Assembly (NCBI RefSeq): GCF_026151205.1
Contig: NC_087082.1
Location: 7,075,908-7,139,907 of the forward strand
Direction: 5' to 3'
Length of the DNA stretch: 64,000 bases
Source: Bolinopsis microptera
Taxonomy: Eukaryota; Ctenophora; Tentaculata; Lobata; Bolinopsidae
The position numbers were made by a program, and so were the translations under genes. Each line of letters opens with the position of its first letter. Position 1 is the stretch's first letter. This document shows, in pieces, positions 1 through 64,000 of this stretch. The notes beneath the pieces were generated by a model that made no database searches, had not been told where the DNA came from, and saw only the letters and a program-made list of their open reading frames with translations.

Positions 1-2444
1 GAATAAGAAAACAAGCGTCCACAACAAAACTCCTGGTACGGACATAGTATACAAGTGCAGCAGCAGCAGGGAAGAAAAATAAAAAGTAAAACTCAGTTCA
101 ACACAAACTTGGTAAGTTGGCGGGTACGCGTACAAGAAGCAAGGAGGAAACGTATCGTGCCGGATGTTAGCTGGCAACTCAACGCTTCCTGTAACTACCA
201 TCTCATTACTCTATCACAATATACATTCCAGTGTGGAACATCTAGATACACAGCAGCAGCTACACGTTATAATACGATAGTGATAAAACAGAGGGGCTGA
301 GTGTGCAGAGGGTAACATGTGAAATGCGTGTACAGTGGTATGTGTGTACAGTGGTATGTGTGTACACTGTACAGTGGTATGTGTGGCATGGTAACAGAAC
401 AGTGTGGGGAGGAGGGAGTGTGCAGCCAGCTTTCCTCTTCAGAAGTTGTACCAGCTGGTAGCTACCCCTCAATAATTATTGAACGATTATTGTTGAGCGG
501 GGAGAGAGGGTGTCTAATGGGTAAAGGAGATATGGCTTTGATATAGTCTGCTCAGTATTGCCACTTTGGTACATCGTATCTCTCTACAAATTATGTGAGT
601 TTTGATGAAATGTCCGTTGTGGCATGATCTCAAAGAGCGGACAATCACCAGAAAACTCCTTCCTGCATTCCAATTTTTTACTATAAACATTTTCAAAATA
701 TTAAACCTAGGCAGCTAAGCTGTATCTGTCGAACTTGAAATTCCAGCACTTCCGTCTAGACAACAGAATGTGGCTATCTAGTAACCAAGAATGATTAATC
801 GACATTTTTTTCAGAAAAAAAAGTTAAAATTCTAAGTTAATCACAGATATTTTGCTTTATGAAGGCTTCACCGTCATTCCCATACAAAGTCACGGAGTAC
901 CGACCTTCGTTATCAAAGTTGACCGAACTTTGTAAAATTTTAAAGTTTACCAAATTTTATGATTTACTAGAAAACCCGCTTGTCAGAAAGGAAGTTTGTT
1001 CGAGGAATTTAAAAATTAGTAATGTCCTATTAATACATTATGTACTAACCAATTTTCTGTTTTCAGCAGAAAATACCGCTGCGGACCGTTATATTTTAAT
1101 TCCTTGATGAAAACAAAATTTTTGAAGAAATCCTTAATTAAACGTATAAAGAGATTTCAATGAAAATTATGGGCTGAATACTTTCGCAGTATAGGTATAA
1201 CACCGGTTCCATTGAACTGCGTTTTAATTTTTGTAACACTTCATGCCAGTTAAAACACGCCCGGGTGAGAAGCCCTAGACTATGTAACAAAAGTAGAACC
1301 TCGATGTTTACCTTGATGTTTACCGGTACAAAGTGTGAACAAAATAGGAGCTGTATTATGTTTAGGTTTTGACTGCAGATACAGGATTAACCCCGTTTCA
1401 GCAGGTACAGTTAAGTAGCAATTAGTATTTAGCATGCCTGTTAATGTAAGCTAATTCCACAACGTAATAAAAATTAGTAAACACACGTTGCTGCATTGTA
1501 TTTATCAAGCAATTGCAACATTTAATAATACTTGCTACACGACGACGCAGCTAAACTACGGTTAGTACTCGACAAAAAAGTGGGTCTATAAAGTTAATCA
1601 ACGTAAACGTTATCGAGATTATTAAAAAATAGCTTCAGTTCTGTACGGAAATGTTGGCGAAAATATCGGGAAAATTTCACGACATCGAAAAAAAGCACGG
1701 ATAAATAACAATGAAGATGATCCCTACAAAATTATATAACTGTTTCATTTAATCCAAATCGATCGGTTCCCTACAGTAAATACAATCATACAGGGAAGGT
1801 AATTCATAGCCGTCTGTTGCAAAACTTAAACATGTCATCAGTAAGATTTCATGGGTATTATCGTGGAATTTACTCATTCTGCTATAATTTCAAAGTAATT
1901 TTCAAGACTTCAGGTCAAAATTTTGGTTCGACCGCGATTGTTTGTAGATAGACCACGAGATCTCTAAAACCGTTGCAGCGTTTCTTTTGGTATTTGAAAT
2001 CTTTGCGGTTCCACATTTTTTGGCTTACGATACCGTGCCGAACCTTTTCCACTGACTGATGAACACTGCATTAATAATTATAGAGTATGTTCATGAATTG
2101 CACAGAGCCAGACAGCATCAAGGCAATTTCACTATTGGTCAGGCCGAATAATGATTATCAATAATTACGATAATTAATTATAACAATTAAGCTGCAGAAT
2201 TTAATGCAGATCGGGAGTCTTTCAGAACACCTTAGTGTGAAGTTGTTTAACGTTTACATTCCGTGTAGCCTTAATGCTTCTCTACAGCCTATAAATACAG
2301 CCTTTGAAAGCCCGCTTGGAAGGAAAATTATTGGATGCTATTCTTATTTCTTCCGGCTATACGGTAAGCCTATATAAACAGAATATCGTCCCATAAGTAT
2401 TGTAGCTAGAGATTAGATAAGCAGCCCTATTCAACTCTGTTATT
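1..2444. other. No gene recognised
   Basis: This AT-rich stretch has only short open frames without recognisable protein similarity or convincing splice structure. A short degenerate GTGTACAGTGGTAT repeat lies at about 325-385. I see no RNA gene and no transposon end that I can delimit. Confidence 0.5.
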
Positions 2445-2580
2445 ATCCCAACTCTGTTATTTTTAAAGATAGCGCTATCCCAACTCTGTTATTTTTAAAG
2501 ATAGCGCTATCCCAACTCTGTTATTTTTAAAGATAGCGCTATCCCAACTCTGTTATTTTTAAAGATAGCGCTATCCCAAC
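2445..2580. repeat. 32-bp minisatellite, ~4.25 copies
   Basis: A tandem repeat of a 32-bp unit beginning ATCCCAACTCTG and ending AAAGATAGCGCT. Copies are virtually identical, which implies recent expansion. It lies in DNA without a recognised gene; the 2581-3503 stretch after it also shows nothing I can identify. Confidence 0.9.
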
Positions 2581-3503
2581 TAGCGCTGACTAAAGTGCTG
2601 GACCGCAAAGTCCGGCGTAACATTCCTGAAGCAGCAGAATTGGATGAGTGAGTAAGAAACCAACCACCAAATAATAGGTGAATAAACTAATTATGATGTG
2701 GTTGGTTGTGGTTAGTTTTAAAACTATATGACAATGGTTATAAATATGTGACCATTAAAACTGTCTACTTAATTCACTTAGTTCTTGTCCGAACTTTTCA
2801 AACTTGTCATAAAAATAAATATCCGTAATTTTGGCCCCACATGATCGTCAATTAAACCTTAAGTAAAAGTGACTAGTTACTATATATCTACTACTACTAG
2901 ACGACAATTGTCCTTCTCTTACCCAGATTTAGGTCCGTGACCCGTCTCGTAGATGCTTTTAACGATGTCACATTGATCTCCGAAATGTGGTAAGCCAGGA
3001 TTTACTACCAAACGCAAACAGAGTACGTGATTGCAAGCAATTGTGTCTGACGGCGGAGGAAACACAAGAAGCAGACATATGAGGGTGTGGCAGTTCGCAT
3101 ACTTTCAACACTGCTATATCACAAATAACAAAATAATTTGAGAATGTAGATATTTAACATATCTGCGTTATCTGCAGCCTTATGAAGCCAGGTGGGTTTG
3201 CCCACTGCAGCCCAGCCCAAAACATTCTCTGAGCGTAACCGCAGACTATTTCATGATTTGTTCAACTTAGCGGTTCACTGGGTTTAACGTTAGTCTTTAT
3301 AGTTTATGATATGAAGCAAACTTAATAAACCTGCAGTCTAGTCGAAAAAGGGAACGAAAGTACAATGAAATATCATCAAGTTCACTGAATCTACTTAATT
3401 ACCTAGTCTAGCCAATTACACAATACACTATACAGTCCAGCAAAAGCGCACAGATAGTAACATTTAACTCACAACAAGCTACAGCTACAAAACTTGCCTA
3501 TTT

Positions 3504-3616
3504 ATGGATGTACGGAGCAGCCAGGACAGCCAGATTGAGGTGCTGCCCCTCTACTCCACTGGAGAGAGACGGCCCCAGTTGCACGATAGAGCGGATCAAG
3601 ACAGTGCTGTCAGGTG
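3504..3616 (+). CDS. Candidate first coding exon, unknown protein
   Basis: From the ATG at 3504 an open frame of 37 codons runs to a good splice donor (GTGAGT at 3617), leaving phase 2. The peptide is hydrophilic and mixed in composition (starts MDVRSSQDSQIEVLPLYS), with no hydrophobic signal sequence, so it would be a cytosolic N-terminus. No following exon was found before the purine-rich minisatellite at 3776. Its phase does not fit the first CCP exon at 12973, so it probably does not belong to that gene. It may equally be a chance open frame; I do not recognise the protein. Confidence 0.25.
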
Positions 3617-3775
3617 GTGAGTCACGTGTCTCTGGCTCAATCCCCGTAATTTGCCTCCCATTAGCTAGATATTATAACGGTCACGTGACCGTGGTCACGT
3701 GGTGCAGATTGTCTGCTCCCAGAACAGATGCTCGAGAGATGGAGGAGTTACAGAAGGAGTTACAGGAGGAGTTGT

Positions 3776-4978
3776 GAGGTCGGAGTGAGGTTGGGAGGGT
3801 GACGAGATTAAGAGGGGAGTGAGGTTGAGAGGATGACGAGGTTAAGAGGGGGAGTGAGGTTGGGAGGGGGAGTGAGGTTAAGAGGGGGAGTGAGGTTGGG
3901 AGATGGAGTGAGGATAAGAGGGGGAATGAGGTTGGGAGGGTGACGAGGTTAAGAGGGGGGTGAGGTTGGGAGGGTGACGAGGTTAAGAGGGGAGTGAGGT
4001 TGGGAGGATGACGAGGTTAAGAGAGGAGTGAGGTTGAGAGGATGACGAGGTTAAGAGGGGGAGTGAGGTTGGGAGGGCGAGGAGGTTAAGAGGGGAGTGA
4101 GGTTGGGAGGGTGACGAGGTTAAGAGGGGGAGTGAGGGTGACGAGGTTAAGAGGGGGAGTGAGGTTGGGAGGGTGACGAGGTTAAGAGAGGGAGTGAGGT
4201 TGGAAGGGTGACGAGGTTAAGAGGGGGAGTGAGGTTGGGAGGGTGATGAGGTTAAGAGAGGAGTTAGGTTGAGAGGATGACGAGGTTAAGAGGGGGAGTG
4301 AGGTTGGGAGGGTGACGAGGCTAAGAGGGGGAATGAGGTTGGGAGGGTGACGAGGTTAAGAGGGGGAGTGAGGTTGGGAGGGTGACGAGGTTAAGAGAGG
4401 GAAGGAGGTTGGGAGGGTGACGAAGTTAAGAGGGGAGTGAGGTTGTGAGGGTAACGAGGTTAAGAGGGGAGTGAGGTTGGGAGGATGATGAGGTTAAGAG
4501 AGGAGTGAGGTTGAGAGGATGACGAGGTTAAGAGGGGGAGTGAGGTTGGGAGGGCGACGAGGTTAAGAGGGGAGTGAGGTTGGGAGGGTGACGAGGTTAA
4601 GAGGGGAGTGAGGTTGGGAGGGTGACGAGGTTAAGAGGGGGAGTGAGGTTGGAAGGGTGACGAGGTTAAGAGGGGATTGAGGTTGTATGGGGAACGAGGT
4701 TAAGAGGGGGAGTGAGGTTGTGAGGGTGACAAGGTTAAGAGAGGAGTGAGGTTGAGAGGATGACGAGGTTAAGAGGGGAGTGAGGTTGGGAGGGGGAGTG
4801 AGGTTGGGAGGGGGAGTGAGGTTGGGAGGGGGAGTGACGTTGGGAGGGGAGTGAGGTCAAGAGGGGGAGTGAGGTTGGGAGGGGGAGTGACGTTGGGAGG
4901 GGGAGTGAGGTTAAGAGGGGGAGTGAGGTTGGGAGGGTGACGGGGTTAAGAGGGGGAGTGAGGTAAAGAGGAGTTGTG
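3776..4978. repeat. Purine-only G-rich minisatellite, ~34-bp unit
   Basis: About 1.2 kb of imperfect tandem repeats around GAGGTTGGGAGGGTGACGAG plus GTTAAGAGGGGGAGT. The top strand is almost entirely purine plus T, with GGG runs every few bases, giving strong strand asymmetry. Sub-variants interleave (TGACGAGG versus GGGAGTGAGG), indicating many rounds of unequal exchange. No coding frame in it is credible. Confidence 0.9.
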
Positions 4979-6417
4979 AAATTAGGAAAAGTGATTACTA
5001 CGTTAGTGAGAGTTAAATGTAAAGATTTGTGAGGTAAGAAATGTTTGGATGAGTAGTAAGAGTAGGAGGGCCAGGGGTTACAATTCTTTCGGAGCGTTAA
5101 CTTAAATTTTGTACTGAAGTTTGGGTTTTTATAACAGGGACTCCGAGGTTATCAAGATATTTTTATTTGGGGATGTTTTTATCAGTTCGAAAAGTTGTAC
5201 AAGGCAATATTATATCGTTATAATGTTGAACATTTTAAAATCTGCGATACGGTTAGAAATATTTATCAAAGGCCCATGACAAAATTATCACAAACAAACT
5301 TTTTGTCTAAATTCTACACTGATAGATCTTGATTAAAATTTACAGAGCCATACAATAACAAAAGTGTGATTTTTCGTTTGAACATTTGATACGAATCGTA
5401 GGTCTCTGTTTTTCAAAGCTGAGACTTGAGGAATTCCTTGTTCCAATCATTAACAATTAGCGGAAAAGCCAAAGTCACCCCGAATGTTATTAGGGAATTG
5501 ACATGCAGTCAACCGGTAAATCCTATCGTCCAATTACATGTTGAATAAACTAGACTGTCAGAAAAAGAGACAATTTTTTGGCAATATAAAATGAAATAGT
5601 TGGCCTTTGAAGTTGATAAGTTGATAAATCAGACACGAAGTTAACAAGATGATTACAACTACGTAACCCTCTGGAATCTAACCCAGTAAAACTACGAGCA
5701 GGCTCGAGACATGAGCCCACTACATGTGCAGCTCACTTAGAAATTTCTAGAAAAATGCACCATATGTTGTGATGATCACGTGGCAAAGAAGGAGTTTCAC
5801 GTGATCAGGCACAACAACTAGACTCTTCTAGAGGAAATGTCAAAGCCAGAAATTTCAGCTGAGACTATATTTTAGTGTGTCTAACATTAACTCACGGAAC
5901 TAGCCTTACATATTCTAAAATCAATCATAATTAGATTTGCTAAATAGTCGGGTCCTTTCAAGACGAATTGGAAATTATTTACAATTCTTTATGTGTCGAC
6001 ATAAGTAGGGCAATAAATTTCGGCAATGGAAAGAGACTGAGGGCACGAGAACATGGTCAGTAGACGTCAGAAGAATACATGAGGAGGTCTATTGCTGGGC
6101 GGCATATTATGTCTCTCTATTGTAATAAGGGGCATACCAAACCAGGAAATTTAAAAACATGCCAATCCTTCCCCCTGCCCTGTTCCTCGTGATCACAACC
6201 ACCCAATCAGTAGGCTGGGAAAATGCCACGTGACATACTGTCAGCCAATCAGCGCACACCAATTCACCCGATGTAATCTCACTTTACCCGAGCCTGATTC
6301 TAGAGGCGTCTGTCTTGTTGAAACGTCAGTTTATTGATATTGTCTAAGTGGCTAGTTTACAAGGGCCTGAATATTTGAATAATTTGCGCCCCTTCGCTAG
6401 ACAACACTAGACAACAC
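4979..6417. other. Non-coding stretch upstream of the candidate CCP gene
   Basis: No exon, RNA gene or delimitable transposon was seen. Near 5777-5807 and 6190-6235 there are several CACGTG/CACGTGA-type words and GATCACGTG motifs. The right part may hold the promoter of the gene whose candidate first exon starts at 6418, but no TATA box is clear. Confidence 0.35.
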
Positions 6418-6472
6418 ATGTTCCGGTTTATTTCGATAGTTTTCCTGACACGGCTGCTATCTCCAGTGACAG
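6418..6472 (+). CDS. Candidate signal-peptide exon
   Basis: The ATG at 6418 opens 18 codons (MFR followed by a hydrophobic FISIVFLTRLL core and SPVT) and then a GTAGGT donor in phase 1. This is the usual layout of a leader exon in genes built from phase-1 extracellular modules. The Arg within the hydrophobic core weakens the call. The phase matches the 12973 exon. A 19-bp copy of the sequence just upstream (ACAACACTAGACAACACAT, 6401-6419) recurs at 7960-7978. Confidence 0.4.
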
Positions 6473-9400
6473 GTAGGTCGGTAGAGGCAGTGAGTGGAAC
6501 CATGGCAACAGCCTGTCTTATTAACTGGACCCAGAATACCCGTTAGTTATTTACAGATATCATTTATACGGGACTAAATAATTCTTACCTAGCAATTAAT
6601 CAGGGATAAGAGCTAACTTTTAGGTGACCCCTCATTTATACGGGACTAAATTACTCTTACCTAGCAATTAATCAGGGATGAGAGCTAACTTTTAGGTGAC
6701 CCCTCATTTATTATTATTATTATAAAACAGGATCTTACCGACAAAAATGATTCTTAAAAATACCTTAATGCGGTAAACTGTACCCTTGAAAAAGATTTTC
6801 CCAACATCTGTTGCATGCAGCTATATCTCTAATTTCGTTCAATTCATGCAAGTTGTCCATTTGCAAATTTCTACTACTTAAATCACTTCTTAAAACCGAT
6901 AACAAGTTCATTCTAGGTCTCCCCAATCTACCAATGAATAAATTATCTGATTCAATAGCAAAAGAGAGAGCCGTTTGGGCGGGGGTGTTCTCCATACTCC
7001 TGAGAATGTGTCCAAACATCTTCCACCGCTGGTGTTCAATACGCTTGGATAACTTTTCAACTTTGCACCTTTCATACAATGCTTTGTTGCTTATCATACC
7101 TCATTTATACGGGACTAAATATGTCTTACCTAGCAATTAATCATGGGCAAGACCTAACTTTTAGGTGACCCTGCATATTACGACCACCCCAATTTAAAAG
7201 TCAGTCTGATACTTTATCCGAACGGCCTACATTTTATAAGTGGTGTTATTTTATTATTACTGCTGAAGTGTCTGTCACTTTTTCAAGACAAAGGTCATGT
7301 TAAAAAGTCATTCACAAAAGCTATAGTGGTACATGACCTCATAACAAACTGAGATAAGCAAGGTGTCATTATTGTGAACAATGGACGGGTCGTTGCTGCC
7401 ATACTTAGAATAGATCTTTTTAAAAAGACCACTAAAAATAAAAATAGATCAATCTGAGTCACTATGAAGCCATCACAAACAAGCACTGAGTTTAAAAACA
7501 AAACTTCCGCGGAAGCTATTGGTGACTGTTTTGACCTAAATTGCCAAAGAAAGCGAACAATGCTCAATAGAGCGAAGCCTTATTGTTACCAAAGTTGACA
7601 TTGTCGTTAGTATACCGACTTTGACACTAAAAGAAGGATTATCAAGGTAACATAATGATCACATTGACTTTGAGATACATTTGGTGAGCAATATCATCAT
7701 TTTGTTTACCCGAGCTCTCTCTTTAATTGAACGAAAAACCCTTATATAATGACAGGCCGCAGCTTCATTGTCGCTTTCTTGGCTATAAGGCGTTTGTCGG
7801 CTGGTTTATTTTGACTTTCATGCTGAAAAAGCTGGCAACCTGCTAAACCAAGCGGCGTTCCGTCTAAGCGAATCCAGGAGACAAAACGAAAATAATACGA
7901 GCCCACAATATCGTCTAGAGAGGAGACATTTCCTGATTTTAAAACTAAACAAATGCGCACACAACACTAGACAACACATCTGCTAGCGGTCTGTATACGC
8001 TAACGGTAGAAATAACCGCAGCGAAACCTCTCCAGCATTCTATACCCAACTCAAGAAATGTAATAAAGTCAGTCGCCCGTAAAAACCGCCGTCATAAACC
8101 CACAGGCCGCGCTAGATAACTTTGTAGGTTTACAACCTACCAGGACGCGCGCCTGTATGGAACAGATATTTTACGAGTATCACCCGTTAATAGATAACTT
8201 CAAGATATAATACGACACACAGAATCCGAATCGGAATATGCAACGTTTTAAACAAAAGAAAACGGGCAAAGCTGTCATGAAACAGAGCTGGTACAGGGTA
8301 CACTACTAATACTAAATACAGGGTACACTACTAATACTAAATACAGGGTACACTACTAATACTAAATACAGGGTACACTACTAATACTAAATACAGGGTA
8401 CACTACTAATACTAAATACAGGGTACACTACTAATACTAAATACAGGGTACACTACTAATACAGGGTACACTACTAATACTAAATACAGGGTACACTACT
8501 AATACTAAATACAGGGTACACTACTAAATACAGGGTACACTACTAATACTAAATACAGGGTACACTACTAATACTAAATACAGGGTACACTACTAGGTAC
8601 TAATACAGGGTACACTACTAATACAGGGTACAAGTGTATGCCTTTCTTTTGTTTGTTGTGGACAAGAAAGAATATAAGAGCAGGGATAAAGTTGAAAACG
8701 TTTTTTTTTCACGATAAAGTTCTAAAAAGATTGATGACAATATGTACTTTAGAAATAAAGGGGATTAGTTAACTTTGTTAGTTGACAGCCAGACAAGGTA
8801 GATTAGACTTGAGTCTGGCTCGATTCTCAGGGTTGAAACAGCGAGGATAACATTGAAACACTCTTTAAAGAGACCAGACTATATAAGCAGGATTAGACTC
8901 CAGTAAGTAGCAATGACCAGGATTAGACTCCAGCCAGCTGGCTCCCTTACCAAGAGGCACAGCCAGTTTTACTTTAAATTACTATTAGGAGTACCACGTT
9001 GATATTACATTTAGCTCAGGGGGATACGACGCAGATAAGCGTCAACAACAATATTACACCAAAATCAATGCCTAATTACTAATCAGATGAAAACGACGCC
9101 AGCCGGGCTCTCGAAAACAATTCTGCGGCCTGTAATACCAGATACAATTAATGGGGAATGAAACAGGGAAGAAACGTGATATCGTAATTTTATGATCGGT
9201 TCCTATTAGAGAGTGTTTCTAAGAAAGAGTCGTTGATAAATTCTAGATAAAATCCTACAAATTTTCCCGCAAAATCTATCAATAAAACATCTGGTAACTT
9301 GGGCTTAAAAAGATGAACTTCGAACTTCGCTTTCCGAATAGATAAATTCTAGTAGTAGTAGTAGTAGTAGTACGCGACACATACAAAAAAATATATAAAT

Positions 9401-12400
9401 CGCGAATATACTTTAAATAAAACAAAACTGCGTACGGTGGTGTATCATCATGAAACGCAAATTTAGAAATTCTAAAAAATTCTAAAGATAGTGTTCTGAC
9501 AATCTTTAGATAGTGTTCTGACATTTTTTCAGAACCTGAGTTACTGTTTTAAACCATGAGTCTTTTTTTTAATCGTGGATGCAGATAAGTCACTATTATC
9601 ACCCCTTTTCTCTTTTTACTCCTAATTTCAACAATATATTTTAGTATCTTTAACACACTCCGACAATACCCGAAACATAATTACTGAAGCCAGTCAAGCG
9701 TGACCTAGTACGGAAAAACAATACTGTTTGTCCATATCTTAAATATTGATTGTAAATACATTTACAGCGATTCTCTGTATGATAAATTCAGCGTCAAGTA
9801 CCTTGAGTTCTATTGTAAGGCAACATATAAGTGCGGTGGGTGCAGAATCGAACTATTGACATAATTCTGCACTTTTTCGCACCATAGGCCGTTATTCGTT
9901 CTATTTGTGTAGTTGGTATAACTGTGTACAATGAAATAAATAACAGAAGAGGGTAAATCTTGGCAAATGACAAATGAAAAATTCGTCAAGCTGGATCGCA
10001 ATCCCTCAACAGATTGAAATCGAGTCACTTTAGCAACGTTAAGGTATGTATTAAAGTTTGCAGGCAAAAACAAACAGTTAAAAAAAAGAGGATAAATCGC
10101 GGCAAATGAATAACTCATCAAGCTGGAACGTAATCCATGGCCCTCAACAGATTGAGGGCCATAAGTGATAAGTCACGACGAAAAATATTATAGTTATAGT
10201 TATAGTTATAGTTAGATGATATTATCGTTTACAGGAATGTTAGCTTACACACACAATGTGTTGTAAAGTTACAATATTGAATAGTCTGCCTAAATTATGT
10301 TCACGATTAGCTCAACTAGCAGCAGGTATTCTGCCCATCTAATCGCAAAAACTTCTATGAGGATAATTCTAGACTTATACATCTTGAATTGTCAGGAAAC
10401 GTAGTGTAAGACCTTGTAGTTTGTTGTGTTAAATTGAACAATCGTGTATACGTTACCAAAACACTCACTTCAGCTCAGCTAGCTCTATAACGTCAAGCAT
10501 TTCTTAACCGAAAACAACTAGCCTGACTGTCCTAACTTGCCAATGTTCGGCGTGACCGAAGATAAAAACCACCATATAAATGGAGCTCCAGACACTGCAC
10601 CGCTGTCTCCTAGGCTTCCTCAGATATTGCAACTGCTTATTGGGATATTAAGGAGTGATTATACCGCGTTAAAACCTTAGATTGATGGGATTTGGGACAC
10701 AGTCTCGGAATCGAGACAGCGATTATTATTACATCATATTCCGTGAGGAGTAGGCCGTTTGCAAGTAGGTTTATAAAGTTAGCGCAAGCTTGAAGTTGAG
10801 AGGATTCTGCTCTATATTAATCTTAATTCTTATCGAAAGTTATGATTCTATTTGTAGCGGTTATACACTCAATCATACTAAAACTACTCCACAGTGAATT
10901 ACATACTAGTTAGAATTAGTACGTGGCAAGGGTAATGATAGGATTATATCATTAAGTGAAAATATATCTAGTGATTTTTTAGTCCTTCTTGAGCTAAATA
11001 GTGAACTTATAAACTGAGTTCAAGCGTGACCATGATTTGAAGATCCAACTAGTTGGATAAATCTGAGTTTTAGTAAACCATTACCATGGTGAAACGGAGC
11101 ACTGGAGCCGACCATTAGCATGATGAAATGGAGCCAACTTTCGAGATTTCCAAGGTGGGGTCACGTGGCGTCTCCTGGGGGATAACCTCTATTTCACCTG
11201 TGTATCTGTACCTTTATTTGGCGTGACTGTTTTTCACCGGCTTTCTAGGATCTTTAGATTCGAGGGTTAGGAAATGTACACGCCAAGAAAACATTTAATA
11301 CTAGTACAGTGAAACCTCTATATAGTATCTGTATATACTGGGCCAATCGGGGAAAAGGAAAGTATATAGACAAAAATCCGGTATAGCGGGGATGACACGA
11401 TCCCAATATAGAGGTATGACTGTACACTTACAGTGTACTCATTGAATCTAACTTTAACAAACTTAAAGTTAAACCAGCAGAGATATGTTTCTGGCAGATC
11501 AGCAACATCGCAGTTCTCCAACTCCAAGGCTGGGTACCAAAATTAAAATAAGTTAATCAAAGAAATTCGATTTCTAGTCCAAACCAACATGAACAGTGTA
11601 CAAAAAATGTAAACTGATAATTTGGAAATTATCTGTAGCAGAATCAATTAGAGCAAGACTTACCCCCTTACAGAGTTTTAACCCAAAACGTCATGGGTTC
11701 TTGGGTTTGTTAGGATGAACAGATATCACACCTCTGCTGAATGTCCATATAAACGGCATAAGTGGGTAGGTCTGACAGGGCACGGAGAGAGAACTTGTAA
11801 CACCGTACCTAGCACTAGATGTCCTTCCATTTACAGTAAACTATACCGTAACAGAGAAAAATCGAGAACTCCTTCCCTATGTTCGGCTGAATTCATCAGA
11901 TTCATATCAGAATACGATACTTAGCAAGTCGAGTTCATAGGATTGTTGTCTAAATCTGTATCGATCTCAAGAATGCAAAATCAATTTAGTAATGGTAATT
12001 TGCATAAAACCATAGTTTACAAGTCATTCTGCAAAAACTTTTGAGCAAGAAGGTTAGAAAGAATCCTATACGGCGCTGAAAAAACTTTGAACTGTTTGGT
12101 TTTTTGTTGACTTTTTAGTTGTCCTGGTGAGATTGACGGTGTGGTTGAGTATGTGGCTCAAGGTTGAAAACAAATTGGTCGGCTCACTCCCGTCTAGACA
12201 GACTTGCTATGTCTGAGAGAAAAGACAAACATGAAAAGTTCATGCAATTAAAACTGAGCAGGATAAATTTTGTTTGCCAAGTAATACGTTGTCTAAAAAA
12301 AATTAAAAAAATCAAATTGAAACATAATTAATTTATAATCTCAGAAGTCAGAAACTATCTGAACAAAATGACACCGCACCCGGGTTATCAGGGATTTGAA

Positions 12401-15400
12401 GGCCTGGACTTAAAGGGGCCCACATCCAGAAAGTTTTTAATTTCCTCCAAAATTTTCTGTTTTCTGTGGCACGCTCGCTCGCGAATTCCCGACTTTCGCA
12501 ATGGCCCCGCAAATGTGAGAAATGACTATTTAGAAGTGGTTTCCTCCAAAAACCCCCAAGTAAAATACTGCCAGCTGGCACCATTTATCGTAGTTTTCAC
12601 AAATTATCATGTAATGTGCCTTTAAAATTCAGTTTATAGACTTTATTAATTTCCTCTTTGGCACCAAAAATTTCCTTCGAAATTCACAAGGGGCAAAAGT
12701 AAGCCCGCCCTAGATCGTGAAAAGAATGCCAGATAATAATTGGAAAAACGTGATAATCGTTCTATCGGAATAAATTATGAAAAAATACGGGATTATTTCT
12801 TACAAGAGTTGCAAATTTCCGGGTTCGTTGATTATAATGCCGAAATTTTGGACAATGAAAATTTGAATTATACGTGCATCATCCATATCATTTGGAAAAA
12901 ACTATTTAACTTTCCGCTTGTAACTAAATGGCGAATAAGTACACTCCTAAACCTGTCATGAACGTATTTCAGGTACCTGTTCCTACAGCCGAGCCTCTGC
13001 TGAGGTAGCAAAGTCTGGAGACTTATATACTTGCAAAGATGGTAAAACTTGGACTAACAGCATAAGACGACTCCTTACGGTAAAAAAAAATTAAAACATT
13101 ATACCACTTTTAAAAGGTAAAAGGGAGAGTGTTAATCAATCTTGGTCAACACTGAAGAGAGCGTTGAGGGTGGAAATTACGTCAAGAATTATACAGAAAG
13201 GACAAATTTTAAGCTAAATGACTACGAGAGTTTGACTTTGTTGTAAAGTAGTCCGCATTTCCTGATACTGGTAATGGGTTTTACTTGACAAATTGAAACA
13301 TGACGTGTTACGGTACGCTCACCAGGACCGCCAGATAGAAGAATTAGACAAATTGGACATCAAATCCGGCAAACAGAAAGAGGAGATAAAAACGGACTGT
13401 TCCGACAGTAGCAGCCCCGACATATTCAGACAGGACATAACGGCTTGGTGCTCAAGTGAGTTTTTGTTATTATAGGATCCATTTAATATTCATTCAATTC
13501 AAAATACAATCGATTTTTCTGCTCCTCGATCAACACGGCAAATAATATCAAACAACAGATTTCAATAATTGAAATCTAATCCATACCAGTCTTCATCCTA
13601 CTGATGTACTATACTGATTACAGATCATAACTTAAACTATAGTATGCTAGAAGAATAGAGTAATTTCTACTTAACACTAACAGATGTATATTTCTTAGTA
13701 AGGCTAGTGAAGAAGAAGTCATGTATCCTGTAAACATGAGCCCCCCCCCCCCCCCCCCATCCTGTCATGATCCTTATTACTGCGTAATCCTATCCATATA
13801 CATTTAATAATAATTTCTAGTATCTTATAGTTATACACTATGTTAAAGGGCTATTGTTTCGGCATTTAAAATATTTTCCTTGCGTTTTAATAATGATTCC
13901 ATATGCTACTGTTAGTTTTTCGGCTATAAAAATCCGGTATGAAGCACAAATTTTTTGAAAAATATTTCTACTTTTGTCTTTCTGGCGCAACCCTTTTGAA
14001 AATGTAGAGAAATATTTTGGGCGTAGAGTAGTACAGGTGGACATGAATAATGAATAATGAATAAGAGGTGGATTATTGTAGTTATTTTGTAGGTATTTTG
14101 TAGTTATTTTCCTAGAATTCACAAGTTTTAATGGCCGGTATGACCCGTTAAAGTAACATCAATAACAATTGATCCTCCACAGAGGGATGTGCTCCACTAC
14201 CCCAGGATTTCGACACATACTGGGATCCTGTTTACAACCCCCAATCTCCCACCGCTGGATTGGACGAGGCTCCAATACGACCCGTTAAAAATTACACTGT
14301 CACCGTTAGATGCAGAGATGGGTTAGTATTTTGGAAACTTCTAATGATTCCTATTTCATAAACATAAATCAAAACTTGAATCAACGATCAGATCATGTTG
14401 TGGCTAAATACTTCAAAAATGTTATACAAACATTATATAAAAACGAACAGATTTACTTGTTTGCTCCACCTAATGTCTAAATCTAATGTAAGTGCCTATC
14501 AAATCATTGCCAGACCTTGTCCCAGGTATAGCAGACCTTGCCTGACACGTTTCTGGCACGCAAAGCCCTATTTGCTATTGAAAAATAGTTGAGGTCGCAA
14601 CGTGTGACAATCAAATCAATACCCGTACTCGTAGGCCATAACACATAAGCGAGAATTAACTTTTTATAGCTTTACTTTTGGAGTTGAAAGTGAAAAGGTA
14701 CCAGACATATTCTCAGGTATGCGCCAGTGAACGGCAACGGTCAAACCAATAAAGCTTTCTGTTCGGACCAAGGGTGGGTTCCAGCTCTCTCAAACATAGC
14801 TACTTGCACAAGTGAGTACACGATCGCAAAACTAAACTTTAAAAACAATTACAGCAGGTTTTAAAGAGTCGTGACTGATAGCTGCCCTAGTTAGCGGTGG
14901 GAAAGCCCCTTCTTAACCACCGCATGGCGCATCGAGGATACGGATCGAATTTATGCGAATCTGACAGGTGTTTACTTGTCTGGTTACCTCCCACCACATG
15001 CTGCAACGCAGTCAGTTTAGCGCAGCAGTATTGCTTGAGACTGAGAGTTAAGTGGACAGAGTCAGCGAGAGACATATAAATTAGACGTTATCCACAGACA
15101 TTTGTCTGGTCGCAGAGACAACCCCCCAAATTGGATGTTTAAATTTGACAGGATCTATCAAAAATCGATCATAAGTAGCGAGGTCAATGAAGCTGGGCCA
15201 GTTAAATTGTAGTCGGTAATAGTTGCGATGATTAAAAATAAAGCAGTATAAAGTATTTGCATCAGGTGTTCATATCAAGGCAGAATACTTGCGTCTATCA
15301 AGCCGTGATACCATGACCAGCCGTATAATATTTATTTATCGCATCAGAATTTTTGATTGTGCAAAACCAGCAGGAACACTCAGTGTTCGCGTTAAAACAG

Positions 15401-15885
15401 AGCTATTTTGAGTACCTTTTGTTCTCAGGCGGTTGCAAAGATATCAGAAATAATGTGGAATACGGCTCATCTCCTAACCTAAGATCAACATCGCTTGGGG
15501 GAACACCTTTTAACATAGGTAATACCACCAACAACTCAATAACAGACAACACAAGACAAATTCAAAGCCTGTGATCATGACTACCTCATCAATTCTAGAT
15601 TAATTTTGTCAATAAAATAGCTGTAAACACTGATTAAAACCCCTTCTTTCAGGGGATGTGATGACGTTTGCCTGTGACAGTGGCTATGCTCTCTCCGGTT
15701 CACAGTATGTGACATGTAGCTCAACTCAAACCTGGACTCCCGGGGCTCTGCCACAGTGCCTCAAGACAAATGCTGTAGCAGTCAGTGCGGCGAGGGGGCA
15801 GAACAGTTTGGTATCATGGTTAGTGGTGACTATTACAACAGTGCAGCTTATCAGACCCGGCACTTGGTCAACGGACGAGAGATGA
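6418..15885 (+). CDS. CCP/sushi-domain secreted or surface protein (multi-exon model)
   Basis: Model exons: 6418-6472, 12973-13079, 13326-13455, 14183-14321, 14717-14811, 15429-15518 and 15653-15885 (stop). The first exon starts at an ATG and encodes a hydrophobic leader (MFRFISIVFLTRLLSP) ending in phase 1 at a GTAGGT donor, which matches the phase of the 12973 exon. The exons at 14183 and 14717 together form one CCP module (GCAPLPQ... YTVTVRCRDGYAP... FCSDQGW... TCT). Those at 15429 and 15653 form a second (GCKDIRNNVEYG... TFACDSGYALSG... VTCSSTQTWTP... PQC). CCP modules are disulphide-bonded extracellular binding domains of complement regulators, selectins and invertebrate recognition proteins. 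The last four exons are firm. The exons at 12973 (CCP-like half) and 13326 (charged linker ending AWCS) rest on phase and splice sites only, and the leader exon is tentative because of its 6.5-kb intron. The reading frame appears broken near 15760 (separate entry). Confidence 0.6.
6561..7170. repeat. ~72-bp tandem repeat, three copies, interrupted by a LINE
   Basis: Three copies of a unit starting CATTTATACGGGACTAAAT and ending TTTTAGGTGACCCCT occupy 6561-6632, 6633-6705 and 7101-7170. The second and third were contiguous before the LINE fragment at 6712-7098 inserted between them. Confidence 0.85.
6712..7098 (-). mobile_element. 5'-truncated LINE 3' fragment (RTE-like C-terminus)
   Basis: The - strand encodes about 110 residues resembling the very C-terminal region of RTE/HmRTE-type LINE polyproteins (RWKMFGHILRSMENTPAQTAL, then GRLGRPRMNLL), downstream of the reverse transcriptase. 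It ends in a (TAA)n-like tail (6712-6725 read on the - strand). The fragment is flanked by a perfect 10-bp target-site duplication, CCTCATTTAT, at 6702-6711 and 7099-7108. It is a dead insertion lying in the first intron of the CCP gene model. Confidence 0.75.
7171..8295. other. No gene recognised
   Basis: Open frames here are short and lack similarity or splice context. No repeat or RNA gene was identified apart from the 19-bp sequence at 7960-7978 shared with 6401-6419. Confidence 0.45.
8296..8635. repeat. 25-bp minisatellite, ~14 copies
   Basis: Tandem copies of TACAGGGTACACTACTAATA plus CTAAA (25 bp), degenerating at the right end into shorter units that have lost the CTAATACTAAA part. 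Spacer-free tandem copies show this is a minisatellite, not a CRISPR array. Confidence 0.92.
8636..11306. other. Gene-free stretch with small repeats
   Basis: Contains a (TAG)n microsatellite at about 9350-9371, a (TTATAG)n run at 10187-10213, a short duplication around GATAGTGTTCTGACA (about 9486-9523), and a ~72-bp direct duplication listed separately. No exon supported by both protein similarity and splice sites was seen. Confidence 0.5.
9946..10155. repeat. ~72-bp diverged direct duplication
   Basis: 9946-10018 and 10086-10155 share AGAGGRTAAATC, GGCAAATGA, TCAAGCTGGA and CCTCAACAGATTGA in the same order. The second copy is followed by the complement of CCTCAA...TGAGGG and could form a small hairpin. 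Confidence 0.6.
11307..11422. mobile_element. 116-bp TA-flanked MITE (Tc1/mariner-pogo-like)
   Basis: Imperfect terminal inverted repeats (CAGTGAAACCTCTATATA at the left, complement of TATAGAGGTATGACTG at the right) bounded by TA on each side. CAGT-A-ACCTCTAT termini and TA target duplications are typical of pogo-group elements. The interior has no coding capacity. Confidence 0.6.
11423..12972. other. Intronic or intergenic sequence
   Basis: No supported exon. A 69-codon open frame near 11715 contains cysteines but has neither CCP spacing nor matching splice phases. If the CCP gene model is right, this is the distal part of its long first intron. Confidence 0.4.
13741..13758. repeat. Poly-C/poly-G tract (18 nt)
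   Basis: An uninterrupted run of C in the intron before the first clear CCP exon. It is likely length-polymorphic and prone to sequencing error. Confidence 0.9.
14183..14811 (+). CDS. CCP module 1 (two exons)
   Basis: Exon 14183-14321 (phase 1 in, phase 2 out) and exon 14717-14811 (phase 2 in, phase 1 out) encode a four-cysteine CCP module: Cys in GCAPL, Cys in VRCRDGYAP, Cys in AFCSDQGW with the conserved Trp, and Cys in ATCT. The first loop is extended by a Pro/Asp/Tyr-rich segment (DTYWDPVYNPQSP). The split inside the module near the second Cys is a common intron position in CCP genes. Splice sites are GT-AG. Confidence 0.8.
15429..15885 (+). CDS. CCP module 2 and C-terminus (two exons)
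   Basis: Exon 15429-15518 encodes SGCKDIRNNVEYGSSP and the rest of the first half. Exon 15653-15885 supplies the second half (DVMTFACDSGYALSG, then TCSSTQTWTPGALPQC), with all four Cys and the Trp in place. After the last Cys the frame runs 37 more codons to TGA at 15883 without a clear membrane anchor, while another frame opens into a more protein-like tail (next entry). Confidence 0.8.
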
Positions 15886-15944
15886 TCATAAACAAGAAAT
15901 ATTACATACAGACTACAGAGCAGACTTGCAACTGGTTTATATAA
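15756..15944 (+). pseudogene. Out-of-frame extracellular domain after CCP module 2 (probable 1-nt frameshift)
   Basis: Immediately after the last CCP cysteine, a second reading frame encodes about 62 residues: PQDKCCSSQCGEGAEQFGI, then SGDYYNSAAYQTRHLVNGRE, KKYYIQTTEQTCNWFI and stop. The pattern G-x-Y-Y-N ... LVNGR ... YYI ... CNW resembles a small repeated extracellular domain common beside CCP modules in marine invertebrate proteins (recalled pattern, not searched). Adding a single base after 15759 would join it directly to the CCP cysteine. So this is either a real inactivating indel, a polymorphism or an assembly error. Alternatively the TGA-terminated frame is the true C-terminus and this frame is a relic. 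Confidence 0.5.
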
Positions 15945-15945
15945 A

Positions 15946-16716
15946 CGAAGAGTTCAATTTTAACTGAAAACAACTTACAATGTCGTATCTCCTAGTTGCT
16001 AGTAGTGATGTCCGTGCAAGTCTCGTAGTGTGTCCAAACACTTCTTCCTAGGTCCGTTTCCTGCCCAAAATTTCCGTCTTGTTTGTGCCATGCTCATAGA
16101 CTAAGTACACTACAGTTTTGAAGGATAACATTTATTCACAAAGTTTAGAAGACTGGTCGCAAGTTGCGTTTCGGCGGTAAAAGTTACGTGTATGATTTTA
16201 CTTTACTTAGTGTGGCACTACGTGACGAGCGCAAAACGTGCAAATTGTCGCTGTTCAGTTGGAGACCAGCCTTCCGATTTATTATTGAAATATAATTACG
16301 AAACCCTATACTATTGTTCGATTAATCAGATAGACAACTAATTCTAAATATTCACAAAAGCAAAATATTGCTACATATTACAATCGAAGATTACATATAT
16401 CTCAATAAGGAAATTATTGTACTTTACAAAAACATAAAAAGCGTGAATTGAAAGAAATCAGTAAAATTATACGTTTGCTATTATACCATATGATCAAACC
16501 ATTATTTTTCCAAAAGAAAATTCTACGTTCCGCGTCATGACAGCAGTAAGCTTTGGTCAGACAAAATTCATATCAAAATGTTTTAAAAACTCCGAATCTT
16601 AATATGGTTTAGAATCAGAGCTGATTCCCAAAAATATATAACTAAATCACTGCATATTATGCATGCAGTTCTGGGTTACATCATCTTGTTTTAATGAGTA
16701 ACGGAGATGAGGCACT
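15946..16716. other. Intergenic region between convergent CCP and CAP genes
   Basis: About 0.8 kb separates the ends of two converging genes. On the - strand an AATAAA hexamer (TTTATT at about 16276-16281) lies some 440 bp downstream of the CAP stop and is a possible CAP polyadenylation signal. No other feature was seen. Confidence 0.45.
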
Positions 16717-23015
<6,299 letters not shown>

Positions 23016-23087
23016 GACGATTTAACTGGAAAAAGTTGGTCTTTATCAGAAAATATTAGGGGGACAATATTGACAGGTAGCTAATTA

Positions 23088-23598
23088 ACTTACAAGACAT
23101 ATTTATAACGTACGAAATGTGGCGGTTTTCCGAAAATTTCGCCATATTTTCGGACCGCCAAAATTTCGGTCGTCGTAATAGAATCCGTCGCATTATCTTT
23201 TAGCTTATTTCAATGACTGTGCCTTCACTGCTTTATTTTGTTTCTAAAAAGTAATATCAAGTAAAATAAATAAATAAATTCTGGCATCTTTACTTGGGAC
23301 AAATTATCACCACACCAATGACGAATTGAATGTCAAGCAATACAGTTTAAATTTGCATTAAAATACATGTATGTATATACATGAAAGTCTTACAGTCTTA
23401 ATACAGACTAAGTTTGAACATGATTTTACCGAATTTCAGAAATTTCCTTACTGCTTACTGTCACAAAAAATGATGAAAAATACCCTTATTTTCTGTGACG
23501 TCCGAAATGTGACGGTTCTTGTTCAATTTCGCCATATTTTCGGACCGCCAAAATTTCGGTCGTCGCAAATTGGTCCGCCACAAAAATGTCTTGTAAGG
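23088..23598. mobile_element. Longer CCTTACAAG-family MITE upstream of CAP
   Basis: The left end (ACTTACAAGACAT, one mismatch) at 23088 and right end (ATGTCTTGTAAGG) at 23598 are both bounded by TA. The GAAAATTTCG...CGGTCGTCG core occurs twice (about 23110-23177 and 23510-23560), so this is either a longer family member or one element nested in another. It lies 70-580 bp upstream of the CAP start codon and may supply promoter sequence. Confidence 0.65.
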
Positions 23599-23599
23599 T

Positions 23600-24603
23600 A
23601 AATAATTAGACCGTATTAGATAAGAGAAAAAAGACAAGAAATGTAGAGTTTTCATTCAACTTAGGAATAAGACAGAACTCGGATTATCTTAAATTCTTTC
23701 TTCTTCATATTTTACGCACATCGATCTCATGTCAAGATACAGAGTAAGCTGCACCTTACTTTCTACACTCACCTAACGACGTTAAACTCGGGTGTATCAC
23801 GAAACTCAACTGTATGATAAATGTGATGAACTAATATTTACGTGTTGGATAAACTTTAAAATTTTATGTCTAGATTACACAACTGCCATTTACTCTACTC
23901 TAAAGATCAGGCAATGGTTCAATCATGCCCAGTTGCAGTAATCAAGGATTCCAAACATGGATAGGACTTAATATATAGACCACAGTAAAATTGGTTGGAT
24001 CATGTACAAATTAACGAGCTTTCCATCTCCAGAAAATTAAGAACATGCAAGTGACCAACAATTTTGAGTATTTCACTGTAAAGCCATGTTACTTGCTGAA
24101 ATAGAGGCTACATCATGTATGGTGCCACACTCTGGTATCGGCGATAAGGACACTTTATCATGAGATAGACTTTCAACACAAGGGGTTGGGAAAATTTACG
24201 GAATGATGATAGTTAAAAAATAAACCGATTTTTCTCTAATTTTATTTACATGCAACTTTCACATATATTATATCAACATTAATCATTCACGGTTCATCAT
24301 TGTGAAATTTACAAAATATATAGCTAGATATACAAAAATAATCCAGGGTTTAAAAATGATAACTAATAAATATTATTTATACTATACACTGAAACTGAAC
24401 AACATCTAACTTATTTTGTCTACGCTCTCTAATCGTGGGTTTTACAACCAAACAGATGATTATAATCGATAAAGGTTATATAAACATAAATGAAAACATT
24501 AAAAATAAATAAAATTATTCAAACAATATACACATAATATAGCAATGACCCTATATAAAAACAAACCTTTAAGAATATAAAAAATTCCCTAAACACTCAA
24601 AAA
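23600..24603. other. Upstream region of CAP, no gene recognised
   Basis: About 1 kb of AT-rich DNA between the MITE upstream of CAP and the putative exon at 24604. No exon, tRNA or repeat boundary could be identified. Confidence 0.4.
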
Positions 24604-24740
24604 TTACCCTTGGCCTTGTGGCTCCAAGTTAAGATCTAGACTGTTTATATAAACAATGTTTTTTCTCGCACCTCTGTCTCCACGGAGAGAAATCACTGTT
24701 GTTCTTAGGATTTCAAAGCGAAGGCGCTTTCTGGTGTAAC
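24604..24740 (-). CDS. Putative terminal exon, unknown family (copy 1)
   Basis: On the - strand an acceptor (GCTGTAG) is followed by 44 codons (including ILRTTVISLRGDRGARKNIV and SLDLNLEPQGQG) and a TAA stop. I do not recognise the family. The evidence that it is or was coding is the second, diverged copy at 25002-25109, which preserves TTVIS(L/I)RGDRG and LDLN(L/I)EP followed by a stop at the same position. No upstream exon could be assigned, so it may be the end of a small gene or of a transposon ORF. Confidence 0.4.
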
Positions 24741-25001
24741 CTACAGCATCATTAAAAATGATTTATGGTTAAAAATGATTTATGGTTCGAAGTATGTAAA
24801 AACATCGTAATGACTCAGGTATAACAAATAAAAAATGGCCAGCGTACATACACGTAGAAACGAAACCAAAAATCTTAATTGACTTAGTACTAATCAAATA
24901 GTGAAAACTGGCCACAGGCCTAAATATTACATATCAATCAATTACAATCCATTAATGTTACCAATATTAAAAACTATCCAAAATATCTGAGAAAGTATCC
25001 T

Positions 25002-25109
25002 CTAGCCAAAGGGCTCAATATTTAAATCTAAATCTTCAATATTGTTTGGTTTATATCGCAACTTGGGCCCTCTGTCCCCCCTTATTGAAATAACTGTTGT
25101 CTTTAATAC
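25002..25109 (-). CDS. Putative terminal exon, unknown family (copy 2)
   Basis: On the - strand a GATTAG acceptor precedes 35 codons (VLKTTVISIRGDRGPKLRY, then NIEDLDLNIEPFG) and a TAG stop. It is related to the exon at 24604-24740, so the pair is a tandem duplication about 400 bp apart. The acceptor region (CTAATCAAATAGT as read on the + strand) is itself duplicated just upstream. Function unknown. Confidence 0.4.
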   Translation of the reverse strand, partial: VLKTTVISIRGDRGPKLRYKPNNIEDLDLNIEPFG

Positions 25110-25149
25110 CTAATCAAATAGTAATAATACCTAATCAAATAGTACAAAT

Positions 25150-25815
25150 TCAGGTATAGCGCTCGATTTAAGGTAGAAAATTTGTAAAGTTATGAGCCGC
25201 GCGCCGTTGAAAATACGCGCGGTAAACCAAAAAATTTTGATTTCGCTGTATCTAACGCTGTATCAAAATTTTTGTATCATACGGTTCTTCATTAGTACAA
25301 ATTACACCCTACCAGTCACTTTGTCATACGTTGTATGACCCGCCGCGCACGAGTGCGCGGCTCCACTGTACCGTAATTAAAACTATACAGGTGAAACGAC
25401 ATTGGGGGTCACGACGTGATACAACCAGTCACTCACTTGATCTACAAAATATTAAATCATAAATTTTGATCAAAAATTCAGTGAACACACTTGGGGGACT
25501 TTGCCGCTTCGACGCGCCGCGCGAACTAGCATCGCATCGTTTTGCTTCGCATCGTCGTCGATCGTTGCTTTGCTTCGCAGAGCAACGATCTCGACGGATC
25601 TTGACATCGTCAATCAATGAACACACATTATGGCAATTTTGGTAATGTTAATGAATTGTTTGCTAGCTCTAACCAGAGTCCTTTCGCTTGCAGTAGCGCG
25701 CGACCGCCGTACAACAAGCGCACGTCACGCAGTATATAGTACGCGTATACACATGGCTATGTAAAATGAATTGTGATTGTATTGACGTGTAATATTTATA
25801 TATTTAGGCCCGTGG
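25150..25815. other. CpG-rich hairpin-prone stretch
   Basis: Locally GC- and CpG-rich compared with its surroundings, with small inverted repeats such as CCGCGCACGAGTGCGCGG (about 25341-25358) and GATCGTTGC...GCAACGATC (about 25560-25590). A - strand open frame across 25429-25626 is Arg/Ser/Cys-rich and shows no recognisable domain; I do not call it a gene. It may be transposon-derived. Confidence 0.35.
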
Positions 25816-25897
25816 TTACTGGGCCGCGCTCAGCCTGTCATTCCGCCTAATCTCTATTGTTTGTTTACCAACATTAAAGCCTGGGGTCCTCAGGTAA
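25816..25897 (+). mobile_element. 82-bp micro-transposon with 9-bp duplication (copy 1)
   Basis: Runs from TTACTGGGCCGCGCTCAG to GGGGTCCTCAGGTAA and is flanked by the direct repeat GGCCCGTGG at 25807-25815 and 25898-25906. Termini TTAC/GTAA are inverted. A 9-bp target duplication suggests mobilisation by a Mutator-like transposase (inference). Further copies lie at 27100, 47686 and, inverted, about 47440. Confidence 0.75.
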
Positions 25898-25915
25898 GGC
25901 CCGTGGCCATTTAAA

Positions 25916-26370
25916 AAAGGCGCAGTTTATATCTCCGCCAAAAGTAAATTTGTAGGCAGCAGACGGAGTTATTTTGCCTATCTCATTGGAGTTTTCCGAC
26001 CCGACAAACATGACAAAAAATTAAGGGTCGACCTCCAAAAAAGCAGCGAAAGAAGCTAAAAAGCATCAGAGCAGAATTTCAAGACTCTCTAGTTGATGAT
26101 GTTTAATTCAGATTTTTTGTTCGTCACTTTAAGTTGTATTATTTAAATCTATTTTGTGTTATTTCATTTCCAATCAATTCCTTGACAATTTTTAATTGTG
26201 TTCTATTACTATTAATACTACAGCAAGCAGAATACTAGTATAGTACTAATTTCAATGTACAGGCTGTTTAATGTAACTTCAGGAAGGCGCGACTGTGAAA
26301 ATAGTTAAGAAAACTACGCGCATTTATGCTAAAATGTGATGCTTTTGGCGGAGATATAAACTGCGCCTTT
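25916..26370. mobile_element. 455-bp element with 29-bp perfect inverted repeats
   Basis: Terminal inverted repeats AAAGGCGCAGTTTATATCTC continuing to CGCCAAAAG at 25916-25944 and the exact complement at 26342-26370. Both sides are flanked by TTTAAA/AAAA-type sequence, so the target duplication is ambiguous. The interior has only a short Lys-rich open frame. It starts 19 bp after the neighbouring micro-transposon, so this is an insertion hotspot. Confidence 0.75.
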
Positions 26371-27099
26371 AAAAAAACATTAAAACAAATATTCAATCTA
26401 ATTGCTGTAATAATAATTATAATAATTGTTATAAGCCTGTTAATATTAAAAAATTCTTGTACTTTGATTAAATCTATTTAAAGCATTGTTATAGCGCGAT
26501 GCACTACTGGGTCGCGCCGCGCATCAAATAATTCTTCTCGCAACCATCGGTAGATCGGCAAGATGCACAACTGTGCCTCACCGAGCTGCGAAGGATTGAC
26601 ATCGTGAATCTATCTAATCAATTTAAAGCAATGCTTGTAAAAAAATTGAAGAATCAAATAATTGTCCGTCGTTAAATGTTTCCCGATGCCTTGTTGAATA
26701 ATAATAAGCGAGACTTAAGTTATTTTTAATAACTCGAGATATCAAGGTAGTCTTTTAATTCACTACGCAATTAATAAGTCCATACGTATGGAGTACACTT
26801 TAGATGATGAAAATACATGACACGTTATGCACCAATTTAATTGGAACAGAAGTGTAATCATCTTTCAAGGCATGGATTCTTGGTACAGTCTTCCTCCCCA
26901 TACCTTTAAGGGCCAATAAAAGACTTTCTAGGAGTGGATACTTAAACAGTAACTACAAAAGAGTCTGGCAAAAGCATCTTGGAACAACACCATATGTCCT
27001 ATAAAAAGATCAGGCCTATTTTCTCTGCCTGCTCTCCCAGTGGCGTAACGTTGCATGTTGGAATCCCCCCTGCTGAAAAAGTGCCCCCCTGTTGGCGCC
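26371..27099. other. No gene recognised
   Basis: AT-rich, except for a CG-rich part near 26493-26530 (GCGCGATGCAC... GGGTCGCGCCGCGC) that is distantly similar to the 25500-25620 region. Around 27035 the word AGTGGCGTAACGTT recurs, as at 44736. Confidence 0.4.
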
Positions 27100-27177
27100 T
27101 TACTGGGCCGCGCTCAGCCTGTCATTCCGCCAAATCTTTATTGTTAATGAACATAAGAGCCTGGGGTCCTCAGGTAA
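27100..27177 (+). mobile_element. 78-bp micro-transposon with 9-bp duplication (copy 2)
   Basis: Same family as 25816-25897 (TTACTGGGCCGCGCTCAG ... GGGGTCCTCAGGTAA), flanked by a perfect GTTGGCGCC at 27091-27099 and 27178-27186. It is inserted inside another CCCCCCTG-rich repeat. Confidence 0.8.
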
Positions 27178-27186
27178 GTTGGCGCC

Positions 27187-27931
27187 CCCCTGTCGGTGCC
27201 CCCCAAAAAAATTGGACAAATTAGGTGATTTAATATAAATAGGATATATATAAAAAATCTCCAAAAAAGTGTGTTTCAAAATCGAATTAAAAATCTTTAA
27301 AGGCCTATCTCAAAATTCTGGTTCTAGAGTTCTCCTCTAACTGATCCTAAGAACATTTCCTGAAAGTTTGAGGGTTATTGCTAAAAAAATGTAGGAGAAG
27401 ATAGATTTTTAGACTTTATTTTCAAATGCGTGATTGAAAATTGCTCGCGCAATACAATTACACATAAGTGCTGACCTTTGACCAGCGATAATTTCCATGG
27501 AACCAAAAGCAGCTGATAAATATCACTCCCCTCTATCAGAAACAACTATGAAGTCGATTTCGAGAGAATTTTGATGAAGACCCCCGCCCCGGCCCCCTTA
27601 AGGTGCTGCTACAGTTGGGTCTGCTAGGTCGTTGCTCTGTTGATCGAATGATTGATTTGATTTGATTTGAATGCCCTGCCAACAGCCTGGAATATGTAAC
27701 TTTTTCTTTATAATATCCGTGGTTGATTTGGTGTATTTTTGTATATTATACCATCAATTTAAAATAATATAATACTATTGAATAAGTCCAGCACCTCTGA
27801 AATGTTTCAAACAAGAGTGGTAAATCTAGCCCAAATTGTATTCTCCCACAGTTTAAGTCCTAGTCATGGCCTTCTTTAAAATCATTACTTTCAATCATCA
27901 CAACTTTCTATCATTAGTAGTGAAAATAAAG
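27187..27931. promoter_or_regulatory. Upstream region of the SLC49 gene
   Basis: About 0.75 kb preceding the start codon at 27932. No TATA box or defined transcription start can be called. It contains a polypurine/pyrimidine patch near 27580 (CCCCCGCCCCGGCCCCCTTA) and otherwise AT-rich DNA. Confidence 0.25.
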
Positions 27932-30900
27932 ATGTCTGATGATGAAAGACAAAGGCTAATCAATGATAACCGGAAAGCTGCAGACCAACAACAGACTTCT
28001 CAGGTAAATTTCTAATGTCTTTATCAATTAGATACTGAGTATTATGCCTGGCTTTCTGCCCATGCTCCTCCAAAACAATCGACGATAATTTGAGTAATCA
28101 TATTCTCGATTTAGATTTTACTTTGACGTGCAGCTCCAAGACTAGCCTGATTCTTGGCATACAATGTCACTTACTTCTCCTTTCTGTGTATATAAATTAT
28201 AATGTATACTTTGTTTCCCATGTTTACGTTTTAGTTGAAATTCAGTGGAGTGGAAATTGTCAAGATGGTTTTAAACCCCATCTTGACTCAAAACAGGTTG
28301 ACTCGGTGTTGTTATATATTTATGTCGAAGATTTATACTAAAGAGAAGACAGTGCTGCTAGCTACCCCAATGAGGGTCGTAACTAAAATCTGCAAGTAAG
28401 GTTTCTGTACATAGAATTTGTACTGTCCTACTTCAGGGGAGTATTGATCAAGTTTATGAGCAGCTGTCCATAAATTCCTCACCGACATTGGTCCTGCTAG
28501 ATGGTGATTTTCAATATGCTGCTGATATCAGTATAGCGACTGCATACGATACAGATTCAGAAAATTCTCAGTCTTTGGCATCTGGGCCTTCCCAGGTTGA
28601 AATACATGGATTCACTGCTGTAATGTGCTGTACTGTGCTTGCTTGCTGTCTTTCAACTTCAGCCTATTTTCTTTTACTGTGCCCAGTTTTTTATTCTAGA
28701 TGGACAGGCTTATGATATTAGCATGCTTATAGCTTACTCTTTACGGTTAACAAAACAAAATGTCTTCCACGGGACAGATGTGATAAAATTTGCAAATTCA
28801 CAAATGATTTTATTTTACCATATTTAGGTTAAGTTCTGTTTTGAAATGTATGAATTTGTCTCGTGTCTATTGCAACGATTGTTCTATTCTGATATGAGTT
28901 TTTATCGCACTATGAAAAGCACTAATCACCACTCAGCAGATCATCTTAGCTTTAGCATGTTCCTTGTGACATGGATATTGAATATAGTAATTTCCCTCTT
29001 AACGAAGCATCAGATATCTTTTCCGACCTCTTAATTAGAGTTGCATGTACTTCTCTCGATCTCTGCCTCTCTTGAGCTAAACACTCGGAACTCACACCAT
29101 CTCTTGCAGGTCATATCACAAGAAGCGTTTAGAGCAACTCCCGCCAGATGGTACATTCTTTTTGCCTTCTGTTACATGGGCATGGTACAGGGCTTTGTAG
29201 GTAAGTTCCATTATTCTTAATTGTCATTTTGATTTGAACTCTAGCTTTCATATTCCATGTTTTTTTGCCTCATAGTAGATTTTTGGTTTTGTGTAAAGTT
29301 TGTAACTGTAATACATTGATGTAAGATTTATTTGAATTTTGAAATGAAAACGTGACCCGTGACATCCGCTTTAGAGTAGGTTAATGATAAGCTTAGAACT
29401 GCATTATGATTAGCACCGTGCTTTCCCTGATCAAGTGCATATCGAGATTCAATTCTTATTTCTTTTACTAATTAGTTGTATGTGTAGGTTGACCTACTGA
29501 CTGATAATTATTATCAGGAAATGCTTGGGGTCCTATAGCATCTGCAATGAAACAGCAATACGAGTGGGATGATAAGGTACTTTTATTATATAATCTTTTG
29601 ATCTCGAATATTATCTCTGTTGCATGAACTTATTGAAATTTTGTAGAAAACTTTATTAAAAATTTAAAAAGTACGGAATATTATCTATGACAAAATTAAC
29701 AAATGATTTTCAATCAGATGATAATAATTATCTAATTAATTAATAATTATGCAACTAATAACCACTAGCGGACTAGCCTGCTGGCGATGTGGATGTCCGC
29801 TATGTTCATCCCCGGAGCTGTCCTCTTCCCCTGGATCATGGCCGCAACTAGCATGAGATTTGTTATTCTTGCTAACACCACCCTCATGGCATTAGCTGGA
29901 GTTATCAAGGTCAGTTTACCGTATTTAAATCAACATGTTGATTAAATCAACATGTTTTACCGTTGTTATTTTACATCTCACTTCATCTCTCTCTTTACAA
30001 TTTTAATTGAGGTAAGGGCATCTTTATTATCTCATCATTCCGGCGATGTTTTTTTATTATTAAAAACATTTCAAACCATTAGATCTTATCCGTCACGGCG
30101 ATACCCTACGATTACTTGGTGTATTCTGCGCATATAACCCAGATAATAAATGGTTTCTGCGGTGCTGTTCCGTTCTCTGGGGTCATGTACGTTACAGGTG
30201 AGACTACTATAACTACTACCACTACTACTACTACTACTACTTCTACTACTACTACTACTACTCTTTATCTTCCTTCTTATGGTTAGGTCAAGTTACTTGG
30301 AAACCATTATGGTACTTGATAATTTTATTATACATATTATAATGTGAATTTTTAGTGAACTGGTTTCCGACAAAAGAGAGGATCGTTGCAACTGGAGTTG
30401 TCATGGCAACATTAAACACAGGTAAACCAACTTAACAATAGTGTTCAATAATTTACAGTAGATGTGGTGGGTCACATGAGTCAAATTGGACTTTGTAACA
30501 AAATACACATGATTTATACAAATAATACATTGTAAATAGTACATATAAAACAGTACATATGTATATAGGTATGCCTGGTATACAAGTAAAACTTGCATAC
30601 TTATTGTACGCCTGTAAAGTGTAAATGGGGGGGGGGGGGGGGGGGGGGGAGTTATAGCACCCACTAAAATTCTCAACCCAGGTATTGCGATTCCCTTTCT
30701 GCTGGGACCTTTACTGATACCGGAACCTGATGTAAACTCTACACTCTCCGTACACACTTCCTCACATATCCATGGTTTTATAACTGATGATTCCGATCAC
30801 GACAGACATTTTTATGACCAACAGCTTAGGTGAGTATACTATAAAGTATACAGTAGATTATACTATACAGTACTATACAGTACTATACAGTATGTACTAT

Positions 30901-33900
30901 GTATCATGATCAGTAAGATTGTGAAGTATAATAAGTAAGAAATGAGATTAAATAACTCAATAGCTTATTGTACGCTGAACTCACCAATATTTTCAATTTT
31001 CATCTGCAAGTTTGTTAACATCTAAAAGTTGATAATATGTTATGTATACATACTTTTAATACTTTCAACACTACTATATAACAAATAATTTGAGATCATG
31101 AATACGATGTTGTTACATTGAAACGTCGAGTAAACTCCTTTTTCCCTAATAAGAGCATTTTTCCTTGTCGCATCAAACGGGATAAATATAATTTTACACA
31201 GAATACATTGCAACCATGCGACTCATAAGCAATACTCCAATCCGAATTTTACACATTGTATACATATTGTATACATATATACATATTGGTTGTTAAGTGT
31301 CATCAAACAATTAATGATACGACGTATTCCAGGGTGATCTGCTGAAGACTCAACTAGTTTCGGCCTTTGAGGGCCATCCACAGGAGTGTCACCTAGCAGA
31401 AGTCAAAAATTTAATAAATATTATTAGTAAACATACGGTTAACCGTATGTTTACTAATATGACATATTCTTCTGATATCAGTTTATTAAATTTTTGACTT
31501 CTGCTAGGTGACACTCCTGTGGATGGCCCTCAAAGGCCGAAACTAGTTGAGTCTTCAGCAGATCACCCTGGAATACGTCGTATCATTTGTTTGATGACAC
31601 TTAACTATCTTGTGATCCTTTACTGCTTTATTCCGGGGCGATTGTGGCTACAAAACTCGATATTGGCTTGTTTTTCCACCTCAACGTCAGCGAAAGCTCT
31701 AACAAATTATATACATATTGTATACATATATACATACTGTATACATATATACATATTGTATACATATTGTATACATATTGTATCTTACTATATATAAAGC
31801 GAGACGATATATATATATATATATATATCTGTGCCATTTTACTGACACCACAGCATCAACTTTAACGCGACTTTCCGCAAAAACCGTAAAAGATATACAA
31901 CTGAAACTTTTTTGACTGGGTCGAATGCCTTTATGTTTTTCAAATCAGCATGAAAAAATAAAAAATTGGCCAAGGAATAGGAGTTTTAGAGCCCAAAATT
32001 TGGACCCCCAAGTGGTGTCAAAAACGCGAATTAAATAGGTAATAATTATTTTAGTCTCTTGAGTCTTGACACCATTTTAGGGTTATACGGGTTCCTGCTA
32101 GTACATATAATATGCAGTATTTTATTCTCTTTTTCCCTCCCCAGGTGGTATCTTGTAATACAAGGAATATCTATGATATTTTCACTAGTTTTTGTAGCTA
32201 TCTACTTCCCTTCTCGACCCCAGTTCGCTCCTACTGCTTCAGCTGTTGCAGCCCGACTTTCTATTACTGAGGTATTTACCATCATCACTCGCTGATTCAC
32301 TTGTGTACTCACCTGTTTAGTGTTTACTCAGGTCACTTATTAACTCACTTATTAACTTAAATACTCATGAGCTCACTTTATGATCAGATCATCAAAAAGA
32401 TCAGATAAGATCACAAATCAGTAACGAAAACTTCTCTCCGTTTTACTATGATTTGGAACAGGAGGAACATTTAGGAGGAAATAGTTTTATTCGTAGTACA
32501 CGTACAGGTTGACTCTTGATGTTAATGCATTTGGGTGATATAGTCTGGAGCTATGTTGTTGACACATTTGAACACGGTTAGAGTAATATATACTCCATTC
32601 GTTGTCTTATTGGAAGAAGGGGAAATGCTCTTATCAAGTAAAGGAAATTGTATATTTGGTTTGTCTGTTTTACGCCCTAGATATAATATTGGAAAGTCAT
32701 GTGATGGTACGTGAAATATTATAGCATGGTATGACAAATAAATTGATTTAATAAACCTGTACTGCAAATATCCGAATTTGTTATCACACTCCCACAAAAT
32801 ATTGTGACATGAACTGAGGCTGCATTAAATGAACTGAGTTCCGTGTGTAATGTGTACTACACATTATATATGTTCCGTGTATATTTAGAGTTGCTATATG
32901 TACTATACACATATACTATATAACGGGATTGTGGCACTACTTTATTTAGTAATATCAATAAATCAACATCTATGTTAGAAATAATAATTAAATGTGCATC
33001 GTGTGACGGTGAAGATAAGATAAGAATGTAGGTACTACTAGAGAATGTGTTTATCAGATGTTACGCAAGAAGGACTGTAATTTGAGAGCATTGACGTACA
33101 GTCCCGTACAGTGCCAGTGTGTTATGTGTATCACCAGTAGAGTTACTAGTAAAACACTGCACATCATCTGATTTGCTGAGGTGACTAGATAACAGATCAC
33201 AGATAAGGACAGTAAATGGTACTGCAAAATGAAAATTTCAACTAATCGTCACAGTTCCTCCTTTATGATAGTTGACTGTAAAACTATTATATTTCAGGGA
33301 CTCAGTGTGTTATTAAGACGTGGTAATTTCTGGTTGGTCGCATTTGCTTACGCTTTGACAAGGTAACATTCAGCTCCTATAATGCAATTAACTTTAATTG
33401 GATGGTTATGTTTTGAACTACTAATTGTTTATGCCCTATTTGGTGTAGATAGTGTAAAATCTTGGTAAATATTGTATATTTGTATAATTTATATTGTATA
33501 CAATATTGTGTATTTTCAGCGGCACATTCAACGGCTATGGTTTAACATTTGACGTGATCATGGAGAAATGTAAAATAGATCAGAAAACAGCTGGTTTGTT
33601 GGGTTTTGTAGGATTGTTAGCTTCAGTTCCTACTAACATATTGATAGGATCCATGGCGGCCTTCTTCAGTCGTTGGCAGGTAAACGTTCCTTCTCGTAGC
33701 TCATTGTAGCTGATTGCTAATTTCAGTATCATAGGAAGAATATTCTTTTGAATTTTAAACACATCTTATCATCAGCATTGTCGATTGATCACGAAGTTAA
33801 TCTCAATAAGTGTAATTGAGTTGCATGTTATTGGAGGTGTTCTAGCAAAATTGTAGGAAAATTGTCGCCCAAACTTCGCCCATACTTTATTATCAGGATT

Positions 33901-36900
33901 GTAAGAATTTAAGCTGTTATCTGGTATGCAGGAACCATTTATTACAATGATACAACTTATTTTTCGATCTCTTCGAATACTATGTGACATTATGTTAATG
34001 CAATACTATGTGACATATTGAGTCAACAAAAACTTCGTAAGAAGCGGGGGGCAGGGGTGTAGGAAGCGGGGGGGGGAGGGGTTGTAGGAAGTAGGGGTGT
34101 AGGAAGCGGGAGGGCAAGGGGGTGTAGGAAGTATGGGTGTAGGAAGCGGGGGAGGGGGGCATTGCCCCCATAAAATCTTGGCAAGGGGCCAAAAATTGCC
34201 AACTTTTTAATTTAGGTTTCTAAAATTTTTTGGGAAAATAATTTAGGTTTCTAATATTTTTTCGGTTTTTTACCGGAAATTTTTCAAAGTTTTCTTGGAA
34301 ACTACTTTTGTTCATGTTTCGTGCTACCCTGATCATTATGAGCCGAAAATATTTTTCGGTTTTCTGAAGTCCGTACCTACATTCGGAAGGCTGTGGATGT
34401 GATTGGTTTCATATACTTATAGAACATGTGATATTTGGCCCGCAGATTTGAAGGAAAATACGCGAATTTGGTCCTCAGATTCAAAGGAAAATGCGGAATT
34501 TGTCGCGGAGAACTGAAACCGAGGCCAGGATCTGAAACGTGAAAAATCGCGATTTGTTGCGGAGAATGGGAAAATCGAGATTCGTACATGTCGCAATTTC
34601 CTTTTGCCTTGCCCTGAACATTTTTGAAATTCAGGCTGTGGCAAACGCCGAAGAATATTTAGAATTGCTACAAATGGGGCAAGCGGGCTACAAATGGTGC
34701 AAGTATGGGGGCAAGTAAAGATTCAAATTCGACACAAAAACGGAGAATACACCCTCTTGTCTTCCGTGTTGTGGTAAAAATATCATCGAGAGCACGTTTC
34801 CTTGATTTGTGTATGCGATTTGTATGCGATTTCACCCCTGTATGCGATTTGTGTTCCGGGGTATTTGGAACAGGTTTAGGGTTTTAAATAGTTAGTACCT
34901 GTCCCAAACCATCATAAAAATCAAGTTTCGACCTCCCAACCCACTCAGGCCACTCCCAGGGGCCACGCCCATCCCAAAATAGCTGAAATCCTGGTAAAAT
35001 CAAGATTGAAAATCTTTACCCCCGTATGCGATTTATGTTCCGGGGTAGGTGGCCCATGTTTTAGTATAAAAATGGGTACTGCCTATCCCAAACCATCATA
35101 AAAACCAAGTTTCGACCTCTCAAACCACTCAGGCCACTCCCAGGGGCCACGCCCATCCCAAAATAGCTGAAATCCAGGTCAAATCAAGATTAAAATCTTT
35201 ACCCCCGTATGCGATTTATGTTCCGGGGTAGGTGGCCCATGTTTTAGTATAAAAATGGGTACTGCCTATCCCAAACCATCATAAAAACCAAGTTTCGACC
35301 TCGCAAACCACTCAGGCCACTCCCAGGGGCCACGCCCATCCCAAAATAGCTCAAATCCAGGTCAAATCCCATACAAATCCAGACTGAGAATCTTTACCCC
35401 CGTATGCGATTTATGTTCCGGGGTAGGTGGCCCATGTTTTAGTATAAAAATGGGTACTGCCTATCCCAAACCATCATAAAAACCAAGTTTCGACCTCCCA
35501 ACCCACTCAGGCCACTCCCAGGGGCCACGCCCATCCCAAAATAGCTGAAATCCAGGTAAAATCAAGATTGAAAATCTTTACCCCCGTATGCGATTTATGT
35601 TCCGGGGTAGGTGGCCCATGTTTTAGTATAAAAATGGGTACTGCCTATCCCAAACCATCATAAAAACCAAGTTTCGACCTCTCAACCCACTCAGGCCACT
35701 CCCAGGGGCCACGCCCATCCCAAAATAGCTGAAATCCAGGTAAAATCAAGATTGAAAATCTTTACCCCCGTATGCGATTTATGTTCCGGGGTAGGTGGCC
35801 CATGTTTTAGTATAAAAATGGGTACTGCCTATCCCAAACCATCATAAAAACCAAGTTTCCACCTCTCAAACCACTCAGGCCACTCCCAGGGGCCACGCCC
35901 ATCCCAAAATAGCTGAAATCCAGGTCAAATCAAGATTAAAAATCTTTACCCCCGTATGCGATTTATGTTCCGGGGTAGGTGGCCCATGTTTTAGTATAAA
36001 AATGGGTACTGCCTATCCCAAACCATCATAAAAACCAAGTTTCGACCTCGCAAACCACTCAGGCCACTCCCAGGGGCCACGCCCATCCCAAAATAGCTCA
36101 AATCCAGGTCAAATCCCATACAAATCCAGACTGAGAATCTTTACCCCCGTATGCGATTTATGTTCCGGGGTAGGTGGCCCATGTTTTAGTATAAAAATGG
36201 GTACTGCCTATCCCAAACCATCATAAAAACCAAGTTTCGACCTCCCAACCCACTCAGGCCACTCCCAGGGGCCACGCCCATCCCAAAATAGCTGAAATCC
36301 AGGTAAAATCAAGATTGAAAATCTTTACCCCCGTATGCGATTTATGTTCCGGGGTAGGTGGCCCATGTTTTAGTATAAAAATGGGTACTGCCTATCCCAA
36401 ACCATCATAAAAACCAAGTTTCGACCTCTCAAACCACTCAGGCCACTCCCAGGGGCCACGCCCATCCCAAAATAGCTGAAATCCAGGTAAAATCAAGATT
36501 GAAAATCTTTACCCCCGTATGCGATTTATGTTCCGGGGTAGGTGGCCCATGTTTTAGTATAAAAATGGGTACTGCCTATCCCAAACCATCATAAAAACCA
36601 AGTTTCGACCTCGCAAACCACTCAGGCCACTCCCAGGGGCCACACCCATCCCAAAATAGCTCAAATCCAGGTCAAATCCCATACAAATCCAGACTGAGAA
36701 TCTTTACCCCCGTATGCGATTTATGTTCCGGGGTAGGTGGCCCATGTTTTAGTATAAAAATGGGTACTGCCTATCCCAAACCATCAAAAAAACCAAGTTT
36801 CGACCTCCCAACCCACTCAGGCCACTCCCAGGGGCCACGCCCATCCCAAAATAGCTGAAATCCAGGTAAAATCAAGATTGAAAATCTTTACCCCCGTATG

Positions 36901-39900
36901 CGATTTATGTTCCGGGGTAGGTGGCCCATGTTTTAGTATAAAAATGGGTACTGCCTATCCCAAACCATCATAAAAACCAAGTTTCGACCTCGCAAACCAC
37001 TCAGGCCACTCCCAGGGGCCACGCCCATCCCAAAATAGCTGAAATCCAGGTCAAATCCATACAATCCAGACTGAGAATCTTTACCCCCGTATGCGATTTA
37101 TGTTCCGGGGTAGGTGGCCCATGTTTTAGTATAAAAATGGGTACTACCTATCCCAAACCATCATAAAAACCAAGTTTCGACCTCTCAAACTACTCTTGCC
37201 ACTCCCAGGGGCCACGCCCATCCCAAAATAGCTCAAATCCAGGTCAAATCCCATACAAATCCAGACTGAGAATCTTTACCCCCGTATGCGATTTATGTTC
37301 CGGGGTAGGTGGCCCATGTTTTAGTATAAAAATGGGTACTGCCTATCCCAAACCATCATAAAAACCAAGTTTCGACCTCCCAACCCACTCAGGCCACTCC
37401 CAGGGGCCACGCCCATCCCAAAATAGCTGAAATCCAGGTAAAATCAAGATTGACTGAAATCTTTACCCCCGTATGCGATTTATGTTCCGGGGTAGGTGGC
37501 CCATGTTTTAGTATAAAAATGGGTACTGCCTATCCCAAACCATCATAAAAACCAAGTTTCGACCTCTCAAACCACTCAGGCCACTCCCAGGGGCCACGCC
37601 CATCCCAAAATAGCTGAAATCCAGGTCAAATCCCATACAAATCCAGACTGAGAATCTTTACCCCCGTATGCGATTTATGTTCCGGGGTAGGTGGCCCATG
37701 TTTTAGTATAAAAATGGGTACTGCCTATCCCAAACCATCATAAAAACCAAGTTTCGACCTCTCAAACCACTCAGGCCACTCCCAGGGGCCACGCCCATCC
37801 CAAAATAGCTGAAATCCAGGTCAAATCCAGACTGAGAATCTTTACCCCCGTATGCGATTTATGTTCCGGGGTAGGTGGCCCATGTTTTAGTATAAAAATG
37901 GGTACTGCCTATCCCAAACCATCATAAAAACCAAGTTTCGACCTCGCAAACCACTCAGGCCACTCCCAGGGGCCACACCCATCCCAAAATAGCTGAAATC
38001 CAGGTAAAATCAAGATTGAAAATCTTTACCCCCGTATGCGATTTATGTTCCGGGGTAGGTGGCCCATGTTTTAGTATAAAAATGGGTATTGACTATCTCA
38101 AACCATCATAAAAACCAAGTTTCGACCTCGCAAACCACTCGGGCCACTCCCAGGGGCCACACCCATCCCAAAATAGCTCAAATCCAGGTCAAATCCCATA
38201 CAAATCCAGACTGAGAATCTTTACCCCCGTATGCGATTTATGTTCGGGGTAGGTGGCCCATGTTTTAGTATAAAAATGGGTACTACCTATCCCAAACCAT
38301 CATAAAAACCAAGTTTCGACCTCTCAAACTACTCTTGCCACTCCCAGGGGCCACGCCCATCCCAAAATTACTGAAATCCAGCTAAAATCCAGACTGAGAA
38401 TCTTTACCCCCGTATGCGATTTATGTTCCGGGGTAGGTGGCCCATGTTTTAGTATAAAAATGGGTACTGCCTATCCCAAACCATCATAAAAACCAATTTT
38501 CGACCTCTCAACTCACTCAGGCCACTCCCAGAGGCCACGCCTATCCCAAAATAGCTGAAATTCAGGTCAAATCAAGAATGAGAATCTTTACACCTGTAGG
38601 GGATTTAAGTTCCGGGGTATTCTTTTTGGTATGACTTACTATCACCACTCATTCGAGGAATATGTTAAATCAAAGAATATTCATGTTCATTTTTTTCGAA
38701 TGAAGGTTCATTATCGCATTTTTTAAATAGTTTTGATAATCAGATCGAGCCAAATTTTATAGGATTGTATTTAGCCATTCAAATTACGTTCGATCTGAAA
38801 AAATGAGAGTTGTAGCTTCTCAGATGTCCGAGATACGAGGCATAACGAGTTTATTCATTACGTGTGATCAGGTGATTGGATTACCTGCTCAGGTGATTAG
38901 ATGGCCCCGTTAAATTGCAAGGGAACCCAATCAAGGTGTCCTATCACATAATCACCCAATCAATTTTGTTAACGAGATACATTCAATGCGTCATTTCAAC
39001 TCCGATTGACCTCAATTTTTCAGATCAGATGCAACAATTAAATATCTACAGTAATCTGAAATAAATGGGCGTCTAGTATGTCTGGAAAGAACAATATAGG
39101 TGATTTAATATTATATGGACGTAGGCCGTAGTCTAAATATTCAAATTTTCAAACATTGGCGACGGAATCCTCGAATGAGTAGTTACAGCATGCCATCTGC
39201 AAAGTTACAGGTCCATAATATGAAACACGGTGGTGGTGTAAGACCCAACATATGTAACGTTAGTTTTGCCCCACCCCCTGTAGCTTTTATGGGTTAGGCG
39301 TGGCCCCTGGGAGTGGCCTGAGTGGTTTGAGAGGACGAAACTTGGTTTTTATGTTGGTTTGGGATAGGTAGAACCCATTTTTACATTAAAACATGGGCCA
39401 CCTACCCCGGAACATAAATCGCATACGGGGGTAAAGATTCTCAGTCTGGATTTGTATGGGATTTGACCTGGATTTCAGCTATTTTGGGATGGGCGTGGCC
39501 CCTGGGAGTGGCCTGAGTGGTTTGAGAGGTCGAAACTTGGTTTTTATGATGGTTTGGGATAGTCAGTATCCATTTTTATACTAAAACATGGGCCACCTAC
39601 CCCGGAACATAAATCGCATACGGGGGTAAAGATTTTCAATCTTGATTTTACCTGGATTTCAGCTATTTTGGGATGGGCGTGGCCTGAGTGGGTTGGGAGG
39701 TCGAAACTTGATTTTTATGATGGTTTGGGATAGGCAGTACCCATTTTTATACTAAAACATGGGCCACCTACCCTGGAACATAAATCGCATACGGGGGTAA
39801 AGATTTTAAAGTCTGGATTTTAGCTGGATTTCAGTAATTTTGGGATGGGCGTGGCCCCTGGGAGTGGCCTGAGTGGGTTGAGAGCTTGAGAGGTCGAAAC

Positions 39901-42900
39901 TTTGTTTTTATGATGGTTTGGGATAGGTAGTACCCATTTTTATACTAAAACATGGGCCACCTACCCCGGAACATAAATCGCATACGGGGGTAAAGATTCT
40001 CAGTCTGAATTTGTATGGGATTTGAGCTGGATTTGAGCTATTTTGGGATGGGCGTGGCTCCTGGGAGTGGCCTAAGTGGTTTGAGAGGTCGAAACTTGGT
40101 TTTTATGATGGTTTGGGATAGGCAGTACCCATTTTTATACTAGATCATGGGCCACCTACCCCGGAACATAAATCGCATACGGGGGTAAAGATTCTCAGTC
40201 TGAATTTGTATGGGATTTCAGCTGGATTTCATCTATTTTGGGATGGGCGTGGCTCCTGGGAGTGGCCTGAGTGGTTTGAGAGGTCGAAACTTGGTTTTTA
40301 TGATGGTTTGGGATAGGTAGTACCCATTTTTATACTAGATCATGGGCCACCTACCCCGGAACATAAATCGCATACGGGGGTAAAGATTCTCAGTCTGAAT
40401 TTGTATGGGATTTCAGCTGGATTTCATCTATTTTGGGATGGGCGTGGCTCCTGGGAGTGGCCTGAGTGGTTTGAGAGGTCGAAACTTGGTTTTTATGATG
40501 GTTTGGGATAGGTAGTACCCATTTTTATACCAAAACATGGGCCACCTACCCCGGAACATAAATCGCATACGGGGGTAAAGATTTTAAAGTCTGGATTTTA
40601 GCTGGATTTCAGTAATTTTGGGATGGGTGCGGCCCTTGGGAGTGGCCTGAGTGGGTTGAGAGGTCGAAACTTGGTTTTTATGATGGTTTGGGATAGGCAG
40701 TACCCATTTTTATACTAGATCATGGGCCACCTACCCCGGAACATAAATCGCATACGGGGGTAAAGATTCTCAGTCTGAATTCGTATGGGATTTCAGCTGG
40801 ATTTCATCTATTTTGGGATGGGCGTGGCTCCTGGGAGTGGCCTGAGTGGTTTGAGAGGTCGAAACTTGGTTTTTATGATGGTTTGGGATAGGTAGTACCC
40901 ATTTTTATACCAAAATATGGGCCACCTACCCCGGAACATAAATTGCATACGGGGGTAAAGATTCTCAGTCTGAATTTGTATGGGATTTGACCAGGATTTC
41001 AGCTATTTTGTGATGGGTGTGGCCCCTGGGAGTGGCCTGAGTGGGTTGAGAGGTCGAAACTTGGTTTTTATGATGGTTTGGGATAGGCAGTACCCATTTT
41101 TATACCAAAATATGGGCCACCTACCCCGGAACATAAATCGCATACGGGGGTAAAGATTTTAAAGTCTGGATTTTAGCTGGATTTCAGTAATTTTGGGATG
41201 GGCGTGGCCCCTGGGAGTGGCCTGAGTGGGTTGAGAGGTCGAAACTTGGTTTTTATGATGGTTTGGGATAGGCAGTACCCATTTTTATACTAGAACATGG
41301 GCCACCTACCCCGGAACATAAATCGCATACGGGGGTAAAGATTCTCAGTCTGAATTTGTATGGGATTTCAGCTGGATTTCATCTATTTTGGGATGGGCGT
41401 GGCTCCTGGGAGTGGCCTGAGTGGTTTGAGAGGTCGAAACTTGGTTTTTATGATGGTTTGGGATAGGTAGTACCCATTTTTATACTAAAACATGGGCCAC
41501 CTACCCCGGAACATAAATCGCATACGGGGGTAAAGATTTTAAAGTCTGGATTTTAGCTGGATTTCAGTAATTTTGGGATGGGCGTGGCCCCTGGGAGTGG
41601 CCTGAGTGGGTTGAGAGGTCGAAACTTGGTTTTTATGATGGTTTGGGATAGGCAGTACCCATTTTTATACTAAAACATGGGCCACCTACCCTGGAACATA
41701 AATCGCATACGGGGGTAAAGATTTTAAAGTCTGGATTTTAGCTGGATTTCAGTAATTTTGGGATGGGCGTGGCCCCTGGGAGTGGCCTGAGTGGGTTGAG
41801 AGGTCGAAACTTGGTTTTTATGATGGTTTGGGATAGGCAGTACCCATTTTTATACTAGAACATGGGCCACCTACCCCGGAACATAAATCGCATACGGGGG
41901 TAAAGATTCTCAGTCTGAATTTGTATGGGATTTCAGCTGGATTTCATCTATTTTGGGATGGGCGTGGCTCCTGGGAGTGGCCTGAGTGGTTTGAGAGGTC
42001 GAAACTTGGTTTTTATGATGGTTTGGGATAGGTAGTACCCATTTTTATACTAAAACATGGGCCACCTACCCCGGAACATAAATCGCATACGGGGGTAAAG
42101 ATTTTAAAGTCTGGATTTTAGCTGGATTTCAGTAATTTTGGGATGGGCGTGGCCCCTGGGAGTGGCCTGAGTGGGTTGAGAGGTCGAAACTTGGTTTTTA
42201 TGATGGTTTGGGATAGGCAGTACCCATTTTTATTCTAGAACATGGGCCACCTACCCCAGAACATAAATCGCATACGGGGGTAAAGATTCTCAGTCTGAAT
42301 TTTATGGGATTTCAGCTGGATTTTTTTGGGATGGGCGTGGCCCCTGGGAGTGGCCTGAGTGGGTTGAGAGGTCGAAACTTGGTTTTTATGATGGTTTGGG
42401 ATAGGCAGTACCCATTTTTATACCAAAATATGGGCCACCTACCCCGGAACATAAATCGCATACGGGGGTAAAGATTTTAAAGTCTGGATTTTAGCTGGAT
42501 TTCAGTAATTTTGGGATGGGCGTGGCCCCTGGGAGTGGCCTGAGTGGGTTGAGAGGTCGAAACTTGGTTTTTATGATGGTTTGGGATAGGCAGTACCCAT
42601 TTTTATACTAGAACATGGGCCACCTACCCCGGAACATAAATCGCATACGGGGGTAAAGATTCTCAGTCTGAATTGTATGGGATTTGACCTGGATTTCAGC
42701 TATTTATGGATGGGCGTGGCCCCTGGGAGTGGCCTGAGTGGGTTGAGAGGTCGAAACTTGGTTTTTATGATGGTTTGGGATAGGCAGTACCCATTTTTAT
42801 ACTAAAATATGGGCCACCTACCCCGGAACATAAATCGCATACGGGGGTAAAGATTTTAAAGTCTGGATTTTAGCTGGATTTCAGTAATTTTGGGATGGGC

Positions 42901-45058
42901 GTGGCCCCTGGGAGTGGCCTGAGTGGGTTGAGAGGTCGAAACTTGGTTTTTATGATGGTTTGGGATAGGCAGTACCCATTTTTATACTAGAACATGGGCC
43001 ACCTACCCCGGAACATAAATCGCATACGGGGGTAAAGATTCTCAGTCTGAATTTGTATGGGATTTCAGCTGGATTTCATCTATTTTGGGATGGGCGTGGC
43101 TCCTGGGAGTGGCCTGAGTGGTTTGAGAGGTCGAAACTTGGTTTTTTTTTATGGTTTGGGATAGGTAGTACCCATTTTTATACTAAAACATGGGCCACCT
43201 ACCCCGGAACATAAATCGCATACGGGGGTAAAGATTTTAAAGTCTGGATTTTAGCTGGATTTCAGTAATTTTGGGATGGGCGTGGCCCCTGGGAGTGGCC
43301 TGAGTGGGTTGAGAGGTCGAAACTTGGTTTTTATGATGGTTTGGGATAGGTAGTACCCATTTTTATACTAAAACATGGGCCACCTACCCCGGAACATAAA
43401 TCGCATACGGGGGTAAAGATTTTAAAGTCTGGATTTTAGCTGGATTTCAGCTATTTTGGGATGGGCGTGGCTCCTGGGAGTGGCCTGAGTGGGTTGAGAG
43501 AACAAAACTTGGTTTTTATGATGGTTTGGGATAGGTACTAGCTATTCAACCACTAAAACATCTGTCACCTACCCCGGAACACAAATCACATACAGGGCCG
43601 AGTAAAGATTTTTGACTTGAATTATAGCTTTTCTGGGGTCGGTGCGGCCCTTGGATGTGGTTCCAAGTTGGGTTCAAGGTGTTATTTAGTTATTCATATC
43701 ATAGTGTCTATAAATATACGAGCAGTTTATTTTGACTTTTGAAGGGTTACCGTCATAAATTCTACAAATATAATTATTTTAACGTACGTGCGGCGCGCAA
43801 ATCGCATACAAAATCGCATACACATTTCAGGGAAACGTCTTCTGATATCATCTTTTTGGAAGGAGCGTTGGACAATTTTGTATAATCGACGCGCAACAGT
43901 ACAGCGCGCTGTTATTAATTATATGATATAATGTATAATACTAGACGAGAAAATTGTCACATGTTTAGTTGTGATGTTGTAGAGTTGTAGTAGAGCATTA
44001 CAACTCTATCGATCTGATGATTTACCTTAATATCACATATACCTATATCGCATTTGATAATGTTCATCATTTTTAAAATGTCCGTTTTCAATGTCGTTCC
44101 GCACATTTTCATCGCTCTGTTTCAGAAATTTATGAACGTAACAATCCTCTCCGCTGGTACGCTTGCGTTCTTTGGGTTCGTTGCGGAGATTGAAAACTGG
44201 ATTCCCAGAAACATGGCGGTGGTTTGGATACTGTACGTGTTCGGTACCATGTGCATCACAGGTGATACTTTTAAAAAATCATACTCTCCAGTATTCACTA
44301 TTTTCGTTCGTAAGAACGCCAACTGTTGACTGTAAACCGATAATAGTTAGGGAACGACATTTCCCCATGATTTTCTTTCAAGAATTTTTCTAAAATAATT
44401 AAAAAAAGCTAAAATTTGTAAAAACCCGATTAATCTGCACAGGAGTGGTACCCTTGCTGTTCGACATGAGCACAGAGTCAAGTCACCCTGTCAGCGAGGA
44501 ACTGAGCTCAACGATAATGGTATTGGGTAACCAGATGATGTGTAACGTGTTCACTGTAATCCTGCAGATACCTAATCTCAGTGAGTGTTTTACATCTTGT
44601 TATTTTATACATATTAGCTGGTTCTGCCCTGATTTTCCGATGTAAGATTTTGAAAATGTTTAAAAAGCTTAATTTAGTGGAACCAGTCTATGACACTTAG
44701 TACGTGACCCCCCCCCCCCCCGCAAGGAACCAGTTAGTGGCGTAACGTTACGCCACTGCCTGCAGGGCCAGCAGTCCGGACTAAGGCACACTGAGCTGAC
44801 TATCTTTGATTGAATCGTAACTGCTATTTGTCATGTCGATATGACATGATATATCACCTAGCCCATTTCTCAGTTACTGACGAGGAAAAGGACAGATTAA
44901 ACTACGTTTTGCTTGCATCGTACGCCATCGCAATCCTCTTATCAGTTCTGTACAGAACTACAAACGTGAGGTTGTTGATAGACGCATATTCGATAACAAT
45001 AGATCAGCTGGATACGCGAAGTATTCAACAGATACGGAACGCTGGAGTCAGGATGTAA
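27932..45058 (+). CDS. SLC49A4: SLC49-family major facilitator transporter (SLC49A4/DIRC2-like)
   Basis: Fourteen exons: 27932-28003, 28437-28595, 29110-29200, 29518-29576, 29769-29909, 30083-30197, 30356-30421, 30682-30829, 32145-32271, 33298-33362, 33520-33679, 44126-44261, 44443-44580 and 44874-45058 (stop TAA). GT-AG sites and phases are consistent throughout, giving about 553 residues. An acidic, soluble N-terminus of about 85 residues precedes a 12-TM MFS core. Family marks include GNAWGPIASAM after TM1, NWFPTKERIVATGVV in the TM4-5 region, YFPSRPQFAPTASAVAAR in the central loop and GLLGFVGLLASVPTN in the second half. SLC49 proteins include haem/choline-type FLVCR transporters and the lysosomal SLC49A4, reported to export pyridoxine. 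Residues 5-10 (ERQRLI) fit the acidic dileucine lysosomal-sorting consensus, supporting the SLC49A4 branch. The start ATG is in frame with this motif. Member assignment and substrate are inferred. Confidence 0.9.
30196..30262. repeat. (ACT)n microsatellite
   Basis: ACT/TAC trinucleotide repeats just downstream of the donor of exon 6 of the SLC49-like gene, with small interruptions. Confidence 0.9.
30628..30650. repeat. Poly-G tract (~23 nt)
   Basis: An uninterrupted G run 30 bp upstream of the acceptor of the exon starting 30682. It is G-quadruplex-prone on the transcript strand and may affect splicing of exon 8. Confidence 0.9.
31292..31605. mobile_element. Foldback (palindromic) element in intron 8
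   Basis: Arms of about 125 bp at 31292-31419 and 31481-31605 are near-perfect inverted complements. A second perfect inverted pair (ATTAGTAAACATACGGTT / complement) meets head to head at 31440-31441 in the loop. The whole forms a ~310-nt hairpin in the SLC49 pre-mRNA. Flanking TATACATAT-type simple sequence on both sides obscures any target duplication. No coding sequence. Confidence 0.8.
31783..32101 (+). mobile_element. Non-autonomous Helitron (copy 1)
   Basis: Starts TCTTACTATATATAAAGCGA and ends GGGTTCCTGCTAG, sitting between A (31782) and T (32102). TC...CTAG termini inserted between A and T without duplication are the diagnostic Helitron signature. A longer copy with the same ends is at 48374-48858. 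The element ends only 43 bp before the acceptor of the exon at 32145, leaving a short intact branch and pyrimidine region. Confidence 0.7.
32515..32600 (-). mobile_element. LINE C-terminal relic in intron 9
   Basis: On the - strand the peptide GVYITLTVFKCVNNIAPDYI resembles the conserved (L/I)xVFKxLNxxAPxYL segment near the C-terminus of many LINE reverse transcriptases. Frames around it are degraded. Short match, so tentative. Confidence 0.35.
34034..34160. repeat. G-rich degenerate repeat (GTAGGAAGCGGG)
   Basis: About eight imperfect repeats of GGGGTGTAGGAAGCGGGGG in intron 11 upstream of the satellite array. Purine-rich, no coding potential. Confidence 0.85.
34790..43840. repeat. ~9-kb foldback: inverted pair of ~185-bp satellite arrays in intron 11
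   Basis: Head-to-tail units occupy about 34814-38620 (some 20 copies) in one orientation. The same units occupy about 39290-43650 (some 23 copies) in the opposite orientation, around a spacer at 38621-39289. The unit is 183-197 bp and includes CCCCGTATGCGATTTATGTT, CCCATGTTTTAGTAT / AAAAATGGG (itself palindromic), CAAGTTTCGACCTC and CCACTCCCAGGGGCCACGCC. Two length classes differ by a CCATACAAATCCAGACTGAG-type insertion and alternate in short higher-order blocks. Similarity between the two sides extends past the arrays: GTATGCGATTTGTATGCGAT near 34810 is mirrored near 43800, and ACGTTTCC near 34794 by GGAAACGT near 43830. This suggests one foldback element rather than two chance arrays. It makes up most of the 10.4-kb intron of the SLC49-like gene. 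Confidence 0.9.
38991..39282 (+). repeat. Dispersed ~290-bp repeat, copy 1 (spacer of the foldback)
   Basis: Shares an ordered series of words with 61787-62073 (CAGATCAGATGCAACA, GAACAATATAGGTG, TTTAATATT, ATTCAAATTTTCAAA-like, CAGCATGCCATCTGCAAAG-like, GTAAGACCCAACA, CCCACCCC). It is probably an interspersed element that now forms the loop between the inverted satellite arrays. Confidence 0.7.
44708..44722. repeat. Poly-C tract
   Basis: A run of about 14 C in the last intron of the SLC49-like gene, followed at 44737-44756 by the perfect 20-bp palindrome GTGGCGTAACGTTACGCCAC. Confidence 0.85.
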
Positions 45059-47439
45059 GAAAACAGCAGTATGTAACTATTACTTCTGCAACAACAACCA
45101 ATATGTGAGTGTTACGTTCACTTCCGCGGGCAAATGTCATTGTGTGCGCCGTTGAAAATGTTTTGAGTGCGGGAGCAGATCTTACCTGGGTTGGGGCCGC
45201 CCAGTAAGAGCAGATCTCTAACACCTTATATGGGCATCACGTGTAACAGATCAAGCGTAACACCCGTTTGCCCGTTTGGGGGATTTCCTAAGAAGTTTTG
45301 AACTATTGTGTCACGTGATCGGATCTCAATACACATTCCGTGCTGATAAAAAACATCAACCGAGTGCTTGATGCACATAATGTTTAAAAAATTATGAATG
45401 TGAAAATATGATTGAATCCCTGGATAATACTCCGCTTAATTCGTGATAATAATTATGTATTAGGATTTTTAATTTTTGTAAATATTATGCTAATTTTCAT
45501 AATTTGTAGTTTGTTTTGTCAGCGTTTATTATTCAGTGTTATTTTCACAGTTTTAGGAGACTACCAGAGAAATATTATAAAAACTCAAACCCTCAGAGTC
45601 AGAATATTTGTCCAAAAATGTATGGTCGAACTTTTCAATTATGTCGTTTAGTTTTATCATTTTTTTAAACGTTTTTCATCTTGAACTATAAGGTGATATT
45701 TTTCGTTAAGGGTCGGTGAATGTGTGATATATTACTAAGCATCATTTTTATCAATTGAATGTGGATATAGAATACAGTTATTTTTAACACAGATTTGGAG
45801 TCTATTTTTTTGCCATTGACAGCATTTACACCATCAGATAAATCTTTCAACTACTTTGTGCATAACGACTGAGAAATACAATTTATTTCTTCGTTGAAAA
45901 GCAAACAAAATTGAACGACGAGCTGGCTTAACCTTTTAGAGAAAATACTGCAAATGCTGTTAGTTACATCTTCAAAATTGATTTGCGCGTACGTTATTTT
46001 CATCCGCGCTCTTTTTCACTAGAAACCATTCGAAATCCGGATCAGTATGCGGTATGGTCTGGGATGTCTGGGCATTGCATAATGTGGCATGATATGAGCT
46101 GTGCTTGATTTGGACGGAAAATTGGGAGAGTTTTGTGAATGGTGAAGGGGGTTATTGTCAAACAAATTGATTTAATGTTTGCTGACGTCCGCAAGGCGGA
46201 AACCCCCCGCCGTCTGCATTTCTAAACCCCCTCAGCTGCCGACGTTATATGTGAACACTCCCTAAACGATCTTTTTGCGAATTTGAACTTAACGATGCTT
46301 CACGATACGGATAACTTATATTTTTGGTGCAACAATAATTTACCTAGCTCTTGGCCTTGTCTACATAGCTCTTGGCCTTGTCTACCTAGCTCTTGGCCTT
46401 GTCTACCTAAACTATTGCTAGTCTATTAGCATTGCTTGCTCCTCTCACGTATATTGTATTTGCGAGAAGCTCGAATAGAACGCCGCATATTATTATTGGG
46501 ACTAGTAACGATAATCGGTTTTCAAAAACAAATAATTTGTAATTAATTTTATTTTATTGAATCTACATTATATTCATACATTATAGTACATAATACACAA
46601 AAGTTTATTCATTATTAATTCACAAATATGCTCTTTAAGTTTAGAATCTAGAAGTACATGAAATTAGAAATTAAGAAATCATCTAATGTTCAAAACATGT
46701 TTTAAGGGCATCTACTTAAGCTTAGAACGTCCGCCAAAATCGCAGATTTTCAGACCACCCCCCCTGTCCGGGTGTGTCCGAATTTTCAAAACCACCCCCT
46801 CTCACAGACGTCCAGATTTCCAGCTACTTTTAAAAGTACAAATAAAACCAACTCAAATTCATTGTTAATAAAATGTGTAGTTACTTAAAATTGACAATAA
46901 TACATTTAGTGTCGAACAAGTTTAGCACAGTTACATTTAAGTACATTAATTAAGTACTCGCTTAAAATACAGGGATCTAAACTTGCAAGTAATTAGTGTC
47001 AAAGAGTTGAAATAAATGGGACTTTTTCGTTAATTCTGCCAAAATTCCCGGACGTCCGGATTTTCAGAAACCACCCCCTCCCCCTAGCTGTCTGGATTTC
47101 AAAAACCACCGGCCCCTCCCCGCTAAGTAGATGTCACCGGCCTTAGATAACCTTAGCATAGTCCTCCTGACCTAGGCATAGGGAAAGAAATTCAAGGAAA
47201 TTAACATCTTAAGAGTAACTATCTAATCTGCACGATTTACCTGACTATTCTCACATGATGTTATAGTGGGAACACACAAATGTAAAATAAAAAAGCTAAT
47301 ATGCGAGTAACACTAACAGTAACATGCAGCTATGAATGAACATGTAACCTACAATTAGTTCCACTAAATCAATCGCCAAGAAATTCTAATCTTAACCATT
47401 ATAACAGCATATGGGCCGCAGCTCTGAAATGGTATTGGT
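45059..47439. other. Intergenic region between convergent genes
   Basis: 3' flank of the SLC49-like gene. It contains a 21-bp tandem repeat (CTAGCTCTTGGCCTTGTCTA, three copies, 46345-46409) and two relatives of a CCGGATTTTCAGAAACCACC-type sequence (about 46740-46815 and 47045-47120). No exon, RNA gene or complete transposon was recognised. Confidence 0.45.
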
Positions 47440-47531
47440 TTATTTGGGGACCCCATGCTGATGCTGATAGTGTTCATAAACATGCCAATAGACGCTGCAC
47501 GGCGGAATGACAGTCTGAGCGCCGCCCAGTA
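47440..47531 (-). mobile_element. Micro-transposon family, inverted copy
   Basis: On the - strand this resembles the TTACTGGGCCGCGCTCAG element (TACTGGGCGGCGCTCAGACT ... GGGGTCCCCAAATAA). It lies in inverted orientation 154 bp from the copy at 47686. No convincing 9-bp duplication remains. Confidence 0.55.
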
Positions 47532-47685
47532 TAACTATAATCAATATTAAAAAGGTTAAATTGCTTCCCCGAAGATGGAAGAGCTATGAGCAAACTGCAA
47601 AACTGTTCTAGTGCAACACGAATTTAAATGTTTATGGCTCGGGTTAGGGTTACAGTTAAATTCGGGGTTAGGATTCAGGCGAGAC

Positions 47686-47789
47686 TTACTTAGCCTGTCA
47701 GTGTCATTCCGCCGAATCTCTATTCGGCTATATTGTATATGTTTAATGTTTATGAACATTATCAATTATAGCCTGGGGTTCCCAGGTAA
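47686..47789 (+). mobile_element. Micro-transposon family, copy with decayed 9-bp duplication
   Basis: Starts TTACTTAGCCTGTCAGTG and ends GGGGTTCCCAGGTAA. Flanked by AGGCGAGAC (47677-47685) and AGGCAAAAC (47790-47798), a 9-bp duplication with two differences, consistent with an older insertion than the copies at 25816 and 27100. Confidence 0.65.
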
Positions 47790-48188
47790 AGGCAAAACCG
47801 TTTTTTCGATTAGAAAACGATTACACCCAAGTCACGTTACGTGGCGCTGGCGAGTGAAGTTGTAAAAACCCATGTATTACTATTACTAGTCATCACATTT
47901 TAATATTAATATTATTAGTATTACTATTATTACTAGTATTAATACAAATAGTTAATACCATCTCAATTCTCATTTACTTTAATTTAAATAATATTTAAAA
48001 ACATAAACAAAATATTTTTTGTTGGTTACGTTAATATAACCTTCCTTTGGCATATTTGCATATTTGCATTTTGCACACACATAAATTCTAAAACCTATGT
48101 ATTTATAGTTTATACTTTCTCTGTTCAACTGCATATTAACAATTATTCATGTCCTAATACCAGTGCTGCTCCTGAGTCACGCGATCCT

Positions 48189-48313
48189 CTAGAAACCAAT
48201 GATTATAAGAGTTGTGAGGAGGCCGACCAATAAACTGCAAAGAGTTTGACCTTGAGGGGCGGCAGAATAACATTCGGAACTTTCATAGTTTGCTGCATCA
48301 CTGCAGTCAACCG
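48189..48313 (-). CDS. C-terminal exon with hydrophobic anchor
   Basis: On the - strand a CTCAG acceptor in phase 1 leads to [20 protein letters not shown], then [20 protein letters not shown] and stop. Small residues (SAA), a short spacer and a hydrophobic terminus without a cytoplasmic tail are the layout of a GPI-attachment signal. A C-terminal TM helix is the alternative. The phase matches the LDLa exon at 49044-49166. Confidence 0.7.
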
Positions 48314-51300
48314 CTGAGATGAGAAAAACGTTAGATATGTAAACTGAGAGTCAATTCAATTTTAAGTTCTCAATCTTACTATATATAAAGCGAGACGATA
48401 TATATATAATATATGTATATATAAATAATAAATAGTTGTTGCTTGGTTTCCCAAAAGAGAGTGCTCGACTGCAGTTAAGCAGGCGCATTATAATTCGAAC
48501 AATTGAAACAAATCAAATTGGCGGGGAAACCACAAACGATCCGTTTCATGATATGTATAAAACAATACCAATCATCAGTGCACTGATGATCCGTACCATT
48601 TTACTGACACCACGGCATCAACTTTAACACGACGTGTTCCGCAAAAACCTTAAAAGATATAAAACTGAAACTTTTTTGACTGGGTCAAATGCTTTAATGG
48701 CCTTCAAATCAGCATGAAAAAATAAAAAATTGGCCAAGGAATCAGAATTTTAGTGCACAAAATTTGGACCCTCAAGTGGTGTCAAAAACGCGAATTAAAT
48801 AGGTAACAATTATTCAAGTCTCTTGACACTAAGTTAGGGTTAAACGGGTTTCTGCTAGTAACTATAAAGCGGAGTAAAGATGTTGAACTCTACAAGTGAG
48901 TTATATAATATACAGTGGAAAACTATATAATGGAAAACTATGGAAAACTATCACGTTTGATTAAACGTTTTAAAGTTAAAAGTTAATGGCAAACTCAAAA
49001 GTATTTAATGTCAAATTCAAAAAAGAGTTTATTAAAACTCAACCTGGGCAATTTTCTTCATCTGACCCATCTTCACAATCTGGATCTCCGTCACAAACAT
49101 ATGATTCCCGAATACATTGCTCTTGATCCGCGCACTTTACATATCCTGTGTCACATTCGGCGGCCACTGGTGAAAGTAATCGGTATTAACAGACTTCTGA
49201 GTAGTTGATGTTAATAGTCTAATAGACTTATAGTTATGAGTATTTAGTTGATATTTATAGACTTCTGGGTAGTTGATATTAATAGACTTTTAGTTATGAA
49301 TATGTAGTTGATATTAATAGACTTCGGAGTAGTTGATATTAATAGACTTTTAGTTATGAGTATGTAATTGATGTTAATAGACTTTTAGTTATGAGTATTT
49401 AGTTGATATTTATAGACTTCTGGGTAGTTGATATCAATAGACTTTTAGTTATGAGTATGTAGTTGATATTAATAGACTTCGGAGTAGTTGATATTAATAG
49501 ACTTTTAGTTATGAGTATGTAATTGATGTTAATAGACTTTTAGTTATGAGTATGTAGTTGATATTAATAGACTTTTAGTTATGAGTTTTTAGTTGATATT
49601 AATAAACTTTTAGTTATGAGTATGTAGTTGATATTAATAGACTTTTAGTTATGAGTATGTAGTTGATATTAATAGACTTCTGAGTAGTTGATATTAATAG
49701 ACTTTAAGGTATGAGTATGTAGTTGATATTAATAGACTTTTAGTTATGAGTATGTAGTTGATATTAATAGACTTCTGAGTAGTTGATATTAATAGACTTT
49801 TAATTATGAGTATGTAGTTGATATTAATAGACTTTTAGTTATGGGTATGTAGTTGATATTAATAGACTTTTAGTTATGAGTAAGACACACGCCACACATG
49901 ATCTCAGCTATAATACTATGAGTATTTATGATTTAATTTGAAGATCAAAATGCTTACCAGGGCATGTAGGTATATCACATAACCCCCCTCGAGGATTAGT
50001 TCCCTCACTATTCAAACACCAGGGTTTTGATTCACTGAGGAAAACGACGACACATGTTATAATGAATAATTTCTAAAAGTAAAAAGAAATTTCTCAGATC
50101 ATTTATACTCCAAAGCCCCTCCATTGCAGTTTTATTGTAGATTTTACTTAAATTTACAAAAATATTTGTGCCCCTACCTTGTGCTCGACTTGATAACAAT
50201 GATTATGGAACACTACCAGATATCAGATATTGAAGACTTACCCGTCTGGATTTCTGCAATAGTTCTCTTGCAGTCCTGAATCAGGGTAGCTGAAAATGTA
50301 TTTGTAATAAGATATTTTCCTCAAGTAGGTAGTGTTGTGAATCGTAACTAACAATTTGGCTTCTGTCGAGAGCCCTTTTAGAAAAATTTCGAAGTTTGGG
50401 TGTAAAATTATTTAGGACGCTCGATTAAATTAAATAGAGTACATGTCTCATCTTCCAAAATCCGAATAATTTGGATAAGAATAAATCTAATTCTGGATTA
50501 TGCCGTATTGTGGCCGCCTGTGGGTGAGACTAGCTTATACCTGTTGTGCCTTAGAAGCACCAAGAAAACTTACTTCTCAGGAGTTCTGCTGTGTGTATTA
50601 GGTGATTGAGAGTCCCATCTCTGGCAGACGTATCCTGATGCTGTGACTGATACAGTTCCTCTGTAGTCTGATCCATCCTCACCCGCTTTAACACACTCGT
50701 CTGGAGCTGGAGTTAATCCATTTGTTATTCTTTTTAGAAACGTTAATAATGAATAAAAGTAGTTTCTTGATAGAAGAAACTGCTCACGAAGGAAGAGACT
50801 AAAGATAAAGAGCCTGAGTTTGACAGTGAAGAAGCATCTAAGTTCTTTGAAAGGAGTACAAAGATGATGACCGAGAGCGTGACTATGTAAACCCCACAGG
50901 ACTGAAATACCTCGACAAACCTAATTGGATCTGCAGTACAGCGCCATTCACATGGGATGAATTCCACCTAAAGCTTAAGTCAAGGAGAAATAGGTCAGCA
51001 CCTGGGTCAAATGGTGTCAACTACCTGATCTACAAGAAGTGTCGAACTTTAGGTCACCATCTACACCATCTGATATGCAGGATTTGGAAAACAGGAGTTG
51101 TCCCCCTCCCCCACAGTGGAAGGTGGGAGTGAGTACATTAATTCCTAAAACGGATGATCCAAAAGATCCTGGCAAGTTCCGTAACATCACACTCCAAAAC
51201 TGTAGTGGAGAGCTGTTCTTTGCCATCTGGGGAGACCGTGTACTTGAGCACATGACACGAAATCTGTTCGTTGACACCTCAGTACAGAAAGGTTTCATGA

Positions 51301-54300
51301 AGAAAACCCTTGGTTACCTAGAACACACTCAAGCCCTCCTTGAAGAGATTAAAGATGCTAAAAGCCACAGAAGACAAGTCCACGTGATCTGGATTGACCT
51401 TATGAATGCGTATGGGAGAGTCCCGCACAGCCTTATTATTTATGCCCCACGCCGGTACCACCTACCTGAAAGCTTCATTAAGCTTATAATTGAGTATTAT
51501 GGAAGCCTCAGTGTCCTAGTTAAGTGCAGGAAATGGACATCCAGAACATTCTGGTATGAGCTAGGCCTGTTCCAGGGAGACCCACTGTCCGTGATCCTGT
51601 TCCTTATAGTATTCAACATCTTACTGGAACTTCTAGCTGTACTGTGCAGTCAAGTTGGGTATGAGCCAAGCTTCAGTGATAGTAAGACCTCAAAGAAAGC
51701 ATTTGCTGATGACCTAACCCTGTTGTCGAAGAGCGAGAAGGAGATGAAGAAGATGTTGAAGGTAGTAGAAGAGTTCCTGGACTGGTCGAAGAAAATGAAG
51801 GCTAAACCATCGAAGTGCCTGTCTATGTCTATGAAGTGTACTGGTGGAAAGTACAATACCTATGATGCAGAGTTTGTACTAAGCGAACAACAGGTGCCGT
51901 CCATTATCCAAGCACCAATGAAGTTCCTAGGAATGTACAATGTATCTACATACATGTACAATGATTGTACATGTATGTAGATCTTGAGGTGAAGGAAATT
52001 CGGTACATGATTAAGAAGAAGCTAGAGGACCTTTTGGAAACAACGTCTAATGATGAAATCACGGGTCCAATGAAGGCGTGGGTGTATAACCACCTCATCA
52101 TTAGTAAGATGTCATGGGGGTTTACTGTTTATAACCTACGCATCACATTTGTGAGAGAGCTTGAGGCACTGTGTAGAAGAGTACCTTAAGAAGTGGCTAG
52201 GGATTGCGCATCCTTGTACCACCACCGTCCTCTACAGGAGTAGAGACCAGAAAGGATTGCAGCTGAAAAACATCTGCACTGAGTACAAAGTCATCCAACT
52301 TATTAAGGGACACCAACTTTGTAACTCTAGTGACCCCTACATCAAAAAAAGTGTACTCTAACCATAGGGCTATTGCAGACACACAGAAGATGTGGTCTTA
52401 TCCCAAAGAGCTGAAAGACCGTCAGCGCCAACTTTACTTCCAAGAGTTAGTTGGAAAACCTGCAGTTGGTACAACTGGCCTCGGTTATTGGACAAGATAT
52501 GAGGACACATCACTAGAGAGGAAACTGCTAACCAACATGGTGAGGACCTTTGATGAAGAGACACTTATTGTCTTATTTGTTCACTTTTTGTCAAAAAGCA
52601 GCAAAACCTCTTTCTCACATGGGAAAATACAATAACATTTGACACCACGTGGAATAACCTGATCTATCAACTTAATCCGGAACTGTTAAAGTTTCATGTC
52701 AATACTATCCATGACACTGCGTCAACACCTAGCAACCTAAAGCTTTGGAATAAAGCCGTTTCAGGAAACTGTAAACTCTGCAGCAAACAAGGGACACTCA
52801 ATCATATCCTCACGTTCTGCAAGGTTGCACTAAGACGGGGATGTTTCAACTGGCGCCATGATCAGGTCCTACGTGAAATCATGAAGACTGTTTCATCACA
52901 GATTGACGAGTTTAATTCCGACATTGCCAAGGAACCGAAGAGAGCACCGTCGGTCTTTCACAAGGCAGGCAATAAGCGCGAGAAGGTTACCCTAGCTGAC
53001 CCAACTCATCATAAGACCCAAAGATATTTCTTTTCAGATGCCAACGACTGGAAGATAATATTTGATGAGGATGAGAAACAGAGGAACTTCCCGCAGCACA
53101 TTGCACTATTGCAGCTACACCACTAAGACCTGATGTAGTGATCTATTCAGATAAAGCAAAGAAGGTTTATCTAATGGAGCTGACTTGTGGAAATGAGCAG
53201 AACTTTGCTGATCAAGAGAAGCGAAAGATGAAGAGATATCAGCAGCTGACAGAAGAGATAGAAGCCAACGGATGGGCTTGCAAGCTCCAGACAGTAGAAG
53301 TGGGAGCTCGAGGCATTTACAACTATAAGTATAGCCTCCCAACCTTTATGAACTACCTGAACGTAAAGAACAAAGAGAAGAAGAAGGCCTGCATAAAGAT
53401 CGCTGAGATCAGCCTGAGGGCATCGTATACCATTTATTTGTCCAGAAACACTACCATATGGACAGATGATTGGGAGTTAGTCAAGAGACCAGTGGCAGTG
53501 ATAGCATAGTAGGAGCGTAGAATGTTGGGCCAAGAAAAACATGTTTAATACCGCTATGAACCCGTCATAAGCCGGGGACTTCTATGAAAGTGATGATGCT
53601 GTGTTGTTAAAAGACCTTCGACCAATCAAAGATGTACCTCATCACGCCAAGCAGTTATGCTTGTAGGTGAATATACACTTATAGAGTGCAACAACTTTAT
53701 AACACTCCGATGGCTTGATAGTGAGGTTCAGGTAGATAAATTAGATTAAGGTTTGCGGTAAATCTACGATTGCGGTAAATTGGAGCGCAGGAAATCTGAA
53801 TTTGCGGTAAATAGGAACGCAGTAAATCGGAATCTGTAAACAAGGCCACTAGGCCAGGGCGGTGTAAATCGGACATTTGTGAATCGGAGCGCGCGGAAAA
53901 TGACGTATATGTTTTACAAAGGCTGTAAGACCCCTGGAGTCGATGCAAACATTAAAAAAACATATTTTCCAATATCTGGCATTCTGGATCATTGTTTATA
54001 CAAAGTGGAAATCATACGATGTCAAGTTTACAAATAATCACTAAAGTATTCTACCCGCACTGTAGACGTTTCTGTAGCGGTTTGATTTAAGGTGGATGGT
54101 TTGCTGGACCTTCGCACCCGATCCAGAGGCAGCACCGACATCAAGAAGTTAGCGCTCCGTCCACACACCAGCAAGCAGTTCGTGTCAATGGAGAATTGAC
54201 AAGATGGTTTGATGTCGATTCGGGGACTGGACAAGGTGATGTGCAAGGGCCCCCATTTTTAATCTTGTACTTAACTGGGGATTAGAACTTGCAGAGAAGT

Positions 54301-57300
54301 TTAAGAATATATCCCGTGGTTTTACACTTCAGTACAGACAAAGTTCCAGACAACCGGAAAAATGTGTCATTGATCTTGACTATGCTGATGACATCGCAGG
54401 AATGGATGACACTGTTGAAGGACTGCAAGAAACTACGGACAATATTGCGAAATACTGTGGGCTTGGGGGTTTAAAGATGAACGCAAAGAAAACAGAGATC
54501 ATGGTCATTGGGAAAGATACATCGCAGCACCCACTCCCAGAGAATTGGACCATAGATATAACTGTCGATGGAAACTCTGTAAAGCAGGTCACTCAATTCA
54601 CTTATTTAGGTGCCAAAATTACATCAGATGGCAAGATTGATAAAGAAATAAGTGTCAGGATTGGAAAAGCAACCGGAGCGTAACCAACTCAACAACATTT
54701 GGAAGAATAAGAACATAAGCATTAACAACAAAGTGCGAATCTACATCGCAGCTGTTCTTACCATTCTGACCAATGGATGTGAGATATGGAACACGACTCA
54801 AGTGCAGACAAGAAGATTGGAGTCTTTCCATCAGTACTGCTTAAGAAGAATCCTGAGAGTGAGGTGGTTCCATCGAGTAAGTAATGAGGATGTTTTAAGA
54901 AGGGCATCAATAACTGCCCTTGCTGACATAATAACAACAAAACGGCTGCGTTGGTTTGGACATGTCAGTAGAATGCCTGAAGATCGGTTACCCAACTATT
55001 TACTTGAATGGAAACCCAAGCATGGGAAGAGGTCAAGAGGCAGGCCTAGGAAGAGCTTAAATCATAAATGATGTATTCATTGAGGATGCTGAGCAGAGAT
55101 TGGATCGTAATGGACTCACGATTGATTGTATGAGAAGATTAGCTGCAGACCGAAAGGGATGGAGAAATGTTACCCGCCGAAGTTGTATAATACAAAGTAA
55201 TGACGCAGTCGACGCAGACTAATCCTTTTGGATGGAGATCTCGCCATGTAACATGTAACATGTATTCTACCCTTAACTTAATAAGTTTTAATTATATGCA
55301 CAAATATTTTAACGAAATTATACAGAGTCTCTTTGCAGACGACACTGATCTGTTTCTGAAAGTTTCAATAGAGAGTGTAGAGGCGGTTATGACAGAACTC
55401 AGAACTTTTGCTCAGTGCTCGGGATGTTTTAAGCTAACATCGACAAAACTAGATGTATTCCTTTGGGTCGTGCTCGCCTTAATACAACTCTTCTAGCGTC
55501 CCTTCAAGAAAACTTACAACTCAGTATTAGTGGTGTGTTTATTAGGTAATTGAGAGTCCCATCTCTGGCAGACGAGTCCTGATTTTGTGTAACAGAATCT
55601 TGTAAAGTTTACACTGAAATGCAGGACCGAGGTGGTCGAATACGAAATTGTTTTTAAAAAGCATGTATTAGTATTACTGATATGATGCTTAAACTTAAAG
55701 CATGAATATTTAATGCACGATAACCCATTTGAGGAAGATCACCTGTGATATGATCATCAAATCTGGTCATATTTCGTATTTGTTGTTTTTACACAACTTT
55801 CATTATCATAGACACTGATCTAGAGATATTTTGATATTTTTACTGCTTAACGACTGCCTTTCTTGCTTATTGTACGAAAAATCAATTTACAAATTATCTG
55901 CTAAAGTTTTAAAAACGCAAAAAAAGATGAAAAATATTGGATTTTTGATGGTTTTAAATGTTGACCATTGTTAATGGTCTGGCCCGGTGCGCGCTACTTC
56001 GTAGCACTTCGAAGAAATTTAGACGAGTAACATCCGTCAATTTTAAATGCCTTCGAGCGTTCATTTTAATGTCCGTTCATAATTATGTCCGTTCATTTAA
56101 TGTCCAGTCAAATAAGGTCCAATAAGGTATATCAAGATTTAAAGTGGGCGGTTAGAATTAGCTGGTTAGCTGTAGAGGTCCAATAACGCTATAAATAAAT
56201 TTGATCGATGATTTTACGGAATTTCGAACTTTTTGGAAATAATTTTTGAAGAAAAAAATGTTGTCATTATTTGTTATTGAATATTGGTTTATCGGTTAGA
56301 AATTATCGCCGATAATATCGGTTGCAAACCCTAATATATGATTGTGCTTGATCATTCACATTGTATTTGGTATTATATATTACGAAATGGCGGAAGCTAT
56401 TATAATGAACTATAATACTAATAGCTGTATGATGTTATTTCAGAATTTTAGGTTTTAGGGTAAAATGTACAAGTAAGTTTATCAATACTCACCTGAGCAA
56501 TTTTCTTCATCTGACCCATCTTCACAATCTGGATCACTGTCACAAACAAATGAACAAACTTCTGAGTACCTTATCATGGACCTTATTTGGACGGACATTA
56601 CTTGAACGCTTGAGGCCCTAGCGTTTATCTTGATGTCCGTTCAAATAAAGTCCGTTCAATTAATGTCCGTCCAAGTTAAAGTTCGTTGAAATTTTTTCAA
56701 AAATTTTTCCATTTCGAACTTTTTACCCAGAATATGACAACTATAAGAACTTTATTGTGCCGTAAGTTAACGACGAAAAGGTTCTCCTTGGTCTGCCAGA
56801 GGCACAGAAAACTTTACTAGTATATGATGTTTTCAAGGGTCACTTGTCGGAAAAGTCAACGAAATAATGACACTCAACAACATAGTTCATGAGCTAGTCC
56901 CCGCCAACATGACAAACTTGTTCCAGCCTCTAGATATTACGGTAAATCGTGTTGCTAAGGACATTGTCCGACGTTTTTATAGTTCATATTACTGAGGGGA
57001 GGTAATGAAATTGAAACAGTGCTAGAAAAGCTCCACGTGATGTTAAGGTTAACCTAAAGTTGTCTAAGATAAAATTAAAACCACTTCACGCCGAATGGCT
57101 TGTAAAAGTGAACACTGAAATGCAGGACCAGGGTAGTTTGATACAAAAGGTTTCCACAAAGCTAGAAATCACTGATGCTTGTTTAAGCATGGACTATTTC
57201 ATGCACGAAAACCCATTTAATGAAGATGATATGTGATATTAGACACTGATCATGTACACATATTTTAACATTTTTACTGCTTAATGACGGCTATTCTTAC

Positions 57301-60300
57301 CTACTGTATAAAAAATGGATTAAAAAATCATTTGCTGAAATTAAAAAAACGTCAAAAATTGAAAAAAATTCGGATTTTTGATGGTTTTGAATGCCTTCGA
57401 GCGTTCATATTAATGTCCGTTCACAATTATGTCCGTTCATGTAATGTCCGTCCAAATAAGGTCCGATAAGGTATGTTTATTCGCACACATTATTGCATTT
57501 CTAAGATAAACATAAATTTCAGGATGAACCCTTCGGTCCCTCCAATTTTTAGGAAACAACAACTTACTCCATGTGCAGTCACTTTGTTGTGTTCCTGATC
57601 CAGAGGCTACCCCTTTGCCAGCTGGACATGCCGTGCAGGTAGAAGCTGCGTTTGCTGCTAAACTCCATTGATCTGCCGGACAGGCTTGACAGCCAGTTGA
57701 CTGATCCAGATACTGGCCCGCAAAACAATCTTCTGCAAGTATAGTCGAGTTTAGTCAAGTATTAGTTGAAAGTTTCAGCCGCTGGCAAGCAGCTTAAGGG
57801 GAGATACACCAAAAACGTTTTGCTCCGAACATCGATTTTATTTTATATTATGGTTAAATAGACAAAAAGAATAAAATTGCACACCTTCAAAATTTTCTAA
57901 AAATATTCCCTCATCGAGAAAAAAATATTTTTCTTTTTCGAAAATTTTTAAAATTTGGAGAAGTCTGTCACTGTAATACCGATAGTTCGGCCATTTAAAA
58001 AGTGTTTTGGCTGATTTTTTTTACTGAACATTACTTACACTCCGTACAAGACAACCTTATAAAGGATTATATAATTGAACAATAAATGACCAAGTTACAG
58101 ACCGAACAAGGTGGAAAAAGAAAAATTGGGATTTTTGCCTACCACCAAAGTTGTACATTTTACCACTCGCCCAGGTCATCAGATATCGCTTCAAAATTTC
58201 TTGTGAGTGTAGTTGATGATATGGAAAGCTTTTTGGAACAGGATTTCTCTCAATTCTGAGTTTTAAGGTATGAAATGTGGCCTCAAACGACTTAGTAAAA
58301 TTCATCGTAAAAAAGGGCAAAAAAGGCAGATTTAAGGCTTAAAATGCCTATAACTCAAAAAGTATCCGTTTTTTTGAAATAATTTTTACAGGATCGTAAT
58401 CAGCTTGGTAAGACGAATCTTTTAGTACCAAATTTATAATATTTAAAGACACAAAATTTGTAAAAAATTGGTACAATTTGTACAAAATTTAGACAATTGT
58501 TCGAGCTAGAAAATTATTTAAGACAATTTGTCTTCTAAAAGCACCTATTTGGTACTAAAAGATTCGTCTTACCAAGCTGATTACGATTCTGTAAAAATTA
58601 TTTCACAAAAACTGATACTTTTTGTTAGAAACAATTCTCCAACCTGAAATCACTGATAGCATTAGCATCTACAATAACGTTCTGTGAGCTGCATTCATTA
58701 TCTTGATTCATTGTGAAGGATGTAAAATTTGAAGTGGAGTCGCAATACAGTAATACACCCACCTTGAACAAAGAGAGTAACTTGGTCACTTTCAACAACT
58801 TTGTTGTCAGTATAAGTAGCCTTGCAGTAGTACTCTCCCTTGCTCCCCAGGACCAGGTTACCCAAAATAAGTTTAGACTCATACTGGGTGTTCCCCAAAT
58901 CCTGGTTTATAACGCTCATTTGCTGGATGTCTGACCCAGCAGAGTTTACTTTGTACCTGAGTTACAAGTGAGTCAGACGAGAGGGTGTAGAATAGCAAAA
59001 CACAAGCTGTATTCACAACAACAATCTTATTAAGACGTAGAAGAGGAACAACTTTATAGTTTGGTAATAAGCTGATAATCTTCTGAACAGAGAGAAAACA
59101 CGTACCATTGTACGTTGGTTACAGGGTTGATTACAGGGTTGCCCAAAGTGCAGGTAAACTGAACACTTTCACCCTCCGCTGCACTTATGTCTTCAGGTGG
59201 GATCACTACTCCCTCATCTGGAGAGAGAAAAGACGGTGTTAATATAAAACACGGTGTTAATAGAAAACACGGTGTTAATAGAAAACACGGTGTTAATAGA
59301 AAACACGGCCGTGTTAATAGAAAACACGGTGTTAATAAAAAACACGGTGTTGATAGAAAACACGGTGTAGATAGAAAACACGGTGTTAATATAAAACACG
59401 GTGTTAATATAAAACACGGTGTTAATATAAAACACGGTGTTAATATAAAACACGGTGTTGATAGAAAACACGGTGTTGATATAAAACACGGTGTTAATAT
59501 AAAACACGGTGTTAATATAAAACACGGTGTTAATATAAAACACGGTGTTAATATAAAACACGGTGTTAATATAAAACACGGTGTTAACATAAAACACGGT
59601 GTTAATATAAAACACGGTGTTAATATAAAACACGGTGTTAATATAAAACACGGTGTTGATAGAAAACACGGTGTTAATAGAAAACACTGTGTTAATAAAA
59701 AACACGGTGTTGATAGAAAACACGGTGTAGATAGAAAACACGGTGTTAATATAAAAGTCGTTTGAGGCCACATTACATAGCTTAAAACTCAAATCTGAGA
59801 GAAGTTCTACTCCAAAAAGTTTGATATGATCATCAGCTACACTCACAAGAATTTTTGAAGCGATATCTGCTGACCCGGGTGATTGGTGAAATGTACAACT
59901 TTAGAAGTGGGAAAAATTTCAATTTTTATTTTTTCGACCTTGTTTGGTCTGTAACTTCGTCATTTATCGTTCAATTATATAATCCTTTCAATGGCTTCTT
60001 GTACGGATTGTAAGTAATGTTCAGTAAAAAAATCAGCCAAAAAACTTTTAAAATGGCCGAACTATCAGTATTACAGTGACAGCCTTCTCCAAATTTTAAA
60101 AATTTTCGAAAAAGAAAAATATTTTTTTTTCTCGACGAGGGAATATTTTTAGAAAATTTTGAAGGTGCGCAATCTTATTATTTTTGTCTATTTAACCATA
60201 ATATAAAATAAAATCGATGTTCGGAGCAAAAACGTTTTTGGTGTATCTCCCCTTAAGATTCGAAGTACCCTTTTAGGGATGGTTCGCTTTTATTTGAATA

Positions 60301-63300
60301 TTGCAGATAAGTGTCAAAGTGTGTGCGGGTGGTGTTCACATACAATAGTTGCATTTCATTCACAGGAATTCCTTTCGAGCATCTGTGATGGGACCTCATA
60401 AACGTATAGTAATACCAATTATTGTACAAATACTAAACTTTGCTTGTTGACGTCAGTATTTCAGTCTACGTTTTTCGCACACATTATTGCATTTCTAAGA
60501 TTAACATAAATTTCAGGATGAACCCCTTCGGTCCCTCCAATTTTTAGGAAACAACAACTTACTCCATGTGCAGGCACTTTGTGATGTTCCTGATCCAGCG
60601 GCTACCTCTTTGCCAGCTGGACATGCCGTGCAGGTAGAAGCTGCGTTTGCTGCTAAACTCCATTCATCTGGCGGACAGGGTTCACAGCCATATGACTGAT
60701 CCAGAGCCTCGCCCGCAGCACAATCTTCTGCAAGTATAGTTGAGTTTAGGCAAGTATTTATAGTTGCAAGTTTCAGCCGCTGGCAAGCAGCTTAAGATTC
60801 GAAGTACCCTTTTAGGATGGTTCGCTTTTATTTGAATATTGCAGATAAGTGTCAAAGTGTGTGCGGGTGGTGTTCACATACAATAGTTGCATTTCATTCA
60901 CAGGAATTCCTTTCAAGCATCTGTGATGGGACCTCATAAACGTATAGTAATACCAATTATTGTACAAATACTAAACTTTGCTTGTTGACGTCAGTATTTC
61001 AGTCTATAATGTTTATTCGCACACATTATTGCATTTCTAAGATTAACATAAATTTCAGGATGAACCCCTTCAGTCCCTCCAATTTTTAGGAAACAACAAC
61101 TTACTCCATGTGCAGGCACTTTGTGATGTTCCTGATCCAGCGGCTACCTCTTTGCCAGCTGGACATGCCGTGCAGGTAGAAGCTGCGTTTCCTGCTAAAC
61201 TCCATTCATCTGTCGGACAGGGTTCACAGCCAGTAAACTGATCCAGAGACTGGCCCGCAGCACAATCTTCTGCAAGTATAGTCGAGTTTAGGCAAGTATT
61301 TATAGTTGCAAGTTTCAGCCGCTGGCAAGCAGCTTAAGATTCGAAGTACCCTTTTAGGGTGGTTCGCTTTTATTTGAATATTGCAGATAAGTGTCAAAGT
61401 GTGTGCGGGTGGTGTTCACATACAATAGTTGCATTTCATTCACAGGAATTCCTTTCGAGCATCTGTGATGGGACCTCATAAACGTATAGTAATACCAATT
61501 ATTGTACAAATACTAAACTTTGCTTGTCGAGGTCAGTATTTCAGTCTAGTAGTTGATATTAATATACTTTTAGTAATGAGTATGCAGTTGATTCGTATGG
61601 GTCTGTTTTTGGGGAGTAGTCGATGTTTATTTAATTATAAAATACTAGAAAACCGCGCACTTCACAAATCCTGCGTCACATTCGGCGGCCACTGGTGAAA
61701 GTAATCGGTATTAACAAACTTCTGAGTAGTTGATGTTAATAGACTTTTAGTTATGAGTATGTAGTTGATATTTATAGACTTCTGGGTAGTTTCTAATCCA
61801 TTTTGCCTCATTTTTTTCCAGATCAGATGCAACATTTAATAATCTACTGTCTCTGAAAAAATTAGGCGTTCAAAGGCGTTTCAAAGAGAACAATATAGGT
61901 GTTTTAATATTGAATGGGCGTGGTCTAAAATATTCGAATTTTCAAATTTCTGCGATGGCATCCTCGAACAAGTAAGTACAGTATGCCATCTACAAAGCAA
62001 CAACTCTCAAATATAAAACAAGGCGGATGTGTAAGACCCAACGTTTGCACACTGACTTTTGGCCCACCCTGTATTAATAGACTTCTGAGTAGTTCATGAT
62101 ATTTATAGACTTCTGAGTAGTTGATATTTATGGAATTATAGGAAGCTTATATGAGTCGAGCTGGTGAGTTGCTTGCGGAGGTGAGAGTAGTAAGTACTAT
62201 TAATGGATATCTTTATAAAAGAGCAGGGTAGTAAGTACTACTAATGGGATGAAATCATGTTTTGCTGCTAAATTATTTCCGCCCTAATATCAATGAGCGG
62301 TGTCGGGTGTACCACTACCTAGTTTGTAGGTAGTTGTCAAAGATAAAACCACTTCACGCCGAATGGGTGGTAAAAGTTAACACTGAAATGCAGGACTGAG
62401 GTAGTTTGATAAAAAAAAAGGTTTCCAAAAAGCGGGTATTACTGATGCTTTAAGCATGGAATATTTTATGCCCGAAAACCCATTTGATGAAGATGATATG
62501 GAATATTAGACAATAATCATGTTGATGTAAACATATTTTAACATGTTTACAGCTGATTAAAGACTGCTCTTCTTGCTTACTGTATGAAAAATATATTTAT
62601 AAATCATCTGCTAAAATTTAAAAAACGTAAAAAAAATGAAAAAAAATTTCAATTTTTGATGGTTTTGATTGTTCAAGTAATGTCCGTCGAAATAAGGTCC
62701 GATAAGGTAGTGGAAAACTATGGAAAACTATCATGTTTGATTAAACGTTTTAAAGTTAAAAGTTAATGGCAAACTCAAAAGTATTTAATGTCAAATTCAA
62801 AAAAGAGTTTATTAAAACTCAACCTGTGCAATTTTCTTCATCTGACCCATCTTCACAATCTGGATCTCCGCCGTCACAAACAAATGATTCCCGAATACAT
62901 TGCTCTTGATCCGCGCACTTTACAAATCCTGTGTCACATTCGGCGGCCACTGGTGAAAGTAATCGGTATTAACAAACTTCTGAGTAGTTGATATTAATAG
63001 ACTTTTAATTATGAGTATTTAGTTGATATTAATAAACTTTTAGTTATGAGTATGTAGTTGATACTTATAGACTTCTGAGTAGTTGAGATTAATAAACTTT
63101 TAGTTATGAGTATGTAGTTGATATTTATACACTTCTGTACACTTCTGAAATATGAGTAGTTGATATTGATAGACTTTTAGTTATGACTTTTAGTTAGTCA
63201 TATAGTGTATCAGATGACTTTAATCGTGAGAGGTTTTAATTTAAGTATAGCATCTGATCAACCGACGTAAAGATCACTTATTATCATCGCACCACATGAA

Positions 63301-63872
63301 TACATAGCTAGAACAACTTATATGGGTGGGGCGAGACTCTGGAGTTTGGGATACCAATGGGAATTGGCCATTGTGAAACATGGCCAACAGTGCAGGACAA
63401 AATTTAAAAACGTAAAAAAATAATAAAAAATTTCAATTTTTGATGGTTTTGATTGCCTTCTAGCGTTCATATTAATGTCCGTTCACATTTATGTCCGTTC
63501 AAGTAATGTCCGTCCAAATAAGGTCCGATAAGGTATGTGCAAACTTGGTTCCACAGTCAACATTGATTTTTAATCCTGTAAAAACTCTAACCTGCATCAC
63601 CCCCCGAACTTTTCTTTGCAATTACACGATACTCCTTAGACGCCGAGTCGATCGAATTAAACTGCGCATAATCTGTCTGTTTATCCCAGTTTCGCCATCC
63701 ATTAGAACAGTCATCTGCAAACGTAAATTTCAGCTGCTCCAGTCCGTTAACCATGATCTGGAGATGATCGCTGGTCAATATCAACCTCCACGTCTTGGAA
63801 AAAGCAGATACAACTTCTTGGTTTGCTAGGTTAAATGACCTCGGGATGATTGTACAGGAAACCATGCTGTAC
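48189..63872 (-). CDS. Mosaic LDLa/ephrin-like/Ig/kringle surface protein (partial at 5' end)
   Basis: Exons in coding order: 63872-63592 (beta-sandwich-like), 62949-62824 (LDLa), 61269-61105, 60727-60563, then 59217-59106 + 58956-58763 (Ig), 57732-57568 (ephrin-receptor-like), 50706-50574 + 50289-50242 + 50034-49958 (kringle), 49166-49044 (LDLa) and 48313-48189 (C-terminus, stop TAG). Splice phases agree at every junction, and all domain borders are phase 1. The spliced frame is about 570 residues and continues past the right edge. All modules are extracellular and disulphide-rich. No kinase or cytoplasmic domain follows: the last exon ends in a hydrophobic tail directly before the stop, fitting a GPI-anchored or terminally anchored protein. 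LDLa plus kringle suggests Ca-dependent or ligand-binding surface recognition; the actual function is unknown. Broken extra LDLa (61653, 56493) and kringle (55518) exons lie in introns. The gene model is inferred; individual domain exons are firm. Confidence 0.75.
48374..48858 (+). mobile_element. Non-autonomous Helitron (copy 2)
   Basis: Same termini as 31783-32101 (TCTTACTATATATAAAGCGA ... GGGTTTCTGCTAG), preceded by A and followed by T. Shared 3' body includes CATCAACTTTAAC, GAAACTTTTTTGACTGGGTC and AAGTGGTGTCAAAAACGCGA. It carries about 180 bp (48410-48592) absent from the other copy. Located in the last intron of the mosaic gene. Confidence 0.7.
49044..49166 (-). CDS. LDL-receptor class A exon (C-terminal copy)
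   Basis: One phase-1/phase-1 exon encoding a complete LDLa module: six Cys in [16 protein letters not shown]... [17 protein letters not shown], with the calcium-binding acidic D-x-S-D-E-E motif. Nearly identical to the exon at 62824-62949 except for one Gly codon fewer, showing recent duplication. Confidence 0.92.
49193..49883. repeat. ~35-bp minisatellite next to LDLa exon
   Basis: About 20 copies of AGTTGATATTAATAGACTTT plus TAGTTATGAGTATGT, with shorter TTCTGAGT/TTCTGGGT variants. It begins about 27 bp from the LDLa exon border, and shorter arrays of the same unit flank the other LDLa exon copies (61720-61795 and 62985-63195), so exon and array were duplicated together. Confidence 0.92.
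49958..50706 (-). CDS. Kringle domain (three exons)
   Basis: Exons 50706-50574, 50289-50242 and 50034-49958 join in matching phases (1-2, 2-2, 2-1) into a full kringle. It contains [65 protein letters not shown] and CDIPTC. All six cysteines and the CQRWDSQ, NYCRNPD and PWC signatures are present. Kringles are protein- or lipid-binding disulphide modules of plasminogen-type proteases and ROR receptors. The flanking phase 1 makes it an exchangeable cassette. Confidence 0.93.
50740..53510 (+). pseudogene. R2-type (restriction-like-endonuclease) LINE, decayed
   Basis: Coding remnants in several frames, sense strand +. The segments are: RT entry region ([19 protein letters not shown], about 50975-51040); RT core ([16 protein letters not shown], then [13 protein letters not shown] catalytic motif at about 51700); and a C-terminal CCHC-type zinc finger ([17 protein letters not shown], about 52775-52825). 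The last is an endonuclease region with RPDVVI ... [11 protein letters not shown] (about 53125-53205), matching the PD-(D/E)xK-like restriction nuclease of R2/R4/NeSL-group elements. Frameshifts or stops occur near 51105, 51940 (by a local ACATACATGTACA palindrome), 52185, 52330, 52620 and 53125. The 5' end is truncated. It sits in the intron upstream of the kringle, antisense to the host gene. Confidence 0.85.
54060..55200 (+). pseudogene. RTE-clade LINE fragment, decayed
   Basis: Contains RT motifs [11 protein letters not shown] (about 54217-54255, frame-shifted relative to what follows) and the YADD catalytic box ([12 protein letters not shown], about 54370-54415). These are followed by [18 protein letters not shown] and the C-terminal [31 protein letters not shown] and SRGRPRKSL typical of RTE/HmRTE elements. 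A frameshift lies near 54680 and a stop near 55071. The tail continues with GWRNVTRRS to about 55200. 5'-truncated; inserted in the mosaic gene's intron next to the R2-type element. Confidence 0.85.
55320..55496 (+). pseudogene. Third LINE reverse-transcriptase fragment
   Basis: Open frame with [20 protein letters not shown] and [18 protein letters not shown], matching the FADD box followed by the F-x-x-x-SGxxxNxxKT(E/D) region of LINE reverse transcriptases. Only about 55 residues remain; clade not assignable. Confidence 0.6.
55518..55600 (-). pseudogene. Truncated kringle first-exon copy
   Basis: On the - strand [20 protein letters not shown] leads to an intact donor, closely matching the 3' half of the kringle exon at 50574-50706. 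The 5' half with its acceptor is missing, and the adjoining DNA (55608-56128) is a pogo-like transposon remnant. The exon therefore cannot be spliced in. Confidence 0.75.
55608..56128 (+). mobile_element. Pogo-like transposon 3' remnant
   Basis: 3' part of the same element as 56569-57471: CACTGAAATGCAGGACC near the left, GAACCCATTTGA-like codons, then GTCCGTTCA repeats and the terminal AAATAAGGTCCAATAAGG followed by TA. Coding sequence is degraded. Confidence 0.7.
56493..56553 (-). pseudogene. LDLa exon, 3' half only
   Basis: Encodes [19 protein letters not shown] and a functional-looking donor (GTGAGT). The 5' half and acceptor are missing: the sequence jumps to intron-type ACAAACTTCTGAGTA and then the pogo-like element. 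Complements the isolated 5' half at 61653-61691. Confidence 0.8.
56569..57471 (+). mobile_element. TA-flanked Tc1/pogo-like DNA transposon with transposase relic
   Basis: 903 bp bounded by TA. Inverted ends are CCTTATCATGGACCTTATTT and the complement of AAATAAGGTCCGATAAGG, with subterminal GTCCGTTCA repeats. The interior encodes a decayed DDE-transposase C-terminal region: [20 protein letters not shown] is the P-x-N-x-T-x-x-x-QPLD motif of CENP-B/pogo-type DDE proteins. [16 protein letters not shown] and [11 protein letters not shown] follow. Internally deleted and non-autonomous now. Confidence 0.8.
57568..57732 (-). CDS. Ephrin-receptor-like cysteine module, copy 1
   Basis: A 165-nt exon, phase 1 at both ends, encoding [20 protein letters not shown], then [26 protein letters not shown] and QQSDCTW. 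Six Cys in the C...C..CP...W...C..CPxGK...GSG...C arrangement match the GCC2/GCC3 (ephrin-receptor-like) family. It is most distal from the other two copies and next to the foldback insertion, 66 bp from its acceptor. Confidence 0.88.
58763..59217 (-). CDS. Immunoglobulin domain (two exons) inside the foldback element
   Basis: Exon 59217-59106 encodes [20 protein letters not shown], then [17 protein letters not shown]. Exon 58956-58763 continues [12 protein letters not shown] ... [16 protein letters not shown] and ends SDQVTLFVQ. The Cys-Trp-(Y)YC core of a V/I-set Ig fold is complete. The internal intron is phase 2 with a GTACGT donor; the outer borders are phase 1 on both sides. The cassette can therefore be spliced between ephrin-like copies 2 and 1 without disturbing the frame. 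Both exons are intact and on the host gene's strand. Confidence 0.88.
59225..59756. repeat. 18-bp minisatellite, ~30 copies
   Basis: Tandem AAAACACGGTGTTAATAT with AGA/GAT variants, immediately upstream (coding sense) of the first Ig exon's acceptor. Long open frames on both strands are a consequence of the 18-bp (3n) period and are not genes. Confidence 0.95.
60563..60727 (-). CDS. Ephrin-receptor-like cysteine module, copy 2
   Basis: A 165-nt phase-1 exon encoding [20 protein letters not shown], then [35 protein letters not shown]. Six Cys conserved. Splice sites identical to copy 3. Confidence 0.9.
61105..61269 (-). CDS. Ephrin-receptor-like cysteine module, copy 3
   Basis: A 165-nt phase-1 exon encoding [20 protein letters not shown], then [35 protein letters not shown]. 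First of the three in coding order. Confidence 0.9.
61653..61691 (-). pseudogene. LDLa exon, 5' half only
   Basis: On the - strand the CACCAG acceptor and [12 protein letters not shown] are preserved, then homology to the LDLa exons stops abruptly within the exon. No donor follows, so it should be skipped. Intron sequence upstream of its acceptor matches that of the intact LDLa exons, including the 35-bp minisatellite. Confidence 0.8.
61787..62073 (+). repeat. Dispersed ~290-bp repeat, copy 2
   Basis: Collinear with 38991-39282 (CAGATCAGATGCAACATTTA, GAACAATATAGGTG, TTCGAATTTTCAAA, AGTATGCCATCTACAAAG, GTGTAAGACCCAAC). In an intron of the mosaic gene; no coding sequence. Confidence 0.7.
62331..62708 (+). 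mobile_element. Pogo-like transposon 3' remnant
   Basis: Same family as 56569-57471: AACCACTTCACGCCGAATGG, AACACTGAAATGCAGGACTG, GAAAACCCATTTGATGAAG, and end AATAAGGTCCGATAAGG followed by TA. Only the 3' part remains. Confidence 0.75.
62824..62949 (-). CDS. LDL-receptor class A exon (N-terminal copy)
   Basis: Phase-1/phase-1 exon: [42 protein letters not shown]. Six Cys and the acidic calcium site are intact. An extra Gly codon distinguishes it from 49044-49166; flanking intron DNA is also shared with that copy. Confidence 0.92.
62985..63195. repeat. ~35-bp minisatellite (short array beside LDLa exon)
   Basis: Several copies of the AGTTGATATTAATAGACTTT unit as at 49193-49883, in the equivalent intron position upstream of the LDLa exon. 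Confidence 0.85.
63395..63534 (+). mobile_element. Pogo-like transposon 3' terminal fragment
   Basis: GTCCGTTCA subterminal repeats and the end AAATAAGGTCCGATAAGG followed by TA, as in 56569-57471. About 140 bp; lies 57 bp downstream of the beta-sandwich-like exon in coding sense. Confidence 0.7.
63592..63872 (-). CDS. Beta-sandwich-like extracellular exon
   Basis: A 281-nt exon (phase 2 in, phase 1 out) encoding about 93 residues: [20 protein letters not shown], then [35 protein letters not shown] and [15 protein letters not shown]. Alternating hydrophobic strands and the W-x-L-x-L-T-S-x-x-L-x-I-x-V-N-G pattern suggest a lectin-like sandwich module common in invertebrate extracellular proteins, but I cannot name the family. 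Joined in phase to the LDLa exon at 62824-62949. The acceptor TTTTCAG shows that further 5' exons lie beyond the window. Confidence 0.7.
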
Positions 63873-64000
63873 CTGAAAATCATTTTGGGTTGATTTGCAA
63901 AATTAATAGTGCTAATTAACTATTATAGTTAAAATGAATCAACGATTACATAGTAATATTCATAGTTTCTTACATATTTTTTCCTTGCAAATTTAATTCA

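Follow-up and report, generated by a model that had tools for sequence, protein, structure and literature searches.

A foldback element in a mosaic gene of Bolinopsis microptera carries a complete immunoglobulin cassette, probably acquired by break repair inside the element

The window analysed here is a 64,000-bp stretch of the Bolinopsis microptera genome (C11:7075908-7139907). Its minus strand carries a mosaic gene comprising an LDL-receptor class A (LDLR-A) exon (Pfam 37.1 bits, cut-off 24.1) and three tandem 165-nt exons of phase 1-1, each encoding a cysteine-rich ephrin-receptor-like module (Table 1). An earlier note, drawn from the letters of this DNA, had termed these exons ephrin-like blocks; three tandem units are indeed present, with weak Pfam support for the name, as both of the units tested score below the cut-offs of Ephrin_rec_like (20.1 and 15.8 bits; cut-off 23.1) and TNFR_ELAPOR1_6th (25.7 and 24.3 bits; cut-off 33.2). 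The module is abundant, with at least 150 matches in the genome (150 of 150 candidates scored; 475 in a first look), many in tandem arrays. Large arrays with a spacing of ~530-550 bp were observed at C3:7372155-7389625, C10:14540447-14564351, C13:11766124-11771191 and C4:3311968-3315911; many of their copies score identically, and these arrays probably represent a rapidly duplicating exon cassette. The host gene has a later LDLR-A exon (56485-56640) whose first half has been replaced by sequence resembling a mobile element, while its splice donor (CAG/GTGAGT) is intact. Given this truncation, the host gene may be decaying. We also noted by eye, at window positions 56050-56150, 56560-56700 and 57380-57470, repeated motifs of the GTCCGTTCA / GGACGGACATTA type in both orientations, which probably represent a further family of inverted-repeat elements surrounding the host exons.

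Tandem units 2 and 3 read GCAAGCAGCTTAAGATTCGAAG uninterrupted and thus keep an empty TTAA site, whereas unit 1 is split at this TTAA by a 2455-bp element (57798-60252) with TTAA at both flanks. Pairwise divergence among the units is 1.4-2.3% to the right of the TTAA and 3.7-6.8% to its left (three pairs each). The terminal 29 bp of the inverted repeats are 100% complementary and further stretches 85-97%; the right arm spans 503 bp including CTTAAG (59755-60257), and the left side (57793-58624) comprises the whole left arm, the loop and the initial ~96 bp of the right arm. The insertion, its duplicated TTAA, the empty site in blocks 2 and 3 and the ~500-bp inverted arms, all reported in the earlier note, are therefore borne out at base resolution. 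Relative to L010, a full-length copy from elsewhere in the genome, the window element aligns over positions 1-847, continues with foreign DNA and resumes at 911-1413. Some 63 bp of the right arm (L010 848-910) are absent and replaced by the foreign DNA, a gap of 63/1413 or 4.5% of the element. By eye, the insert junctions consist of a 2-bp filler, a blunt join and a 2-bp microhomology.

Table 1. Features of the host gene, the foldback element and its insert, in window positions.
Feature	Position	Strand	Remark
Host ephrin-receptor-like exon, unit 1	57568..57732	-	165 nt, phase 1-1
Left TTAA target-site duplication	57794..57797	.	
Foldback element: left arm (subfamily A), loop and first ~96 bp of right arm	57798..58624	+	with flanking CTTAA, equals L010 positions 1-847
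2-bp filler TT at junction of arm and donor piece 1	58625..58626	.	by eye
Donor piece 1	58627..58685	-	end of a later C5 Ig exon; likely splice donor present, acceptor absent
Donor piece 2: first Ig domain of the C5 gene and introns	58686..59227	-	within C5:16070973-16071514
Ig exon 2	58763..58956	-	194 nt, ends in phase 1, identical to donor
Ig exon 1	59106..59217	-	112 nt, starts in phase 1, identical to donor
18-bp minisatellite	59228..59756	.	29.2 units; last <=2 bp common to arm
Right arm (subfamily B)	59755..60252	-	equals L010 positions 911-1408
Right TTAA target-site duplication	60253..60256	.	
Host ephrin-receptor-like exon, unit 2	60563..60727	-	165 nt, phase 1-1
Host ephrin-receptor-like exon, unit 3	61105..61269	-	165 nt, phase 1-1
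Open frame with host LDL-receptor class A exon, cassette preceding unit 3	62822..62968	-	phase 1-1 by eye

The terminal end of the element (TTAAGGGGAGATACACC...) has 159 forward and 165 reverse matches with at most 3 mismatches in the 264.65-Mb assembly (232 contigs), compared to none for the reversed control, and the terminal inverted repeat (TIR) of the window element is thus not due to chance. The search for further copies that the earlier note had proposed therefore yields a family, no other member of which was found to bear an Ig. Of these 324 terminal matches, 100, all of them exact, were available to the survey of loci. A total of 59 loci were aligned (L010-L028 and L034-L073), a non-random sample of 19 best DNA matches and 40 exact-end matches. 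Full-length elements were read from 34 of these (1388-1421 bp), 33 of them with TTAA at both flanks; the exception, L062, has ATAA on one side. The family architecture consists of arms of ~668 bp (computed from the 77-bp spacing), a 77-bp loop and a total length of ~1413 bp. Such long inverted arms, making up almost the entire element around a short loop, correspond to the Foldback (FB) type. Kolobok, Sola3 and piggyBac are superfamilies that target TTAA. Over 57798..58624, the closest of the 34 copies to the window element are L010 and L053. Two other full-length foldbacks, L051 and L068, have nearly the same flanks, and may derive from one duplicated insertion or from two matches within the same repeat.

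Also identified was an 8.66-kb locus (L036; C10:1965179-1973840) that possesses the first 66 bp of the foldback together with its right end, and long ORFs with a DTCGGQNR stretch. This locus is a candidate for the autonomous partner of the family. Its three candidate ORFs gave no Pfam match above cut-off (one weak match to Vps39_1, 15.6 of 22 bits), and 21 related matches were found at other genomic sites, of which the three longest have 46-50% identity. Inspection, mostly by eye, of the inserted stretches in seven copies among the 59 aligned loci revealed no host-gene exons. Instead, these inserts comprise a gag/protease-like fragment (L034, by Pfam), a LINE-like ORF (L035, by eye), the long ORFs of L036, a high-copy ~90-bp repeat (L037; at least 42 matches, 1621 first-look candidates), an apparent nested inverted-repeat element (L072, by eye) and different loops (L058 and L040, by eye).

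Ahead of the minisatellite, the foreign part of the window element matches just two other places in the genome. Both lie in a single gene on C5, and their order and strand are the same as in the element. This multi-Ig gene, the donor that the earlier note had suggested looking for, is located on a different chromosome from the window (C11). Its first exon is signal-peptide-like by eye, with no Pfam match, and all five of the frames tested among its further Ig-like exons match Ig families (E up to 0.1), three of them above the curated cut-off. Donor piece 1 is identical at 59/59 positions to C5:16072470-16072528 (exon reading by eye), and is separated in the C5 gene from donor piece 2 by 955 bp that are skipped in the copy. 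Donor piece 2 differs from C5 by four counted substitutions and one 8-bp insertion, all intronic; one substitution sits in the tract preceding the first Ig acceptor, and the first minisatellite unit holds a fifth difference that was left out of the count. The 18-bp minisatellite unit is common to the donor intron, where it occurs in 19.8 copies compared to 29.2 at the window. Since introns and minisatellite were copied, no mRNA intermediate was involved. No element sequence was found in the 9.9 kb read around the C5 donor, and our search of the assembly found no second Ig-bearing element.

The two Ig exons, 306 nt in total, show no differences from the donor and keep the same splice sites. When joined, they match Ig_2 (E 3.7e-9), Ig_3, I-set, V-set and ig, all above the Pfam cut-offs. 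The intron between them is of phase 2, the outer borders are of phase 1 and the coding strand is that of the host, so that the intact, phase-1-flanked Ig exons described from the letters hold up with their frame open. Joining 60563-60727, the Ig exons and 57568-57732 yields one open frame, the conceptual translation of which reads ephrin-like, ephrin-like, Ig and ephrin-like with no stop; skipping the Ig exons also leaves the frame open. The element thus places a complete phase 1-1 domain in the sense strand of a phase-1 intron, the configuration expected for exon shuffling. On paper, the cassette could be spliced in or skipped with the frame kept, while 58627-58685 should be silent in splicing because a likely splice donor is present but the acceptor is missing. 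The ~500-nt arms fall within both introns flanking the cassette, and their predicted pairing in the pre-mRNA amounts to -671 kcal/mol, compared to -113 to -134 kcal/mol for five base-shuffles of one arm. Inverted repeats around exons have been proposed as promoters of back-splicing in mammalian cells (PMC4479058). Since the arms in the flanking introns can pair, we would expect the cassette to be variably spliced, and often skipped or circularised.

Comparison of the arms revealed a further discontinuity. A set of 24 diagnostic sites splits the arms of the family into types A and B, and an arm was considered callable with at least 18 informative sites, at least 80% of them of one type. The left arm of the window element is type A at 23/24 sites (the exception being common to L010 and L053), whereas its right arm is type B at 24/24. 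Among 60 elements (the 59 loci and the window), both arms were callable in 41, comprising 28 AA, 11 BB and 2 AB (the window and L050), or 15 AA, 3 BB and 2 AB without the copies used for defining the sites. The other 19 consist of four with a B and a mixed arm, and 15 with a single arm found or an uncallable arm. Concordant arms are hence the rule, in 39/40 other copies with both arms callable. Along the window element, A sites are strong to position 462 and weaker, A-leaning to 639 (sites present in roughly half of the A copies); a weak B-leaning site lies at 853 and strong B sites begin at 872, with the insert at 832/833. The change from A to B and the insert therefore coincide within 233 bases, an interval that depends on the weaker sites, or 410 using strong sites only. 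Two weak sites are contrary, 322 leaning B in the A part and 1335 leaning A in the B part. The only other A/B chimera among the 41 callable elements, L050 (C5:15180700-15182900), aligns over its full length with no large insert. Given L050, chimeras can arise without a large insert, and the chimerism of the window element could predate the Ig capture.

We also compared the ages of capture and insertion. Substitutions at 4/289 donor/copy bases outside the Ig exons place the capture at 0.69% per lineage (0.19-1.77), or at 0.87% (0.24-2.23; 4/230) once the 59-bp piece, part of which is exonic in the donor, is set aside. Private differences of the window element, 12 in 1330 element bases, limit its residence to at most 0.90% (0.47-1.58). 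Because these ranges overlap, the dating gives no order of insertion and capture, and cannot tell an element filled in place from one that arrived already loaded. A residence older than the capture would favour filling in place; such an age would follow from the terminal branch of 0.0283 that FastTree assigned to the window element, a value set aside because the element combines two subfamilies.

Taken together, these findings suggest that the foldback inserted into the ephrin-like intron, then broke, and was repaired from the C5 Ig gene and the arm of a B copy, a sequence of events we consider likely. Under this model, a non-autonomous, TTAA-targeting foldback would have entered the intron separating two tandem ephrin-like exons of phase 1, an insertion that is directly observed, and as a near-palindrome would then have suffered a break; long near-palindromes are described as able to stall replication and break (PMC7999016). 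Repair proceeding in one direction may have copied 59 bp, skipped 955 bp and copied roughly 900 bp or more from the C5 gene, both patches of which are seen in the window. The longer stretch would comprise the Ig domain, its introns and part of the intronic minisatellite. Repair would have terminated on the arm of a B-subfamily copy with the loss of ~63 bp of element, the two-piece donor and the A/B arms thereby reflecting additional template switches. The outcome would be an animal 'Pack-TIR' whose Ig cassette is complete, symmetric in phase 1 and oriented along the host coding strand. The earlier note had proposed that a transposon delivered the Ig domain. Foreign DNA does lie within a genuine foldback, with a known donor and a fitting frame and strand, but we favour multi-template break repair over simple delivery by transposition because the 63-bp gap, the two non-adjacent donor pieces, the lack of a second Ig-bearing element in the assembly and the arm mismatch fit break filling better. 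Animal single-copy Pack-TIRs, as described by Tan et al. (2021, PMC8277862), mostly look like filled breaks inside resident elements, with a median gap of 4.6% of the element, close to the 4.5% observed here, and a median microhomology of 2 bp.

Several observations count against this repair model, namely the sign of decay in the host gene, the existence of L050 as a chimera with no large insert, the weak contrary sites 322 and 1335 and the overlapping clocks. The location of the donor on another chromosome also argues against break filling; in that study, 56.9% of Pack-TIRs lie within 15 kb of their parent and multicopy, transposition-linked ones lie far from theirs, and it is the latter that the distance observed here resembles. 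Capture of the Ig elsewhere, followed by transposition of the loaded element into the intron (FoSTeST; Tan et al. 2021), would account for this distance, as well as for the intact TIRs with TTAA at both flanks and the overlap of capture age with the residence bound. This route requires two events compared to one for repair in place, and a second Ig-bearing element was not found in the assembly; we regard it as a rather unlikely alternative. Neighbouring A and B elements flanking an Ig segment might instead have moved as a unit via their outer ends, which would explain a left arm of type A and a right arm of type B. However, the 9.9 kb read around the donor holds no element sequence, the donor Ig remains in place, and extra deletions would be needed for the missing inner element parts and the skipped 955 bp, such that we judge this composite event very improbable. 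Although a single assembly forms the basis of the study, an artefact joining unrelated loci is more improbable still, as donor and copy differ by four substitutions, an 8-bp insertion and array length, and the target-site duplication and empty site agree exactly.

Compatible with any of these origins, the structure may be devoid of function, the Ig exons being ignored or removed in splicing within a decaying host gene, and it is towards this possibility that we lean slightly. It is consistent with the disrupted downstream LDLR-A exon, the strong pairing of the intronic arms and the very young age of the cassette, given which intact Ig exons need no selection. Conversely, substitutions are absent from the 306 Ig exon bases, compared to 4 in 289 other donor/copy bases (Fisher p 0.055) or to 4 in 230 when the 59-bp piece is excluded (p 0.033), a contrast that is at best suggestive, as constraint on the donor itself could account for it. 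More speculatively, the host may now be gaining an Ig domain, with intronic phase-1 foldbacks acting as break-prone acceptors at which multi-template repair takes up whole, phase-matched domain cassettes of unlinked genes, and with their arms yielding an optional, alternatively spliced exon pair. We consider this proposal doubtful; if true, it would constitute a concrete mechanism by which domains are inserted into introns in animals, and if the cassette is spliced in frame, it would represent exon shuffling caught with its vehicle attached. Given that the empty site, vehicle, donor, junctions and an intact symmetric domain occur in one genome at ~1% divergence, mechanism, splicing and population frequency are directly testable.

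Capture of gene fragments by such elements is already known from animal Pack-TIRs (PMC8277862) and from the RRM capture of Turmoil-1 (PMC2572040). Among open-access literature, represented mainly by titles and the starts of abstracts, we found no precedent for a complete, phase-matched domain between host coding cassettes together with its empty site and donor; nor did titles and abstract starts yield an Ig capture by a transposon. The arms of two subfamilies around the insert are new here. The window element shares with Pack-TIRs TIR-element sequence and target-site duplications on both sides, a parent that is not beside the element, and a DNA-level copy with introns. Its captured length falls outside the 80-120% of parent used as a search criterion by Tan et al., as 955 bp were skipped and array lengths differ, a criterion we read as a filter for recent unrearranged cases and not as a definition of the class.

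The closest counterparts are the single-copy, gap-filling Pack-TIRs of animals (Tan et al. 2021, PMC8277862), which likewise combine an inverted-repeat DNA transposon and target-site duplications with a DNA-level host-gene fragment, an identifiable parent, a small element gap, short microhomology and a single copy. Their median capture is 224 bp and, in the portion of the study covered, their host-fused copies contribute UTRs or retained introns, whereas the window element holds an entire phase 1-1 domain of two exons that sits in frame between coding cassettes, with an insert patched from two donor pieces and arms of two subfamilies. Ssk-FB4 of Drosophila melanogaster, from the same study, is also a Foldback (FB4), with ~700-bp arms and captured coding sequence; it is multicopy, keeps the structure of the parental gene and is transcribed, whereas the window element is single-copy and, if read at all, would be an internal cassette of a host gene. 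In the C. elegans element Turmoil-1 (Sela et al. 2008, PMC2572040), two RRM exons and their intron were similarly copied into a long inverted transposon arm, and the authors suggest that an insertion may have created a new open reading frame. There, the captured RRM belongs to the terminal repeats, whereas in Bolinopsis microptera the capture is unique, occupies one arm only and lies between phase-matched host exons.
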